The position numbers were made by a program, and so were the translations under genes. A stretch of DNA of 64,000 nt from positions 1 to 64,000 of the forward strand of contig CASFXG010000023.1 in the NCBI GenBank assembly GCA_949298635.1. The letters run 5' to 3'. Position 1 is the first letter of the stretch. Each line of letters opens with the position of its first letter. Origin of the DNA: an uncultured Coriobacteriaceae bacterium. GTDB taxonomy: Bacteria; Actinomycetota; Coriobacteriia; Coriobacteriales; Coriobacteriaceae. Under the pieces are notes generated by a model. The model did no database searches. It saw only the letters and a list, made by a program, of their open reading frames with translations, and was not told where the DNA came from. Below are positions 1-64,000 of this stretch, piece after piece.

Positions 1-27
1 GAAAAAGCCCAAAATACAACTCAAAAA

Positions 28-61
28 CAGCAAAGAACGGCATAGCCGTTTGGCTATACCG
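28..61 (-). terminator. Intrinsic terminator downstream of tRNA-Thr
   Basis: Read on the minus strand, a 10-bp stem (arms at 52-61 and 38-47, one G-T pair, 4-nt loop) is followed by a T-rich run. It lies about 60 nt beyond the 3' end of the tRNA, as expected for its terminator. Confidence 0.6.
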
Positions 62-121
62 TCCCTTGCTTCAATGTTTTCTTAATTCACCGCCCCATTG
101 CCGAGGGCGTTTTCATATCAC

Positions 122-197
122 TGGAGCCAGCAATCGGACTCGAACCGATGACCCCCGCTTTACGAGAGCGGTGCTCTACCAACTGAGCTATGCTGGC
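122..197 (-). tRNA. tRNA-Thr, anticodon CGU
   Basis: On the minus strand this 76-nt segment folds as a cloverleaf. The acceptor stem GCCAGCA pairs with TGCTGGC, the D arm contains AGCTCAGTTGGTAGAGC, the anticodon stem CCGCT/AGCGG encloses CTCGTAA with anticodon CGT, and the T arm has GGTTCGAGTCC. The 3' CCA is encoded (122-124 on the plus strand read as TGG), giving 73 nt plus CCA. It would read ACG threonine codons, which are common in this GC-rich genome. Confidence 0.95.
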
Positions 198-231
198 GGT
201 CAGGTACGGGCGCGATGACCCGCGACCGATA

Positions 232-260
232 ATATTACGTGGAAACGATGCTTCGCGCAA
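232..260 (-). promoter_or_regulatory. Probable promoter of tRNA-Thr
   Basis: On the minus strand a TTGCGC hexamer (260-255) is separated by 17 nt from TAATAT (237-232), 34 nt before the tRNA 5' end. The -35 matches the sigma-70 consensus at only three positions, so the call rests mainly on spacing and location. Confidence 0.4.
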
Positions 261-288
261 CCCTGCACCGCAAGATTTCCACCTTCGA

Positions 289-361
289 AGAAATCTAGGC
301 AAGAAATGGCGTGTGTTCTGCATATTTCGCAAGAAGACACGCCATATTCTGCCCGGATCTT
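289..361. repeat. Dispersed imperfect palindrome, ATGGCGTG family, copy 1
   Basis: A long imperfect inverted repeat with arms around 289-321 and 329-361. The inner stem is ATGGCGTGT/ACACGCCAT, flanked by an outer block resembling CCGGGCAG. A second copy with the same inner stem and outer block, but a different loop, lies at 55266-55335 upstream of gltB. It sits between galT and the tRNA and may act as a transcript end, though no U-tract follows it. Confidence 0.6.
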
Positions 362-403
362 GGTTGGTATGCGGGATGCGTCCCTCGTTGAGCCGACGTG
401 CCC

Positions 404-2053
404 CTACAGTGCGGCGAGGAAGCGGTGCAGCCCTGCGCGTCCGGTGTCGTCCCACTTGTAGACACCGGCATCCTCGAGCACGTGACCGAAGACCTCGCCC
501 ACGCCCGCGCGGATGATTTCTTCGGCATTTTCTGCCGAAAGCTCGGGGTGCGCCGCTGCCAGCTCGGTTGCCCACGCAGCGTGCGACGCGGTGAGCGGGT
601 CTGCTTCGAGTGCGGCCACGTCGTCGCCTGCCAGCAGATGCCCCCGCACGGCTCCGAGCTCCTCCACCAAGCGCGGCGGCAGGATCGCGAGGCCCATGAC
701 CTCGATGAGGCCGATGTTCTCCTTCTTGATGTGATGCCACTCGGCATGTGGGTGGAACAAGCCCAAGGGGTGCTCGTCGGTCGCGATGTTGCAGCGGAGC
801 GCGAGGTAGAGCGTGTAGCTGCCATCCGCCTCGCGGCAGGCGACGGGCGTGATGGTGTTATGCCGCTCGCCTGCGCTCTCGGCGATGATACCGAGCGCCT
901 CGTCGCTCCAGCCGCGCCAGACGTCGAGCACGTGCGCGGCGGCATCGAGGAGTGTCTCGCGGTCGGCGGCGGTGAGGCGCAGCACGGAAAGCGGCCAGCG
1001 CAGCACCTCGGCGCGCACGTCCGCGAAGCCGGGAATCTCGAACGTCTCTTCCACGGCAGCCTTCATCATGGGGAACGTATGGCGCCCGCCCTGGAAGTGG
1101 TCGTGCGAGAGGATCGAGCCGCCCACGATGGGCAGGTCTGCGTTCGAGCCCACGAAGTAATGGGGGAAGAGATCGACGAAGTCCACGAGGCGTGCCATGT
1201 TCTCGCGGTCGACGTGCATGAGGCGATGCTCAGCGCTCATGGCGATGCAATGCTCCGAGAAGTACGCGTACGGGCTGTACTGGAAGCCCCAGTGCTCTCC
1301 GCCGAGCGTGAGCGGCACGATGCGCAGGTTCTGGCGGGCAGGGTGCGCGCCGAAGGCAGCGCCTGCGCCGCGGCCGCCGTAGCCTTCGTTTTCCATGCAG
1401 AGCTGGCAGGCGGGGTATGCTTCGCCTGCAGGGGCGGCTCCGGCGGCGGCGATGGCCTTCGGATCCTTCTCCGGCTTGGAGAGGTTGATGGTGATTTCGA
1501 GTTCGCCCCAGAGCGTGGGCGTCGTCCAGCCGATGTTCTTTGCGATGGCGGCGGTGCGCACGTAGCGCGCGTCGCAGCAGAGTTGATAGAACCAGTCGGT
1601 CGCGGCCTCGGCGCCGTCGAGTTCATACTGTTCGGCGAATGTGCGCTCGACTTCGGACGGACGTGGCATGATGAGGCCCATGACGCGGGTGGCGATGCGA
1701 TCGTGGCCAGACGGCGTATCCTCGTCGCAGCCATTCGCAATGCCTGCCGCCGCGATGCGCTCGATGGTTCCCTCGAGGTCGAACTCGTCGTTCGAGACGA
1801 AGAGGCTCGCAGGTCCATCCGGCGTGGGCAGTCCGCGGGTGGGGGAGACGAGATATGCCCACGAGAGCAGGTCGGACGCGCCGCTCGCCGCGGGGCCGGT
1901 CGCGCCCACACTTTCTAGCACGGCGTTATATGCCCACATGCCGTCTTCGGGCGCGAGCATGCCGTGTCCGATCGCATAGCGCACGAGCGCTTCGATATCC
2001 TGTGCGAGTGCGGCGGCTCCCGTCACAGCAGGCGAGGCGTTCTCTACAGCCAT
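404..2053 (-). CDS. galT: Galactose-1-phosphate uridylyltransferase, class II
   Basis: Transfers UMP from UDP-glucose to galactose-1-phosphate, making UDP-galactose and glucose-1-phosphate (Leloir pathway, cytoplasm). The 549-aa length and sequence fit the long class II GalT family of Gram-positive bacteria rather than the roughly 350-aa E. coli type. Recognisable blocks are GGSILSHDHFQGGRHTFPM near residue 310 and HPHAEWHHIKKENIG near residue 435. The ATG at 2053 overlaps the last 10 nt of galK, so the two are probably translationally coupled. Order on this strand is galM, galK, galT. In this locus it would handle galactose released by the divergent GH35 enzyme. Confidence 0.95.
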   Translation of the reverse strand: MAVENASPAVTGAAALAQDIEALVRYAIGHGMLAPEDGMWAYNAVLESVGATGPAASGASDLLSWAYLVSPTRGLPTPDGPASLFVSNDEFDLEGTIERIAAAGIANGCDEDTPSGHDRIATRVMGLIMPRPSEVERTFAEQYELDGAEAATDWFYQLCCDARYVRTAAIAKNIGWTTPTLWGELEITINLSKPEKDPKAIAAAGAAPAGEAYPACQLCMENEGYGGRGAGAAFGAHPARQNLRIVPLTLGGEHWGFQYSPYAYFSEHCIAMSAEHRLMHVDRENMARLVDFVDLFPHYFVGSNADLPIVGGSILSHDHFQGGRHTFPMMKAAVEETFEIPGFADVRAEVLRWPLSVLRLTAADRETLLDAAAHVLDVWRGWSDEALGIIAESAGERHNTITPVACREADGSYTLYLALRCNIATDEHPLGLFHPHAEWHHIKKENIGLIEVMGLAILPPRLVEELGAVRGHLLAGDDVAALEADPLTASHAAWATELAAAHPELSAENAEEIIRAGVGEVFGHVLEDAGVYKWDDTGRAGLHRFLAAL

Positions 2054-3234
2054 TGGTAACCAGCCCCTTCGCTCACGATGCGGTAATGGCGCGACGCGCC
2101 CTCGCCGAACCAGCCGTCCATGCCGGCGCAGAACGCGTCGACGCGGTCGAGCGGCACGAAGGCCTGGATGGAGCCGCCGAAGCCGCCGCCGTGGATGCGG
2201 ACGGCGCCGGCATCCTCGAGGAGGCGCTGCGCCAGGCCGAGCGCGACCATCGCCGGCTGCTCGGGGGCACCGCCCACGGAGACGTTCTGCAGGTACATTG
2301 CGGAGCTCGAGCCCGAGGCGCGGGTGAGCGCGAGGAACTCTTCGATATCGCCCGCCTGGAGCGCCGCCCAGCGCTTGGCGACAAGCTCGTTTTCGTGCCA
2401 GTAGTGCAGGGCGCGAAGCACCGGACGGTCGCCGAGCTCGCGGCGAAGCTCGTTCACGCGCGCGTCGAATGCGGCCGGGTCGACCTCGCAGAGGCGTTCC
2501 TTGCCGAAGGCCGCGGCCACGGCTTTCATCTCGCCCGGCACGGCGGCGTACTCACCGGTGAGGGCGCTATGGTCGCTGCCTACGTTCACGAGCACGAGCG
2601 CGTAGCCGTGTTCCTCGAAGTCGAGCGCGAGCTTCTCAGTCGTGGGGGTCTCGGGGTCGGCGAAGCTCATGTGTGCGAGGCCGCCGAGCGCTTCCGCGAG
2701 CTGGTCGAGCAGGCCGCAGGGCTTGCCGAAGTAGTTGTTCTCCGTGCGCTGCGCCATCTTGGCGAGCGTCACGGGGTCGATGGCGTCGCCCTCCCAGAGC
2801 GCTTCCATGGCGCGGCCGAAGGCGAGCTCGACGGCGGCGGATGATGAAAGGCCGCTGCCCGCAGGGATGGAGCTCTGCATGATGAGGTCGAAGCCGCGGG
2901 GCTCGCGGCCGGTCGCGGCGAGCTCGGCGGCCATGCCGCGGGCGAGCGAGGCCGTGGTCTCGCGCTCCGACTCCTGCACGGCAAGGTCGGCGAGGTCGAT
3001 CTCGAAGCCGCCGTAACCCACGCTCTCTACGCGAACGGCGCTCGTGCCGTTTGCGGCACACACTGCATGGACGTTCGCATCGAGCGCACCGCCGATGACG
3101 TCACCGCCCTCGTGGTCCGTATGGTTGCCGGCAATCTCGGAGCGGGCGGGAACGGTCACGGAGAGCAGGTCGCTCTGCGGTGCGCCGAATCGCTCGCTAA
3201 AGAGGTCTACGAGGGGCGTTGCTGCAATTGTCAT
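2044..3234 (-). CDS. galK: Galactokinase
   Basis: GHMP-family kinase making galactose-1-phosphate from galactose and ATP. The 396-aa protein shows the N-terminal galactokinase block RSEIAGNHTDHEGGD (about residues 26-41), the ATP-binding motif PAGSGLSSSAA (about 121-131) and the block carrying the catalytic Asp, GKPCGLLDQLAEALGG (about 166-181). I chose the ATG at 3234 because AGAAAGGA lies just upstream and the protein then starts close to the family's usual start; an in-frame start at 3276 lacks this support. galK and galM are separated by a perfect 64-bp palindrome. Confidence 0.95.
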   Translation of the reverse strand: MTIAATPLVDLFSERFGAPQSDLLSVTVPARSEIAGNHTDHEGGDVIGGALDANVHAVCAANGTSAVRVESVGYGGFEIDLADLAVQESERETTASLARGMAAELAATGREPRGFDLIMQSSIPAGSGLSSSAAVELAFGRAMEALWEGDAIDPVTLAKMAQRTENNYFGKPCGLLDQLAEALGGLAHMSFADPETPTTEKLALDFEEHGYALVLVNVGSDHSALTGEYAAVPGEMKAVAAAFGKERLCEVDPAAFDARVNELRRELGDRPVLRALHYWHENELVAKRWAALQAGDIEEFLALTRASGSSSAMYLQNVSVGGAPEQPAMVALGLAQRLLEDAGAVRIHGGGFGGSIQAFVPLDRVDAFCAGMDGWFGEGASRHYRIVSEGAGYQWL

Positions 3235-3271
3235 GCGCGTTCCTTTCTGTTGCGCTTGCGGTACGAGCATC

Positions 3272-3335
3272 AACACTTTGGGGACGGGGTCAAAAGTGTT
3301 GAATTCAACACTTTTGACCCCGTCCCCAAAGTGTT
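3272..3335. repeat. Perfect 64-bp palindrome (TTTGGGGACGGGG family)
   Basis: This is a perfect inverted repeat centred on GAATTC (3301-3306). It fills the galM-galK gap and overlaps the last two bases of the galM stop codon. Each arm is itself a small hairpin: AACACTTT and AAAAGTGTT flank GGGGACGGGGTC. The same arm sequence recurs exactly at 47046-47111, with a related copy at 47127-47194. The architecture resembles paired REP hairpins. It may act as a transcript processing or attenuation site. Confidence 0.85.
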
Positions 3336-4449
3336 AGGCGGTGAAGAAGCGGTACTCGGTGACGGCGCGGTAGGGGTGCTCGGGCGTGAAGATGGCGGCC
3401 GGGAAGGCCGGATGCGAGGGGGTGGCAGGGTAGAACTGCGGTTCAAGCGCGAAGCCGCCGCGGTTCTCGTACGCATGGCCGCCCTTGCCCACAACGCCGC
3501 CGATGAAGTTTCCGGTATAGAGCTGGAGTCCGGGCAAGCTCGTCCAGAGCTCCATGCCGCGTCCACTTGCGGGGTCGACGGCGCGCGCAGCGAGGCGCGG
3601 CTCGGGCAGCTGCCCAGTCCCGTCGTCTGGTTCATATCCGTCGATGCAGAAACAGTGGTCGTAACCGCTGCCTCGCGCGAGCTGCTCGTCGGACGCCTCG
3701 ATATCGCGGCCGATCGCCTTCGGCGTGCGGAAATCGAACGGCGTGCCCGCGACGGGGCGCAGCTCGCCCGTGGGGATGGAGGCATCGTCGATGGGCAGGA
3801 AGCACTCGGCGAAGAGCTGGAGCTCTTGGCCTGCCGCCGAACCGGATGCCTGTCCCGCAAGATTGAAGTAGCTGTGGTTCGTGAGGTTGATAAACGTGGG
3901 TGCCGTGGTCTGCGCGTCGAACGTCACCCGCAGGCACGTTCCATCAAGCTCATAGGTAACGGTGAACGTGCGTGCTCCCGGCAGTTCAAGGTCGCTGCCC
4001 GGCACTCCGGCGCCCATGGTGCAGGTAAACCGAACGCAATCGGCCGATTCGAAAACTTCTGACTGCCACAGCTGAGCGTGGAGGCCGCGCACGCGGTCGG
4101 TGTGCAGGTTGTTCGACCCCTCGTTCGCGGGCAGGTGGTAGACAGCTCCGTCGATGGGCACCGTCGCACCCTCGACGCGGTTCGCGCTCGGCCCTACGGT
4201 CGCACCGAAGTAGGTGCCCTGTCCGTCGGGGTAATACGAGGGGGCGTCGTCGAAGCCGAGCACCACGTCTTTGAAGGTGCCGTTGTTGTCGGGCGCATCG
4301 ATACCCACGATCGCGGCACCCAGATCGGTGAGGCGAACCGTCATGGCAGAGTTGCTTAACGTGAAGAGGAGTGCCTCTCGCGGCTCCTGAATGCTGTTCG
4401 ACAGCGGCATGATGGGTTCGTACGATCCAAATGAGCTTGTGTCGACCAT
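3334..4449 (-). CDS. galM: Aldose 1-epimerase (galactose mutarotase)
   Basis: Interconverts alpha and beta anomers of galactose, supplying the alpha form to galactokinase. The 371-aa protein has the family blocks GPSANRVEGA, the catalytic-His motif TNHSYFNLAG (about residue 186) and the catalytic-Glu block GFALEPQFYPATP (about residue 335). The ATG at 4449 follows a GGAGGG ribosome-binding site; an upstream in-frame ATG at 4500 is not supported. It is first in galM-galK-galT and diverges from the GH35/PTS locus. A beta-galactosidase releases beta-galactose, so a mutarotase fits here. Confidence 0.93.
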   Translation of the reverse strand: MVDTSSFGSYEPIMPLSNSIQEPREALLFTLSNSAMTVRLTDLGAAIVGIDAPDNNGTFKDVVLGFDDAPSYYPDGQGTYFGATVGPSANRVEGATVPIDGAVYHLPANEGSNNLHTDRVRGLHAQLWQSEVFESADCVRFTCTMGAGVPGSDLELPGARTFTVTYELDGTCLRVTFDAQTTAPTFINLTNHSYFNLAGQASGSAAGQELQLFAECFLPIDDASIPTGELRPVAGTPFDFRTPKAIGRDIEASDEQLARGSGYDHCFCIDGYEPDDGTGQLPEPRLAARAVDPASGRGMELWTSLPGLQLYTGNFIGGVVGKGGHAYENRGGFALEPQFYPATPSHPAFPAAIFTPEHPYRAVTEYRFFTA

Positions 4450-4731
4450 AGAGCCCTCCGTCGCCTTTCGTGCGTTCAACGTCTCTGTAGCATAGCGCAC
4501 ATCGTCTGCACGAATGCCGGGGTGTTCACTATGGCTCGCAAATGGATATGTTTACGTCTCGGATGGCGCGTTGCCGGGTTCCCCACGGCAGTCGACGCGT
4601 CTCTCGCGCTTCTGCACCGCGTTCGATACCGAAGCGTGGTTTCAGCGAGCTCTTCGACTCCAACACGGCGCTCGATGTCGAAGCGTATGGGCCGGAAGGG
4701 GCATGCCCGACTGTTGTGCACCCCCTCCGTT

Positions 4732-4790
4732 AACCAGTGGTTCATACCAGTGAGCTGGTATAGGCACTGGTTGAGTGGTTATAACCACTC
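4732..4790. promoter_or_regulatory. Operator cluster, probably for the GntR/HutC regulator
   Basis: Nested inverted repeats are visible: AACCAGTG (4732-4739) with CACTGGTT (4765-4772); ATACCAG (4744-4750) with CTGGTAT (4755-4761); and a perfect 18-bp palindrome, GAGTGGTTATAACCACTC (4773-4790). They contain TGGTTCATACCA (4738-4749) and TGGTTATAACCA (4776-4787). A third near-identical 12-mer, TGGTTACTACCA, lies on the minus strand at 10118-10107 before the IIA gene. GntR/HutC regulators such as NagR bind TGGT-N4-ACCA-type palindromes; the pairing with the regulator at 10786 is inference. Confidence 0.65.
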
Positions 4791-4924
4791 AGCACCAATA
4801 CTTCATAAGCTTGTTGTCATATATCGTCTTAATACTGCAGTGTGATAAAGCTATTTACCTGTTAAAATAAGCAAAAACCGTTCAAGGCTCAAAACATACC
4901 GTTCACAGGACACTTCATATTTTT

Positions 4925-4953
4925 TCGAAACATATGTTGAGAATGTGTATACT
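4925..4953 (+). promoter_or_regulatory. Candidate promoter of the GH35/PTS operon
   Basis: TCGAAA (4925-4930), 17 nt, then TATACT (4948-4953), in the AT-rich stretch upstream of the GH35 start. The -10 matches five of six consensus positions and the -35 four of six. Confidence 0.45.
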
Positions 4954-5020
4954 GTTACCAACGAAGGCACGCCGCTGCCCTCGATGCCGGTTGGACGAGT
5001 AGGGAGTGGAGGTGCCGTAG

Positions 5021-6847
5021 ATGCCGAATGCCGGGAGGAACATGCATACGTTCGAGATCCGTGATACCTTCCTCCTCGATGGGGAACCGTTCACGATTCT
5101 CTCGGGTTCCATCCACTACTTCCGCGTGCATCCCACGGATTGGCACCATTCCCTCTACAACCTGAAGGCCATGGGCTTCAACACGGTCGAGACCTACGTG
5201 CCGTGGAACCTGCATGAGCCGAAGCCCGGTGAGTTCAACTTCCAGGGCATGTGCGATCTTGCCGCCTTCCTCGACGAGGCTGCGGAGCTCGGCCTGTGGG
5301 CCATCGTCCGCCCAAGCCCGTTCATCTGTGCGGAGTGGGAGTGGGGTGGCTTCCCTGCATGGCTGCTCGAAGACCGCAGCATGCGCCCGCGTTCGCGCGA
5401 TCCGAAGTTCCTCGCGCGCGTCGCCTCGTACTACGATGCGCTCATGCCCATCCTGGTCGAGCGTCAGATCACGCGCGGCGGCAACATCATCATGATGCAG
5501 GTCGAAAACGAGTATGGCTCGTACTGCGAGGATAAGGACTACCTGCGCGCTATCCGCGATCTCATGCTCGAGCGCGGCGTCGACGTGCCGCTCTGCACCT
5601 CCGATGGCCCCTGGCGTGGTTGCCTGCGCGCCGGCACGCTCATTGACGACGACGTCTTCGTCACGGGCAACTTCGGTTCCCGTTCCGCAGAGAACTTCAA
5701 GAACCTCAAAGCGTTCCATGATGAGCATGGCAAGAACTGGCCGCTCATGTGCATGGAATTCTGGGACGGTTGGTTCAACCGCTGGGCGGAGAACGTCATC
5801 CGCCGCGATGCGCAGGATCTGGCCGATTGTGTGCGCGAGCTCTTCGAGCTGGGCGGATCCATCAACCTCTACATGTTCCACGGCGGCACGAGCTTCGGCT
5901 TTATGAACGGGTGCTCTGCGCGCCACACGCATGATCTTCCGCAGCTCACCTCTTATGATTACGACGCCGTCTTGAACGAGGAGGGCAATCCCACGGAGAA
6001 GTGGTACAAGCTCCGCGACGTGGTGCGCGACCTCTTCCCCCATGCTTGGACGGCCAAGCCCCTCGTGAAAGAAGCGACTTCGCAGGAGGGCATCGCACTC
6101 GACGCGCGCGCCGGCCTCTTCGAGAACCTCGACGCGCTCGACCCCGAGCCCGTCCGCTCGTTCTATCCGCAGCCGATGGAGGCCATGGGTCAGGGCTACG
6201 GCTACACGCTCTATCGCACGAGCATCGAGCGCGACGTGGCACCCGAGGCCGAGGAGCGCATCCGCGTCATAGACGGGCGCGACCGCGCGCAGGTCTTTGT
6301 GAACGGCACGCTGGTCGCCACGCAGTACCAGGAGCACATCGGCGAAGATATTCGCTGCACGCTCCCCGAGGAGCAGTGCCGGCTCGATATCCTCATGGAG
6401 AACATGGGCCGCGTGAACTACGGCCACAAGTTCCTCGCCGATACGCAGCGCAAGGGCATCCGCACGGGCGTGTGCGTCGATTTGCATTTCGTCACGGGCT
6501 GGGAAGCCTGGCGCCTGCCACTCGAGGACATCTCGCGCATCGATTTCAACGCTGGTTGGCAAAGTGGCCAGCCGAGCTTCTCGCACTTTACGTTCAATCT
6601 CGATGAACCTACCGATACGTTCGTCGATACCACGGGCTTCGGCAAGGGCGTCGTGTTCGTCAACGGGGTCAACATCGGGCGGTTTTGGGAGAAGGGTCCC
6701 ATCTACACGCTCTATGTGCCCCATGGCATCACGCACGCCGGCGCCAACGAGCTCGTTGTGTTCGAAACCGAGGGGACGGTGAGCGACACGATCTCCCTGC
6801 GCTCCGAGCCCCTCATCAAGCACCTGGTAGAAGAAGGAGTTGAGTAA
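5021..6847 (+). CDS. GH35 beta-galactosidase, intracellular
   Basis: Glycoside hydrolase family 35 enzyme of 608 aa that removes terminal beta-linked galactose. The TIM-barrel start LLDGEPFTILSGSIHYFR is clear, the acid/base is Glu164 in VENEYGSY and the nucleophile Glu246 in CMEFWDGW. There is no signal peptide, so it acts in the cytoplasm. GGAGG with an 8-nt spacer supports the ATG at 5021; an ATG at 5042 has its Shine-Dalgarno only 3 nt away. The IIB gene starts 2 nt after it. A GH35 enzyme followed by mannose-family PTS genes and agaS is the arrangement of the pneumococcal bgaC locus, so Gal-beta-1,3-HexNAc is the likely substrate; this is inferred from context. Confidence 0.93.
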   Translation: MPNAGRNMHTFEIRDTFLLDGEPFTILSGSIHYFRVHPTDWHHSLYNLKAMGFNTVETYVPWNLHEPKPGEFNFQGMCDLAAFLDEAAELGLWAIVRPSPFICAEWEWGGFPAWLLEDRSMRPRSRDPKFLARVASYYDALMPILVERQITRGGNIIMMQVENEYGSYCEDKDYLRAIRDLMLERGVDVPLCTSDGPWRGCLRAGTLIDDDVFVTGNFGSRSAENFKNLKAFHDEHGKNWPLMCMEFWDGWFNRWAENVIRRDAQDLADCVRELFELGGSINLYMFHGGTSFGFMNGCSARHTHDLPQLTSYDYDAVLNEEGNPTEKWYKLRDVVRDLFPHAWTAKPLVKEATSQEGIALDARAGLFENLDALDPEPVRSFYPQPMEAMGQGYGYTLYRTSIERDVAPEAEERIRVIDGRDRAQVFVNGTLVATQYQEHIGEDIRCTLPEEQCRLDILMENMGRVNYGHKFLADTQRKGIRTGVCVDLHFVTGWEAWRLPLEDISRIDFNAGWQSGQPSFSHFTFNLDEPTDTFVDTTGFGKGVVFVNGVNIGRFWEKGPIYTLYVPHGITHAGANELVVFETEGTVSDTISLRSEPLIKHLVEEGVE

Positions 6848-6848
6848 C

Positions 6849-7313
6849 ATGATTGTTGGCGCACGTGTTGATTTCCGCCTCATTCATGGCCAGGTCGGCA
6901 ACCTCTGGGCGAACGCCCGTCAGGTGAGCCGCTTCATGGTCGTCGATGACCAGCTCTGCGACGACGCCGTGCAGAAGCAGGTTCTGCGCATGGCGACGCC
7001 CGCGAGCTGCAAGCTCTCCGTGCTGAACACCGAGAAGGCCTGCGAGAACATCCTTGCTGGTAAGTATGACGCCCAGCGCCTGTTCATCGTGGTCAAGAAG
7101 CCCGAGACCTATCTCAAGATGGTCAAGGCCGGTGTGAAGTTCGACGAGATCATCCTCGGCAACATCACCTCGATGGACATCGTGAAGACCTACAACCGCA
7201 ACATCAACTGCGGTCAGGACGACGTCGATGCCCTCACCGAGCTGCAGAGCCTGGGCGTGCCCATGGTCATCCAGCTCACGCCGCAGAACAGTCCCGAAAA
7301 GTTCACGGCCTAA
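6849..7313 (+). CDS. PTS mannose-family component IIB
   Basis: Cytoplasmic 154-aa phosphocarrier that takes phosphate from IIA and passes it to sugar bound by IIC/IID. The active-site histidine is His13 in RLIHGQVGNLW. AAGGAG precedes the ATG, which lies 2 nt after the GH35 stop, so the two are co-transcribed and probably co-translated. The closest known arrangement is the galactosamine/N-acetylgalactosamine (Aga/Gad) branch of this PTS family; exact specificity cannot be read from IIB alone. Confidence 0.93.
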   Translation: MIVGARVDFRLIHGQVGNLWANARQVSRFMVVDDQLCDDAVQKQVLRMATPASCKLSVLNTEKACENILAGKYDAQRLFIVVKKPETYLKMVKAGVKFDEIILGNITSMDIVKTYNRNINCGQDDVDALTELQSLGVPMVIQLTPQNSPEKFTA

Positions 7314-7403
7314 TTTCTTTTGGCGCTACTGCCGCGAGGGGAGATGCGCGGCTGTATATAGCGTAGGAACGTATCGTTTCGTATTTGTAGAAGGAGGAAA
7401 ACC

Positions 7404-8264
7404 ATGATTGCTTGGTGGCAAATTATTTTGCTCACGGCATATGCCGGTTTCCAGATCATGGACGAGCTGCACTGGTACTCCAGCGCTGGCTCTGCCGTGT
7501 TCTCCGGCTTCATCACCGGCCTCATCATGGGCGACATGACCACGGGTCTTCTGATCGGTGGCCAGATGCAGCTGACCATTCTGGGCGTCGGCACCTTCGG
7601 TGGCGCGTCCCGTATCGACGCGAACTCCGGTACCCTCATCGCGACCGCGTTCGCGGTGAGCTCCGAGATGGATCCTGAGCTCGCGCTCTCGCTGCTCGGC
7701 GTGCCGGTGGCCGCAATCCTGGTGTACACCGACATCGCAGGCCGCTTCGCCAACACGTTCTTCGGCCACATGTGCGACGCCGACGTGGAGAAGATGAACT
7801 GGAACGCCTACAACGTGCACTACTGGCTCGGCGCCGTCTCCTGGTGCCTCAGCCGCATGATCCCGGTCTTCCTGGCCCTCGCCTTCGGCCAGCCCGTCGT
7901 CGAGGCCATCACCGCGGCCCTGAACGGCGACCTCGCCTGGCTCGGCGCCGGCCTGACCGTCGCCGGCGGCGCGCTGCCCGCCGTGGGCTTCGCCATCCTG
8001 CTCCGCTACCTGCCCGTCAAGAAGCACATCGCCTACCTGCTCCTCGGCTTCGTGATCGCCGCCCTCCTGGGCACGCTGTTCTCGAACGTCGCGGCCGTGG
8101 CGGGCGCTGCCGAGGCGGCTGGCGACTTCAACAACCTGTCCATGCTGACGATCGCCATCATCGGCTTCGCTCTGGCCTACATCTACTACGTGCAGGGCAA
8201 GGCCCAGGCTGCCGCCCCTGCTGTGGCCGCTGGTACGGAAGGAGATGACGACGATGAGCTCTAA
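7404..8264 (+). CDS. PTS mannose-family component IIC
   Basis: 286-aa integral membrane permease subunit that, with IID, forms the sugar channel. Hydrophobic helices run through the whole protein, beginning IILLTAYAGFQIMDEL and including the IIC block TGLLIGGQMQLTILGVGTFGG (given as positions 48-68). The C-terminus is an acidic tail (EGDDDDEL). Spaced 90 nt after IIB with AGAAGGAGG before the ATG, and it overlaps the start of IID. An AgaC/ManY-type assignment is secure; the substrate comes from context. Confidence 0.93.
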   Translation: MIAWWQIILLTAYAGFQIMDELHWYSSAGSAVFSGFITGLIMGDMTTGLLIGGQMQLTILGVGTFGGASRIDANSGTLIATAFAVSSEMDPELALSLLGVPVAAILVYTDIAGRFANTFFGHMCDADVEKMNWNAYNVHYWLGAVSWCLSRMIPVFLALAFGQPVVEAITAALNGDLAWLGAGLTVAGGALPAVGFAILLRYLPVKKHIAYLLLGFVIAALLGTLFSNVAAVAGAAEAAGDFNNLSMLTIAIIGFALAYIYYVQGKAQAAAPAVAAGTEGDDDDEL

Positions 8265-9087
8265 GCTTCCGAACGGCACCACGGGCTACAAGCTCACTAA
8301 GGCCGACTTCCAGCAGATCAACCGTCGTAACCTCGTCGGTTTCCAGGCTGGCTGGAACTACGAGCGTATGCAGCACTCCGGTTACCTGTGGATCATCCTT
8401 CCGCAGCTCCGTAAGATCTACGGGGACAACACCGAAGAGCTGAAGCTCGCCGCGCGCACCCACTGCGCTCCGTTCTTCAACACCTCGAACTTCCTCAACA
8501 CGATCATCACCGGTATCGACCTGGCGATCGAGGAGGAAGAGGGCATCCAGAGCCTCGAGACCGTCGCTTCCCTGAAGACCGGCCTCATGGGCCCGCTCGC
8601 CTCCATCGGCGACTCCATCTTCGGCTCGCTGCTGCCCACCATCTTCGGTGCCCTGGCCGCTAACATGGCCTCCCAGGGCAACCCGCTCGGCATCTTCATC
8701 TGGATCGCCGTGAACGTCGTGGTCGACTGGTTCCGCTGCAAGCAGACCTACATCGCCTACGACCAGGGCATGAAGCTCGTCACCACGATGAGCGACCAGC
8801 TCAACGCCATCACCGACGCCGCTACCGTCATGGGCGTGTTCATGGTGGGCGCCCTCGTGTCCACCAACGTCGGCATCGTGATCTCCGCCCCCATCGACCT
8901 GGGCGGCGTCACCGTCGACCTGCAGCACATCTGCAACATGATCTGCCCGAAGCTCGTGCCCGCGGCCCTCGTCGGCTTCGTGTACTGGCTCCTCGGCAAG
9001 AAGGGCATGACCTCGACGAAGGCGATCTTCATCGTCCTCATCCTGGCCATCATCCTCGGCGGCCTCGGCTGGATCGCCAAGGGCTAA
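8254..9087 (+). CDS. PTS mannose-family component IID
   Basis: 277-aa membrane partner of IIC. Family blocks are FNYERMQ-like GWNYERMQHSGYLW near the N-terminus, EEEEGIQSLETVASLKTGLMGPLA in the middle (given by start residue, about 87) and a hydrophobic C-terminal helix. I chose the ATG at 8254 because GGAAGGAG ends 9 nt upstream; the ATG at 8245 abuts that site. It overlaps the IIC end by 11 nt, implying coupled translation. A hairpin follows at 9163-9228, so IIB-IIC-IID may end a transcript here. Confidence 0.92.
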   Translation: MSSKLPNGTTGYKLTKADFQQINRRNLVGFQAGWNYERMQHSGYLWIILPQLRKIYGDNTEELKLAARTHCAPFFNTSNFLNTIITGIDLAIEEEEGIQSLETVASLKTGLMGPLASIGDSIFGSLLPTIFGALAANMASQGNPLGIFIWIAVNVVVDWFRCKQTYIAYDQGMKLVTTMSDQLNAITDAATVMGVFMVGALVSTNVGIVISAPIDLGGVTVDLQHICNMICPKLVPAALVGFVYWLLGKKGMTSTKAIFIVLILAIILGGLGWIAKG

Positions 9088-9162
9088 GGAGCAAGATCCT
9101 CGCGACTGCGGTGCCCGGGTTTCCGGGCGCCGTGGCCGCGGCTCGCTCCTCGTGAGTCGCAA

Positions 9163-9228
9163 ACGGGCGCGTTCCTCAAGGCGGGCTTTTGCTTCGCCAC
9201 GTTCTCCCAGAGGTGTGCGCCCGTTTTT
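9163..9228 (+). terminator. Terminator-like hairpin after IID
   Basis: ACGGGCGC (9163-9170) pairs with GCGCCCGT (9217-9224) followed by four further T residues. The 46-nt loop can form a smaller GGCGGGC/GCTTCGCC stem. A long-loop terminator is plausible and would separate IIBCD from the downstream genes. Confidence 0.5.
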
Positions 9229-9295
9229 CGCTATCATGGCTCAGTGCCAGATAGTTTTGCGCGGAAGCGCATGAAGGTAAGGGAAGGTATTCATC

Positions 9296-10018
9296 GTGAG
9301 AATCGAAGTCATCATCTTCGTCGTGTTTCTCATCGTCTACTTCGTGGCTACGCTGTTACTGCGGCGTTACTACGAGATGAAGATTCACATGCTGTTCGTG
9401 ACCGGCCTGCTCGATGATTGCTTCGATACGCTGAACAAGTTCCTTCCCAGGATTCTGTTCCCCACATACGAACAATATCTCTGGCGCTTTCGGGTGCACG
9501 ATGCACGCGACGAGCGCGAGATGGCGACACGCATGATCGAGCTCATGCTGCGCATGCGGTCGTCCAAGAAGCGCCATGCAGAGATCGTTGCACTGGCGTT
9601 CAACTACTATGTCTCCATTGAGGATAAGAAGCGCGCTAAAGAGTTGCTTGATGAAGCCAAGGGCGTGTGCGACAAGAATGTGGTCAAGGATTGCCAGCTC
9701 ACCTATGACATCATGCTCGGCAACCGCCACGATTGCATTGAGGAGATGGAAGCGCTCCTCGACCGTGCTGATCCGCCGTTGCGTGCGAAGCTCTACAAGC
9801 TCATCGCGAAGCAGTATCGCAACGCCGGCAACAAGAAGCAGGCTCAGTACTACGATGGCCTGCTTGTCCAGCTTATCAAAGAGAATTCCATGCCCGAGCC
9901 CCCGAAGGTGGCTCAGGCCAAACGGGAGGCTGCCGCGCAGGGCTCAGACGCACCTGCGGATTCCGGTCAACCCGATACCGAACATGATGCTGCCGAGACG
10001 CCGGAGGCGGATGCCTAA
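9296..10018 (+). CDS. Membrane-anchored protein of unknown function, inside the PTS locus
   Basis: 240 aa starting at GTG (9296) with GGGAAGG 8 nt upstream. Residues about 4-22 form one hydrophobic helix, followed by positive charge (RR), so the bulk is probably cytoplasmic. The middle (about residues 60-190) is charged and helical, with TPR-like spacing of paired helices such as AELLDEAKG-like KRAKELLDEAKG and ALLDRADPPLRAKLYKLIAKQY. The last 40 residues are acidic and low-complexity. It lies between IID and IIA, an odd position for a non-PTS gene. I do not recognise the family; it could be an unrelated insertion or a membrane scaffold. Confidence 0.75.
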   Translation: MRIEVIIFVVFLIVYFVATLLLRRYYEMKIHMLFVTGLLDDCFDTLNKFLPRILFPTYEQYLWRFRVHDARDEREMATRMIELMLRMRSSKKRHAEIVALAFNYYVSIEDKKRAKELLDEAKGVCDKNVVKDCQLTYDIMLGNRHDCIEEMEALLDRADPPLRAKLYKLIAKQYRNAGNKKQAQYYDGLLVQLIKENSMPEPPKVAQAKREAAAQGSDAPADSGQPDTEHDAAETPEADA

Positions 10019-10103
10019 GGCGGGCAGCATCGGCATCATGCCGAAAGGAGGGTGTATGTGTCTTTCTCCTGCTTGCGAGGCTCTACACCCTTTTATTTCC
10101 CTC

Positions 10104-10131
10104 AGCTGGTAGTAACCAGTTACCACTAGCT
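10104..10131. promoter_or_regulatory. Operator palindrome upstream of IIA
   Basis: A 28-bp imperfect palindrome bounded by AGCT at both ends, with GTAAC/GTTAC around the centre (10117/10118). On the minus strand it contains CTGGTTACTACCAG, whose core differs at two positions from the sites at 4738 and 4776. It lies about 65 nt upstream of the IIA start, so it is a probable second binding site of the GntR regulator encoded just downstream. Confidence 0.6.
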
Positions 10132-10197
10132 GATCTGCGAGCAGGGCGGGTGTACCGCAGCAAAACCGAGTGTCAAAGCGAAGGAAAGGACACGAAG

Positions 10198-10623
10198 ATG
10201 ATTGGTTTCGTTCTCACTGGCCATGGAAACTTCTCGCTTGGTTTGAAGAGCGCCGTCGATATGGTCGCGGGCGATACGCCTGCGTTCAAGGCCGTTCCGT
10301 TCGATGGAACGAGCACCGACGCGTACGCCGCCGACCTGCGCGCGGCGATTTCCGAGCTGCATGAGGAGTGCGATGGCGTCGTGGTGTTCTGCGACCTTCT
10401 GGGCGGCACTCCGTTCAACCAGGCCATGCTCGCTTCGCAGGTGCTCGGCAACGTCGAGGTTGTCGCCGGCGTGAACCTGCCCATGCTCATCGAGCTCATC
10501 GTCATGCGCGGAGCCTACGCCACCGCCGAGGATACGGCCGAAGCCGCGGTGACGGTCGGCCAGGCGGGCGTCACCCATAAGAAGCTTGAGCCCATGGGGG
10601 ACGACGAAGACGACGAGATGTAA
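10198..10623 (+). CDS. PTS mannose-family component IIA
   Basis: 141-aa cytoplasmic phosphocarrier receiving phosphate from HPr. The active-site His9 is in GFVLTGHGNFSLGL, and the FCDLLGGTPFNQA block is typical of the ManX IIA fold. The ATG at 10198 has GAAGGAAAGGA upstream; upstream in-frame starts are not needed. It lies apart from IIBCD, behind the unknown gene at 9296 and its own operator, and begins the IIA-gntR-agaS-nagA stretch. Confidence 0.92.
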   Translation: MIGFVLTGHGNFSLGLKSAVDMVAGDTPAFKAVPFDGTSTDAYAADLRAAISELHEECDGVVVFCDLLGGTPFNQAMLASQVLGNVEVVAGVNLPMLIELIVMRGAYATAEDTAEAAVTVGQAGVTHKKLEPMGDDEDDEM

Positions 10624-10716
10624 GCGGCATCTGCTGAGACGCGGCGGGCGGTGCTGCATGCCTTGGGCGGTAGCGCCTGAGGTATCGGCCGCCGCCCGCC
10701 GAGGCGCACCTGCACG

Positions 10717-10735
10717 ATACCGGAGTTCGGTATCT
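10717..10735. promoter_or_regulatory. Palindrome upstream of the gntR gene
   Basis: GATACCG (10717-10723) and CGGTATC (10729-10735) form a 7-bp-arm inverted repeat with a 5-nt centre, 50 nt upstream of the regulator start. It could be an autoregulatory site or a short hairpin ending the IIA transcript. It does not match the TGGT-N4-ACCA motif seen elsewhere. Confidence 0.35.
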
Positions 10736-10785
10736 TGGTGCTCGGGAACGAAGAGCGCGAGATTGCGTGTGAAGGAGGCGATTCC

Positions 10786-11517
10786 ATGGCGGTAACGATG
10801 CGACGCCAGCCGCTCTACGACCAGCTGGTCGATATCCTATCCGAGAAGATCGAGTACGAATACCGTCCGGGTGACCTCATGCCCTCCGAACGCGAGCTTT
10901 CCGAGCGCTACGGGCTTTCGCGCACGACGGTTCGCCTTGCCCTGCAGGAGCTTGAGCAGCTTGGGCTCGTGGTTCGCCAGCACGGCCGTGGCACGTTCGT
11001 TGCGGATCGCTCCGCACAGACCACGAACCTCATGCAGTCGTACAGCTTCACCGAGCAGATGCGTGAGATGGGGCGCGTTCCCCACACGACGATCCTTGAG
11101 TTCAGCGAGATTCTCGCCGATGCGAATCTCGCAGACCACTTGGGCGTTCGCGAGGGAGACAAGCTCTTCAAGCTCAAGCGCCTGCGTTCTGCAGACGGCA
11201 CCCCGATGATGGTTGAGCGTACCTACCTGCCCATGCGCAAGTTCCTCACGCTCAAGCGTCCGCTTTTGGAGAACATGCCGCTCTACGAGATCATCGAAGG
11301 GGTCTATCACGAGAAGATCAAGGTGGCGGAGGAGGAATTCTTCGCGAGCATTGCTCGCGTCGCCGATGCCCACCTGCTGGATATCAACGAGGGTGCGCCG
11401 GTGCTCGACCTCGTCCGCACCACGTATAACGCGAGCAACGAGATCGTGGAGTATACGCTCTCTGTTGCCCGCGCCGACCAGTTCAAGTACAAGGTCTACC
11501 ACCGTCGCGGTGAGTAG
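10786..11517 (+). CDS. GntR-family (HutC/UTRA) transcriptional regulator
   Basis: 243 aa. The N-terminal winged helix-turn-helix (about residues 8-75) has the GntR signature PSERELSERYGLSRTTVRLA and the wing GRGTFVA. From about residue 95 to the end is a UTRA effector domain of the kind that binds phosphosugars in NagR/YvoA-like proteins. The ATG at 10786 has GAAGGAGG 7 nt upstream. Lying between IIA and agaS, it is the obvious local regulator. TGGT-N4-ACCA sites upstream of GH35 and IIA are candidate operators, and a hexosamine-6-phosphate effector is likely by family analogy. Confidence 0.92.
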   Translation: MAVTMRRQPLYDQLVDILSEKIEYEYRPGDLMPSERELSERYGLSRTTVRLALQELEQLGLVVRQHGRGTFVADRSAQTTNLMQSYSFTEQMREMGRVPHTTILEFSEILADANLADHLGVREGDKLFKLKRLRSADGTPMMVERTYLPMRKFLTLKRPLLENMPLYEIIEGVYHEKIKVAEEEFFASIARVADAHLLDINEGAPVLDLVRTTYNASNEIVEYTLSVARADQFKYKVYHRRGE

Positions 11518-11563
11518 ATGACATGCGAGCGGCGTTGCCGCACACAGAAGAAGGGTAGCTATC

Positions 11564-12727
11564 ATGTTCGAGAAAAACTTGGAGGAGCTGAAGGCGCTCG
11601 GTGCCGACATCACCACCGCCGAGATCAAGCAGCAGCCCGAGCTCTGGGAGGACACCTTCCAGATCTATACCGATAACAAGGATGCCATCGAGGCGTTTCT
11701 CGCTGCGGCGAACGGTATGGCCGAGGGACGTACGTCGGTGATCTTCACCGGTGCCGGCACGTCCGATTACGTTGGCGACACGGTTGCCCCGTACCTGCGC
11801 CATGCGGGCGATACGGCGACCTACGACTTCAAGCCCATTGCCACCACGGACATCGTCTCCGCTCCGCGCGACTTCCTCTGCCCCGACGAGCCCACGATCC
11901 TCGTGTCTTTCGCGCGTTCCGGCAACAGCCCCGAGAGCCTGGCTGCCGTCGAGGTTGCGAAGAAGTTCGTGAAGAACATCAAGTTCCTGAACATCACCTG
12001 TGCGCCCGAAGGCAAGCTCGCCGTGGAGAGCGCCGATGACCCGGACGCGCTCACGCTGCTCATCCCGCGCGCAAACGACAAGGGCTTCGCCATGACCGGC
12101 AGCTACAGCTGCATGTCGCTGCTCACCACGCTCATCTTCGACACCACTTCCGACGAGCAGAAGCTCGCCTGGGTGCGCGAAGCCGCGAAGATGGGCCGCG
12201 AGGTCGTCGAGCGCGAGGATGAGGTTGCTGCCTTCCTGGCTGGCGACTTCAACCGCGTGACGTATCTGGGCTCCGGCTCCTTTGTGGGTCTTGCCCAGGA
12301 GGCTCAACTCAAGATTCTCGAGCTCGCCCACGGTCTCGTCGCCACCTCGTGGGATAGCTGCATGGGGTATCGCCATGGGCCGAAGAGCTTCGTGGACGAC
12401 AAGACGCTCGTGTTCGTGTTCGTGAACAACGACGAGTACACCCGCCAGTACGACCTCGACATCCTGAACGAGATCGGTGGCGACAAGATCGCTCAGAAGA
12501 CCATCGCCGTCCAGCAGGATGCCGGCGAGCTCTTCAGCGGTGAGGCGTTCACGTTCTCCGGCTCCGAGGCGCTTCCCGAGGCGTATCTCGCCCTGCCGTT
12601 CGTCATGGTCGCGCAGGCCGTGTCGCTCCTCAACTCCGTGCGCGTGGGCAACACGCCCGATACGCCGAGCCCCACCGGCACGGTGAACCGCGTGGTGAAG
12701 GGTGTCACCATCCATCCGTTCAACTAA
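11564..12727 (+). CDS. agaS: AgaS-type SIS deaminase/isomerase (galactosamine-6-P to tagatose-6-P)
   Basis: 387-aa protein with two SIS sugar-phosphate isomerase domains. The first has FTGAGTSDYVGDTVAP (near residue 61) and FARSGNSPES (about 115-124); a conserved AgaS block TSWDSCMGYRHGPKSF follows near residue 262. The family deaminates and isomerises galactosamine-6-phosphate to tagatose-6-phosphate. The context is complete: a deacetylase downstream can supply the substrate and a PfkB kinase plus class II aldolase can use the product. GAAGGG precedes the ATG. Confidence 0.9.
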   Translation: MFEKNLEELKALGADITTAEIKQQPELWEDTFQIYTDNKDAIEAFLAAANGMAEGRTSVIFTGAGTSDYVGDTVAPYLRHAGDTATYDFKPIATTDIVSAPRDFLCPDEPTILVSFARSGNSPESLAAVEVAKKFVKNIKFLNITCAPEGKLAVESADDPDALTLLIPRANDKGFAMTGSYSCMSLLTTLIFDTTSDEQKLAWVREAAKMGREVVEREDEVAAFLAGDFNRVTYLGSGSFVGLAQEAQLKILELAHGLVATSWDSCMGYRHGPKSFVDDKTLVFVFVNNDEYTRQYDLDILNEIGGDKIAQKTIAVQQDAGELFSGEAFTFSGSEALPEAYLALPFVMVAQAVSLLNSVRVGNTPDTPSPTGTVNRVVKGVTIHPFN

Positions 12728-12732
12728 CCTGA

Positions 12733-12834
12733 CGGCCTTCCCAGGCACCGCACCTTCGCCTTCAAGCCGGCGGGCATGGCCCCAAGGCCTATGCCCTTGG
12801 CTTTCAGGCGAATCTGCGGCACCTGGGAAGGCCG
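12733..12834. repeat. 102-bp palindrome, ATGGCCC/AGGCCTAT family, copy 1
   Basis: A long imperfect inverted repeat filling the agaS-nagA gap. Outer arms CGGCCTTCCCAGG (12733-12745) and CCTGGGAAGGCCG (12822-12834) pair perfectly, and the apex at 12772-12796 contains ATGGCCCCAAGGCCTAT. The same apex occurs at 39747-39771 and 39842-39863. Copy 3 also shares the 16-nt right-arm block AATCTGCGGCACCTGG. It could reduce or process the transcript between agaS and nagA. Confidence 0.85.
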
Positions 12835-12892
12835 CGGTAAGACTCCGGCAACGGATCTCAGAGTTCCACTGCGGTATTGGAAGGAGTTTGCT

Positions 12893-14056
12893 ATGAAGTT
12901 CGCCATCTCTGCCGACCGCTTCGTGCTTCCTGGCGCGACCATGCAGGGCGGCTACCTCACCATCGAGGACGGCGTGTTCGGCGCGTGGTCTGCCGAGGCG
13001 CCTGAGTGCGACATCGTCGAATATCCGGGTGCAACGGTCGCTCCCGGCCTCGTGGACACGCACATCCACGGTTTCTATAACCACGCCACCACCGACCGCA
13101 CGGCGGAGAGCATCAACATCTCGAGCGAGGCGCTCGCGCGTCGCGGCACCACCACGTGGCTGCCCACGACGTTCACCGAGTCCGTCGAGGAGATCGAAGG
13201 CTCCTGCAAGGCAATTGCCGAGGCGGACGAGGCCCGCGGCGAAGACTTCGTGGGTGCCCGCATTGGCGGCATCTATCTTGAGGGACCGTTCTTCACCATG
13301 AAGCACGTGGGCGCCCAGAACCCCAAGTACCTCATTGAGCCGAGCGTCGAGGTATTTGAGCGCTGGCAGGAGGCCGCGGGTGGCCGCATCGTGAAGAGCG
13401 CGCTCGCCGCCGAACGCGAGAGCTCTCCTGCCTACTGCGCCGCCCTGGACAAGCTGGGCGTCGTGATGAGCATCGGCCACTCCGATGCGACCTATGACGA
13501 GGCTCTCGCTGCGGTGAACGCCGGCGCGAGCTGCTTCGTGCACACTTACAACGGCCAGCGCGGCCTGCATCATCGCGACCCGGGCGTGGTGGGCGCCGCT
13601 ATGACGACGACCAACACGTATGCCGAGATCATCTGCGACGGCCGTCATGTGACGCCCGCTGCCATCAAGGCGCTGCTGACCGCCAAGGGCTGGGAGCACA
13701 CGGTGCTCATCACCGACTGCCTGGGCTGCGGCGGCATGCCCGAGGGCGAGTACATGTCGGGTGGCCTGCCCGTGGTCATGAAGGGCGGCCTGTGCTACCT
13801 CTTGAACGAGGACGGCACCACCGGCTCCATCGCCGGCTCTGTCCTCACGCTCGCCGAAGGCGTGAAGAACATGGTCGACTGGCAGCTCGTGACCGCTGAG
13901 CAGGCCATCCGCATGGCATCCGAGGTTCCCGCGCGCTCGGCGCACATCGACGACGTCTGCGGCTACATCAAGCCCGGCCGCAACGCCGACCTCACGATCT
14001 TCAACGCCGACCTCACGCTTGCCGCGACGTACGTTGGCGGCACGAAGGTCGCCTAG
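12893..14056 (+). CDS. nagA: N-acetylhexosamine-6-phosphate deacetylase (NagA/AgaA)
   Basis: 387-aa amidohydrolase-fold enzyme removing acetate from GlcNAc-6-P or GalNAc-6-P. The metal and catalytic set is intact: His57 and His59 in PGLVDTHIHGF, Glu130 in GIYLEGPFF, His196 in SIGHSDAT, His217 in FVHTYNGQRG and Asp275 in LITDCLG. The ATG at 12893 has GGAAGGAG upstream. Sequence cannot separate NagA from AgaA; placement beside agaS favours GalNAc-6-P, although nagB elsewhere in the window could also use a GlcNAc-6-P product. Confidence 0.93.
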   Translation: MKFAISADRFVLPGATMQGGYLTIEDGVFGAWSAEAPECDIVEYPGATVAPGLVDTHIHGFYNHATTDRTAESINISSEALARRGTTTWLPTTFTESVEEIEGSCKAIAEADEARGEDFVGARIGGIYLEGPFFTMKHVGAQNPKYLIEPSVEVFERWQEAAGGRIVKSALAAERESSPAYCAALDKLGVVMSIGHSDATYDEALAAVNAGASCFVHTYNGQRGLHHRDPGVVGAAMTTTNTYAEIICDGRHVTPAAIKALLTAKGWEHTVLITDCLGCGGMPEGEYMSGGLPVVMKGGLCYLLNEDGTTGSIAGSVLTLAEGVKNMVDWQLVTAEQAIRMASEVPARSAHIDDVCGYIKPGRNADLTIFNADLTLAATYVGGTKVA

Positions 14057-14062
14057 CTGAAA

Positions 14063-14146
14063 ATGGGTTGGTTGGGGACGTGTTCCTTCCAACCCATGTC
14101 TTCTGACCAATGTTGCCTGCCTGCTTTCGGCAGGCCTGGCAACATT
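14063..14146. repeat. Two hairpins between nagA and the SIS gene
   Basis: Hairpin 1: ATGGGTTGG (14063-14071) with CCAACCCAT (14089-14097) around a loop containing TTGGGGACGTGTTCC, the core shared with the palindromes at 3272 and 47046. Hairpin 2: AATGTTGCC (14109-14117) with GGCAACATT (14138-14146) plus an inner GCCTGC/GGCAGGC stem. Neither is followed by a T-run. Confidence 0.65.
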
Positions 14147-14180
14147 CCCGCCCAAGGAGCAAATTCCGTAAGGAGGAACC

Positions 14181-14894
14181 GTGCTCAAGACAGCTGAGCG
14201 CTTCAAAGCAGAGATTCTTCGCCGCCTCGACGAGGTGACGGAAGGCCAGGACGAGGCAATCCATGCTGCGGCCGTGATCTTCGCCGATACCATCGAGCGC
14301 GGCGGCATTATCCGCGCCTTCGGTTCTGGCCACAGCCATGCGAACGCCCTCGAGATCTGTGGGCGCGCGGGCGGCTACATCCAGACGAAGATCGTGCGTG
14401 AGCCGGCACTCGGCATCTACGAGATGCTCGACGGCGTGGGCGACCAGTTCTGGCTCAAGCTCGACGTGCGCGAAGAGGATTGCCTCGTGCTCATCTCGAA
14501 CTCCGGCCGTAACCCCTTGCCGGTGGAGCTCGCGATGCACGCGCAAGAGGCGGGGATTCCCGTGATCGCCGTGACGGCGCGCGAGGTCTCTGCCGCGGGC
14601 ACGTCGCGCAGCAAGACGGGCAAGCGCCTCTTCGAATGCGCCGACGTGGTGCTCGACAACAAGAGCACGTTCGGTGACGCGGCGCTCGAGGTCGAGGGTA
14701 TTGCCACCAAGGTGGGCGGCACCTCGCTCTACACCGGATGCCTCCTGCTCGATTGCGTCGTCATGGAGTCGCTCGACATCCTGCTCGAGCGCGGCGTGGT
14801 TCCGCCGCTCTACATGAGCGCGAACGTCGACGGCGGTCCGGAATTCAACCAGCGCCTGCTCGATCAGTTCAAAGATCGATTGGCCGAGTATTAA
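14181..14894 (+). CDS. SIS-domain protein of the UPF0309 type, probable phosphosugar isomerase
   Basis: 237 aa with one SIS domain: FGSGHSHANALEICGRAGG (about residues 47-65) and LISNSGRNPLPVE. This is a phosphosugar-binding fold related to GmhA and MurQ. Members occur beside PTS and amino-sugar genes but their reaction is generally unassigned. It starts at GTG (14181) behind AGGAGG. Between nagA and the PfkB kinase it could epimerise or isomerise an amino-sugar phosphate; I can only support sugar-phosphate binding. Confidence 0.8.
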   Translation: MLKTAERFKAEILRRLDEVTEGQDEAIHAAAVIFADTIERGGIIRAFGSGHSHANALEICGRAGGYIQTKIVREPALGIYEMLDGVGDQFWLKLDVREEDCLVLISNSGRNPLPVELAMHAQEAGIPVIAVTAREVSAAGTSRSKTGKRLFECADVVLDNKSTFGDAALEVEGIATKVGGTSLYTGCLLLDCVVMESLDILLERGVVPPLYMSANVDGGPEFNQRLLDQFKDRLAEY

Positions 14895-14951
14895 ACTCGC
14901 GGCGAGCTCCGTTGCGGCGTGAGCTCGCGGCGTTTCAGAAAGGGAGGGCGC

Positions 14952-15887
14952 ATGATTCTTACCGTGACCATGAACCCGTCGATCGATACGCGTTACGAGG
15001 TCGAACACCTTGTGGTCGATGACGTGAACCGCGTGACACCGCAGAAGACCGCGGGCGGCAAGGGGCTCAACGTGAGCCGCGTGCTCGTGCAGCTGGGTGA
15101 CGACGTGGTGGCAACCGGCCTCTTGGGCGGGCATTCCGGTGCGTACCTGGGCGACCTCATGGACGCCGACGGCATTCCGCACCGCTTTACGCCGATTGCG
15201 GGCGAGAGCCGCACTTGCATCGCGCTTCTGCACGACGGGAACCAGACCGAGCTCTTGGAGAGCGGCCCTACGGTGAGCGAAGAGGAGCTCGAGGCGTTCC
15301 TCACGAACTATGCCGACCTCGTGCAGCAGGCCGATTGTGTGACCATCTCGGGTAGCCTTCCCAAGGGCGTCCCGGCGGATTGCTACGCCGGCATGGTGAA
15401 GACCGCGGTCGATGCCGGTAAGCCGGTGCTGCTCGACACCTCGGGCGCTGCGCTCGACGCCGCGCTCGCAGCTCCGGTGAAGCCTACGCTCGTAAAGCCC
15501 AACCTCACGGAGATTAACGGGCTTCTGGGCACGTCGTTCACCCCAGATGACCTCCCGGCGCTTCAGCAGGAGCTTGAGGCGGACGAGCGGTTTGCGGGCA
15601 TCTCGTGGGTCGTCGTGACCATGGGAGCTGCCGGTGCGGTCGCCTTCCATGAGGGAGCGCGCTACCGTGTGGTCGCCCCGCGTATCGAATGCGTGAACGC
15701 TACCGGTTCGGGCGACTCGACCATCGCGGGTTTCGCACATGCCATCGCCGCCGGCGCGAGTGACGAAGAGGTGCTCCGTTGCGGCAATACGTGCGGCACG
15801 CTCAACGCCATGGATCCTCAGACGGGTCATCTGGTGATGGATGCCTGGGACGAGATCTATACCGCCATCGAAGTGACCAAAGCCTGA
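14952..15887 (+). CDS. PfkB-family 1-phosphofructokinase / tagatose-6-phosphate kinase
   Basis: 310-aa ribokinase-fold kinase of the FruK/LacC branch. Signature motifs are TAGGKGLNVSR (about residues 33-43) and the C-terminal ATP/anion-hole motif NATGSGDSTIAG with catalytic Asp255. The ATG at 14952 follows GGGAGGG. FruK and LacC are close homologues; location between agaS and a class II aldolase argues that tagatose-6-phosphate is phosphorylated to tagatose-1,6-bisphosphate. The stop codon lies inside the first palindrome of the next repeat cluster. Confidence 0.88.
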   Translation: MILTVTMNPSIDTRYEVEHLVVDDVNRVTPQKTAGGKGLNVSRVLVQLGDDVVATGLLGGHSGAYLGDLMDADGIPHRFTPIAGESRTCIALLHDGNQTELLESGPTVSEEELEAFLTNYADLVQQADCVTISGSLPKGVPADCYAGMVKTAVDAGKPVLLDTSGAALDAALAAPVKPTLVKPNLTEINGLLGTSFTPDDLPALQQELEADERFAGISWVVVTMGAAGAVAFHEGARYRVVAPRIECVNATGSGDSTIAGFAHAIAAGASDEEVLRCGNTCGTLNAMDPQTGHLVMDAWDEIYTAIEVTKA

Positions 15888-15963
15888 CATTGGGGACAGT
15901 CCCCAATGTCATGACATGTGGGACAGGTCTTAGCCTGCCAAAAGAGACAGTCCCTTTTGGCAG
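15885..15963. repeat. Two GGGGACAGTCCCC-type hairpins before the aldolase
   Basis: A perfect 27-bp inverted repeat (15885-15911; 13-bp arms, 1-nt centre) with core TTGGGGACAGTCCCCAA includes the kinase stop codon. A second hairpin (15935-15963) has arms CTGCCAAAAG/CTTTTGGCAG around GACAGTCC. Both carry the GACAGTCC core with unrelated outer stems, as in related hairpins elsewhere in the window. Confidence 0.75.
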
Positions 15964-15984
15964 ATACCAGAAAGGAGACACAAC

Positions 15985-16836
15985 ATGCTGGTAACGACGA
16001 AGGAAATGCTGCTTGACGCGCAGAAGAATCACTATGCCGTCGGCGCGTTCAACGTTGAGAACCTCGAGTTCGTCATGGCCGTGCTTGCGGCCGCCGAGGA
16101 GACGAAGTCCCCGGTGATCATGCAGACGACGCCCGGCACCATCAAGACCGCCGGCCTGGACTACTTCTACGGCATGGTGAAGGCCGCGGCCGAGCGCGCG
16201 AGCGTGCCGGTGGCTCTCCACCTCGACCACGGCGACGGCTATGACCGCTGCATGCAGGCCCTGCGCACGGGCTACACCTCTGTCATGATCGACGGCTCCC
16301 ACGAGACCTTCGAGGACAACATCGCCCTCACCAAGCTCGTGGCCGACGCTGGCCGCGCCATGGGTGTGCCTGTCGAGGCCGAGCTCGGCAAGGTTGGCGG
16401 CAAGGAGGATGACGGCCCGGCAGTCGAGGGCGAGAACCCCTACACCGACCCCGACGAGGCCAAGGAGTTCGTCGAGCGCACCGGCTGCACGTCCCTCGCC
16501 ATCGGCGTGGGCACCGCGCACGGCGTCTACACCGAGACCCCGCACATCGAGCAGGACGTCGTGAAGGCCATCCGCGCCGCCGTCGACGTACCGCTCGTGC
16601 TCCACGGCACCTCCGGCGTGCCCGACGAGCAGGTCGCCGAGGCCGTGAAGAACGGCATTTGCAAGGTCAACTACGCCACCGAGCTGCGTCAGGCCTACAC
16701 CAAGGGCTACATGGCGTTCATGGCCGAGAATCCGAACGTCTTCGATCCGAAGAAGCCCGCTAAGCAGGGTATGGCCGAGATCACCAAGATCGTGACGATT
16801 CGCATGGAGAATCTCGGATCGGTCGGCCGCGCGTAA
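15985..16836 (+). CDS. Class II fructose/tagatose-bisphosphate aldolase
   Basis: 283-aa zinc-dependent aldolase cleaving a ketohexose 1,6-bisphosphate to dihydroxyacetone phosphate and glyceraldehyde 3-phosphate. Zinc ligands are His82 (ALHLDHGD), His179 (GVGTAHGVY) and His207 (LVLHGTSG). The GatY/KbaY and Fba families cannot be separated by eye; the neighbouring PfkB kinase and AgaS favour tagatose-1,6-bisphosphate. It is the last gene of the amino-sugar cluster and is followed by a large hairpin. It may also serve glycolysis if no other aldolase exists. Confidence 0.9.
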   Translation: MLVTTKEMLLDAQKNHYAVGAFNVENLEFVMAVLAAAEETKSPVIMQTTPGTIKTAGLDYFYGMVKAAAERASVPVALHLDHGDGYDRCMQALRTGYTSVMIDGSHETFEDNIALTKLVADAGRAMGVPVEAELGKVGGKEDDGPAVEGENPYTDPDEAKEFVERTGCTSLAIGVGTAHGVYTETPHIEQDVVKAIRAAVDVPLVLHGTSGVPDEQVAEAVKNGICKVNYATELRQAYTKGYMAFMAENPNVFDPKKPAKQGMAEITKIVTIRMENLGSVGRA

Positions 16837-16860
16837 GGCGCTGAGGGCGTCAACCTGACC

Positions 16861-16952
16861 GGGAGCCCCCGGATCCTCCCCTTCGCTTGTCCTCGCTGCG
16901 GAGCTTCGCACCGCAGCTGCGGAATCGCTCAGGGGAGGATTCGGGGGCTCCC
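16861..16952. repeat. Conserved-loop hairpin, copy D (degenerate)
   Basis: 22-bp arms at 16861-16882 and 16931-16952 pair with one mismatch, and an outer GAGGGCGTCAA/TTGACGTCCTC stem extends them. On the minus strand the 48-nt loop has ATTCCGCAG and CGAGGAC, degenerate forms of the loop conserved at 42395, 42724 and 57920. It sits between the convergent ends of the aldolase and cutC genes. The 290-bp gap holds nothing else except the hairpin at 17031. Confidence 0.6.
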
Positions 16953-17030
16953 TTCGTTGACGTCCTCGTGTGCGGGGTTTTCGTGCGCGGGGTGTGAGCG
17001 CGCGCCGCTGCTCGCAAAATGTGCAGAACT

Positions 17031-17084
17031 CGTAGAAAGCTTCAATAAGAGCAACTCAAGAAGCTCTTACTGAAGCTTTCTACG
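17031..17084. repeat. 54-bp hairpin downstream of cutC
   Basis: 22-bp arms (17031-17052 and 17063-17084) pair with one mismatch around a 10-nt loop. It lies 43 nt beyond the cutC stop, and on the plus strand it is followed by TTTT. Probably a bidirectional transcript end for the convergent genes. Confidence 0.6.
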
Positions 17085-17126
17085 CGTTTTACACGATAAG
17101 GAAGTGCGGAAAGCTGGCTCAAGAGG

Positions 17127-17831
17127 CTAGTCCAGTCGCACGATCTTGGTGCCGTGGCACTCGCGTACATCGAGTGCGCGGGCGACTTCTTCAACGTTTT
17201 CGTACGTGATGCCGGCGCCGGGGAGGATGGTGAGCCGCCCTGCGGCGTAGGCGATGAGCCCGCGCAGGCGGTCGAAGTTTGCGGCGATAGGCGTGCCCGC
17301 GCGTCCGCCGTGGGTGAGGATGCGCTCGACGCCCAAGTTCGCCAAGACATCGATGGCGTGCTCCTGCTCGGCATCTTCGAGCTCATCGAATGCCATGTGG
17401 AACGTGACGGCAACGGGAGCGGTCGAGGCACCGGCAAGCGGAACGCTGCATTTGTCGAGCGGCGCCTTGGCGAGTCCGACCAGCTCGGCGGTGAACTCCT
17501 CATCGATTCGGTAGCCCTGCTCGGCGCAGCCGGTAAGGCAGCCGAAAACCACGCCCGTTACGCCGAGGGCGCGCGCCATGCGCAGATCCTCACGCATCAT
17601 GTCTTTTTCGGCATCCGTATACACGAAGTTGCCGCCACGAGGCCGGATCATCGCCATAACCGCGACCTCGCGCGGTGCACAGTACGCGACGGCTCCCTGA
17701 ATGACGCCGAAGCTCGGCGAGGTGCCGCCCACCGAGAGGTTATCGCACAGCTCGATGCGCTTCGCGCCGGCTTCGATGGCGGCGGGTACGCGTTCCATGT
17801 TCTCGGAGCAGAATTCCTTGAGCAGCTCCAT
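17127..17831 (-). CDS. cutC: CutC family protein
   Basis: 234-aa TIM-barrel protein of the CutC family, historically called copper homeostasis protein; the biochemical role is unsettled. Family blocks are AGAKRIELCDNLSVGGTSPS, VMAMIRPRGGNFVYTD and VERILTHGGRAGTP. The ATG at 17831 has AAGGAC upstream; an in-frame start at 17861 is less likely. In this amino-sugar neighbourhood a carbohydrate-related function is possible, but nothing in the sequence proves it. Confidence 0.85.
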   Translation of the reverse strand: MELLKEFCSENMERVPAAIEAGAKRIELCDNLSVGGTSPSFGVIQGAVAYCAPREVAVMAMIRPRGGNFVYTDAEKDMMREDLRMARALGVTGVVFGCLTGCAEQGYRIDEEFTAELVGLAKAPLDKCSVPLAGASTAPVAVTFHMAFDELEDAEQEHAIDVLANLGVERILTHGGRAGTPIAANFDRLRGLIAYAAGRLTILPGAGITYENVEEVARALDVRECHGTKIVRLD

Positions 17832-17933
17832 GATGTGTCCTTCGTATACGGTGGATGTCACTGCTCAATTGTACCGTACGGGCGTATCGGCTCATCTTCC
17901 TAAAACGTCGTGAGTGTGTTGGCGGTTTGCGGA

Positions 17934-17939
17934 TACAAT
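17934..17939 (+). promoter_or_regulatory. -10 element positioned for a leaderless araC-family transcript
   Basis: TACAAT ends 6 nt before the ATG at 17946, and no Shine-Dalgarno sequence lies between. That spacing places the transcription start at or next to the start codon, as in leaderless actinobacterial mRNAs. No convincing -35 hexamer is visible. Confidence 0.5.
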
Positions 17940-17945
17940 GCGAGT

Positions 17946-18878
17946 ATGCGCAACGAGGACCACATAGACTTCGTACCGGGAGGCCGCGAGGAGCGGTTTG
18001 CCGAGATAACGGACGCTTGGCCGTATGTTCTGGAGACGGCAGAGCTCGATCGCTACCCGCAGCTTACCTGTTCGTGGCACTGGCATCGCGAAGTCGAGCT
18101 GTTTTATGTTGAAAGCGGCCAGGTGGAGTACCGCGTGCGCGCCGTTCATCGACACACACTGTTCCCCGAGGGGTCGGCAGGGTTTCTCAACAGCGGGTTT
18201 CTCCATATGACGACGGCGTTGAAGGAAGGGACGGTGCAGCGGCTGCACATCTTTCGACCGGAGCTGCTCGGAGATGTTGGAGGACGGATCAGTCGGCGGT
18301 TCGTAGAGCCGCTTGTTGCGAATCGTCAGGCAGATATGCTCGCGTGGCTGCCAGATCGGGCAGAAGATCGAGCATTCATCGAACTCATGCGCGCCTCATT
18401 CCAGAGCGAGAAGGTGTTAGCCGGGGGCGAATTGGCGACGCGCACGGTGCTTTCGGAAATCTGGGCGAGCGTATTGGAACGGGCGGAGGAGAGCTCACGC
18501 GGCGATGCAGCACCGCTCATGACCGAGCGTGACGTGCGCTTCGAGCAGATGATCGGCTGTATACGGAACCGGTATGCAGAGCCGCTTCGCGTGGTGGACA
18601 TCGCATCCGCCGCCGCATGCAGCGAACGGGATTGCTTCCGCACGTTTCAGGCGTGTTTAGGCATGACACCCATGTGCTATCTCAAGGAATATCGCATTGA
18701 GCAATCGTGTCGGCTGCTTTCATACACCACGCGTCCCATCCGCACCGTGGCGCTGCAATGCGGGTTTTCCACGGCGAGCCAGTTTGGCCTGGCGTTTCGC
18801 TCGATTATGGGCTGTACGCCGTCGCAGTATCGTACAAGATGGCAGAATCTGGATAGTTTGAGGCAGGAAGAACGCTAG
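17946..18878 (+). CDS. AraC-family transcriptional regulator
   Basis: 310 aa. The N-terminal half is a cupin-like sensor with CSWHWHREVELFYVESGQVEYRV (by position, about residues 42-64), typical of sugar-sensing AraC proteins. The C-terminal two helix-turn-helix motifs include VVDIASAAACSERDCFRTFQA and the family signature VALQCGFSTASQFGLAFR. The ATG at 17946 was chosen because the upstream GTG at 17910 would place the TACAAT element inside the gene. No operon partner is evident, so its target is unknown. Confidence 0.88.
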   Translation: MRNEDHIDFVPGGREERFAEITDAWPYVLETAELDRYPQLTCSWHWHREVELFYVESGQVEYRVRAVHRHTLFPEGSAGFLNSGFLHMTTALKEGTVQRLHIFRPELLGDVGGRISRRFVEPLVANRQADMLAWLPDRAEDRAFIELMRASFQSEKVLAGGELATRTVLSEIWASVLERAEESSRGDAAPLMTERDVRFEQMIGCIRNRYAEPLRVVDIASAAACSERDCFRTFQACLGMTPMCYLKEYRIEQSCRLLSYTTRPIRTVALQCGFSTASQFGLAFRSIMGCTPSQYRTRWQNLDSLRQEER

Positions 18879-18948
18879 CGCTCGTGCGGCGCTCAGGTAT
18901 GCTGTTTCTAGCAGAACGCAGATGCACCGAGTGAATGGAGCGCACTGA

Positions 18949-19575
18949 ATGTTGAAGTTTACGCACGTGGTGTTCGATGTCGACGGTACGCTCGTGGATT
19001 CGAGAATGTCGGCGCTCGGCTCACTCCAACAGGTGGTGGGGGAGTACACCGGCATGATTCCCCCTATCGAGGATCTGTATTTTTCCACGGGCATCCCCGG
19101 CGAGAACGCCTTGCGCCAGCTTGGCATCACCGACCCCGCCGCTCTTGTGCGCTGGCGCGAGCTTGCCGGCAAGCTGGCAGATCAGATCACGGTTTTCCCG
19201 GGTATCGTCGAAACGCTCGAGCGTTTGCAACGCTTAGGGTGCACGCTCGGCATCGTTTCTTCGCGTGAGCGCGGCGAGTATGCAGACGAGGTCACGCCGT
19301 TGGGACTCGACCCGTTCTTCCCGGTGCGCATCTTGGTGGAAGATACCGAACAGCATAAGCCGGAGCCGGAGCCCATGCTCGAATACCTGCGTCGTACGGA
19401 AGCCGCGCCGGGCGAGACGCTCTACGTGGGCGATACCATCTACGACATGCGGTGCGCTTTGGGTGCGGGCGTCGATTTCGCCTTTGCTACCTGGGGTGCT
19501 GGGCAGGCGTTCGCCGGTGCGCCCCACGTGCTCTGGCAGCCTGAGGAGATAATTCCGCTGGCACAGGGCGTGTAG
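18949..19575 (+). CDS. HAD-family phosphatase (Gph/PGMB-like)
   Basis: 208-aa haloacid dehalogenase superfamily hydrolase. Motif I is FDVDGTLVDS with nucleophile Asp10 and Asp12, motif II is IVSS, the motif III Lys is in EQHKPEPEPM and motif IV is YVGDTIYD. A helical cap follows motif I, as in phosphoglycolate phosphatase and beta-phosphoglucomutase relatives. Substrate cannot be set from sequence. GGAG lies 8 nt before the ATG. Confidence 0.85.
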   Translation: MLKFTHVVFDVDGTLVDSRMSALGSLQQVVGEYTGMIPPIEDLYFSTGIPGENALRQLGITDPAALVRWRELAGKLADQITVFPGIVETLERLQRLGCTLGIVSSRERGEYADEVTPLGLDPFFPVRILVEDTEQHKPEPEPMLEYLRRTEAAPGETLYVGDTIYDMRCALGAGVDFAFATWGAGQAFAGAPHVLWQPEEIIPLAQGV

Positions 19576-19598
19576 GTCAAAGAACATACTCCGTGCCT

Positions 19599-19655
19599 TG
19601 CGGGGTCGTCGTGCTGGTTTGAACGTGCATCACAAACCAGCACGGCGACCCCGCA
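19599..19655. repeat. Strong GC-rich hairpin after the HAD gene
   Basis: Arms at 19599-19621 and 19633-19655 pair over about 23 bp with one mismatch around an 11-nt loop. It starts 23 nt after the HAD stop codon and lacks a T-run. Confidence 0.6.
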
Positions 19656-19724
19656 TCGTGAACCTGTGCGCAATCTTCGCGTGAGATTACCTGACGTTTT
19701 GTACCCGTCCCAAAATGACACAAT

Positions 19725-19762
19725 CAGCGGCACGAAGGCAGCTTTGTTCCCCTTGTGCCGCT
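19725..19762 (+). terminator. Terminator-like hairpin upstream of pyk
   Basis: AGCGGCAC (19725-19732) pairs with GTGCCGCT (19755-19762), with AAGG/CCTT continuing the stem, followed by ATTTGTTAA. The 302-bp HAD-pyk gap otherwise holds the hairpin at 19599 and an AT-rich stretch around 19806-19835 that probably carries the pyk promoter, which I cannot place exactly. Confidence 0.5.
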
Positions 19763-19877
19763 ATTTGTTAAGCAATCGTCATGGTTCGTCGCAGAGGGCA
19801 CGCTCGTTTGATAAACTGATATACCGGTTAGACGTATTGGCACGAGAGAACCGACGACGAACCAAATGGAGGCATGC

Positions 19878-21338
19878 ATGAACAAGCGCACTAAGATCGT
19901 GTGCACGATGGGTCCGGCGTGTGACGATGAGAACATCCTGCGCGAGATGATTCTCGCCGGCATGAACGTCGCCCGCTTCAATTTCAGCCATGGAAGCCAT
20001 GAAGAGCACCATGAGCGCATGGAGCGTGTGAAGCGCATCTCGCGCGAGCTCAACATCCCTGTCGGCATTCTGCTCGATACCAAGGGCCCCGAGATCCGCA
20101 CGGGCTTCCTCGAGGGTCATGGCAAGGTGATGCTCGAGGCCGGCTCCAAGGTCGTGGTGACGGCCGCCGAGACGAGTGAAGAGCTCCTGGGTACCGCTGA
20201 GCATTTCTATCTCGATCACCTTGAGCTTCCGCGCGAGGTGCATGAGGGCGGTACGATCCTCATCGACGACGGCCTGATTGGCCTCACGGTCGATTCGATC
20301 GACGGTCAGGATATCCACTGCACGGTTGAGAACGGCGGCGCCCTGGGTGAGAAGAAAGGTGTGAACGTTCCGAACGCGCACCTCTCGCTTCCAAGCATGA
20401 CCGAGCAGGATCGCTCCGACATCCTCTTCGGCCTCGAAGAGGGCATCGACTTCATCGCTGCGTCGTTCATTCGCGATGCCGAGGGCGTGAAGGAGATCCG
20501 CGAGCTCTGCCGTGCGAACGGCGGGGACCACGTCGACATCTTCCCCAAGATCGAGTGCGCGCTCGCGGTCTACAACTTCGATGAGATCCTAAAGGCATCC
20601 GACGGCGTGATGGTCGCCCGCGGCGACCTGGGCGTCGAGGTTGCCCCGGAGGTGTGCCCCACCATCCAGAAGGAGATCATCCGCAAGTGCAACGCTGCGT
20701 GCAAGCCGGTCATTACGGCAACGCAGATGCTCGATTCCATGATCCGCAATCCGCGCCCCACGCGTGCCGAGGTCACGGACGTCGCGAACGCGATCGCCGA
20801 CGGCACGGACGCCACGATGCTCTCCGGCGAGTCCGCTGCCGGCAAGTACCCGCTCGAGGCCGTGAAGATGATGGCGCAGATCGCTCTCACCGCCGAGGCG
20901 ACGATTCCCGAGCACAAGCCGTTCGACTTCGAGGCCATCGATCCCGGTCGCAACCTCGTGAACGCGGCGGTGGGTCTTGCCGCGGTTACCACGGCATTCA
21001 ACGTGGGCGCCAAGGCAATCCTCACCCCCACGAATTCCGGCCGCTCCGCGCGCCTCGTGTCAAACTTCCGCCCCGTCCTGCCCATTCAGGCGGTGACGCC
21101 CAACGAGTGGGCCGTGACGAAGATGACCGTGTACTGGGGCGTCGAGCCTATGCTTTCCGGCCGTTCCGTGGGCAGCCTTGCCTACGTGGTCGACAACGCC
21201 GTGGTCGAGGCCAAGATGACGGGCATCGCCAAGCCGGGCGACCTGGTGGTCGTGACCGCTGGCGACCCCGCGGTGAAGGTGAAGCACAACGGCAAGGACG
21301 TCTCCACGAACGTGGTGTACGTCTCGCAGGTTTCGTAG
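19878..21338 (+). CDS. pyk: Pyruvate kinase
   Basis: Converts phosphoenolpyruvate and ADP to pyruvate and ATP. The 486-aa protein starts NKRTKIVCTMGPA and has the catalytic-Lys block DIFPKIECA plus the signature MLDSMIRNPRPTRAEVTDVA. The C-terminal allosteric domain is present, without the extra PEP-utiliser-like extension of bacillar enzymes. GGAGG 5 nt before 19878 supports that ATG over the one at 19866. It is monocistronic, with a terminator at 21381. Confidence 0.95.
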   Translation: MNKRTKIVCTMGPACDDENILREMILAGMNVARFNFSHGSHEEHHERMERVKRISRELNIPVGILLDTKGPEIRTGFLEGHGKVMLEAGSKVVVTAAETSEELLGTAEHFYLDHLELPREVHEGGTILIDDGLIGLTVDSIDGQDIHCTVENGGALGEKKGVNVPNAHLSLPSMTEQDRSDILFGLEEGIDFIAASFIRDAEGVKEIRELCRANGGDHVDIFPKIECALAVYNFDEILKASDGVMVARGDLGVEVAPEVCPTIQKEIIRKCNAACKPVITATQMLDSMIRNPRPTRAEVTDVANAIADGTDATMLSGESAAGKYPLEAVKMMAQIALTAEATIPEHKPFDFEAIDPGRNLVNAAVGLAAVTTAFNVGAKAILTPTNSGRSARLVSNFRPVLPIQAVTPNEWAVTKMTVYWGVEPMLSGRSVGSLAYVVDNAVVEAKMTGIAKPGDLVVVTAGDPAVKVKHNGKDVSTNVVYVSQVS

Positions 21339-21380
21339 CGGGAGCACATGGGACATAAACGCCCAGGGCTGAACGCGATT

Positions 21381-21422
21381 GGGGCGGGTGCTGCTACGTG
21401 GCAACACCCGCCCCGTTTCTTA
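21381..21422 (+). terminator. Intrinsic terminator of pyk
   Basis: GGGGCGGGTG (21381-21390) pairs perfectly with CACCCGCCCC (21405-21414), followed by GTTTCTTA. It lies 43 nt after the pyk stop and could also serve the convergent ltaE transcript. Confidence 0.65.
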
Positions 21423-21466
21423 TGGCAATGCCGTGTGCGGAAGCAGCGGCGCGTCCCAGATGTCGC

Positions 21467-22549
21467 TTACGCGCGCAGCGATGCAGCGAACGCGACGGCT
21501 TCGCGCACGGCCTCCTCGGGCGTAGCCCAGCTCGTAACGAAGCGCACGAGCTCGCGTCCAGCTCCCAGAGGATCTTCGCCCGCGGTGGGTTCGCAGCCCA
21601 AGGTCTCGGCGAGTTGGCGCGCTTCGGCGGACGTCGCCCAGAAGAACTGCTGGTTGCCCGCTGTTTCGAGTAGCGGCTCGTAGCCGGCGTCGCGAAGCCC
21701 TGTTGCGAGCTCGCTCGCCATGGCGTTTGCGTGCCGCGCCATCTGCCAATAGAGCACATGGCCGGCATCGTCGCGCGTCGCAGGGTCGAAGGCGGCTTCA
21801 AACATCACGCCCATAATGCGGCCTTTTGCGGTGAGCTGCCCTGCGCGCTTGGTGAGGTAGGGGAGCCGTGCGCAGGCGCGCTGTCCGCGTGCGGTGCGCG
21901 GATTGAGTACGAGCGCCTCGCCGAAGAGCATGCCGTTCTTGGTTCCGCCCAGGGTGAACGCATCGGCGCGCTCGGCGATATGTTGGATCGTGAGGTCTCC
22001 GCCTGCGGCCATGCAGCCGCTCGCCATGCGGGCTCCGTCGACGTATACGGCCAGATCGCGTGCTTCAGCCCAATCGCAGAGCGCGTCGAACTGGGCACGG
22101 CCGTACACGTATCCCAGCTCGCTCGTCTGTGAAAGGTACAGCATGCCAGGCTGGGTGGTGGCTGCCCCGTTTGCCACGGCGGCAGCCCAAAGCTGATCCA
22201 TGCCTTCGCAGGTTAAGCGGCCAAGCGGGTCGTGCGTGGCGAGCAGGCGGCGGCCGTGTGCCTCGATAGCTCCCGTTTCATGAATGGTGGGATGCGCATC
22301 GGCCGCGCAGAGCGGGCCTTCGAATTCTTCGGTGAGCGCGGTGATGGCGAGGATGTTCGCCGGCGTTCCGCCCGGCACGAAGCTCACATGGGCATCTGGC
22401 TGCGCGATCTCTGCCCGGATATACTCCGCCGCCTTGGCGCAATGCTCGTCTGCGCCGTAGCCTACCGCCTGCTCGAGATTCGTGCGAACGAGCGCATCGA
22501 GAATGTGGGGATGGGCGCCTTCGCTGTAATCGTTGCGAAACTGGTGCAT
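21467..22549 (-). CDS. ltaE: Low-specificity threonine/beta-hydroxy-amino-acid aldolase
   Basis: 360-aa fold type I PLP enzyme cleaving threonine or allo-threonine to glycine and acetaldehyde. It begins HQFRNDYSEGAHPHIL, the family's usual start; the PLP-binding Lys lies in FTLGGTKNGMLFGEA and the cofactor Asp in AVYVDGARMAS. The ATG at 22549 is preceded by GGAGG with a 6-nt gap; an ATG at 22576 is less likely. It diverges from hisS. Confidence 0.9.
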   Translation of the reverse strand: MHQFRNDYSEGAHPHILDALVRTNLEQAVGYGADEHCAKAAEYIRAEIAQPDAHVSFVPGGTPANILAITALTEEFEGPLCAADAHPTIHETGAIEAHGRRLLATHDPLGRLTCEGMDQLWAAAVANGAATTQPGMLYLSQTSELGYVYGRAQFDALCDWAEARDLAVYVDGARMASGCMAAGGDLTIQHIAERADAFTLGGTKNGMLFGEALVLNPRTARGQRACARLPYLTKRAGQLTAKGRIMGVMFEAAFDPATRDDAGHVLYWQMARHANAMASELATGLRDAGYEPLLETAGNQQFFWATSAEARQLAETLGCEPTAGEDPLGAGRELVRFVTSWATPEEAVREAVAFAASLRA

Positions 22550-22583
22550 CTGTGCCTCCAACCGGTTCGTTCCCATGACGCAT

Positions 22584-22591
22584 ACTATAAT
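22584..22591. promoter_or_regulatory. Overlapping bidirectional -10 elements between ltaE and hisS
   Basis: The octamer ACTATAAT reads TATAAT on the plus strand (22586-22591, toward hisS) and TATAGT on the minus strand (22589-22584, toward ltaE). Both have plausible start distances. No strong -35 hexamer is visible on either side. Confidence 0.45.
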
Positions 22592-22615
22592 GGTTGGCCG
22601 AATCGCGAAAGCCCG

Positions 22616-22656
22616 CGCATGTCCCAAAATGCACCTGTCCCTTTTTGGGACATGCG
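22616..22656. repeat. GTCCCAAAA hairpin in the hisS leader
   Basis: Arms CGCATGTCCCAAAA (22616-22629) and TTTTGGGACATGCG (22643-22656) pair perfectly over 14 bp around a 13-nt loop containing CCTGTCCC. It lies in the 5' leader, 23 nt before the hisS start. The GGGACA core links it to the other GGGAC hairpins here. I see no T-box features. Confidence 0.65.
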
Positions 22657-22678
22657 TGGGCGTATGGAAAGGATCGCT

Positions 22679-24007
22679 ATGCAGGCACAGAAGGCAGAGG
22701 GTACGCGCGACCTCATGGGACGCGAGATGCGCGACTGGCAGCGCATGCAGCGCATCGCGGCCGAGGTGTTCGAGCCGTACGGTTTCGACCCCATCGAGAC
22801 GCCGGCGATCGAGCAGCTCGATGTGTTCGTGCATGGCATTGGCCAGTCAACGGACGTGGTGCGCAAGGAGATGTTCCGCGTCTTCTCGGGCGCGAACTTC
22901 GAGCGCGTGCTCGCCGAGGGTACCGATGCGAAGCTCAAGGCCAAGCAGAGGCTGGCGCTCCGCCCCGAAGGCACCGCCGGCGTGGTGCGCTCGGTGGTGG
23001 AGAACAACCTCGTGCCGCAGGGCGGCTCGCCCGTCAAGCTGTACTACGCGGAGGCGATGTTTCGCGGCGAGCGTCCTCAGAAGGGTCGCCTGCGCCAGTT
23101 CCACCAGGTGGGCATCGAGTGGCTCGGTGCGCCCGACCCTGCGGCAGATGCCGAGTGCATCATCATGCTCATGGAGCTCTACCGTCGCATGGGCTTCGAC
23201 CTCTCGAAGCTCCGTCTGCTCATCAACAGCATGGGCGACCCGGCGTGCCGGCCGGCGTATCGCGAGCGCGTGCGCTCGTTCATCCTCGAGCATGCAGATG
23301 AGATGTGCGACGAGTGCCGCGAGCGCGCCGAGTTGAACCCCCTGCGCGCCTTCGATTGCAAGAACGACCACTGCCGCGAGGTCATGAAGGCGGCGCCGCT
23401 TATGCGCGACGAACTGTGCGACGAGTGCCGCGAGCATTATAACCAGGTCAAGCGCTACCTCGATGCGGCGGGTATCGCGTACGTGGAGGATCCCACGCTC
23501 GTGCGCGGCCTCGATTACTACACGCGCACGGTGTTCGAAGTGGAGGCTCCGGGTGCCGGCGTGGGCTCGATTGGCGGCGGCGGTCGCTACGACGGGCTCG
23601 TGGAGCTCGAGGGCGGCAGACCGACGCCGGGCGTGGGCTTCGCCGTGGGCTTCGAGCGGGCGATGCTCGCGCTCGAGGCGTTCGGCATCGAGACGGCGGA
23701 CGAGGTCGCCCCCTGCGTCTATGTGGCAAATGCCGGTGACGAGCTGCGCGAGACGGTGTTCTCGCTTGCACACGAGCTCCGGAGCGCAGGCATTCGCACC
23801 GAGGCGAATTACCAGGGACGCTCGCTCAAGAGCCAGTTCAAGCAGGCCGATAAGCTCGGCGCGGCGCTCATGGTCGTCGTGGGCGGCGACGAGCTCGCCC
23901 AGGGCGCGGTGCGCGTGCGCGATATGGCGACGCACGAAGAGACGCTCGTTCCGCGCGACGCCCTGGTTGACGAGGTACGTTCGAGGCTCGGCTCGGTGGG
24001 ACGATAA
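22679..24007 (+). CDS. hisS: Histidyl-tRNA synthetase
   Basis: 442-aa class II aminoacyl-tRNA synthetase. It starts QKAEGTRDLMGREM, motif 2 is around YYAEAMFRGERPQKGRLRQF, the histidine-specific blocks are LVRGLDYYTRTVFE and GGGGRYDGLVE, and motif 3 contains GVGFAVGFERAML. A C-terminal anticodon-binding domain follows. GGAAAGGA precedes the ATG at 22679. The two CDECRE segments with FDCKNDHC in the insertion domain are common in Gram-positive HisRS. Confidence 0.95.
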   Translation: MQAQKAEGTRDLMGREMRDWQRMQRIAAEVFEPYGFDPIETPAIEQLDVFVHGIGQSTDVVRKEMFRVFSGANFERVLAEGTDAKLKAKQRLALRPEGTAGVVRSVVENNLVPQGGSPVKLYYAEAMFRGERPQKGRLRQFHQVGIEWLGAPDPAADAECIIMLMELYRRMGFDLSKLRLLINSMGDPACRPAYRERVRSFILEHADEMCDECRERAELNPLRAFDCKNDHCREVMKAAPLMRDELCDECREHYNQVKRYLDAAGIAYVEDPTLVRGLDYYTRTVFEVEAPGAGVGSIGGGGRYDGLVELEGGRPTPGVGFAVGFERAMLALEAFGIETADEVAPCVYVANAGDELRETVFSLAHELRSAGIRTEANYQGRSLKSQFKQADKLGAALMVVVGGDELAQGAVRVRDMATHEETLVPRDALVDEVRSRLGSVGR

Positions 24008-24009
24008 GA

Positions 24010-24070
24010 CCTGGTGTGATTGTCCCATCTTGGCGAGGTGGGACTTTGAGGCCTGGTGTGATTGTCCCAT
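24010..24070. repeat. 19-bp direct repeat with hairpin between hisS and ppc
   Basis: CCTGGTGTGATTGTCCCAT occurs exactly at 24010-24028 and 24052-24070. Within the first unit GTCCCA (24022-24027) pairs with TGGGAC (24039-24044). The GTCCCA element links it to the other GGGAC hairpins. It occupies nearly all of the hisS-ppc gap. Confidence 0.7.
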
Positions 24071-24098
24071 TGACGGCAAGGATGACGAGGGGATTGCT

Positions 24099-26837
24099 AT
24101 GACTGAAGAACGAACGATGCGGGCCGCGGAAGCGGGCAGCCATAAGCTCGGCGCCACGGACACGGATGTCGTCTACCAGAGCTACTCCGAAATTGAGCTC
24201 CCCGAGCGCCTGCACGAGAGCCTGGCGCTCTTCTTGCGCCTCGAGCGCTCGGTTCTACGCGATTACGACCCGCGCATCTGCGATCTGTTCGATAAGCTGC
24301 TGAACAGCGTGATCCGGGCGAACGAGGGCGACCCCGGCGGCGCTGCCGCGGGCGAGGAGACGGACGGGCAGGGCGTGCCCTTGGCGAATACCCCGAGTGC
24401 GCAGGCGTTCCGCGACGCCGTCGCCCTCATCGACGACCTTTCGATTGACGACGCGCAGGTCGTGGTGCGGGCGTTCACGTCGTTTTTCCATCTGGCGAAC
24501 CTTTCGGAGGAGAATTACCGCGTTGAGACCCTGCTCGAGCGCGAGCGCAAGGTTTCAATTGACGCCATTGTTGACCCCACAAACGAACTCACGGTCGCCT
24601 ACGACCAGCTCACGCGCGAGATCGGGGGAGGACCGGCGACCCAGCTGCTCGGCAAGCTCGAGTTCCACCCCGTGTTCACTGCGCACCCCACCGAGGCGCG
24701 CCGTCGCGCGGTCGAGGGCAAGATCCGTCGTATCGCACAGCTGCTCGCGGAGCATCCGAACCTCGGCGGCTCGGCGCTCGTGGAAAACGAACGGCATCTG
24801 CTGCAAGAGATCGACGCGCTTGTGCGCACGAGCCCCACGGCGGCTCAGAAGCCCACGCCCATCGAGGAAGCCGACACCATCATCGACATCTTCGACAACT
24901 GCCTCTTCGATACCATTCCCGAGGTGTATCGCCGGTTCGACGACTGGGTGCTTGGCGAGTACGCGGTTGGGTCGGATCGCGACGGCAACCCCAACGTCAC
25001 CGCGAAGGTGTCGCGCGAGGTTGCGGCGAAGTTTGCCACGCACATGGTGCAGGCGCTCGAGGAGAAGTGCCGCCGCGTGGGACGCAACCTCACGCTCGAG
25101 GCGGATCACACGAAGCCGTCCGACGAGCTGCTGAATCTCTGGAACCATCAGGTCGAGATGAGCGAGGTGCTCACGTCGCGGGCGAGCTCGATCTCTGCCC
25201 TCGAGCCGCATCGTGCCGTCATGCTCGTTATGGCGGACCGCCTGAACGCGACGGTGCGCCGGAACGCCGACACCATGTACCACACCGCCGACGAGCTTTT
25301 GGCCGACCTGCGCGTCGTACAGCGATCGCTTGCCGCGGCGGGCGCTCCGCGCGCGGCGTACGGACCTGTGCAGACGCTCATCTGGCAGGTCGAAACCTTC
25401 GGCTTCCATATGGTCGAGATGGAGTTCCGTCAGCACTCGGTCGTGCATGAGCGCGCGCTGGCCGATATCCGCGAACACGGCATTCACGGTGAGCTCGCGC
25501 CCATGACGCGCGAGGTGCTCGACACGTTCCGTGCCATCGGGTCGATCCAGAAGCGCTACGGGCAGAAGATGGCACATCGCTACATCATCTCGTTCACGAA
25601 GCGCGCGAGCCATGTGGCCGATGTCTACGAGCTCGCGAACCTCGCGTTCGCGCATGCGGAGGACGTACCGGCGCTCGACGTGATTCCGCTGTTCGAGCAG
25701 CTCGAGGACCTCGAGGGTTGCGTTGACATCCTGGACGAGATGCTCGAGCTCCCGGCCGTGCAGAAGCGCCTTGCGCAGACGAACCGCCGCATGGAGGTCA
25801 TGCTGGGCTATTCGGATTCCTCGAAGGACGCTGGCCCCACCACTGCCACGCTCGCGCTGCACGCTGCACAGGCGCGCATCGCGGCGTGGGCGGAGAAGCA
25901 CGATATCGACCTCGTGCTCATGCACGGGCGCGGCGGCGCGGTCGGGCGCGGCGGAGGGCCGGCGAACCGCGCGGTGCTCGCTCAGCCCAAGGGCTCGGTC
26001 AACTGCTTCTTCAAGGTCACAGAGCAGGGCGAGGTCATCTTCGCGCGCTACGGCAACCCGCTTCTCGCGCGGCGCCACATCGAGAGCGTCGCGGCGGCAA
26101 CGCTGCTCAACTCCGCGCCCTCGATCGAGCAGGCGAACACCGAGTCCACCGCCCGCTATGCCGATATGGCCGACCGCCTGAACCGTGCCTCGCACGAGCG
26201 CTATCTCGACCTGCTCAACATGGAGGGCTTCGCGCCGTGGTTCTCGACCGTGACACCGCTCACGGAAGTCGGCCTGCTGCCGATTGGCTCGCGTCCGGCC
26301 AAGCGCGGGCTGGGCGCGCAATCGCTCGACGATTTGCGCACCATTCCCTGGGTGTTCTCGTGGAGCCAGGCGCGCATCAACTTGGCTGCCTGGTACGGCC
26401 TGGGTACGGCCTGCGAAAAACTCGGCGATTTGGAGCTGCTGCAACGCGCGTATCGCGAGTGGCCGCTCTTCGCGACCTTCATCGACAACATCGAGATGTC
26501 CATTGCCAAGACCGATGGCCGCATCGCGAAGATGTACCTCGCGCTCGGCGACCGCGAGGACCTGGCGCGCAAGGTTTACGAGGAGATGCAGCTCACGCGT
26601 CGCTGGGCGCTCGCGATTACGGGCGCGGCATGGCCGCTCGAGCACCGGCATGTGCTGGGTCGGGCGGTGCGCGTGCGCAACCCCTATGTCGACGCGCTGT
26701 CGCTCGCGCAGGTGCGCGCGCTGCGCCTCGTGCGCGAACAGCAAGAAGAGCTCACGGAAGAACGGAAGGCCGAGCTTCTCGCGCTCATCCTGTCGACCGT
26801 GACCGGCGTCTCCGCGGGGCTTCAGAACACGGGGTAG
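24099..26837 (+). CDS. ppc: Phosphoenolpyruvate carboxylase
   Basis: Carboxylates PEP to oxaloacetate, the anaplerotic entry to aspartate and succinate formation. At 912 aa it is full length. Catalytic blocks are VFTAHPTEARRR (catalytic His), VMLGYSDSSKDAGP and the Gly-rich GRGGAVGRGGGP; the C-terminus ends GLQNTG. GAGGGG precedes the ATG at 24099. It follows hisS by 91 nt of repeats, so co-transcription is possible. Confidence 0.95.
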   Translation: MTEERTMRAAEAGSHKLGATDTDVVYQSYSEIELPERLHESLALFLRLERSVLRDYDPRICDLFDKLLNSVIRANEGDPGGAAAGEETDGQGVPLANTPSAQAFRDAVALIDDLSIDDAQVVVRAFTSFFHLANLSEENYRVETLLERERKVSIDAIVDPTNELTVAYDQLTREIGGGPATQLLGKLEFHPVFTAHPTEARRRAVEGKIRRIAQLLAEHPNLGGSALVENERHLLQEIDALVRTSPTAAQKPTPIEEADTIIDIFDNCLFDTIPEVYRRFDDWVLGEYAVGSDRDGNPNVTAKVSREVAAKFATHMVQALEEKCRRVGRNLTLEADHTKPSDELLNLWNHQVEMSEVLTSRASSISALEPHRAVMLVMADRLNATVRRNADTMYHTADELLADLRVVQRSLAAAGAPRAAYGPVQTLIWQVETFGFHMVEMEFRQHSVVHERALADIREHGIHGELAPMTREVLDTFRAIGSIQKRYGQKMAHRYIISFTKRASHVADVYELANLAFAHAEDVPALDVIPLFEQLEDLEGCVDILDEMLELPAVQKRLAQTNRRMEVMLGYSDSSKDAGPTTATLALHAAQARIAAWAEKHDIDLVLMHGRGGAVGRGGGPANRAVLAQPKGSVNCFFKVTEQGEVIFARYGNPLLARRHIESVAAATLLNSAPSIEQANTESTARYADMADRLNRASHERYLDLLNMEGFAPWFSTVTPLTEVGLLPIGSRPAKRGLGAQSLDDLRTIPWVFSWSQARINLAAWYGLGTACEKLGDLELLQRAYREWPLFATFIDNIEMSIAKTDGRIAKMYLALGDREDLARKVYEEMQLTRRWALAITGAAWPLEHRHVLGRAVRVRNPYVDALSLAQVRALRLVREQQEELTEERKAELLALILSTVTGVSAGLQNTG

Positions 26838-26935
26838 TGGCGATCCACTCGAGGGCGGTGCGCGGTTACGATAACGCCGCTGTCCCGCGGCTATGTTGAC
26901 CGGCTGTAATATTTCCGCCGAGGCTCTTTATCCAA

Positions 26936-26994
26936 AATCTTCGAAGAATCTGTTCATTATTCTTCGTCAAAATGAACTAATCCTTCGAAGATTT
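26936..26994. repeat. CTTCGAAG palindromes at the 3' end of the AbiEi-like gene
   Basis: AATCTTCGAAGAAT (26936-26949) and CCTTCGAAGATTT (26982-26994) are palindromic sites that also pair with each other, with GTTCA/TGAAC inside, as a larger hairpin overlapping the gene's stop region. A very similar site, AATCTTCGAAAGATT, lies in the promoter region at 28057-28071, so the gene is bracketed by the same motif. Confidence 0.65.
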
Positions 26995-28039
26995 CTGGTT
27001 TCAGGTGAACATGGGTGTAGCGAAGCGAGCTTGCAGGGCTTTGGGTAGCGAGCTTGCGAATGGCCTCGACAACCTCGGAGCTTCGCGGGATGCCATAGCA
27101 CATGAGCTTGTCAACGAACGTTTCAATATGCTGCGTGTCGTCATACGATATGCGTAAGACAGGAAAGCCGTATAGGGTGAGCTCGGCCTCGCGATGCTGC
27201 TCGTCGGCAAGCGTGCTCACTGCTGAGCGTCCTGAACGCTCGGCGTCTTCGTGATACTTCCGCATACCATCCGCTTCACCGATGACATGCGAACCATCTG
27301 GCATATCCCAGAGGAAGTCGACGCGATAAACACGCGACGGATCAAGGGGGCGGGGCAGCTCGACTTGGAGTCGAGGTAGCGAGAAGCCCTGCGTGATCAT
27401 AAGGGCGCGAGCGTACGATTCGAGCCAGCTCTCGCTTTTCGCATCGGCATATCCCATGATGCCGATTGCGCGCTGTACGCCCGTGCAGCCCCTACCGATT
27501 TTCCTAAAACGCTGCTGCAGCTGGGTGAGGGAAAGGTCGCTGAGCGCGGCGGCGCGGTCGGCGATGGGCAGGCCGTGGTCGAACGGTCTCTTCCTCAGGC
27601 AGTCGAAAGCTGTGCGGACGAGCGAGGTGACAAGGATGCCGTCAATAACAACGACGTCATCATTCGAAATGCAGTGGCGAACGATGTCGCCTCTTGAACT
27701 TCGGCGATCGCGCGGTGTCGTTGCAATGTGCGTTCGGCTGAGCGATGCATAGGACATAGGGAGCCCCCATAGCAGGGCGGCGGATTCGTGGCAGAAGACC
27801 CAGCCAGGGTGAAGAGCTTGCAGCGCTTTGATGATGTGGAGCGCCCGGGTATCGGGTTTGAGTCCAAGCCAGTGGTTTTTCCGAGCGAATAGCCCTTCTG
27901 TCGGACGGACAATGGATCCTAGGCGAGCGCGTCGGTTGAGCATGCCGCGCACGCGAGCGTCTGTCGAATAGGCGCATCTGCCTTGGTGCTCGGCTTCTTC
28001 GAATAGTGCATCAAGCATGCGATCGTTCGCTGCACTCAT
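26957..28039 (-). CDS. AbiEi-like protein with C-terminal nuclease-fold domain
   Basis: 360 aa. The N-terminal part (about residues 1-90) resembles the AbiEi antitoxin winged helix: RGMLNRRARLGSIVRPTEGLFARK. The middle has VTSLVRTAFDCLRKRPF, seen in AbiEi-like proteins. The C-terminal RVDFLWDMPDGSHVIGEADG resembles the DUF559/Vsr-type endonuclease core (D...E.DG). The ATG at 28039 has GGAG 5 nt upstream; a GTG lies at 28045. No AbiEii nucleotidyltransferase toxin is adjacent, so it is solitary. A self-regulating DNA-binding protein is likely; nuclease activity is inference. Confidence 0.7.
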   Translation of the reverse strand: MSAANDRMLDALFEEAEHQGRCAYSTDARVRGMLNRRARLGSIVRPTEGLFARKNHWLGLKPDTRALHIIKALQALHPGWVFCHESAALLWGLPMSYASLSRTHIATTPRDRRSSRGDIVRHCISNDDVVVIDGILVTSLVRTAFDCLRKRPFDHGLPIADRAAALSDLSLTQLQQRFRKIGRGCTGVQRAIGIMGYADAKSESWLESYARALMITQGFSLPRLQVELPRPLDPSRVYRVDFLWDMPDGSHVIGEADGMRKYHEDAERSGRSAVSTLADEQHREAELTLYGFPVLRISYDDTQHIETFVDKLMCYGIPRSSEVVEAIRKLATQSPASSLRYTHVHLKPEIFEGLVHFDEE

Positions 28040-28056
28040 AAGCACTCCATTTCAAA

Positions 28057-28071
28057 AATCTTCGAAAGATT
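28057..28071. promoter_or_regulatory. Probable autoregulatory operator of the AbiEi-like gene
   Basis: AATCTT-CGA-AAGATT, a 6-bp-arm palindrome 18 nt upstream of the start codon. The same core recurs at the gene's 3' end. AbiEi antitoxins repress their own promoters by binding inverted repeats, so an operator role is plausible. Confidence 0.5.
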
Positions 28072-28255
28072 AACGCAAATTATAAGAAGAAAATGCGCAG
28101 ATATTTCGATGATTTCTATGAGTGGAACCGATTCGTATAGTCGAGGACAAGTGAGTGGGAGCGAAAAAGTAAGGGCGCTAAACGTTGGCGGTTGAAGGCG
28201 GTGGCGCTACGCGCCGGCATGCTGCAATCGGTTGCGAAAAGTCTGCGAAATCTCG

Positions 28256-28283
28256 TTGACCAGGCAGCTCAGTGCGGTATACT
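28256..28283 (+). promoter_or_regulatory. Promoter of rplM-rpsI
   Basis: TTGACC (28256-28261), a 16-nt spacer, then TATACT (28278-28283). Both hexamers match the sigma-70 consensus at five of six positions, giving a leader of roughly 57 nt to the rplM start. Confidence 0.75.
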
Positions 28284-28347
28284 TCTACGGTCATTTGCAG
28301 AGCCCCGTGAATCTCTGTTACGACACGTTTTATTGGAGGAGTCCGAA

Positions 28348-28791
28348 GTGATTTCAAAGTCGACTCACTACGCGAAGCAGGGTGAGGTTGCCCGTAACTG
28401 GGTCCTCATCGATGCCGAGGGCAAGGTGCTGGGCCGTCTGGCCACGCAGATCGCCATGATCCTGCGCGGCAAGAACAAGCCTCAGTTCACGCCCAATTCC
28501 GACTGCGGCGACTTCGTGATCGTCATCAACGCCGATAAGGTCCAGCTTACCGGCAACAAGGCCGATCACAAGACCTACTATCGCCACAGCGGGTACAACG
28601 GCGGCCTCAAGGCTGAGAGCTTCCGCACCGCCATGGAGCGTCACCCCGAGGAGGTCATCCGCCGTGCCGTTCGCGGTATGCTGCCGAAGACCACGCTCGG
28701 TCGCGCCCAGCTCGGCAAGCTCAAGATCTACGCTGGCTCCGAGCATCCGCATGCTGCGCAGAACCCTACGAAGATCGAGCTGGAGGCATAA
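28348..28791 (+). CDS. rplM: Ribosomal protein L13
   Basis: 147-aa large-subunit protein. The sequence [21 protein letters not shown] then [23 protein letters not shown] is typical L13, as are [15 protein letters not shown] and the C-terminal [13 protein letters not shown]. It starts at GTG (28348) behind TTGGAGGAG. Paired with rpsI 3 nt downstream, the standard L13-S9 operon. Confidence 0.97.
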
Positions 28792-28794
28792 GCT

Positions 28795-29190
<396 letters not shown>

Positions 29191-29216
29191 TCGCTTCTGC
29201 TCGAAGTGCTTCTTTG

Positions 29217-29247
29217 GAGCCCGCCTCTTTTGGCGGGCTCTTTTTTT
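29217..29247 (+). terminator. Intrinsic terminator of rplM-rpsI
   Basis: GAGCCCGCC (29217-29225) pairs with GGCGGGCTC (29232-29240) around a 6-nt loop, followed by seven T residues. This is the clearest terminator in the window. Confidence 0.95.
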
Positions 29248-29388
29248 GCGCGGCGGGAGCGTCGGCAGGTTGTTCAGGGAGGCTGCTCATGCCGGGGCAG
29301 GGCTTTCAACACATCCCAAGGTACTGTGGCGTTCGTTGGAGGCACAGGTGGTGCGTCCCTGCATCAACGATTCTTCTTCGTGCCTTGC

Positions 29389-29425
29389 TATACCCGTTTG
29401 GGTATATTTGGGTGTACGATATACC
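29389..29425. promoter_or_regulatory. Tandem palindromes upstream of PTS glucose IIA
   Basis: TATACCCGTTTGGGTATA (29389-29406) is a perfect 7-bp-arm palindrome. It is followed by GGTGTACGATATACC (29411-29425), an imperfect one offset by about two helical turns. They lie about 80 nt before the IIA start, so a regulator binding site is plausible; the regulator is not identifiable. Confidence 0.45.
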
Positions 29426-29487
29426 ATGCGGCGCGGCGGGCGCCGCTGTTTTGCTTTAGTCGAGGAACTCTGGCTATAAAGGAAGAC

Positions 29488-29982
29488 ATGTTCAAGTCTG
29501 TTCTGAAAACGTTGGGCATCCACGGGCACAGCAGCGTGCTGCTCTCGCCCCTCGCCGGAAAGGTCATCCCTCTCTCCGACGTGCAGGATCCCATGTTCTC
29601 GTCGGGCTCGCTCGGCGAAGGCGTCGCGATCGAGCCCACGGGAGGCAAGGTCGTCGCACCCTCGGATTCGAAGGTGAAGGCGATCTTCCCCAGCGGGCAC
29701 GCCGTCGCGCTCCATACGAACGAAGGGCTCGACGTGCTCGTGCATATCGGGCTCGATACCGAGAAGCTCGAGGGCAGGCATTTCACGGTTCATGCCGCGG
29801 TGGGCGATTCGGTGAAGCGCGGAGACGTGCTCATCGAGTTCGACCGCGATGCGATTAAGCGCGAGGGCTACGACCTCACCGCGCCGATTCTCATCTGCAA
29901 TTCCGCTGAATATTCGAGTATCAAGGGCGAGGTGGGCGACACCGTGGGCGAGCTGGAGAAGCTCCTCACCGCCCGCGAATAG
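29488..29982 (+). CDS. PTS glucose-family component IIA
   Basis: 164-aa cytoplasmic phosphocarrier of the Crr type. It has SPLAGKVIPLSDVQDPMFSSG, His71 (PSGHAVAL) and the phosphorylated His86 in VLVHIGLDT. The ATG at 29488 has AAGGAAG upstream. It is a free-standing IIA with no IIBC nearby, so it may serve several IICB permeases or a GlcNAc permease; nagB immediately follows. Confidence 0.92.
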   Translation: MFKSVLKTLGIHGHSSVLLSPLAGKVIPLSDVQDPMFSSGSLGEGVAIEPTGGKVVAPSDSKVKAIFPSGHAVALHTNEGLDVLVHIGLDTEKLEGRHFTVHAAVGDSVKRGDVLIEFDRDAIKREGYDLTAPILICNSAEYSSIKGEVGDTVGELEKLLTARE

Positions 29983-30045
29983 CGCTACTATGGTTAGCAT
30001 GCGGGCTGTTCGGGGCTCGCGAGTTCTTTGTTGGAAGGGGTTCTC

Positions 30046-30777
30046 ATGTTCAAGATCGTCAAGGCGCGCGATTACGACGATATGAGCCGCAAGGCGGCCA
30101 ACATCATCTCGGCGCAGGTTATCTTGAAGCCCGATTGCGTGCTCGGTCTTGCTACGGGCAGCACGCCGATCGGGGCATATCATCAGCTCATCGAGTGGTA
30201 TAAGAAGGGCGATGTGGACTTCTCCCAGGTGAGCACCTACAACCTCGACGAGTATCGCGGTCTCACGCATGACGATCCGCAGAGCTATCACTACTTCATG
30301 CGTGACAACTTCTTCGATCACATCAACATCGACCTTGCGAACACGCATGTGCCCGACGGCTCCAACCCCGATGCGGACGCCGCGTGCTCCGAGTACGACA
30401 AGATGGTTGCCGAGGCGGGCTATCCCGACCTGCAGCTTTTGGGTATCGGCAACAACGGCCACATCGGCTTCAACGAGCCCGACGACCACTTCTCGAAGGG
30501 TACGCACTGCGTCGACCTCACCGAGTCCACGATCAAGGCGAACAGCCGCCTGTTCGAGCGCGAGGAGGACGTCCCGCGCCAGGCGTACACCATGGGCGTG
30601 CAGACCATCATGTACGCGCGCATGATCCTCGTGGTGGCCAACGGCGCCGCCAAGGCTCAGGCCGTCCACGATATGTGCTTCGGTCCTGTAACCCCGAGCT
30701 GCCCGGCGTCGATTCTGCAGCTGCATCCGAACGTCGTCGTGGTGGCCGACAGCGAGGCGCTCGCGCTGTGCGAGTAG
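30046..30777 (+). CDS. nagB: Glucosamine-6-phosphate deaminase
   Basis: 243-aa enzyme converting glucosamine-6-phosphate to fructose-6-phosphate and ammonia. Phosphate loop LGLATGSTPIG, catalytic Asp68 in YNLDEYRGL and GIGNNGHIGFNEP with His139 and Glu144. E. coli has Asp at the place of Asn137, but Asn is usual in Gram-positive NagB. GGAAGGGG precedes the ATG at 30046. With the upstream IIA it suggests GlcNAc use in parallel with the GalN route at 11564. Confidence 0.95.
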   Translation: MFKIVKARDYDDMSRKAANIISAQVILKPDCVLGLATGSTPIGAYHQLIEWYKKGDVDFSQVSTYNLDEYRGLTHDDPQSYHYFMRDNFFDHINIDLANTHVPDGSNPDADAACSEYDKMVAEAGYPDLQLLGIGNNGHIGFNEPDDHFSKGTHCVDLTESTIKANSRLFEREEDVPRQAYTMGVQTIMYARMILVVANGAAKAQAVHDMCFGPVTPSCPASILQLHPNVVVVADSEALALCE

Positions 30778-30873
30778 GCGGTAGGGATACGAGGCCGGGC
30801 TTCGTATCCTAGAAGGCGTGCCCGCGATGTCGATAGGGTGTCGCTCGGCATGCACCATCTAAATAAATGGTCC

Positions 30874-30907
30874 AAGGCGGATTCCGCGATGGCGGGATCC
30901 GCCTTTT
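30874..30907 (+). terminator. Intrinsic terminator of nagB
   Basis: AAGGCGGATTCCGC (30874-30887) pairs with GCGGGATCCGCCTT with one mismatch around GATG and ends in a short T-run. Confidence 0.85.
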
Positions 30908-30964
30908 GCTTGCACGTATCGCGCGTGCTCGTGTTTTCCACGGCGGCTGCTCTGAGCTGGCATT

Positions 30965-30983
30965 AATCTTGCTAAATTCTTGC
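30965..30983 (+). promoter_or_regulatory. SARP-type direct repeat pair 1
   Basis: TCTTGC at 30967-30972 and 30978-30983, in contexts AATCTTGC and AATTCTTGC, is spaced exactly 11 bp, so both copies lie on one face of the helix. The same octamer is repeated with the same spacing at 31197-31215. SARP/BTAD activators bind 11-bp-spaced direct repeats next to -35 regions. Confidence 0.5.
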
Positions 30984-30998
30984 ATAGGGAGTTAAGGA

Positions 30999-31067
30999 AT
31001 GAAAAGGTACCCCCTATCATACGATTGGGGAAGGGGATGGATTGAAGCTGCGAACGGAAGGGGGTAA
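30999..31067 (+). CDS. Possible 22-residue small ORF
   Basis: ATG at 30999 with GGGAG 7 nt upstream and a TAA at 31065. The peptide is basic and aromatic (starts MKRYPLSYDWGRGWIEAA). It sits 16 nt after a SARP-type repeat pair. Only the ribosome-binding site and position support it; it may be chance or a leader peptide. Confidence 0.25.
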   Translation: MKRYPLSYDWGRGWIEAANGRG

Positions 31068-31196
31068 TCTGCGAGCGGCTCCTGCCTTAAGAATCGGCGG
31101 GGCGCATGTGGGGCTCAAGATATGCCGACGTGATGCGGCATCCGTGTATACCAGCAGGTTGGTTCATGCTTGCTGGAAGTTTTCAACATGGGCGCG

Positions 31197-31215
31197 AATC
31201 TTGCCATAATCTTGC
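31197..31215 (+). promoter_or_regulatory. SARP-type direct repeat pair 2
   Basis: AATCTTGC occurs exactly at 31197-31204 and 31208-31215, 11 bp apart, about 97 nt upstream of the BTAD regulator start. The following AT-rich stretch could hold its -10. Autoregulation by the downstream protein is the simplest reading. Confidence 0.55.
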
Positions 31216-31311
31216 ACAAAGCAAATCAATTTTGAATATCGCAGGCGATTGACACGTCGACGCCGTCGTCTTCCCCGTATCGTTCGGATAGGGTTGAATG
31301 CGAGGGAAGCA

Positions 31312-34300
31312 ATGGGAATGGATTCTTGGAATGCATCGACACGGCAAGCGGCGAAGATCACAGGCGGGGTAGCTTCTGTCGGAGGCGCGCGGGTGGTTCG
31401 CCCAGGCGCACGTGGCGCACGGGCGCTACCTATGGGACCGAGTTTCATGGTGCGCAGGACGAAGCTCGTCCAAGAGCTTATTCGAAAGGTGTCGAGTGCG
31501 GGAATAGGCGTAGTATGCGCACCGAAGGGATTCGGCAAGACCGCATTGCTCATCCAGTACGTGGATGAGGTTGCGAACGACCCGGAACGGGGGAGCGTTC
31601 GGCTCATCGACGCGGAGGATGCGGTCGTGGCCGAGCTCTCCGTCCAGATTGAGGAAATCGCCGAATCGTTCGCCGTGGCACCGCATCCAGCGATTGCGAT
31701 CGATAACCTGCCGCCGTTCGAGGGGTCGGACATCGATGCCTTCATGGACGTACTCAGGGATGCGCGTGCTGCCGGCATGGAGATCGTCGTGGCATGTACG
31801 CCCGCGGCTGGCGAGCTTACGCGTAGAATGGGCGATGCGGCGAAGTTTGGGGCGCAGCAACTCAAGATACAGCCGCGGGAATACGCTGAATGGTCTCATG
31901 TGCTCTCCATCTCCGCCTCGCTTGACGTGTACGCCTTGACGCAGGGCGTGCCGCTTCTCGTGGCTGCGCTTCAGGGCATGACGGATCAGACGGCGACGAT
32001 GCCCCAGCCGGTGGAAAGCTATGTGGCCGACCTGTACCGCACCATGCTGGAAGAGCTCAGTCACATCGATGCGACGCGCTATAAGCTCGCGGCGATGCTG
32101 ATCTTGGCGGGAGATGGAAACTTCAGCGACCTCGCGCGCGCCGGGCTCGACGCCTCTGCTCCTGAGTTGCGGTTACTGCTGCGGGAGTACCCGGTATTTG
32201 GCGAGGACAGGGCGTTGGGAACCTTCACGTGTCTGGGCTCCGAGCCGGGCGCGCGCAGGCAGATTCGCGAGCTCATCGCCCGCGATGCCCTGCCGCTCGT
32301 GCGGCGCACCGCCCGCGCCCTTTTGAAGGCGGGACGCGCGGATCGGGCTGTCGCGCTCATCGACGAGCATCTTTCTGCAAAGGAGGCCGCGGACTTCGTC
32401 GATGCGTTTCCACTCCTCTTTGCGATACATGGGCATGCGCGGTTCGTGAGCGAGGTCACAGCGCGGCGTCGTGAAACGGGCGGAGACGAGCGTGCGTCGC
32501 TCTCGCTCGAACTTGCCGTCTATGCCTCAGCGTTGACCGCGGGAGATTACCGGCTGGCGCGCGCTGTTGGCGGGGAGCTCCGCCTGCGCGTTGACGAGGT
32601 GGTGTCGGCGACGCAGCGGCAGGCGTGGGAGGAGGCTCGACTGCTTGCCAGGTCGGTATCGCATGCGTCCGGGCTCGATCTTCCTGCAGTGGCGTCGCCT
32701 AAGAAGCGGGGCGGCGCGCCACGGGGCATCGACTGCGAGGCGCTTGAGGTGCATGCCCGTTGTCGTCGTGCGCTCATCGAATGCGGGACGTGGACGGGAG
32801 ACGCCGAGCGCCTACTCGAACGGGTGAGTAACGGTCTCCCGAGCGACGATGCGGTCGATGTCCCGCTCGCGCTTCTGCGCTGCGACGTCATGCTTGCCGA
32901 AGCGCTCATGGGCTCGCTTGGCCATATCGGTAAGGATGATGCGGAACTCGCGGTATCGGATCGTGTGTTTCGCGAGCGTAAGCTGGCACCCCTGGTGAGT
33001 TATGCCAGGCTCGTGCGTTCCGCCCGGCGCCTGTTCGCGGGGTCGCCGCTCATCGATGAGCGCGCCTTCACCGATGCGGGCACCGCAGCCCTTCGGGCAT
33101 CAGATCTATCGTTGCAGCTGCTTGCGACGCTGTTTGCCGGTTGGCAGGAGCTCGTGCAAGGTCAGGCGGTCAACGCGCGTTTTCGCGCACAGCAGGTGCT
33201 GAAGCTCGCGGATGAGGGTCAGCCGTATCTGCAGATGCAAGCAGGGTTTCTCGAGCGCATCGCGCATCTGTGCGGCATGTCGCGCGGGGCGGTGCGCGAG
33301 GAAGCTGGTCTTCAGGATCTGAACAGGAAGGACGTGACGCCTGCGGAGGCTTGGGAATGTGCTGCCTGCCTCTCTGCGGCACGCGATGACGCCGAGCTCG
33401 CCGCGTGGTTCTCCCTGCACAAGGAGACGCTGCTCACGCCCTCGTTCAGGCTGTTCGCACGGCTTGCGATATCGGTTTTGGGTCCGCGCGCCGATGCCCT
33501 GCGCCGCATGTTGCCGGCGGGTACCGCACCGTACTACCTGTTCGATGAGGATCCAAAAGACGAGGAACAGCCCCTGTTCGAGCTGTTCGCAAAAGATTAT
33601 ACGGAAGAGGAAGTCGGGAGGGTGTCCATCCGACTGCTCGGCGGTTTCTCGGTGACGCGCAATGGGCATGTCCTCACGGATACCATTTGGAAGCGGCGCA
33701 AGATCGGACTGCTTGCGGCGCGCCTCGCTATCGAGCGGGGAACGTACGTCACGCGCCGCACCATTACCGAGGAAATCTGGCCGGGCCTCGATTACGCGAA
33801 GGCACGTGAGAACCTCTATTCGACGCTGTCGACGTTGCGACATGCCCTGGGGCAGAGGAAGGATGGTCCGCAGTACATCGTGACGCAAGGGGATGGCATC
33901 GCCTTCAACAGCGAGTTCGTGGACAGCGATGTCGTCCGCTTCAGTGAGCTCGCACGCGAGATTCTGCTCGGGCATCTCCGCATGAGCTCATCGCAGCTCA
34001 TATCGATGTGTTTGAAGGTGGAGAGCTTGTATGTGGGGCCGCTGCTCGTCCCCGACCGCTGCACCATCCCGTATTTCACGCATATGCGCCATGTGCTGCA
34101 GACGAAGTTCATCGATTGCATGATTCGCGGCGTGGACGTGGCGATTGAGGAAGAGGATGTGAACTCTGCGCTCTGGATGATCGAGGCGGCGCTGCGCAGT
34201 GAAGCCGGACGCGAGGACGTCGTGCGACGCGCGTTGCAGGTCTACGAGCTTGCCGGCAGGTATTCAGATGTCGAGGAGGTGTATCGCATGCATCGGGAGC

Positions 34301-34392
34301 ATCTGCGCCGACAAGCCGATCGCGCTCCCGAGCCCGAGACAGAGCGGGTATACAGGCAGATTGAAGGAAGACGCTTGAGGTACGGTGCGTGA
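31312..34392 (+). CDS. Large STAND-ATPase / BTAD (SARP-like) transcriptional regulator
   Basis: 1026 aa. An N-terminal P-loop ATPase has Walker A at residues 70-77 (APKGFGKT), as in MalT/LAL-type STAND regulators. A long helical middle section (about 250-760) looks like repeat-type sensor or oligomerisation modules. From about residue 771, VSIRLLGGFSVTRNG begins an OmpR/PhoB-type winged helix, including TRRTITEEIWPGLDYAKARENL, and a BTAD domain follows to the C-terminus. The ATG at 31312 follows GAGGGA. Two pairs of 11-bp-spaced AATCTTGC-type repeats upstream are likely targets. Ligand and regulon are unknown. Confidence 0.85.
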   Translation: MGMDSWNASTRQAAKITGGVASVGGARVVRPGARGARALPMGPSFMVRRTKLVQELIRKVSSAGIGVVCAPKGFGKTALLIQYVDEVANDPERGSVRLIDAEDAVVAELSVQIEEIAESFAVAPHPAIAIDNLPPFEGSDIDAFMDVLRDARAAGMEIVVACTPAAGELTRRMGDAAKFGAQQLKIQPREYAEWSHVLSISASLDVYALTQGVPLLVAALQGMTDQTATMPQPVESYVADLYRTMLEELSHIDATRYKLAAMLILAGDGNFSDLARAGLDASAPELRLLLREYPVFGEDRALGTFTCLGSEPGARRQIRELIARDALPLVRRTARALLKAGRADRAVALIDEHLSAKEAADFVDAFPLLFAIHGHARFVSEVTARRRETGGDERASLSLELAVYASALTAGDYRLARAVGGELRLRVDEVVSATQRQAWEEARLLARSVSHASGLDLPAVASPKKRGGAPRGIDCEALEVHARCRRALIECGTWTGDAERLLERVSNGLPSDDAVDVPLALLRCDVMLAEALMGSLGHIGKDDAELAVSDRVFRERKLAPLVSYARLVRSARRLFAGSPLIDERAFTDAGTAALRASDLSLQLLATLFAGWQELVQGQAVNARFRAQQVLKLADEGQPYLQMQAGFLERIAHLCGMSRGAVREEAGLQDLNRKDVTPAEAWECAACLSAARDDAELAAWFSLHKETLLTPSFRLFARLAISVLGPRADALRRMLPAGTAPYYLFDEDPKDEEQPLFELFAKDYTEEEVGRVSIRLLGGFSVTRNGHVLTDTIWKRRKIGLLAARLAIERGTYVTRRTITEEIWPGLDYAKARENLYSTLSTLRHALGQRKDGPQYIVTQGDGIAFNSEFVDSDVVRFSELAREILLGHLRMSSSQLISMCLKVESLYVGPLLVPDRCTIPYFTHMRHVLQTKFIDCMIRGVDVAIEEEDVNSALWMIEAALRSEAGREDVVRRALQVYELAGRYSDVEEVYRMHREHLRRQADRAPEPETERVYRQIEGRRLRYGA

Positions 34393-34478
34393 GCTCGTAT
34401 GGGCACCGCGGTGCCGAGCGGGGGTTGGCGGATTGCCGTATGCCTGCGCGTCTACGCGGTGCCCTGCATATGAGTTCG

Positions 34479-34778
34479 TTAGGGGAGCTCGATGTGCTCG
34501 ATGTCGTCGCGCTTGCTCTCGCGATATAGGGAGAACTTGCGACCGATGACTTGGATCACCTCGGCATGGCAGCGCTCGGCGAGGTAATCGGCGGCCTCGC
34601 GGGTATCGAGGGAGGAGGTGTCGAGCACCGAGCACTTGATGAGCTCGTGAGCTTCGAGGGCGGCGTTCGCTTGCTCCACCACGCCGTCGTTCACATCGGT
34701 TTTGCCGATGATGATGGCGGGCTTGAGATGGTGGGCGAGACTGCGCAGATGGCGAACGTGCTTGCCGGAGAGAGCCAT
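34479..34778 (-). CDS. yhbY: YhbY-type CRM-domain RNA-binding protein
   Basis: 99 aa covering one CRM domain: ALSGKHVRHLRSLAHHLKP, the GxxG-type loop IIIGKTDVNDGV and the C-terminal VIQVIGRKFSLYRES. YhbY associates with the assembling large ribosomal subunit. The ATG at 34778 gives the family's usual length; the best ribosome-binding match (AAAGG) is rather distant. It converges with the large regulator and diverges from the Pro-rich membrane protein. Confidence 0.9.
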   Translation of the reverse strand: MALSGKHVRHLRSLAHHLKPAIIIGKTDVNDGVVEQANAALEAHELIKCSVLDTSSLDTREAADYLAERCHAEVIQVIGRKFSLYRESKRDDIEHIELP

Positions 34779-34985
34779 GGGAATCGCTTGCCTTTCGCGG
34801 TTGCTGATTGAGTACCGAATGCTTTGGGCGAAAACGCAACAACGATACCGTAAAGGGACGTGTTTCCGCAAGAAGGAGGTGGTATGGGGAGATGATGCGC
34901 GCATCGCCTCGGTGACGAGGGCGCATGCCTGAGAACAACAATCGAAACAGTTGGCAGTGTGGTGGAACGGTACCCTGGCCCACGA

Positions 34986-34991
34986 TATAAT
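34986..34991 (+). promoter_or_regulatory. -10 element upstream of the Pro-rich protein
   Basis: A perfect TATAAT 48 nt before the start codon. The best -35 at 17-nt spacing, TGGAAC, is weak. Confidence 0.45.
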
Positions 34992-35038
34992 GGAAAAATC
35001 GTAGGGGCGCGCGACGCGCGCAAAGGGAGGAGACCACC

Positions 35039-36250
35039 ATGAACGAGCAAGAACAGCAGGGAATGCCCCCTGTGCCGCAACCTGCCGAGTCCGAACAGCC
35101 ACCCGTGCCCGAGCAGCCGGCCGTTGTGCCTGAGCAACCCGCTGTACCCGCTCAGCCCGTGCCCGAGCAGCCGATTGCCGAGGCTCCGCAGCCCGTGCCC
35201 GCGCCGACGGAGCAGCCCGCGCCTGCGGTGCCCGCCCAGCCCGCCGCTGCACCTGCTGAGCCTGCTGCACCTGCCCAGCCCGCGCCCGAGCAGCCCGCAG
35301 CCGCGCCGGCATCTGTGCCTCCCGCGTGGTCTGCGGCCGGGATGCCTCAGCCTCCGGTAGCGCCGGCGCCTGGAGCCACCCAGGCTGCACCGGGAGCCAC
35401 GCAGCAGGCAAGTTGGCAGGTTCCGCAGAGCCAGCCTGCGCCTGAGCAGCCTCCGGCGTACGCCCAGCCTCCTGCTGCCGGGTATGCTGCGCCTGCACAG
35501 GCCGATATGCCTTCGCCTGTCCAGCCGCAGAAGAAATCGAACGCGGGGCTCATCGTGGGCGGTATTGTTGGCGCGCTGCTCGTCATCGTGGCGGTCGTGC
35601 TTGTGGCATTCGTCATCCCCAACCTGAACTCGCCGAGCGCGAGCACGGGGGGCGTGACGATCGACGAGCCCGCCGAGGAACCTGCCGAGCCGAACGCTCC
35701 TGCCGACGATCCTGCTGAACCGAGCGTTCCTGCCGATGCCGACGCGGAGACCCTTGTTACCGCCGCTGCCGAGGCCGAGCTCGACAAGCTCAAGAACGCC
35801 GACCCCGAAGCGCTTGCGCTCGTGGGCGATATCGTGAACGAGGGCTTCGAGAACCAGACCGATGAGACGCTCGAGACCTGCGGCGTCGATCCGGAGGAGT
35901 ACGCGCGCATCATGCTCGAGGGCTTCTCGTACACGATCGACGACGTTTACGTTTACGAGTCGATCGACGAGGCGACGGTGTACGCGACCGTGACCTGCCG
36001 CGATATCTTCGAACTCATCGACAACTACAACTACATGCTCGAGGCCTATGTAAACTCCGAAGACTACCAGTACACCACGTATGAAGAGGATTGCCAGCGC
36101 ATGGGCATGATCTTCATCGAGGCGGCTGAATCCGCCGGCATGAACGGTGGCTATCAGATGACGATCGATCTCACGTACGAGAACGGCTCGTGGGTCGTCG
36201 ACGAGGATCAGTGGGAGAGCGAGCTCGACTGGCTCTTCGACGTGGAGTAA
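35039..36250 (+). CDS. Pro/Gln/Ala-rich single-pass membrane protein with extracytoplasmic domain
   Basis: 403 aa. Residues about 10-165 are low-complexity, dominated by PEQP, PAQP and PAP repeats. A lysine pair precedes one transmembrane helix (about 170-194, GLIVGGIVGALLVIVAVVLV). An acidic linker rich in PAEEPAEPN follows, then a folded acidic domain of about 165 residues. Charge placement suggests the repeat end is inside and the folded domain outside. AAGGGAGGAG precedes the ATG. I do not recognise the C-terminal domain; similar layouts are frequent in Coriobacteriia. Confidence 0.8.
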   Translation: MNEQEQQGMPPVPQPAESEQPPVPEQPAVVPEQPAVPAQPVPEQPIAEAPQPVPAPTEQPAPAVPAQPAAAPAEPAAPAQPAPEQPAAAPASVPPAWSAAGMPQPPVAPAPGATQAAPGATQQASWQVPQSQPAPEQPPAYAQPPAAGYAAPAQADMPSPVQPQKKSNAGLIVGGIVGALLVIVAVVLVAFVIPNLNSPSASTGGVTIDEPAEEPAEPNAPADDPAEPSVPADADAETLVTAAAEAELDKLKNADPEALALVGDIVNEGFENQTDETLETCGVDPEEYARIMLEGFSYTIDDVYVYESIDEATVYATVTCRDIFELIDNYNYMLEAYVNSEDYQYTTYEEDCQRMGMIFIEAAESAGMNGGYQMTIDLTYENGSWVVDEDQWESELDWLFDVE

Positions 36251-36558
36251 ACGGTTTGCCGGACGAACGCCGTGCGTCCCCCGGCACAATATGTAGATAG
36301 CGTCCTTGCTATGCAAACGGCGTGCTGCGACTGGGCGGCACGCCGTTTTTTCGTTTGACTGCTAGTACTCAGCGCTCAAAGAAATCAATATGTAGTGTTA
36401 CCGTTCACGGAATAGCGCAATATGTTGGAATTTCTGTCAAGCTGCCTTGGTACAATCAAATGCGGCTGCCGTCGCGCGCCCGAAGCGCCTCGGGTTTTGT
36501 CCGCACGGGCGGCGAAACTATCAGCAGCCGGCCATTTCAGCTAGAAAGCGAGGATCCC
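36251..36558. other. Intergenic region before nrdJ
   Basis: 308 bp. It contains a terminator (36315-36351) and an AT-richer stretch ending in TACAAT (36451-36456), a possible nrdJ -10. I looked for a cobalamin riboswitch (B12 box) and an NrdR-box pair upstream of this B12-dependent enzyme and found neither. Confidence 0.5.
36315..36351 (+). terminator. Intrinsic terminator after the Pro-rich protein gene
   Basis: AACGGCGTGC pairs with GCACGCCGTT around a 12-nt loop and runs into six T residues. Confidence 0.9.
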
Positions 36559-39500
36559 ATGGCAACCACAGTCGAGGAGCTGATCTGCCGTCGATTCACG
36601 TCGGCGCTCGATGCACCCGAGAACGCAGACAAGACGGTATACGACCTCTTCGAATGGTCGAAGCGCGACGTGCTCCTCACGGACTACAAGACGGGCAGGG
36701 TGCTCTGCGAGATGCACGATCTCGAGTTTCCCGTCCAGTATTCCCAAAATGCCGTGGATATCATCGCGTCGAAGTACTTCCGCCGCGCCGGCGTGCCCGA
36801 GACGGGCCACGAGGTGTCGATGCGCCAGGTCGCGCACCGCATGGTCGATTTCTGGGTCGCGGCGCTCATCGACGAGGGCATGATCGAAGAAGGTGAGCAG
36901 GCGCGAATCCTCTACGACGAACTCGTCTACCTCATCCTCGACCAGCGTTTCGCCCCCAACTCGCCGCAGTGGTTCAATACCGGCCTCAAGCGCAGCTACG
37001 GCATTTCGGGCGAGCCGCAGGAGATGTATTACGTCGACCCGGAGAGCGGCGAGGTTGTCGAGTCAATCGATCAGTACACGCGCACCCAGGCGAGTGCCTG
37101 CTTCATCGTGAGCGTGCAGGACAAGCTGCTCGGCGACCACTCCATCTCCGACGAGTTCGTTACCGAGACGAAGCTCTTCAAGGGTGGGTCGGGCACAGGC
37201 TCGAACTTCAGCGCGCTGCGTGCCGAGGGCGAGAAGCTCTCGGGCGGCGGCGTGTCGAGCGGCGTCATGAGCTTCCTGCGCGGCCTCGACCGCAACGCGG
37301 ACGCCATCAAGAGCGGCGGCACCACGCGCCGCGCCGCGAAGATGGTCTGCCTTGATATCGACCATCCGGATATCGAGAAGTTCATCACGTGGAAGTCGCG
37401 CGAGGAGGACAAGGCGCTCGCGCTCATGAAGATGGGCTACGACGGCGACATCAACGGCGAGGCGTACTCGACGGTCTCCGGGCAGAATTCGAACAACTCC
37501 CTGCGCATCGATAACGAGTTCATGGCGAAGGTCATGGCGCTGCCCGAAGATCCGGATGCCTCCTACGAGCTCAAGGGGCGCGTCGACCACGATTTCAACC
37601 GCGAGGTTTCGGTCAAGCACATCTGGGACATCTTCAACGAAAGCGCCTGGCGTTGCGCCGACCCGGCACCGCAGTTCAGCGACACCTTCAACGAGTGGCA
37701 TACGTGCCCCGGCGGCGAGGACGGCGTCGTGGGTGCCTACTACAACCGCCTGAACTCTACGAACCCCTGCGGCGAGTACGCGTTCCTGGACGATTCGAGC
37801 TGCAACCTCGCGTCCATCAATGTGTTCCGCTACTACGACGCGGCGACCGACCATTTCGACGTGGAGGGCTTCGAGCACACGGTCGATGTCGTGCAGCTCG
37901 CGCTCGAGGCGTCCATCGCATGGGGTCAGTTCCCCACGAAGGACATCGCGCGCAAGACCTATCGCTTCCGTGCGACGGGGTTGGGCATTTCGAATCTCGC
38001 AAGCCTGCTCATGGCGAAGGGCATGCCGTACGACTCGTGTGAGGCGCGCGCGATGGCGTCTGCCATTGTGGGAACCCTCACCGGTCGCAGCTATGCGGTC
38101 TCCGCCATCATGGCGCGCAAGGTCGGTCCCTTCGACTGCTATGACATCAACAAGCGCCATATGGCGCGCGTGATCCGCAACCATGCGCGCGTTGCCGGCG
38201 CTCGCAACGATGCGTTCGAAGACCTCACCATTGAGCCGCCGGTAGTCGACTTCGACCTGCTCGAGCAGGCAGGCGAGGGCGAGCTCGCGAGCGCGCTCAT
38301 CGAGAGCTGGACGTTCGCTGAAGAACTCGGCGAGCGCTATGGGTACCGCAACGCGCAGGTGAGCGTCATGGCACCTACGGGCACCATCTCGTTCGCCATG
38401 GACTGCGGCGCCACCTCCATCGAGCCGTTCTTCAGCCATATGGCGTATAAGAAGCTCTCCGGCGGCGGGTTCATGACCATCGCGAACCCGGTGATCGGCG
38501 ACGCCCTGCGCCATCTGGGCTATACCGAGGACGAGGTTGCCGATATCCTCGCGTACGTGCAGGCTACCGATGAGAATGGCATGATCGTCGACGGCAAGAT
38601 CGAGGGTGCCCCGCACCTCAAGCCCGAGCATCTGCCCATTTTCGATACCGCGAATGTCTGCGGGTCGGGCGAGCGCTACATCGCGCCGCGCGGGCACGTG
38701 CTCATGGTGGCCGCCCTCATGCCGCTCGTCTCCGGCGCCATCTCCAAGACCGTGAATCTGCCGCGCGAGGCGACCGTCCAGGATTTCAAGGATGTCATCA
38801 CGCTCGCTTGGCAGACGGGCTGCAAGGGCATCACCCTCTACCGCGACGGCTCCAAGAACGCGCAGCCGCTCAACACCTCCCTTTCCGACGATGACGGTGA
38901 GAAGGAGCTGGCGGATCTTTCCTACGCGGCGCTACTCGAGTACGCGCAGGGGGCGAAGACGCAGCTCGCGAGCGCCCAGCAGCCGGCGCGCCGCAAGCGC
39001 GTCATGGGCATTCGCAACGGACGCACGCACCTCGCGCAGATCGACGGCGTGAAGATCTATACCACGGTGAACCGCAACGAAGAGGGAAAGATCTCTGAGC
39101 TCTTCGTGACGACCGATCGCGAGGGTACGACCATCATGGGTCTTCTGAACTCGCTTTCGAAGACCATCTCCGTCATGCTGCAGTACGGCATTCCGGCCGA
39201 GAGCATCTCCAAGATGCTGCGCGGGCAGATGTACGAGCCCTACGGCTTTGTGCAGAGCCACCCGAACATCAAGTACGTAACCTCGATCTCCGACCTCATC
39301 TCGAAGGTCATCGATATCGAGCTCGGCGACTACACGCGCGTTCAGGTGAAGCCCGAGGGCTGGGGGCAGATCGCCGGCGCCACGCCCGCGCCCGCCGTGC
39401 CGATGGCGGTCGAGCTCGACCTCGATGAGGAGCCTGTTGCGAGTGAGGAGGAGCTCTCGCGGCTCGCTGCTCAGAAGGAGCAGGAACTCGAGGAGGAGAC

Positions 39501-39687
39501 CGGCATCGCCAACAACGGCGACTACTATACCGCCGCGTTCGTGAACGAGGCCGTGCACGACGCGGCGCTCCACGGCGAACGCCTCTACGACGGCAGCACC
39601 TGCCCCAACTGCGGCAGCTCGCGCATGGTGCAGAACGGGACGTGCAAGGTGTGCATGGATTGTGGGACGACCACGGGATGCTCCTGA
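36559..39687 (+). CDS. nrdJ: Cobalamin-dependent class II ribonucleotide reductase
   Basis: Reduces ribonucleotides to deoxyribonucleotides using adenosylcobalamin, independent of oxygen. The 1042-aa protein has QASACFIVSVQD, the substrate-site blocks NPCGEYAFLDDSSCNLASINV (by start, about residue 405) and MAPTGTISFAMDCGATS, and a C-terminal TSCPD domain ending in a zinc-ribbon-like CPNCGSS-CKVCMDCGTTTGCS. The redox-active C-terminal cysteines are therefore present. The ATG at 36559 follows GAAAGCGAGGA. It depends on a B12 supply, like metH in this window. A 97-bp palindrome follows. Confidence 0.96.
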   Translation: MATTVEELICRRFTSALDAPENADKTVYDLFEWSKRDVLLTDYKTGRVLCEMHDLEFPVQYSQNAVDIIASKYFRRAGVPETGHEVSMRQVAHRMVDFWVAALIDEGMIEEGEQARILYDELVYLILDQRFAPNSPQWFNTGLKRSYGISGEPQEMYYVDPESGEVVESIDQYTRTQASACFIVSVQDKLLGDHSISDEFVTETKLFKGGSGTGSNFSALRAEGEKLSGGGVSSGVMSFLRGLDRNADAIKSGGTTRRAAKMVCLDIDHPDIEKFITWKSREEDKALALMKMGYDGDINGEAYSTVSGQNSNNSLRIDNEFMAKVMALPEDPDASYELKGRVDHDFNREVSVKHIWDIFNESAWRCADPAPQFSDTFNEWHTCPGGEDGVVGAYYNRLNSTNPCGEYAFLDDSSCNLASINVFRYYDAATDHFDVEGFEHTVDVVQLALEASIAWGQFPTKDIARKTYRFRATGLGISNLASLLMAKGMPYDSCEARAMASAIVGTLTGRSYAVSAIMARKVGPFDCYDINKRHMARVIRNHARVAGARNDAFEDLTIEPPVVDFDLLEQAGEGELASALIESWTFAEELGERYGYRNAQVSVMAPTGTISFAMDCGATSIEPFFSHMAYKKLSGGGFMTIANPVIGDALRHLGYTEDEVADILAYVQATDENGMIVDGKIEGAPHLKPEHLPIFDTANVCGSGERYIAPRGHVLMVAALMPLVSGAISKTVNLPREATVQDFKDVITLAWQTGCKGITLYRDGSKNAQPLNTSLSDDDGEKELADLSYAALLEYAQGAKTQLASAQQPARRKRVMGIRNGRTHLAQIDGVKIYTTVNRNEEGKISELFVTTDREGTTIMGLLNSLSKTISVMLQYGIPAESISKMLRGQMYEPYGFVQSHPNIKYVTSISDLISKVIDIELGDYTRVQVKPEGWGQIAGATPAPAVPMAVELDLDEEPVASEEELSRLAAQKEQELEEETGIANNGDYYTAAFVNEAVHDAALHGERLYDGSTCPNCGSSRMVQNGTCKVCMDCGTTTGCS

Positions 39688-39710
39688 TGTAGGTCCACTC
39701 ATCCCGGCGG

Positions 39711-39807
39711 CGCACCGTAGCACCCAACCTTGACGTTCAAGCGGGCGGGCATGGCCCTTAGGCCTATGCCCGCCCGCTTTCGCGTCAATCTTGGGCACTA
39801 CGGCGCG
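39711..39807. repeat. 97-bp palindrome, ATGGCCC/AGGCCTAT family, copy 2
   Basis: Nearly the whole segment is one imperfect inverted repeat: outer arms CGCACCGTAG/CTACGGCGCG, mid arms TTGACG/CGTCAA, inner arms AAGCGGGCGGGCAT/ATGCCCGCCCGCTT, apex around GGCCCTTAGGCC. The apex matches copies at 12772 and 39842, while the outer stem differs. It lies 24 nt after nrdJ and may end that transcript. Confidence 0.85.
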
Positions 39808-39841
39808 CCGTACGCTGGTGGTCGGGGAAATGAATCTTCGA

Positions 39842-39900
39842 GCATGGCCCTAAGGCCTATGCCGTCCCTCTTTCATGGCAATCTGCGGCACCTGGAAAGG
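39842..39900. repeat. ATGGCCC/AGGCCTAT family, partial copy 3
   Basis: The apex GCATGGCCCTAAGGCCTATG (39842-39861) is followed by AATCTGCGGCACCTGG (39880-39895), the right arm of copy 1 at 12811-12826. The matching left arm is missing, so this is a truncated copy. The 297-bp gap between nrdJ and the AEC gene contains these two repeats and no gene. Confidence 0.75.
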
Positions 39901-39984
39901 CCGTACCTTGGAGGTAGGGATTGGGTCGATGCCTGGCCTTGGCTGCTCCCGTGGCTCGAATGGCAGGGTGACACTTCGGGGTGC

Positions 39985-40905
39985 CTACAGCGCGCCGGAG
40001 CAGGTGATGATAATCAGCATCGCGGTAATGCCGATCGCGATGCTGATTGTTCCCGCGAGGCCGGAGAGGCCATGGTCTCCGCCGCACCAGAGCGTATAGA
40101 GGGGCGCGAGGGCAGACATGGGCGCCCAGATGACGGTGGCAATCACGCAGCGCGTGAGGGTGTCGAAGGGCAGGAGGAACCAGGCGGCGAGCGAGAGCAC
40201 GAGGCAGGTGCCCACACGCAGCGCGAGCACTTCGAATAGGCGGTTGAGCTTGCGGGCGTTGACGTGCGTGCTCGTCATGAGTCCGAGCATGAAGAGCGAC
40301 AGGAACGGGTTCGCGTTCGCGACGGGCTCCACGAATTCGATCACAACGCCCGGCATGCGAATGCCTGCGAGCGCGAGCGCGACGAGCAGGATATAGCAGT
40401 CAAACGGGATGGATGAGAACAGGCGCTTCAGCATCGTGCGCAGCCGGTGGGGATCGTCCTCGCCGCCAAGAAGCGCCTTGGTGAGGGCGAACGACCCGCC
40501 CGTCACGACGATGGAGTTGCCCGCATCGATGAGACACGCGGTGACCACGCTCGATGCAGGAAAGATCGCCTGGATGAACGGGAGGGCGAAGCATCCGATG
40601 TTCATGCCGCCTGCGCCGAACAGGAAGAGCGGGCGATCCTGCTGTGACATATGGCTGGTCGTCAGCAGGGCTACCGCATAGGGAATCGCCGCGCAGGCGA
40701 ATCCCACCACGACGATGACGAGCATGGAAGGGAGCACCTCGGTCGATCCGAACGCGTGGATGATGGTCGCGGGCAGCGTGAGCTTGAATACGATGGTTGA
40801 GATGAGCTTATCCGCCCCCTTGCTGATGAGGTCGAGGCGGGATGCTGCGATGCCGAGCACGATGATCGTTGCGAAGGAGGTCACGCTCAAAAGCGCGGTT
40901 TCCAT
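39985..40905 (-). CDS. AEC-family transporter
   Basis: 306-aa integral membrane protein of the auxin efflux carrier fold with about ten hydrophobic helices in two halves. The first half holds LTLPATIIHAFGS and AGGMNIGCFALPF, the second ALAPLYTLWCGGD. Bacterial members export or exchange organic acids and amino acids such as malate; substrate cannot be assigned. It is a single gene, divergent from the next. Confidence 0.88.
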   Translation of the reverse strand: METALLSVTSFATIIVLGIAASRLDLISKGADKLISTIVFKLTLPATIIHAFGSTEVLPSMLVIVVVGFACAAIPYAVALLTTSHMSQQDRPLFLFGAGGMNIGCFALPFIQAIFPASSVVTACLIDAGNSIVVTGGSFALTKALLGGEDDPHRLRTMLKRLFSSIPFDCYILLVALALAGIRMPGVVIEFVEPVANANPFLSLFMLGLMTSTHVNARKLNRLFEVLALRVGTCLVLSLAAWFLLPFDTLTRCVIATVIWAPMSALAPLYTLWCGGDHGLSGLAGTISIAIGITAMLIIITCSGAL

Positions 40906-41101
40906 GATGCCTCCCGAGAAGGGGTCGGTAGTTTCCGGTGCAACAGGATAGCGCTTCTTACGCTTCGCTCGGCGATTATTAACGACCCGTTTTTATTCAC
41001 GCGGATGCCGTGGTCTTTGCAGGCGGGTGATCGATGGGCGTTGCGGCGATGGTACGCTATGCACGACGTCATAGTCTTGTTTCCGCGCGTTGGAGGTTGA
41101 C

Positions 41102-41869
41102 ATGCCGCAGCATCTTCGCCCAAGCCATGCATCCCGAGAGGAATCCCCGCACGTCACCCGCGGTTCGCATGGTGTGCAGGCGCCCATCAACGCGGCGGGC
41201 GCCGCTCATGAGGCTGCTCGTGCCCGCGCGCGCGACCTCGAGCGCCTGCGCCGCGAGGCTTCGGGTGCCGCAGCGCCTCAGCGCACTCATATTTCGCGTG
41301 AAGGAAATAGTGCTCCAGCTGGTTCCGAGCGCATGCGGCGCATCATCGTCGCCGCATCGGTGTTCGTTGGCTGCGCACTCGCCGCGCTCGTCCTGTTCGT
41401 TGGCGGAAGGGCTGTGGTGGATGCCCTGCTTCACGATGATGCGGCAGACGATGCCGTGGCGGCTGTGGACGGCGCGTCGGAAGACGCATCCGCGCAGAGG
41501 CGCGTCGCACGTGTGGCAGACCAGGGAACCATCACGACCGGCGGCTACGTGTACTCCATTGAAGCGGTCGACGATGCCTACGCCTTTGCCTACCGCTACG
41601 ATGAGCACGGCGCTGATCCATTCCCGTTGTTCGAGGTTTCGGGAACGCCGTTGGGATTCGCCTACTTTGATGGCGTGTTCTATATCGTATCCAACGAGGA
41701 CGATGGCTTCGTGGTGCTGAGCTATGTGTTCGGAGATGGCTCTCTGCCGGTCGAGTTCTATCGGGGCGAGGGAACCATGGTGGATCTCGATCTCGATGAC
41801 GAGGGGCTTGTCCTCACGGATACCGAGGGCAGGACGTATACGCTGGAGCTGCCGTCTGTCGAGGGGTGA
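41102..41869 (+). CDS. Single-pass membrane protein of unknown function
   Basis: 255 aa. The N-terminal 75 residues are basic, Ala/Arg-rich and probably disordered. One transmembrane helix (about 80-105, RRIIVAASVFVGCALAALVL) precedes an acidic linker and a C-terminal domain of beta-strand-like repeats (GTITTGGYVYSIEAVDDAYA, FEVSGTPLGFAYFDG, FYIVSNEDDGFVVLSYVF) reminiscent of beta-propeller blades. GGAGG lies 5 nt before the ATG at 41102. No family recognised; the gene converges with the next. Confidence 0.75.
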   Translation: MPQHLRPSHASREESPHVTRGSHGVQAPINAAGAAHEAARARARDLERLRREASGAAAPQRTHISREGNSAPAGSERMRRIIVAASVFVGCALAALVLFVGGRAVVDALLHDDAADDAVAAVDGASEDASAQRRVARVADQGTITTGGYVYSIEAVDDAYAFAYRYDEHGADPFPLFEVSGTPLGFAYFDGVFYIVSNEDDGFVVLSYVFGDGSLPVEFYRGEGTMVDLDLDDEGLVLTDTEGRTYTLELPSVEG

Positions 41870-41890
41870 GAATCTAGGGCAGCGTTTCGC

Positions 41891-42352
41891 TTACAGATAG
41901 GCAAGCAGCGAGAGGTATTGCTGGGCGCTCTCGGGGACGGCGAGGGTCAGATTCTGCCCGTACGCTTCGACCGTGATGTACGAGGGGTCGGCGTAGGTAG
42001 TGACGGTCGCCGAGGCTCCTCGATAACTCGTGGAGAAGGTTCCGGATACGGAGGCGTCTTCGGGCAGGGTGGTCGCGCTCCAGGATTCGATGGCAAGCTC
42101 ATCGATTGCGGTCTCGACCTGTTCATTCGACAAACCGGTCGCTGCGGCGATGCTCCCTACGTTAGATCTGAGCGCCTCGTCGATGCTGCCCTTCACGCCC
42201 GAGGCATCGAGTGCCGCGTTCGCAATGCCCGTCCCGATGGCATCCTCGAGCGGCGTGCCGTTGAGCGCGAGCGTCCATGCTACCGAAAAGATGCCGAGAA
42301 GCACCGCAATCCCGAACACAATCCCTGCAATAGCCCGCGTAAACGTCCTCAT
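41891..42352 (-). CDS. Small secreted or anchored protein of unknown function
   Basis: 153 aa with an N-terminal signal anchor (AIAGIVFGIAVLLGIFSVAW, about residues 7-26). The remainder alternates short helices (GTGIANAALDASGVKGSIDEAL) and a Ser/Thr-rich beta segment. No lipobox Cys. A conserved-loop hairpin occupies its 5' leader region. No family recognised. Confidence 0.7.
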   Translation of the reverse strand: MRTFTRAIAGIVFGIAVLLGIFSVAWTLALNGTPLEDAIGTGIANAALDASGVKGSIDEALRSNVGSIAAATGLSNEQVETAIDELAIESWSATTLPEDASVSGTFSTSYRGASATVTTYADPSYITVEAYGQNLTLAVPESAQQYLSLLAYL

Positions 42353-42366
42353 CGCAACTCCTTTTG

Positions 42367-42467
42367 GTCTCCGCGCTCCCGGATATATCCTCCGTGCTCA
42401 GACAGTCCTCGCTCGCTCCGCTCGCTGCGGAACTGCGCGCGGAGGATATATCCGGGAGCGCGGAGAC
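42367..42467. repeat. Conserved-loop hairpin, copy A
   Basis: Perfect 28-bp arms at 42367-42394 and 42440-42467 enclose a 45-nt loop (42395-42439). On the minus strand this loop matches the plus-strand loop of copy B (42724-42768) at 44 of 45 positions, although the outer stems differ. It lies 14 nt upstream of the small secreted-protein gene. Confidence 0.85.
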
Positions 42468-42513
42468 GTGCACCGTGTTTGCAGTTCGTTCCGTTTCGGT
42501 TTCAACCTATACC

Positions 42514-42540
42514 AGGTTCTCGCCCCTGCAAGAACGTAGT
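42514..42540. repeat. 27-bp direct repeat, unit 1
   Basis: Identical to 42673-42699. It contains the short inverted repeat GTTCT...AGAAC around CGCCCCTGC. The units are 159 bp apart and enclose a hairpin region, like the ends of a small insertion or duplication. Confidence 0.8.
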
Positions 42541-42672
42541 GCTGGGTTTTGGGCTTTCCTCCCCACTTCGGGCAACCATCTTGCGGAACTCGTGGGAAGG
42601 AAAAGCCCTGGGAGAAACGGCTACCGTATAGGCGCGTTGCCCGTTCCGGTAGGTGACAGGTGCAATCGTTAT

Positions 42673-42699
42673 AGGTTCTCGCCCCTGCAAGAACGTAGT
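42673..42699. repeat. 27-bp direct repeat, unit 2
   Basis: Exact second copy of 42514-42540 in the same orientation, immediately before hairpin B. Confidence 0.8.
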
Positions 42700-42702
42700 A
42701 TA

Positions 42703-42789
42703 GGCTCGGCGGCATATCCTCCGCGCGCAGTTCCGCAGCGAGCGGAGCGAGCGAAGACTGTCTGAGCACGGAGGATATGCTGCCGAGCC
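42703..42789. repeat. Conserved-loop hairpin, copy B
   Basis: 21-bp arms (42703-42723 and 42769-42789) pair with one G-T mismatch. The 45-nt loop begins CGCGCAGTTCCGCAG and ends GACTGTCTGAGCA, shared with copy C at 57920-57973 and with copy A in reverse. It lies 9 nt after the DUF711 gene's stop codon. Confidence 0.85.
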
Positions 42790-42798
42790 CTTTCATAC

Positions 42799-44163
42799 CT
42801 AGTTCTTGAGCGAGTTTAGGGGGGCGGGGAACCGGCCGCCGCGATGTGCGAGCACCGTGCCGGCGTGCGCGTTCACGGGCATGATCGGCGCGCGACCGAA
42901 GAGGCCGCCATACTCCACGGCGTCACCCACGTCTTTGCCGATTGCCGGGATGATGCGCACGGCCGTCGTCTTGTTGTTGATAACGCCGATAGCCATCTCA
43001 TCGGCGATGATTCCGGCGATGGCCTCCACGGGCGTGTCGCCGGGGATGGCGATCATGTCGAGACCCACGGAGCACACACAGGTCATGGCCTCAAGCTTTT
43101 CGAGCGAGAGCGCGCCTGCCTCCACGGCGGCGATCATGCCGGCATCCTCGGAGACGGGGATGAATGCGCCAGAGAGACCGCCCACGCTCGAAGTCGCCAT
43201 GACGCCGCCCTTCTTGACGGCATCGTTCAGCAAGGCGAGGGCGCAGGTCGTGCCCGGACCGCCGCACGTTCCCACGCCGATGATCTCCAGGATGCGCGCA
43301 ACCGAATCGCCCACGGCAGGGGTGGGGGCGAGCGAGAGGTCGACGATGCCCTTCTCCACGCCGAGGCGTCGTGCGGCCTCGCGGCTCATGAGCTCGCCAG
43401 CGCGCGTGATCTTGAACGCCGTCTGCTTGATCTTCTCGGCCACATCCATCATGCTTGCGGACTCGGGCAGTTCTTCGAGCGCCGCGGCCATGACGCCGGG
43501 GCCGGAGACGCCCACGTTGATGACGGCGTCGGCCTCGCCGCTGCCGTGTACGGCGCCCGCCATGAACGGCGAGTCTTCGACCATGTTCGCGAACACCACG
43601 AACTTCGAGGCGCCCACGGAGTCCGCATCCGCGGTGAGCTCGGCGGCGTCGCGCATGACCTGCGCGGCCATGAGCACGGCGTCCATGTTGATGCCCGCGC
43701 GCAGGCTCGCCACGTTGAGGCTCGAGCACACGCGGCTCGTCTGCGCGAGCGCCTCGGGGATGCTCCTGATGAGGCGGGCGTCTGCGCCTCCGATACCCTT
43801 GTGCACGAGCGCGGAAAACCCGCCCAGGTAGTCGATGCCGAGGGTTTCAGCGGCGCGATCGAGCGCATGGGCGAGCGGCGTCAGGTCCTCATCGGGGCAG
43901 GCGGCGGCGATTTGCGCGACGGGCGTCACGGAGACGCGCTTGTTCACGATGGGGATGCCGTATTCGCGCTCGAGGCTCTGGGCGGTTTCTACGAGATGCT
44001 CTGCGGTCGTGGTCACGCGGTCGTAGACCTTCGTGCACATGCGTTCGAGGTTCTCGTCGGCGCATTCCATGAGCGAGATGCCCATGGTGATGGTGCGGAT
44101 ATCGAGATGCTGTTCGAAGACCATGCCTCGGGTCTCGGCGATCTCTGCCGGGGTGATTGCCAT
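42799..44163 (-). CDS. PFL/DUF711 (UPF0210) family protein
   Basis: 454 aa, full length for a family structurally related to pyruvate formate-lyase and anaerobic ribonucleotide reductase but without an assigned reaction. Conserved blocks include [46 protein letters not shown] and [13 protein letters not shown]. The ATG at 44163 has TTGGAG upstream. In many genomes it follows a small ACT-domain (UPF0237) gene; I see no such partner in the 371 bp upstream. Confidence 0.88.
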
Positions 44164-44534
44164 GGAAGCTCCAATCTTGCGACTCCAACCCTTCATTCTA
44201 CCGGATGAGACCTCGGGGTCATGCCCACTTGGCTCACGTTCTGTTTTGCTAACCATCTTCAAACAATCATTGCGACTCGACAGCTTGGCATGTTGCTCGA
44301 ATCCGAGCCTTGAATTCGGGCGCTTCACTGCCCTCGTCAGCGTTTCGGCCTTGCACAGCGCATCGCAAACCTAGGTGTAATCCCGCTCTTGGCAGACGTT
44401 AAGGTTCAATTCGAAATTCACCCTGGTTTCTCGCGCTAGGCAACCCCAAAAGCGAGATTAAACTTGGTTGTATCTCCGTTTTGAAGCGCAATGCTGGGTG
44501 AAATCCGTTTTCTAGATTTCCAGAAGATTGGAAC
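44164..44534. other. Low-GC gap between metH and the DUF711 gene
   Basis: 371 bp with no supportable gene and visibly lower GC than its neighbours. It contains an inverted pair TTCACCC (about 44417) and GGGTGAA (about 44494) that could fold the central part. It follows the metH stop and should hold that gene's terminator and the DUF711 promoter, neither clearly recognisable. It might be a gene remnant or an unrecognised RNA. Confidence 0.4.
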
Positions 44535-46997
44535 CTAGCCGCCGAATACCTCTTGGCAGATGCGCGCAGCTGCGGCGGCGTCTTTCGCGTAGTAATCCGC
44601 GCCTATCTGTGCGGCATAGTCCGGCGTGAGCACCGCGCCTCCCACGACGACCTTCGTCCCGGGTGCTTCACGGTGCACGAGCTCGATCGTCTCCGCCATG
44701 GCGGGCACAGTCGTGGTCATGAGCGCAGAGAGGCCGACGACGCGCACGTCCCGTTCGCGCACCGCGGCGAGGATGGTTTCCGGCGCGACGTCGCGACCGA
44801 GGTCGTATACGGTGAAGCCGTAGTTTTCGAGCAGCATGCGTACGATGTTCTTACCGATATCGTGGATATCGCCCTTGACGGTCGCGAGGCACACGCCCCG
44901 GCCGGTAGCCGCAGCGGCGGGCACGCGCTCGCGGATGACGTCGAATCCCGCCCGTGCCGCCTCGGCTGCCGCCATGAGCTGCGGCAAGAAGAGCTTGCCG
45001 GCGTCGAAGAGTTCACCCGCCTCGTTGAGCGCGGGGATGAAGTGGTTGCCGATGACATCCATGGGCTCAAGGGTCTCAAGGGCTGCGCGCGTCGCCGCGG
45101 GCATATCGCCCTTGCGGCCGGTGAGGATGAGATGCTCGATGGAATCGGCTGCGTGGGAGGATGCCTGCGCCTTTGCGGGAGCGCCGACGTGTGCAGTGCC
45201 ACCAGCCGCGTATGGGTCGGGCGCGTCCGCGTATCGTTCGATGTAGGCCGTCGAGCCCTCATCTTCGGCATTAAGCACCCGATAGCTCCGTATCACGTCC
45301 ATGATGCGTGCGGAGGCGGGGTTCACGATGGGGGCGTCCAGGCCGGCACCGAGCGCGGCGGCGAGGAAGGTTGCGTTCAGAAGTCCGCGGGCGGGCAGAC
45401 CGAAGCTCACGTTCGAGACGCCGAGCGCGCAATGCACACCGAGGCGCGTGCGACACAGCGAGACGGCGTGCAGAATCTCGAGCGCCTGCCGTTGGTTGGT
45501 GGATGCCGTCATCACGAGGCAGTCGACGAGGATGCGGTGCGGCGCGATGCCGTAGCGGGCGGCCTCTGTTACGATGCGCTCCGCGATACGCACACGTTGT
45601 TGGGCAGTTTCGGGGATACCCTGCTCGTCGAGGGTGAGCGCCACGATGTTCGCGCCGTAGCGCGCCGCGATGGGCAGCACCGCGTCCATGCTTTCGCGTG
45701 TTCCGTTCACGGAGTTGATGACCGCGATGCCCGTGTAGCGGCGAACGGCCGCCTCGATGGCCGCGGGATCGCTCGAGTCGATCTGAAGGGGGAGGACGGT
45801 GGCAGCCTGCAGCTCCTCCACGGCGCGCGCCAGGGTCGCGGGTTCGTCGATATCGGGGAGTCCGACGTTCACGTCGAGGATATCGGCGCCCTGCTCCTGC
45901 TGCTGGATGCCCTGTCCCACGAGGTACGCGAAGTCTCCCTCACGAAGCGCTTGCTGGAGCCGCTTCTTTCCCGTGGGGTTGATGCGCTCACCGATGACGG
46001 CGATGCTGCGCCCGTCGAGTACGGCTTCCTTCTGGGCGCTCGTGGCCGCGAAGGGGCGGTCGGGGTGTTCGCCGCGCGAGGGTCTCGACTTGGCACGAAG
46101 CACATCTGCAATCTGGCGGATGTAGGCCGGTGTGGTTCCACAGCAGCCACCCACAATGGTCACGCCATCGTCGAGCATGCTGGAGACGGCGGCTGCATAC
46201 GCCTCGGGCGTAATGTCGTAGACGGTGTGGTCGCCTTCCGCATGGGGGAGCCCAGCGTTCGCCTGCACGATGACGGGCTTGTCCGTGACAGCGAGCATGC
46301 GTTGGGCGAAGGGGCGGATCTGGGCAGGTCCGAGCGAGCAGTTGATGCCGAGTGCCTCAACGCCGAGGGCATCGAGTGTGCGCGCAGCGATTTCGGGCGG
46401 AGTGCCCAGAAACGTGCGCCCGTCTGCCTCGAAGGTCATGGTGGCGAAGATGGGCAGGTCACAGCATTCCTTCGCTGCAAGTACAGCCGCCCGTATCTCC
46501 GAGAGATCCGTCATGGTTTCGATGAGGATGATGTCGACGCCCGAGGCCGCGGCGGCCCGCACCTGTTCGGCGAAGAGCTCATAGGCTTCCTCGAAGTCGA
46601 GCGTGCCGAGCGGGCGGAGCAGCGTCCCCAAAGGGCCAATATCGCCAGCGACGTAGTGGGCGCCCGAGGCGCGCGCCGCCGCGGCGGCAGCAGCGAATAC
46701 CTCTTCCACGGTCGCGGCTCCATCGAGTTTGAGCGCATTCGCGCCGAAGGTGTTTGTGGTGACGACCTCGGACCCTGCTTGGACATAGGCCTCGTGGATG
46801 CGGGTTATGGCGCCTGGATCGCTCAGGTTGATGAGCTCGGGGCGCGCGCCGGCAGCAAGGCCTGCGGCTTGGAGCATGGTGCCCATGCCGCCATCGAAGA
46901 TGAGGCGCCGTCGGCCTTCGAGTGCCGCACGTAGGTCGTCGTCGGCGATGCGCAGGGTATCGAGGGCGCGGGGTTTGAACGGGATGGGGTTCGTCAT
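44535..46997 (-). CDS. metH: Cobalamin-dependent methionine synthase, without reactivation domain
   Basis: Transfers methyl from 5-methyltetrahydrofolate to homocysteine via cobalamin. The 820-aa protein has, in order, the homocysteine domain (FDGGMGTMLQAAG at the start, zinc site IVGGCCGTTP near residue 280), the pterin domain (VIGERINPTGKK, DVNVGLPD), a cap region, and the B12-binding domain with GDIHDIGKN near residue 710. It ends there; the C-terminal SAM-binding activation domain of full-length MetH (about 1200 aa) is encoded by the separate gene at 47206-48012. The ATG at 46997 follows AAGGG. Confidence 0.94.
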   Translation of the reverse strand: MTNPIPFKPRALDTLRIADDDLRAALEGRRRLIFDGGMGTMLQAAGLAAGARPELINLSDPGAITRIHEAYVQAGSEVVTTNTFGANALKLDGAATVEEVFAAAAAAARASGAHYVAGDIGPLGTLLRPLGTLDFEEAYELFAEQVRAAAASGVDIILIETMTDLSEIRAAVLAAKECCDLPIFATMTFEADGRTFLGTPPEIAARTLDALGVEALGINCSLGPAQIRPFAQRMLAVTDKPVIVQANAGLPHAEGDHTVYDITPEAYAAAVSSMLDDGVTIVGGCCGTTPAYIRQIADVLRAKSRPSRGEHPDRPFAATSAQKEAVLDGRSIAVIGERINPTGKKRLQQALREGDFAYLVGQGIQQQEQGADILDVNVGLPDIDEPATLARAVEELQAATVLPLQIDSSDPAAIEAAVRRYTGIAVINSVNGTRESMDAVLPIAARYGANIVALTLDEQGIPETAQQRVRIAERIVTEAARYGIAPHRILVDCLVMTASTNQRQALEILHAVSLCRTRLGVHCALGVSNVSFGLPARGLLNATFLAAALGAGLDAPIVNPASARIMDVIRSYRVLNAEDEGSTAYIERYADAPDPYAAGGTAHVGAPAKAQASSHAADSIEHLILTGRKGDMPAATRAALETLEPMDVIGNHFIPALNEAGELFDAGKLFLPQLMAAAEAARAGFDVIRERVPAAAATGRGVCLATVKGDIHDIGKNIVRMLLENYGFTVYDLGRDVAPETILAAVRERDVRVVGLSALMTTTVPAMAETIELVHREAPGTKVVVGGAVLTPDYAAQIGADYYAKDAAAAARICQEVFGG

Positions 46998-47045
46998 GCT
47001 GGTGACCCTTCGACGGGGAGACAACATCTCCTACGGTAGCATGCC

Positions 47046-47111
47046 CAACACTTTGGGGACGGGGTCAAAAGTGCCAAAAACAACACTTTTGACCCCGTCC
47101 CCAAAGTGTTG
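47046..47111. repeat. TTTGGGGACGGGG palindrome, copy 2
   Basis: Perfect 28-bp arms (47046-47073 and 47084-47111) around a 10-nt loop. The arm is the same sequence as in the 64-bp palindrome at 3272-3335, 44 kb away. It lies between metH and the reactivation-domain gene. Confidence 0.85.
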
Positions 47112-47126
47112 CTTTCAGCGGATGGT

Positions 47127-47194
47127 GCGTCACTTTGGGGACGGGTACGTTTGTGACGAAAACGACACGAACGTACCCGTCCTCAAAGTGACGC
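47127..47194. repeat. TTTGGGGACGGG palindrome, copy 3
   Basis: 29-bp arms (47127-47155 and 47166-47194) with two mismatches around a 10-nt loop. It shares CACTTTGGGGACGGGT with copy 2, but the inner arm is different (ACGTTTGTG instead of CAAAAGTG), with matching changes on both arms. It lies 15 nt downstream of copy 2. Confidence 0.8.
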
Positions 47195-47205
47195 GAAGCG
47201 GAGTG

Positions 47206-48012
47206 TTAACTCCAGCAGGTGGTGTGGCGGGAGCGGAAGGAGCAGCTCGCGACGACGCGGCAGCCGCGGCAGCTGCGCACGGCGTCGGCGGCTGGGAGGG
47301 TGCCCGCACTCGAGTCGCCCGCCTCGCATCCTTCGCGCGGCGCGAGGAACAGCCCGAAGACTGCGGTGATGCTCTTGCTGGGAATCATGAGGTTCGACGG
47401 CGTGAGCGTGATGCCGAGCGACCGCCGGGCATCGAGCGCGTCGAGAAGGCTCTGCTGAGCGTCGAGCGGCAAGTCGCCATAGCCGCAGGAGAAGCGCCAA
47501 TTGCCGATAAGCCCGCGTGCGGCGGCATCGCGCTTGAGCTTGCGATCGAGGGTTTCGGCAGCTTCTTCGACCAGCGCCGAACATGCTGCATCGTAGAGCG
47601 TCGCGTCAAGCGGCTGCTGGCTGCTCAAGACCCGCAGGCGTCGCTCGCTCTCCATGCCGAGCGTCACGGCGAAGACGGCCGCCGCGCGCGCGTCTTTGAG
47701 GTGACGGTAGATGTCGCGTCCGGTGAGCACGACCGTGGTGTCTACAAGGCGGATGCAGGGGTTTCCGCCATCATCTGTACCCAGGGCATCGATGCCGAAA
47801 AACGCGCCCGTACCGCGGGGCGCAAGGCCTCGCCTCGCTTCCTCGATCGTCGCGTCGATGCGCTCGACGAGCTCCGCCTCGAGCTCCTGGCCGCTATACC
47901 CCAGGTACCGAAGTACCTCCGCGCGCTCAAGGCGCAACGACTCCGCATCCGCATGCCACGGGCGCGGCATGCCAAGGGGAAGCGTCGTGCCCTCCTCCGC
48001 AGGCGTGCTCAT
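47206..48012 (-). CDS. Stand-alone MetH reactivation-domain protein
   Basis: 268 aa matching the C-terminal activation domain of methionine synthase, which uses S-adenosylmethionine to re-methylate oxidised cobalamin. The diagnostic block is RFSCGYGDLPLDAQQSLLDAL followed by GITLTPSNLMIPSKSITAVFGL (about residues 173-217). A Cys-rich tail, SCRGCRVVASCSF, follows. Start ATG at 48012 overlaps the metF stop in an ATGA arrangement. Split MetH systems with a separate activation protein are known, for example in Thermotoga. It should work with the metH product 200 bp downstream. Confidence 0.88.
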   Translation of the reverse strand: MSTPAEEGTTLPLGMPRPWHADAESLRLERAEVLRYLGYSGQELEAELVERIDATIEEARRGLAPRGTGAFFGIDALGTDDGGNPCIRLVDTTVVLTGRDIYRHLKDARAAAVFAVTLGMESERRLRVLSSQQPLDATLYDAACSALVEEAAETLDRKLKRDAAARGLIGNWRFSCGYGDLPLDAQQSLLDALDARRSLGITLTPSNLMIPSKSITAVFGLFLAPREGCEAGDSSAGTLPAADAVRSCRGCRVVASCSFRSRHTTCWS

Positions 48013-48873
48013 GAAAGCGCCTCCATGGCGGCACGCGCCACAGACGGGCGATTCATGGTGTAGACGTGGAGCCCGTCGACGCCGTGGTCGCGCAGATCTG
48101 CGAGCTGGCGGCAGGCATAGTCGATGCCCGCGCGCACCAGGCTCTTCGGATCGCTCTCATATTTCGCGAGGAGCTTGATGACAGGCGAGGGGAGCGACGC
48201 GCCGCACATGAAGACCATGCGGCTGATCTGCGCCCGGCTCATGAACGGCATGATGCCGCAGGTGATGGGCACCGTGATGCCGGCCTTGGTCGAGGAAGCG
48301 GTAGCACACCTCGTTATCGAAGAAGAGCTGCGTCACGAAGAAGCTCGCGCCGGCGTCCTGCTTGAGTTTGAGGTGTGCAACGCTCGTGGCAAGGTCGTCG
48401 CACTCGATGTGGCCTTCCGGGTATGCCGCGCCGCCCACGCAGAAGCCTGCCTCGACAAGTGCGGGAATGATCTCGCAGGCATAGGAGAAGTCGCTCGGCG
48501 CGCCGTAGGCGGGACTATCGGGCGTGGGGCGGTCGCCGCGCAAGGCGAGCACGTTTTCCACGCCGGCGGCGCGGTAATCTTCGATGCGCTGCGCGAGCTG
48601 CTCACGCGTGAGCGACATGCAGGTGAGGTGCGCCACAGAGCTCACGCCGAATTCCTTGTCGATCATGTTCGCGATCGCTGCGGTCTGGCCGAAGTTCCCG
48701 CCGCCACCCGCCGAGCAGGTTACGCTGATGAAATCGGGCGCGAGCTCGCAGAGGGCGCTAGCGGCCTCGCGGGCGCGGTCGAGGGTGAGCTCGCCCTTGG
48801 GCGGGAACATCTCGAACGAGACCGGCGTGCGTCCTGCGGTGTTCGCGTGGGCGAAGATGTCGTCGATGCGCAT
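48009..48873 (-). pseudogene. metF: Methylenetetrahydrofolate reductase with apparent frameshift
   Basis: Would reduce methylene- to methyl-tetrahydrofolate for MetH. The first frame (from ATG 48873, behind GGAGG) gives VSFEMFPPKGE, FISVTCSAGGGG, NVLALRGDRP and FFVTQLFFDNEVCYRFLDQ, then loses homology. The second frame continues the family with GITVPITCGIMPFMSRAQI and GVDGLHVYTMNRP to the TGA at 48009. Removing one C of the CC in CTCGACCAAGGCC (minus strand, near 48288) restores one 287-aa frame, the normal MetF length. Either a sequencing error or a real null allele; the repeated C is not a long homopolymer. Confidence 0.85.
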
Positions 48874-48947
48874 GGCGTACCTCCAGGATAGGTGGGAGCG
48901 CGGACGGTGCCGGTGCCGAGTGCTCGGCTCGGTGTCCGTATCCTGTG

Positions 48948-48976
48948 ATGATACCGTGTGCGAGCGGGCGTGTCAG
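48948..48976 (-). promoter_or_regulatory. Promoter of the metF-metH group
   Basis: On the minus strand CTGACA (48976-48971), 17 nt, TATCAT (48953-48948). Both hexamers match consensus at five of six positions. The leader to the metF ATG would be about 68 nt. I saw no SAM or cobalamin riboswitch in it. Confidence 0.65.
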
Positions 48977-49032
48977 GAGTGGAAACATACCGTAACAAGG
49001 CGGCGTTTCTGGGGCGGCCAAGATTGCCGGCG

Positions 49033-50550
49033 CTAGATTTCCAGCGCTTGAGCGACCTCGGCGGCGCAGTCCATGGCATCCGCGATGGCGGAGACGACGA
49101 GCGAGGCGCCGGTGCGGGAATCTCCGCAGGTGAAGACTGGCGTCGAAGGTACGTTTGCTTCGGATGCCCCCTGTTCGCCCTCTGCGACGGCCTTCGCCGA
49201 AATACAGCGATGCGACCCCGCTTGTGTGCGCGGCAGCGGCCTGCCGCTACCCGTCGCAGGGAACGAGACGCCAAACGCCTCGAACACCGTGCGCTCAGCA
49301 CCCGTAAACCCGCAGGCGATGAGCACGAGCTGCGCGGGAAGCACGCGCTCCGTTCCCGCGAGACGCGCCGGCGCGTTCGTCTCCCACGAGACGTCCGCCA
49401 CGCGCACACCGCTCACCGCGCCTGTCGTATCGACCTCGAACGCGACGGTATCGCAGCTCCAGCTGCGCATCTCGTCGCCCATGAGCGCGATCGCTTCCTG
49501 CTGGCCGTAATCGGTCTTCTTGATGTTCGGCCATTCCGGCCAGGGGTTGCCGGGACGTCGTCCTGCAGGCGGCTCGGGGAGCACTTCGAGCTGACGGACG
49601 CTTCGCGCGCCTTGGCGCACCGCGGTGGCAAGGCAATCGTTACCCGTGTCACCACCGCCGATAACCACGACGTCCCGACCGTTGGCAGAGATGCGCGGCT
49701 CGCGCCCATCGAGAAGCGCATGTGTCTCCTCTGCAAGGTAGTCAACCGCGAGCACGACGCCTGCAGCGTCTGCACCGGGAACGGTAAGCACTCGCGCCTC
49801 CCGTGCGCCGCAAGCGAGCACTACGGCGTCCGCCTCGCACGCAAGCTCCTCCGCTACCTCCGGATTGCCTGCATCGACGCCGGGCCTGAACGCGATACCC
49901 AGCTCTTGCATAAGCGCAATACGCCGTTCGACCACGGACTTCTCGAGTTTCATATTGGGGATGCCGTAGGTGAGCAGGCCTCCCGCCCGGTCGTCGCGCT
50001 CGACGACCGTTACGCGGCAGCCGCGACGTGCGAGCTCCCAGGCGCAGGCGAGGCCGGCCGGTCCAGACCCCACCACGGCAATATGCGGAGCATCTGCTGC
50101 AGCGGGCGTGAAGCGCGCGGGACCGCCATGCGCCCACTCCCAGTCCGAGATGGCGCGTTCCGTGTCATGGATCGCGGTGGGCTCGTCTTCGATGGAGCCC
50201 AGGTTGCACGCGGCTTCGCAGAGCGCCGGGCACACGCGGCTCGTGAACTCGGGAAGCGGGCTCGTGAGCGCGAGCCGCGCCGCAGCCTCGCGCATGCGTC
50301 CGCGCCAGACGAGGTCGTTCCATTCGGGGATGAGGTTGTGCAGCGGGCAGCCGCTCGGCCGCGCGCTTCCAAACGAAACGCCTGCCTGGCAGAATGCCAC
50401 GCCGCACATCATGCAGCGGCTTGCCTGTTCGCGTCGCGCGTCCGCATCGAGTTCGATATACAGCGGGTCGAAGTCTCGCGTGCGCTCGGCGACCGGTCGA
50501 AGTTCATGGGTCGCGCGGCCGACTTCCAAAAATGCTCCCGGTCTTCCCAT
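49033..50550 (-). CDS. gltD: Glutamate synthase small subunit
   Basis: 505-aa NADPH-dependent FAD/iron-sulfur subunit that feeds electrons to GltB. The N-terminal domain has cysteines for [4Fe-4S] binding in RCMMCGVAFCQAG and CPLHNLIPEWND; the FAD-binding motif is VVGSGPAGLACAWELARRG (about residue 159) and the NADPH-binding GxGxxG is VVIGGGDTGNDC. It starts 2 nt after the gltB stop codon, with AAGGGAG upstream. Confidence 0.95.
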   Translation of the reverse strand: MGRPGAFLEVGRATHELRPVAERTRDFDPLYIELDADARREQASRCMMCGVAFCQAGVSFGSARPSGCPLHNLIPEWNDLVWRGRMREAAARLALTSPLPEFTSRVCPALCEAACNLGSIEDEPTAIHDTERAISDWEWAHGGPARFTPAAADAPHIAVVGSGPAGLACAWELARRGCRVTVVERDDRAGGLLTYGIPNMKLEKSVVERRIALMQELGIAFRPGVDAGNPEVAEELACEADAVVLACGAREARVLTVPGADAAGVVLAVDYLAEETHALLDGREPRISANGRDVVVIGGGDTGNDCLATAVRQGARSVRQLEVLPEPPAGRRPGNPWPEWPNIKKTDYGQQEAIALMGDEMRSWSCDTVAFEVDTTGAVSGVRVADVSWETNAPARLAGTERVLPAQLVLIACGFTGAERTVFEAFGVSFPATGSGRPLPRTQAGSHRCISAKAVAEGEQGASEANVPSTPVFTCGDSRTGASLVVSAIADAMDCAAEVAQALEI

Positions 50551-50552
50551 CG

Positions 50553-53500
50553 TTATCGCGCTCCCTTCGCGCTCGCGCCGGCGTCACGGCCCGCGCTCCT
50601 GCCCGTCGCTTGTTCGAATGCCCGCTCGAGCGCCTGTTCATGCGTGAGCCCGGCGGCTTCGGCCTCTTCGATTACCGCTTGCATGCGCTCGTATGCCTCG
50701 GGCACCACCTTCACGAAGTGTTTCGCGATTTCGTCGAAACGGTAGAGCATCTTGATGCCGCGCGGGCTCTGCGTGGCACGGGCATGCTCTTCGATGAGCT
50801 GGCGGATCTGTTCGAGTTCACCGACGGTGGGACGTTTGAGCTCGACGGAGTCCTCGTTCACCCGGCGTGCAAGCGTGCCGAACTCGTCGTATACATACGC
50901 GACGCCGCCCGTCATGCCCGCAGCGAAGTTCGTACCCACCTCGCCGAGCACGAGCACCCGTCCGCCGGTCATATACTCGCAGCCGCAGGTGCCCACGCCC
51001 TCCACGACGAGCGTCGCGCCGGAATTGCGTACGGCGAATCGCTGGCCGGCAAGACCGTTCACATAGCCTTTTCCGCTTGTCGCGCCGAAGAAGGCGACGT
51101 TGCCCACCACGATGTTCTCATCGAACTTGAAGCTCGCCGCAGCAGGCGGGCGCACGGAAAGCGTGCCGCCCGAGAGCCCCTTGCCGAAGTAATCGTTCGC
51201 GTCGCCCGCGACATTCAGCTCGATGCCGCGCGGCAGGAACGCGCCGAAGCTCTGGCCGGCGGATCCGTCGCAGTCGATAGTGATAGAGCCATCGGGCAGG
51301 CCGTCGGGATGGTGTGCGGTTACGGCGTGGCCGAGCATCGTGCCCACGCAACGATCGATGTTGTCGATGTCCACATGGAAGCGGGTGCGGGTGAGTGTGC
51401 GCCGTGCCTCGCGGGTGAGGGGGATGAAGAGCGCGGCATCGAGTGTGCGCTCGAGCTCGACGTCCGCCGCCATGCGGGGCAGGTAGTGGCGTTCGTCCGC
51501 CCCTTCGATATGGGCGCCGAACTCGCAGGTACTCGGCGCGAGCACGGGTGTAAGGTCGATGCGCCCTGCCTTCCAGCTCGCCGGTGTCTCGACCTGCCGC
51601 AGGTACTCGGGATGTCCCACCATCTCTTCCACGGTGCGGAAGCCTAGGTGTGCCATGACGTGTCGCAGCTGTTCTGCCACGAAGAGCATGAAGCGCTCAA
51701 CATGTTCGGGCTTGCCGGCGAAGTGCCCGCGTAGCCGGCAGTTCTGCGTGGCGATGCCTGCGGGACAGGTGTCTTGGTGGCAGTCGCGCTGCATAAGGCA
51801 GCCCATCGCGATGAGCGGCATCGTGGCGAAGCCGAATTCCTCGGCGCCTAGAAGACACGCGACCGCGACGTCCGTGCCGTCCATGAGCTTGCCGTCTGCT
51901 TCGAGCACCACGCGCGAGCGCAGACCGTTTCTTACGAGCGTCTGCTGCGTCTCGGCCAGGCCAAGCTCCAGGGGCAACCCGGCGTGCCAGATCGAGTCAC
52001 GCGGGGCGGCACCGGATCCACCGTTGTGGCCGGAAATGAGAATTTTGTTCGCTGCGCCTTTTGCCACGCCAGTCGCGATGGTGCCCACACCTGCCTCCGA
52101 GACGAGCTTCACGCTCACGCGCGCCTCGGGGTTCGCGCACTTGAGGTCGTAGATGAGCTCTGCTAGGTCCTCGATGGAGTAGATGTCGTGGTGCGGCGGC
52201 GGCGAGATGAGCCCGATGCCCGGGGTCGAGTGGCGTACCTCGGCGACCCACGGGTAGACCTTCTTGCCGGGCAGGTGCCCGCCCTCGCCGGGCTTCGCGC
52301 CCTGTGCCATCTTGATCTGGATCTCGGTCGCAGAGGCGAGGTAACGGCTCGTCACGCCGAAGCGCCCGCTCGCGACCTGCTTGATGGCGGAGTTCGCGGA
52401 ATCGCCGTTCGCGAGCGGCGTCTCGCGACGCGGGTCCTCGCCGCCCTCGCCGGAATTCGACCGCCCATGCAGGCGGTTCATGGCGATCGCCATGCATTCG
52501 TGCGCCTCCTTCGAGATGGAGCCGAAGCTCATCGCGCCGGTGTTGAAGCGCGTGACGATGCTGCGCGCGTCTTCGACCTCTTCGAGCGGAATGGGCGTGG
52601 CGCGCGTATCGTCGAAAGCCAGGAGGTCGCGCAGGCGCACGACGCGCCCCGGGCGGCAGACGTGCTCGCTATAGGCGAGGAAGTCGTCGAAGCTATCGGT
52701 GCGCACGGAGCGCTGCAGCAAGTAGATGGTTTGAGGATCGATGAGATGTTCCTCGCCGCCCTGTGGGCGCCACTTGGTGAGGCCAAGGGTCGGCAGCTCG
52801 CTCGGCGCGGGCGAGCGCCGCCAAGCGCGGGCGGCGTCGAACCGCTCGTTGAGCTCGCGCTCGATATCGCGCACGTCGAGGCCGCCCACGCGCGAGACCG
52901 TGCCGGCGAAGTAGCGATCCACGAATGCGGGCGCGAGCCCCACCGCCTCGAAGATTTGGGCGGAATGGTAGCTCTGGGCGGTGGAGATGCCCATCTTCGA
53001 CATGATGGAGACCATGCCGGCCACAAGCGCCCGGTTGTAGTTCGCAATCCCCTCGGCGGCGGCGAGCGCATCGCCACCCTTACCGGTAAGGCTCGCGTTC
53101 GAGGCGAGTTCTTCGATAACCCGGTGTGCGGTGGAAGGGTAGACGCCGCTCGCCGAATATGCCACGAGCGCGGAGACGTCGTGCGCGCTCACCGCATCGC
53201 CCGCGTCGACGATGAGGTCGGCGAACGTGCGCAGGCCAACGCTCATGAGGTGGTTATGCACCGCTCCCACGGCGAGAAGCGAGGGGATGGGGACTTCGCT
53301 CTCGCCCGCGCGGTTCGAGAGCGCGATGATGTTCGCGCCGTCGCGCACCGCGGCCTCGACGTCGCGCACCAGCACGTCGAGCGCCTGCTCGAGACCGTTT
53401 GGTTCGGCACGCGGATAGACGGCGTTAAAGCAGCGGGTCTTAAACCCGGTGCGGTCAACGTCGCAGATGGCGCGGAACTCCTGCTCGGTGAGCACGGGCG

Positions 53501-55211
53501 TCTCGAGGCGGATGAGCTGGCAGGTGCCGCGGGAGTCTTCGAGGAGGTTGCCATGGTTTCCAAGGTAGAGGATCGTCGAAGTGACCATGCGCTCGCGCAA
53601 GGCGTCGATGGGCGGATTTGTGACCTGGGCAAAGAGCTGGTAGAAGTAGTCGAAGAACGAACGTGGCTTGTCGGAGAGGCACGCGAGCGGCGCGTCGATG
53701 CCCATCGAGGCGAGCGGCACCGCTCCCGTTTGCGCCATAGGCGCGATCACTTCGTTCACATCGTCCCAGGCAAGGCCAAGTTTCATGGCAGCCTGGGTGA
53801 AGGGTGTTGTCGCATCTGTTTCGGAGAGTGCGCTTTCGGCAGCTTCCCCGGCGCTCGGCCGCACAAGGTCGGCCAGCGCGAGCGTTTCGTCTGCGATCCA
53901 CGCCTCGAAGGGCTTGAGCTTTGCGAACGCGCGTCGGATCTCGTCGTTTTTGCGAATACGTCCTGCGGCAAGGTCGATCTCGATCATCTCGCCCGGGCCC
54001 AGGCAGCCGCATTCGAGCACGTTTGCCGGATCGACCTCGATGGTGCCGACCTCGCTCGAGAGCAGGAAGCGGTCATCGCGGGTTACGTAGTAGCGCGCGG
54101 GGCGCAAGCCGTTGCGGTCGAGGGCGGCGCCGAGCGTGCGACCGTCGGTGAACGCGATCGCAGCCGGTCCGTCCCACGGCTCCATGAGCATGGATTGGTA
54201 TGCGTCGTAGGCGCGCCGCTCACTGGGCAGCTCCTTGTTGAGGTCCCATGGTTCGGGAATGAGGAGCGAGGTCGTTCGCGTCATGCTGCGTCCGTTCATC
54301 ACGAGGAACTCGAATACGTTATCGAGGATTGCGGAATCCGACCCCTCGCGATTGATGATAGGCAGCACGCGCTCGAGGTCGTGCTGGAACACGGGGGAGT
54401 ACAGGTTGGGTTCGCGCGCGCGGATCCAATTCACGTTGCCCTTCAGCGTGTTGATCTCGCCGTTGTGGATGAGGTAGCGGTTTGGGTGCGCGCGCTCCCA
54501 GCTGGGGGTCGTGTTCGTGGAATAGCGCGAGTGCACGAGCGCCACGGCGGTCTTCACGGCGGCATCCGCAAGATCGGGGTAGAAGCCGCGCATCTGCGTG
54601 GCGACGAGCATGCCCTTGTAGACGATCGTGCGCGCGCTCATGCTGCAGATATAAAAGATCTTGCTGGCAAGTGCATGTTCGCCATCGGCGCGCTTTTCGA
54701 TGGTGCGACGGCACAGATAGAGGCGGCGCTCGAAGTCGTCGCCGCGCTCGACGTCTTCCGGGCGCTTCAAAAAGGCCTGCAGGATGGTGGGCATGCAGGC
54801 GCGCGCCGTCGTTCCCAGGTCATGGGGATCGGTCGGCACGGTGCGCCAGAAGAGCACGGGCACGCCCGCCTCGGCGCAGCCGTCTTCGAAGACGCGGCGC
54901 GCGTCGGCCACGCCATGGTCGTCCCGCGGGAAGAAGAGCATGGCCACGCCGTAGTCTCCTTCATCGGGCAAAAGGTGGCCGCACCGCTGTGCCTCCTTGC
55001 GGAAGAAGTGGTGCGGCACCTGGAAGAGGATGCCCGCGCCGTCGCCGGTGTTGCGTTCAAGCCCCTTGCCGCCGCGGTGCTCAAGGTTCACGAGGACAGA
55101 GAGGGCGTCGTCGAGGATTTGGTGGCTACGCGTGCCGTCGATGGCGGCGAGCGCGCCGATTCCGCAGGCATCGTGCTCGAACTCCGGGCGGTATAGCGTG
55201 GGTTGGCTCAT
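50553..55211 (-). CDS. gltB: Glutamate synthase large subunit
   Basis: 1552-aa glutamine amidotransferase plus synthase subunit making glutamate from 2-oxoglutarate and glutamine. The N-terminal nucleophile is Cys16 in HDACGIGALAAIDG, so a 15-residue propeptide is probably removed. The FMN-binding/synthase domain has ISGHNGGSGAAPRDSI, the [3Fe-4S] site is CLMQRDCHQDTCPAG, and the C-terminal beta-helix has repeated GGxxxVxG blocks. The ATG at 55211 follows AAGGAG. It is transcribed with gltD and is divergent from glnN, pairing GOGAT with glutamine synthetase. Confidence 0.96.
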   Translation of the reverse strand: MSQPTLYRPEFEHDACGIGALAAIDGTRSHQILDDALSVLVNLEHRGGKGLERNTGDGAGILFQVPHHFFRKEAQRCGHLLPDEGDYGVAMLFFPRDDHGVADARRVFEDGCAEAGVPVLFWRTVPTDPHDLGTTARACMPTILQAFLKRPEDVERGDDFERRLYLCRRTIEKRADGEHALASKIFYICSMSARTIVYKGMLVATQMRGFYPDLADAAVKTAVALVHSRYSTNTTPSWERAHPNRYLIHNGEINTLKGNVNWIRAREPNLYSPVFQHDLERVLPIINREGSDSAILDNVFEFLVMNGRSMTRTTSLLIPEPWDLNKELPSERRAYDAYQSMLMEPWDGPAAIAFTDGRTLGAALDRNGLRPARYYVTRDDRFLLSSEVGTIEVDPANVLECGCLGPGEMIEIDLAAGRIRKNDEIRRAFAKLKPFEAWIADETLALADLVRPSAGEAAESALSETDATTPFTQAAMKLGLAWDDVNEVIAPMAQTGAVPLASMGIDAPLACLSDKPRSFFDYFYQLFAQVTNPPIDALRERMVTSTILYLGNHGNLLEDSRGTCQLIRLETPVLTEQEFRAICDVDRTGFKTRCFNAVYPRAEPNGLEQALDVLVRDVEAAVRDGANIIALSNRAGESEVPIPSLLAVGAVHNHLMSVGLRTFADLIVDAGDAVSAHDVSALVAYSASGVYPSTAHRVIEELASNASLTGKGGDALAAAEGIANYNRALVAGMVSIMSKMGISTAQSYHSAQIFEAVGLAPAFVDRYFAGTVSRVGGLDVRDIERELNERFDAARAWRRSPAPSELPTLGLTKWRPQGGEEHLIDPQTIYLLQRSVRTDSFDDFLAYSEHVCRPGRVVRLRDLLAFDDTRATPIPLEEVEDARSIVTRFNTGAMSFGSISKEAHECMAIAMNRLHGRSNSGEGGEDPRRETPLANGDSANSAIKQVASGRFGVTSRYLASATEIQIKMAQGAKPGEGGHLPGKKVYPWVAEVRHSTPGIGLISPPPHHDIYSIEDLAELIYDLKCANPEARVSVKLVSEAGVGTIATGVAKGAANKILISGHNGGSGAAPRDSIWHAGLPLELGLAETQQTLVRNGLRSRVVLEADGKLMDGTDVAVACLLGAEEFGFATMPLIAMGCLMQRDCHQDTCPAGIATQNCRLRGHFAGKPEHVERFMLFVAEQLRHVMAHLGFRTVEEMVGHPEYLRQVETPASWKAGRIDLTPVLAPSTCEFGAHIEGADERHYLPRMAADVELERTLDAALFIPLTREARRTLTRTRFHVDIDNIDRCVGTMLGHAVTAHHPDGLPDGSITIDCDGSAGQSFGAFLPRGIELNVAGDANDYFGKGLSGGTLSVRPPAAASFKFDENIVVGNVAFFGATSGKGYVNGLAGQRFAVRNSGATLVVEGVGTCGCEYMTGGRVLVLGEVGTNFAAGMTGGVAYVYDEFGTLARRVNEDSVELKRPTVGELEQIRQLIEEHARATQSPRGIKMLYRFDEIAKHFVKVVPEAYERMQAVIEEAEAAGLTHEQALERAFEQATGRSAGRDAGASAKGAR

Positions 55212-55769
55212 GGTGACTCCTTCTGAGCATATGGATGGGGACGAGCGGCACGTTCGCCGCCCGATGAAATCCGGGCAGGAAATGGCGTGCAGTCGCTTCA
55301 AATGGAGAAAACACACGCCATTTGCCGCCCGGATTCGTTCGAAGAGCGTGGACAGGGTGCCGACGCAAGCCAGTCGAGATGCCGCAGCGGCCAGGATGGG
55401 ATGCCGCGGCGAGTGCTGGTGAGCGGTAGGCGCCGCCATCGTAGGCGTGTCGCGTTGCCGTGGGTTTGCGGGTGCGTTTCGATTGGATTACGTTTTCGAC
55501 AACATATGGCGACGCCTGCTCGAGGCGTCCGCTGTTCCGCAGGGAAATCCGCTCGATACCGGGGGATTTGCTACTCTGCTCGCGTGGTTTTCGCGAATTG
55601 CTGACACTCGCAGGTTCGCGCTTCGTCACGTTGAGGTACCCTCGAAGATGTTTTTCAGCAGTAACTCGCGCGTAACGGCTCCGCAACACAAGACGGCTAA
55701 CCTGCTTGGTGTTCGCGAACCAGAACCGAACCGACGCGTCGACACGCGTCAAGCGAAGGGAGCGTAAGC
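55212..55769. other. Divergent control region between gltB and glnN
   Basis: 558 bp without a gene. It contains the palindrome at 55266-55335 and, near glnN, several small inverted repeats including ACGCGTCGACACGCGT (55735-55750) and GGTTCGCG/CGCGAACC-type pairs around 55611-55718. Nitrogen regulation of both operons probably acts here, but I cannot identify GlnR-type sites with confidence. Confidence 0.5.
55266..55335. repeat. Dispersed imperfect palindrome, ATGGCGTG family, copy 2
   Basis: Left arm 55268-55289 and right arm 55312-55335 pair with two mismatches (AATCCGGGC, then AAATGGCGTG). The inner block ATGGCGTG and outer GGGCAG match copy 1 at 289-361, while the loop (about 22 nt) differs. 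It lies 55 nt upstream of the gltB start. Confidence 0.65.
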
Positions 55770-57860
55770 ATGGCAAGCCTTACCGACCGCTTCGGAACCT
55801 TGGTGTTCTCCGAAAGCGTTATGAAGGACTACCTTCCCAAAGATGTCTATAAGACCCTGCTCGCGACGATCGAGGAGGGCGAGCCCATCAACCTCGACGT
55901 GGCAAATGCCGTCGCGCACGCCATGAAGACGTGGGCACTCGAGCATGGAGCCACGCATTACGCGCATTGGTTCCAGCCGCTTTCCGGCATCACAAGCGAG
56001 AAGCACGACAGCTTCCTCGAGCCCGTGGGCGACGGTACCGCCATCACGAAGTTCACGGGCAAGGCGCTCATTCAGGGTGAGCCGGATGCCTCGAGCTTCC
56101 CCAACGGCGGCCTCCGCGCTACGTTCGAGGCGCGCGGCTACACGGCGTGGGATCCCACAAGCCCTGCCTTCATCAAGGACGAGGTGCTCTGCATTCCCAC
56201 GGCGTTCTGCGGCTACAACGGCGAGGCGCTCGACAAGAAGACGCCGCTTCTGCGCTCGATGAAGGTGCTCGATACCCAGGCGAAGCGTGTGCTTGCGCTC
56301 TTCGGCAAGCATCCGAAGCGCGTGGTGCCGAGCATCGGTCTCGAGCAGGAGTACTTCCTCATCAAGAAGGACGCGTACCGCAAGCGTCGCGACCTCGTGA
56401 TCTGTGGACGTACGCTCTTCGGCGCGCCGCCCTGCAAGGGTCAGGAGCTCGAAGAGCACTACTTCGGCGCCATCCGCCCGAGCGTCTCCAAATACATGAA
56501 GGCGCTCGATGACGAGCTTTGGGCACTTGGCATTCCTGCGAAGACGAAGCACAACGAGGTCGCGCCGTGCCAGCACGAGCTCGCCCCGGTGTACTCCGAG
56601 CTCAATGCGGGCATTGACAACAACATGCTCGTCATGGAGAAGATGAAGCTCGTCGCCACGAACTACGACCTCACCTGCCTTTTGCACGAGAAGCCGTTCG
56701 AGGGCATCAACGGCAGCGGCAAACACAACAACTGGTCGCTCTCCGCAGGCAAGGAAAACTTGCTTGATCCCGGCGACACCCCGCTCGAGAATCTGCAGTT
56801 CCTGGTCTTCCTCACGGCGGTGATTGAAGCGGTCGACAAGTACCAGGGACTTTTGCGCATGTCGGTTGCGAGCTGCGGCAACGATCATCGTTTGGGCGCG
56901 AACGAGGCACCGCCGGCAATCATCTCGATCTTTTTGGGCGATCAGCTCACCGAGGTCGTGCAGAAGATCATGGACGGCAAGGCGAGCGTCCATGCCACGC
57001 ATGGCGTGCTCGATCTGGGCGCGGACGTGCTGCCCAACCTCGAGCAGGACAATACGGATCGCAACCGCACCTCGCCCTTCGCCTTCACGGGCAACAAGTT
57101 CGAGTTCCGTGCCGTGGGCTCCGAGCAGAACGCGAGCGATGCAAACCTCGTGCTCAACACCGCCGTGGCCGAGACGCTCAAGGAATTCGCCGATGCGCTC
57201 GAAGGCATGTCGGGAGATGATTTCGCGACCGCCGCGCTCGAGTACTGCAAGAAGGTGCTGAATGAACATCGCCGCATCCTGTTCTCGGGCGACGGTTATT
57301 CCGAGGCATGGGAGCAGGAGGCCGAGAAGCGCGGCCTTCTGAATCTGCGCACGACCGCCGACGCGCTGCCGCAGATGGTTGCCCCGGAGAGCCTGGCGCT
57401 CTGGCAGGGCATGGGCGTGCTTTCCGAGACCGAGGCCTTCAGCCGCTACGAGGTGAAGCTCGAGAAGTACAACAAGCTCATGAACATCGAGGCCACGACG
57501 ATGGTGCGCGAGGCGCGCCGTACGTACCGCCCGGTGATTACCGCCTATGCTACGAAGGTTGCGAAGGGTTTGGAGGCCATCCGCGCTGCCGGCGCCGAGG
57601 CCGCCATGACCTGCGAGCAGAATACGCTGAACAAGCTGTGCGCGGGCATCACCGAGATCAACGAGGCCATCAAGGCGCTCGATGCGGCGCACATGGCGGC
57701 CGAGGCCATCGCGGACTCGCAGGAACAGGCGAACTGCTACGCGCACGAGGTCGTTCCTGCCATGGATCGTCTGCGCGCCGCCGTGGACGCCATGGAGGAG
57801 ATCGTCGCGGCCGATTATTGGCCGGTGCCCACCTACGACGATATCCTGTTCTACGTGTAG
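55770..57860 (+). CDS. glnN: Type III glutamine synthetase
   Basis: 696 aa, the length of GSIII (about 700) rather than GSI (about 450). It makes glutamine from glutamate, ammonium and ATP. Blocks typical of the family are [10 protein letters not shown] (active-site Glu), [33 protein letters not shown] and the ADP/metal region [20 protein letters not shown] (about residue 430). AAGGGAG precedes the ATG. With gltBD it forms a GS-GOGAT pair. GSIII was first described in Bacteroides and is found in several anaerobic gut lineages. Confidence 0.95.
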
Positions 57861-57902
57861 GTTCGATCGTAGTTTCGACCTTGGCGAATAGCCCGACTGA
57901 AA

Positions 57903-57990
57903 CGCCCCCGCTTCTCCCTGCGCAGTTCCGCAGAATAAGCTCCGAAGGAGCTTATTCGAGGACTGTTTGAGCAAGGGAGAAGCGGGGGCG
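57903..57990. repeat. Conserved-loop hairpin, copy C
   Basis: Perfect 17-bp arms (57903-57919 and 57974-57990) enclose a 54-nt loop. The loop starts GCGCAGTTCCGCAG and ends GACTGTTTGAGCA, as in copies A and B, but its middle is a different 10-bp hairpin (AATAAGCTCC/GGAGCTTATT). It lies between the convergent ends of glnN and the PRD regulator. Confidence 0.85.
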
Positions 57991-58022
57991 CTTCTGTCGG
58001 GCGGGCGTGCGGGTTGGGTGCG

Positions 58023-59963
58023 CTATTCCATCACGCTTGCAAGTGTGTCGATGAACGCCTCGCGGTCGCGGCAGGCGGCGAGGGCGGTCACGTGGGCAGG
58101 CTCGATGAGCACGGAGATGAGCGGGTCGAAGATCTCGTTCAAGATAGCGCGCTCGTGCAGGCTGAAGGAGAGCATGAGCACCAGGCTCACACTCGAGCCG
58201 GCCCAGTCGATGGGGGCGGGCGGCACCAGGACGGCGATGCCGCTTCGCTCGGCATGGGGTTTGAGCGCGTGAGGCACTGCGACGCAGCCGAACGCAGTGG
58301 CCGAGAGGTTCTCGCGCTCCCATATTTCGGTGGCGTAACCGGGTTGGACGAAGCCGTTGCGCTCGAGTGTCTCGGCAAGGATATCGATCGCCTGCTCGCG
58401 CGAGCTCGCTTGCGCGTCGCGCGCTTCGAACAACTCGGTGGTGATGAGCGCTTCGAGCTGCTCGCGGAAGCGAACGCGCCGCTTCTCGAGCTGAATGCGC
58501 GAAACAAGGGCGCGGATGTGCCCGATATCGGAAGGTTTCGGCGCGATGCCTATACGGTACACGGGAACTTCCGGAACATCGTTGAGCGGGGCGGACGCCA
58601 GGATGAGCTCGACATCGGGGGTGCGCGCGATCTCTTGGGGCGAGGTCGCGACATCGCAGATGAGCACGTCGTCGGGGAAATTGCGCTCGACGAAGCGCTG
58701 CAGGTTCTTATCGATGTTGTAGTAGGCGGGGCAGAACAGCACGCATTTCACGCGGGCGGCGAGCTGTCGCTGCGCCTCGAGCGCGCTTCCCAGGTGGAAC
58801 GCGATGTAGGCGATCTCGTCATCGTTGATGGTGAACCCGGTTTCTGCGGCGATGATGCTCGCGCAGTAGACGCCGCTGTCGTAGAGCAGGGGACAGGTAG
58901 CGCGAATCTCCTCCGTAAGGGGGTTTCGCGAGAATGACTTCTGATCCGCGCGGGCGAGCAGGTTCTTGATGTGCAGGGCGAAGCGCGCGTAGAACTCGCG
59001 TTCCGAGAGGTTGATGAAGTAGTAGGACTCGATGCCGCCAATAAGCTTATTCACCAGCGCAAGGCAGCTTTTCCCCACGATCTGCTCGAGTTCCTCGTCC
59101 GATTGCGCATCTCCCACGATATGCGTCGTGCGCGTCGAGAGCAGGAGCGCAAGCTCCTGGCGTTCGCTCGATGCGAAGGGTACGCAGAAGTCTTCGCTGA
59201 GGTTTTCCGCGATCTCATCCGCCATGGCGAGGTCGTGCGCCTGGATGATCGCCGCCGCCGGTTTGTCCGGGCTCTCCACATGCGAGGCCTTGCTGTTGCG
59301 TATGCGGTCGATGGCGATGGCGATGTGCAGCACGATGTTGACGAGCGAGTAGCCGTTCACGAAGAAGCGGTGCTTGTCGAGCGTGTCGATGACGGTCTCG
59401 CGGATGCGGGCGGCGTCGATATCGGGGAACGCATGCTGGATGGTGGCCACATCGAGGAAGGACGCCGAGGCCTCGTCGTAGAGGAGCTCGCCCAGGACGC
59501 GCCGCTTGTTCTTCTCCGTCCCATGGACCGAGAGGTGCCCGTCTGCCTGCACGAGCGTGAGGTCGAACGGGGCGAGATGCCGGCGTGCGCGGGAAAGCAC
59601 GGCGTTCATGGTCGATGTCGAGACGAAGAGCTCTTCCGCGAGGTCTGCCGTGGAGAGGGGGACGGGGCTGCGCAGCACGCGGTTCACCAGGTAGGCGCTT
59701 CGCTCCGCATTCGTTTGCGGAATGCTTGCGTGCGCCGCCTCGAGGCTCTCACGGTCGAGGAGGTTCCGCGCGCCATCGATGCGGTACCAGTAGCCCTTCC
59801 GGCTCGACTCGATGCACGTCATGCCCGCTTGCCGGTTTATGGAGTGAACGTAGGAGCGGACGGTGCGCTCGGAGACCCCCACCGCGGCGGCGAGCTCGAT
59901 CGCCGTGATGGGCTCCGTGCGCTCCAAGATGATGTGGAGAACCTTGCGTTCGTTTTCCTTCAC
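58023..59963 (-). CDS. LicR-type PRD transcriptional activator with PTS-like domains
   Basis: 646 aa. Two N-terminal helix-turn-helix modules (AIELAAAVGVSERTVRSYV; STADLAEELFVSTSTMNAVL), then PRD1 and PRD2 with phosphorylatable His in VLHIAIAIDRI and IAFHLGSALEA. An EIIB-like domain with Cys in KCVLFCPAYYNI follows, then a C-terminal EIIA-like domain with His in AVPHALKPHAERSG. Such proteins are activated by HPr phosphorylation and inhibited by EII components of the cognate PTS. I prefer the GTG at 59963, which has GAGGGA 6 nt upstream, over the GTG at 59981. Divergent from the cellobiose-type PTS it should control. Confidence 0.88.
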   Translation of the reverse strand: MKENERKVLHIILERTEPITAIELAAAVGVSERTVRSYVHSINRQAGMTCIESSRKGYWYRIDGARNLLDRESLEAAHASIPQTNAERSAYLVNRVLRSPVPLSTADLAEELFVSTSTMNAVLSRARRHLAPFDLTLVQADGHLSVHGTEKNKRRVLGELLYDEASASFLDVATIQHAFPDIDAARIRETVIDTLDKHRFFVNGYSLVNIVLHIAIAIDRIRNSKASHVESPDKPAAAIIQAHDLAMADEIAENLSEDFCVPFASSERQELALLLSTRTTHIVGDAQSDEELEQIVGKSCLALVNKLIGGIESYYFINLSEREFYARFALHIKNLLARADQKSFSRNPLTEEIRATCPLLYDSGVYCASIIAAETGFTINDDEIAYIAFHLGSALEAQRQLAARVKCVLFCPAYYNIDKNLQRFVERNFPDDVLICDVATSPQEIARTPDVELILASAPLNDVPEVPVYRIGIAPKPSDIGHIRALVSRIQLEKRRVRFREQLEALITTELFEARDAQASSREQAIDILAETLERNGFVQPGYATEIWERENLSATAFGCVAVPHALKPHAERSGIAVLVPPAPIDWAGSSVSLVLMLSFSLHERAILNEIFDPLISVLIEPAHVTALAACRDREAFIDTLASVME

Positions 59964-60031
59964 CGCGTGTCCCTCGGTCACCTGCCTGCCGCGCGGGCGG
60001 CACTACATTTCCTCTAGGCAATTATGCACCA

Positions 60032-60060
60032 TTGCAGGGCGTTGCAGGCTAACCCTGCAA
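60032..60060. promoter_or_regulatory. Candidate operator for the PRD regulator
   Basis: TTGCAGGG (60032-60039) and CCCTGCAA (60053-60060) form an inverted repeat with an extra TTGCAGG (60042-60048) inside, midway between the divergent regulator and IIB genes. Location and symmetry suggest an activator site. Confidence 0.5.
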
Positions 60061-60154
60061 AGATTCGGTCGACGTTCCGTTTGCCGCGTGGTTCGATAAG
60101 CATGTCGTGCTGTCATGCCTCGAATGCCCGGGGCAGAACAAGAAGGGAGAGCCG

Positions 60155-60475
60155 ATGAAGAAGCTGAACGTGCTGCTCGTGTGCGGATCGGGGGCGAGCT
60201 CGGGCTTCATGGCCGCCAACATCCGCAAGGCGGCGAGCGCGCGCGGCCTGGACGTGAGCGTCGTCGCACGCAGCGAGTCCGAGATCGAGAGCTACATCGA
60301 CGACATCGATGTGCTCATGGCCGGCCCGCATCTCGCCTACATCATGGACGAGATCGACGAGTACGCCGAGGTGAACCCCGACCTCAAGGTCATCCTCATG
60401 CGCGGAGACTACTACTCCAAGCTGGATGGCGAGGCCGCCCTCGACCACATGCTCGAGGAGCTCGGCGAGAAGTAG
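60155..60475 (+). CDS. PTS lactose/cellobiose-family component IIB
   Basis: 106-aa cytoplasmic phosphocarrier with active-site Cys10 in VLLVCGSGASSGFMA. It passes phosphate from IIA to the sugar at IIC. The ATG at 60155 follows AGAAGGGAG. First gene of a IIB-IIC-IIA-GH1-HPr run transcribed away from the PRD regulator. Confidence 0.92.
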   Translation: MKKLNVLLVCGSGASSGFMAANIRKAASARGLDVSVVARSESEIESYIDDIDVLMAGPHLAYIMDEIDEYAEVNPDLKVILMRGDYYSKLDGEAALDHMLEELGEK

Positions 60476-60540
60476 CGCCGTCCCTTGCGACCGGGTATCG
60501 CACGGCGGTCGCCCCGCCGGCTTACGAAAGGAATTGATTC

Positions 60541-61827
60541 ATGGGCTTCATGAATTGGCTGGAAAACAGCTTCGCACCCAAGATGAATGCGATCAGCCGC
60601 AACGTCTGGGTCACCGCTATCAAAGACACCATGCTCCAGATTCTGCCGTTCATCTTCGTCGGCTCCATCTTCTGCGTGGGCACCATCATCGAGACGTACG
60701 TGACCCTGCCGTTCTCGTTCTGGACGCCGTTCGGCTGGACGATGGGTCTCCTGTCCCTCTTCGTGTCCTTCCTGCTCCCGCTCAACTTCTGCGAGCGCAA
60801 GAGGCTCCGCAAGACCCGCCTCGTGGCTGCCTGCTGCGGCGTGTCCTGCTTCCTCATCTCCATCACCCCGCAGGTCATGATCGACGGCACCGTGGGCTTC
60901 GGCTCCTCCGCGCTGGGCGCCGGCGGTATGTTCTGCGCCATGATCACCGGCGTGATCGTATGCATCGTGTTCAACCTCTTCGGTAAGTTCACCTTCTTCA
61001 AGGAGGACAGCGTCATCCCCGACTTCGTGCGCCAGTGGTTCGACGCCCTCCTGCCCATCACGATCGTTGTCTTCGGCATGTTCTTCGTCGTCCAGGTGCT
61101 CAACGTCAACCTGTACGCGCTCGTCGTGAGCATCTTCATGCCGCTCTCCGACGTGCTCAACACCTGGTGGGGCATGAGCCTCTTCTGGTTCATCACCTGC
61201 TTCATCTACTCCATGGGTATCTCTGGCTGGGTGCTTTCGCCTATCCAGACTCCCGTTCAGATGGCCACCATCGCCATCAACCTCGAACTCATCGCTGCCG
61301 GTACCGCTACGGCCGACAACCTGGGCATCTTCAACTACACCCTCATGTTCTGCACCTACATGTGGTGGGGTGGCATCGGTTCGACCATGCCGCTCGTCAT
61401 CATGATGCTCTTCTCCAAGGCCAAGGAGCTCAAGGCACTCGGTCGCGCGTGCTTGGGCCCTGCGATCTTCAACATCAACGAGCCCGTCGTCTTCGGCGCC
61501 ATCGCTTGGCGTCCCGTCATGATGGTCGCCATGTGGCTCCAGGGCATCCTCATCCCGCTCTTCACTTACCTGGGCGTGAAGGTGCTCCAGATCGCGCCGT
61601 TCAACAACATCCAGTTTGACCTCTGGTACTGCCCGTATCCCATCGGCACCTGGATCTCCACCCAGTCCGTCATGGCCGTGCTGTTCGTGATCGCGTCCTT
61701 TGTGGTGTCCGGCCTCATCTGGTACCCGTTCTTCAAGACGTATGAGAAGCAGCTCGTTGCCGAGGAGGCCGAAGAGGCTGCCAAGGCTGCCAAGAAGGCT
61801 GAGCGTCTCGAGGCAGCCGAGGCGTAA
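60541..61827 (+). CDS. PTS lactose/cellobiose-family component IIC
   Basis: 428-aa membrane permease of the CelB type with about ten hydrophobic helices. Diagnostic blocks are the N-terminal RNVWVTAIKDTMLQILPFIF and the substrate-binding FNINEPVVFGAIAWRP (about residue 310). The C-terminus is a charged, Ala/Glu/Lys-rich cytoplasmic tail. Substrates of this family are beta-glucosides such as cellobiose, chitobiose or aryl-glucosides; which one applies is not visible. Confidence 0.92.
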   Translation: MGFMNWLENSFAPKMNAISRNVWVTAIKDTMLQILPFIFVGSIFCVGTIIETYVTLPFSFWTPFGWTMGLLSLFVSFLLPLNFCERKRLRKTRLVAACCGVSCFLISITPQVMIDGTVGFGSSALGAGGMFCAMITGVIVCIVFNLFGKFTFFKEDSVIPDFVRQWFDALLPITIVVFGMFFVVQVLNVNLYALVVSIFMPLSDVLNTWWGMSLFWFITCFIYSMGISGWVLSPIQTPVQMATIAINLELIAAGTATADNLGIFNYTLMFCTYMWWGGIGSTMPLVIMMLFSKAKELKALGRACLGPAIFNINEPVVFGAIAWRPVMMVAMWLQGILIPLFTYLGVKVLQIAPFNNIQFDLWYCPYPIGTWISTQSVMAVLFVIASFVVSGLIWYPFFKTYEKQLVAEEAEEAAKAAKKAERLEAAEA

Positions 61828-61898
61828 GCTCTCCCGTCGCGCCGGGTGCCGCCTTGCGCTGCACCCGGTACCTAACTCATACCGAGAAGGAGGTATCC

Positions 61899-63720
<1,822 letters not shown>

Positions 63721-63779
63721 AGCGCACCTGATTCGTGGCGGGGCGGGCCCGCCTCGCCGCGCACATGAAGGAGACGGTC

Positions 63780-64000
63780 ATGTATTCAAAAGTAACGACG
63801 ATCACGAACCCGAGCGGCCTGCATGCGCGTCCGGCGGCTGTGTTCGTAAAGGCGGCCTCGGACTTCGCATCGAAGGTCACCCTGCGCAAGAACGAGGACG
63901 GTGCTCCCGAGCGCGACGCGAAATCCATCCTTATGGTTATGGGTATGGGGCTCGGCACCGGCTCTGAGGTAGAGATTTCCGCTGAGGGCGCAGACGAGCA
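63780..64000 (+). CDS. ptsH: HPr phosphocarrier protein, cut by the window end
   Basis: The first 73 codons are visible. The phosphorylation site is His15 in NPSGLHARPAAVFV, and Ser49 in AKSILMVMGMG matches the HPr-kinase site of Gram-positive HPr. AAGGAG precedes the ATG at 63780. Only about 15 residues are missing. Within a sugar-specific operon it could be the general HPr or a dedicated paralogue. Confidence 0.9.
   Translation, partial: MYSKVTTITNPSGLHARPAAVFVKAASDFASKVTLRKNEDGAPERDAKSILMVMGMGLGTGSEVEISAEGADE

Follow-up and report, generated by a model that had tools for sequence, protein, structure and literature searches.

A 64,000-nt stretch at the start of one contig from an uncultured Coriobacteriaceae bacterium (genome assembly 1.93 Mb, 86% complete), referred to here as the window, carries three hairpins, A, B and C, whose coordinates, arms and common loops were all found as the initial annotation had described them (Table 1). 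Copy B ends 9 nt past the stop codon of a DUF711 gene, and copy C lies between convergent genes for glutamine synthetase III and a PRD/PTS-EIIA regulator. Copy A, on the strand opposite to B and C, is located 15 nt upstream of the ATG of a small ORF, an exception to the usual position of these hairpins after a stop codon. The three loops have GCGCAGTTCCGCAG and GACTGTYTGAGCA in common, and all three copies fold strongly as RNA on either strand (z-scores of -8 to -11). A direct repeat, GGTTCTCGCCCCTGCAAGAACGTAGT, was also observed twice between copies A and B.

Architecture of the F1 element

We refer to this hairpin family as F1. On the core-forward strand its layout is P1 arm - GC(G/R)(C)AGTTCCGCA - P2 - GAGGACTGTYTGAGC(R) - P1 arm, where P1 is the outer stem and P2 a small inner helix that is also variable, most commonly with a 3-base loop of GAA or GCA. 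The core is near-invariant, although exact search patterns overstate this invariance and core variants exist, and the stems pair within each copy without pairing between copies. The small hairpin inside the loop of copy C, noticed at the outset as different from the others, is its P2, which does differ. The stems of A, B and C had been described as having no sequence in common, and this holds for the outer parts; beside the core, however, A and B both carry ATATCCTCCG, and (T)ATCSTCCG is often found next to the core in Coriobacteriaceae copies of F1. In another genome (G002), the counterpart of copy A has a different stem, the orthologue of copy B keeps the core with a different outer stem, and copy C is absent from the corresponding regulator 3' end, where the left neighbouring gene also differs.

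Table 1. Positions of hairpins, neighbouring genes and repeats. Coordinates are those of the window unless preceded by a locus name, in which case the locus belongs to the source genome.
Feature	Position	Strand	Description
F1 copy A	42367-42467	- (core-forward)	P1 of 28 perfect bp; 45-nt loop; GCGCAGTTCCGCAG - P2 - CGAGGACTGTCTGAGCA
F1 copy B	42703-42789	+	P1 of 21 bp with one G.T; one core change, CGAAGACTG for CGAGGACTG
F1 copy C	57903-57990	+	P1 of 17 bp, or 29 bp with two mismatches as 57891-58002; P2 is AATAAGCTCC-GAA-GGAGCTTATT
F2 copy D	16861-16952	-	Loop GAGCGATTCCGCAG-P2-CGAGGACAAGCGAA
F3 copy	L291:11376-11438		
F3 copy	L291:11527-11611		
F3 copy	L295:2817-2909		
Fructose-bisphosphate aldolase gene	15985-16836	+	Next to copy D
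Small ORF	41891-42352	-	Next to copy A
DUF711 gene	42799-44328	-	Next to copy B
Glutamine synthetase III gene	55770-57860	+	Left of copy C
PRD/PTS-EIIA regulator gene	58023-59981	-	Right of copy C
Direct repeat	42506-42540 and 42670-42704		GGTTCTCGCCCCTGCAAGAACGTAGT
Palindromes with TTGGGGACGGGG core	3272-3335, 47046-47111 and 47127-47194		Changing outer words

Abundance and distribution of F1

The absence of further copies from the genome, which the initial annotation had named as a refuting outcome, was not what we found, and many more copies were detected. An exact bipartite core pattern matched six sites in the source genome compared with none for a reversed-pattern control, and a looser pattern matched nine, so that the genome holds at least nine copies. 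Within the class Coriobacteriia, F1 was present in 31 of 149 genomes (reversed controls gave zero), with 69 and 33 copies in two uncultured members; most congeners had zero exact-pattern copies. Among the GTDB contig matches listed, F1 also occurred beyond the class in Lachnospiraceae, Hydrogenedentota, Omnitrophota, Bdellovibrionales, Dormiibacterota and Chloroflexi; these records are mostly MAGs, with labels as given, and single contigs may be mis-binned. However, binning error alone is not an easy explanation for them, given the many copies in several of these MAGs (27 in a Hydrogenedentota MAG, 8 in another MAG and 7 in a Lachnospiraceae MAG). Other genomes had 4 or 1-4 copies, and copies inside one genome have P2 and the core-proximal stem in common.

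The two halves of the core belong together. When the 3' half alone was searched in 20 genomes, about 83 of the 94 matches had an exact 5' half at the expected distance, showing that the pairing of the halves is no artefact of the query. Those remaining matches that were read proved to be core variants or to have a longer P2, and an autonomous version of F1 with a gene in place of P2 was rejected on the same grounds. Three Eggerthellaceae genomes (at L218, L220 and L223) contain variants with GCGAGTTTCCCCTTCGGGGACTTGCTCCGCTTCGC as the 5' strand and a larger inner structure.

F1 is a real and apparently undescribed element, absent from Rfam and without a paper on it in the searches made. Searches of the window against Rfam 15 returned only a tRNA at gathering score, and lax searches gave only unrelated matches below threshold; skipping-rope RNA (RF02924), a pseudoknotted Rfam family, does not match F1. 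Literature searches with the core letters gave only unrelated sequences among the matches listed. Phages, plasmids and viral contigs yielded no convincing match: five initial viral matches look like chance, and the full core gave zero in the viral search.

Stems pair privately and covary

P1 has a median length of 22-24 bp (115-154 copies), and a P1 stem is not universal, since 39 of 175 copies had no clear P1 under a strict score. The pairing is private to each copy: the median arm pairing score was 16 with the arm's own partner and 3 with the arm of another copy. Among 16 divergent copies picked for a clear P1, 20 of 21 P1 pairs had changes on both sides, 93.8% of P1 cells were paired (52.8% when shuffled and 36-48% when slid), and 139 cells were double-sided compared with 41 in shuffles. 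These results bear out the suggestion of a conserved loop on a stem whose one requirement is pairing, and joint conservation of stems and loops, the opposite outcome, was not observed. In one genome (G206), four copies with the same core and flanking A6/T6 carry near-perfect stems, roughly 35-41 bp long, that are unrelated to one another.

The same contrast was evident at orthologous sites in sister species (thiC, two elements at leuA, ftsH and araC), where arms scored 15-31 with their own partner and 4-12 when cross-paired, and was weaker between species at the site of copy B (19-24 versus 12-13). Closer to the core, the stem is common to copies within a lineage.

Genomic position and the folding strand

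P1 usually starts 3-25 nt past a stop codon and in one orientation. In a gene-strand survey that picked ORFs by codon-position GC in place of greedy ORFs, which are noisy in GC-rich DNA, 77 of 99 copies had their right-hand neighbour gene on the strand opposite to the core, a sense orientation relative to the closest gene end, and only 4 of the 99 lay in divergent (promoter) regions. The end of P1 fell within 30 nt after the stop of an opposite-strand gene in 43 of 60 copies, with coding overlap in 2 of the 60. From reading the sequences, we take the genes with F1 at their 3' end to include ftsH, metG, thiC, leuA, thrC, thyA, map, relA and an araC type, and F1 is kept across species at thiC, leuA, ftsH and araC. 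Inverted pairs occur where both convergent genes carry a copy. Beside the ends of P1 there is no conserved tag, the most frequent flanking 6-mer being found in only 9 of 136 copies. In some copies P2 or P1 is accompanied by A/T tracts, but a T4 run after P1 was found in just 5 of 136 clear-P1 copies (four on one strand, one on the other). U-tracts do occur in a few genomes, among them the Hydrogenedentota MAG, where P1 looks like an intrinsic terminator.

Signals for the strand that folds are in conflict. Position and orientation favour gene-sense RNA as the folded molecule, whereas P2 loops and an excess of G.T mismatches point to the opposite strand. P2 loops were GAA in 54 copies and GCA in 17, with no reverse-complement TTC or TGC among the matches listed, and GNA triloops are very stable in DNA. 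P1 mismatches on the core-forward strand comprised 86 G.T and 32 A.C. This excess was not taken as proof of a single folding strand, because most of it falls within a few stem positions, chiefly those 5-9 bp away from the core, and the sublineages concerned possibly share it by descent; beyond 10 bp the counts are near equal (22 G.T and 20 A.C). Most of ten copies with a terminator-like P2 retain a good P1, which would be surprising for a stem that functions solely in RNA, as termination at P2 would cut P1 off. Folding in silico was strong on both strands.

Filled and empty orthologous sites

In the infA-map region of 45 Collinsella species, elements were present in five, one carried two variants, and the remaining regions that could be read held nothing or other palindromes. 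On the 3' side of thiC in one genus, four species had F1 with different stems, one had no element and one had an unrelated hairpin. Clusters of orthologous sites built with tblastx were not tight enough to serve as groups. The initial annotation had proposed that a mobile element inserts into the loops of pre-existing hairpins, and had looked to empty sites consisting of a stem without the loop as a demonstration. The compared sites argue otherwise, as four empty sites (thiC in G069, and infA-map in G027, G040 and G042) had no palindrome at the position of the element and thus no pre-existing stem; a 9-bp palindrome in G042 is part of the conserved infA leader. Stems therefore come and go together with the core, although the direction of change between filled and empty sites, gain or loss, is not polarised. 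No target-site duplication and no defined or shared ends were seen around F1, in flanks too diverged to place the joints. At infA-map in Collinsella G031 (L264) we noted another kind of nested hairpin; it is flanked by TTACATTT at either side, much like a target duplication, and is absent from a close relative (L270).

How the stems change

Orthologous stems also differ in ways that involve both arms at once. In two species, the leuA element has the same insertion and deletion in both arms (TGGCACCGT---TATCG / CGATA---ACGGTGCCA versus TGG-ACCGTATCTATCG / CGATAGATACGGT-CCA), and at ftsH one block is missing from both arms; these symmetric indels were read by eye in a few site pairs. Template switching makes and mends hairpins (PMC8794818), and the symmetric indels suggest that F1 arms may be rewritten from each other by this process, since matching indels could hardly come from independent compensatory mutation but would need only one event of arm-to-arm copying. 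Such rewriting in place also explains the variety of stems at one same site better than insertion into ready-made hairpins. In their perfect stems and multi-base compensatory changes made in one step, F1 copies resemble RNA hairpins maintained by template switching; those described, however, are stems of RNA genes (PMC8794818), whereas F1 is intergenic and multi-copy with a fixed loop, and its pattern extends across sister species. In one copy (L361, G206) the stem overlaps the 3' end of a tRNA gene by about 7 bp, which gives the impression that this gene end served as the template for the distal arm; copying of gene ends into the distal arm is not general, given coding overlap in only 2 of 60 stems.

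Relation to known elements and search for a partner

F1 is REP-like in the broad sense of a multi-copy extragenic palindrome located mostly 3' of genes. Like REP/BIME sequences it is short and non-coding, often occurs in inverted pairs and has lineage-specific stem variants. REP/BIME palindromes are GTAG- and CGTC-tagged (PMC3733652), whereas in F1 no GTAG/CGTC tag was found, a Y1 transposase is not required, the arms are 20-40 bp long and the signature lies in an internal loop flanked by two helices that vary. Intrinsic terminators likewise form a strong hairpin shortly past the stop codon, and some F1 copies have A/T tracts; in F1, however, the U-tract is mostly missing, the loop is conserved and the stems are far longer. 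Integron attC sites have a variable stem and are recognised via the folded strand and its unpaired bases. F1 shares the variable stem but has no GTTRRRY/RYYYAAC box in the core (AGTTCCGCA, GAGGACTGTYTGAGC), and no cassette or integrase context was seen around it.

The search for a partner gene examined Y1 transposases as the candidate and found none for F1. The Y1 transposase (PF01797) was absent from 16 of 23 element-bearing genomes, including the near-complete G132, G136 and G186 with 6-12 copies of F1, and a Y1 transposase or RAYT was rejected as an obligate partner on account of these core-rich genomes. Of five Y1_Tnp genes in the source genome, the one inspected is flanked by different palindromes with TTGGGGACGGGG. 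These resemble F1 in having a fixed core word, changing outer words and the same intergenic niches, but their core is another one and they adjoin a Y1_Tnp gene, whereas F1 occurs without it.

Competing explanations

A cis-acting, structured hairpin of the mRNA 3' UTR, with a loop that sets the 3' end through a tertiary motif or by binding a conserved RNA-binding protein, would not be mobile, and its copies would arise by ordinary duplication and be kept by selection. The predominantly sense orientation, narrow stop-codon spacing with rare coding overlap, retention at thiC, leuA, ftsH and araC across species, A/T tracts in some copies and double-sided covariation all fit such an element. Difficulties arise from the 27-69 copies in some genomes when most congeners have no exact-pattern copy, from the lack of a U-tract in most copies, and from near-equal G.T and A.C counts away from the core, without the wobble excess typical of RNA; moreover, a good P1 is still present in most copies whose P2 resembles a terminator, and the P2 loops are of the expected kind on the opposite strand. 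We regard this explanation as somewhat unlikely. The strand-specific GNA triloops, the G.T excess on the same strand and the high copy numbers would instead suit an ssDNA recombination or transposition signal (attC-like or IS200/HUH-like) on the core-forward strand. That is improbable considering that Y1_Tnp is missing from near-complete genomes with several copies, that the inspected Y1_Tnp of the source genome carries a different palindrome, and that neither a GTTRRRY attC box in the core nor cargo or ends were found.

Least probable, and in our view very much so, is a small mobile core inserting into the loops of ready-made hairpins such as terminators. P1 is located where terminators are, the source genome also has long hairpins without the F1 core, and P1 in Hydrogenedentota looks like an intrinsic terminator, all of which an insertion would accommodate. 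Yet the four empty orthologous sites lack any stem, core-proximal stem sequence is common by lineage and thus travels with the core, and sister species have the core at the same site with unrelated stems.

A proposed REP-like palindrome addressed by its loop

The account that we put forward, with about equal chances of being right or wrong, is that F1 is a REP-like, non-coding, multi-copy chromosomal palindrome whose signature is the conserved asymmetric internal loop (AGTTCCGCA / GAGGACTGTYTGAGC). In our best reading, the position of this signature in an internal loop, not in the stem or a terminal tag, makes F1 a new kind of REP-like palindrome. The loop, folded in single-stranded nucleic acid, would be the target of a trans-acting factor by which F1 is kept or spread, while the stems would need only to pair and may each be rewritten as a whole through a switch of the replication template from one arm to the other. 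Rewriting from arm to arm would let stems diverge at near-neutral speed without loss of pairing. At its usual place, F1 may influence its host gene through a hairpin at the 3' end of the mRNA that affects the 3' boundary or stability of the transcript, and possibly termination. E. coli REPs act as mRNA 3'-end hairpins, and by this analogy the role of F1 for its host genes may be much the same.

If F1 is indeed a loop-addressed palindrome of this sort, the element is widespread yet unnamed, and classical repeat and RNA searches overlook it because little of its length is conserved. It would also allow the origin and persistence of perfect hairpins to be tested in nature, as sister species have different near-perfect stems around an unchanged loop at the same site. 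The account further predicts that a specific factor reading the loop is distributed across phyla.

Sister families and other palindromes

Copy D, 24 nt past the stop of a fructose-bisphosphate aldolase gene, had been taken for a degenerate relative of A, B and C; it is instead an intact member of a sister family, F2, with its own conserved loop (CGATTCCGCA-P2-GAGGACAAGCGA). F2 and F1 have TTCCGCA-P2-GAGGAC in common and differ in the outer loop letters. Five exact copies of F2 were found in the source genome and none in the 148 other genomes of the class searched, and inexact forms comprised two copies in the source genome and variant relatives in a congener. A third family in the source genome, F3, has a fixed 19-nt loop (TTCGTGAGCGAAGCGAATC) in three unrelated near-perfect arm pairs of 22-37 bp. 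A fixed loop with a private stem is thus a rule that more than one sequence follows. More tentatively, F1, F2 and F3 could belong to a cross-phylum class of loop-addressed palindromes, in which a factor reads the fixed loop and both helices are rewritten near-neutrally by template copying, leaving private near-perfect stems; we see this wider class as possible, with the chances somewhat against it. Separately, palindromes at three positions in the window and at L211 have the fixed TTGGGGACGGGG core with changing outer words.
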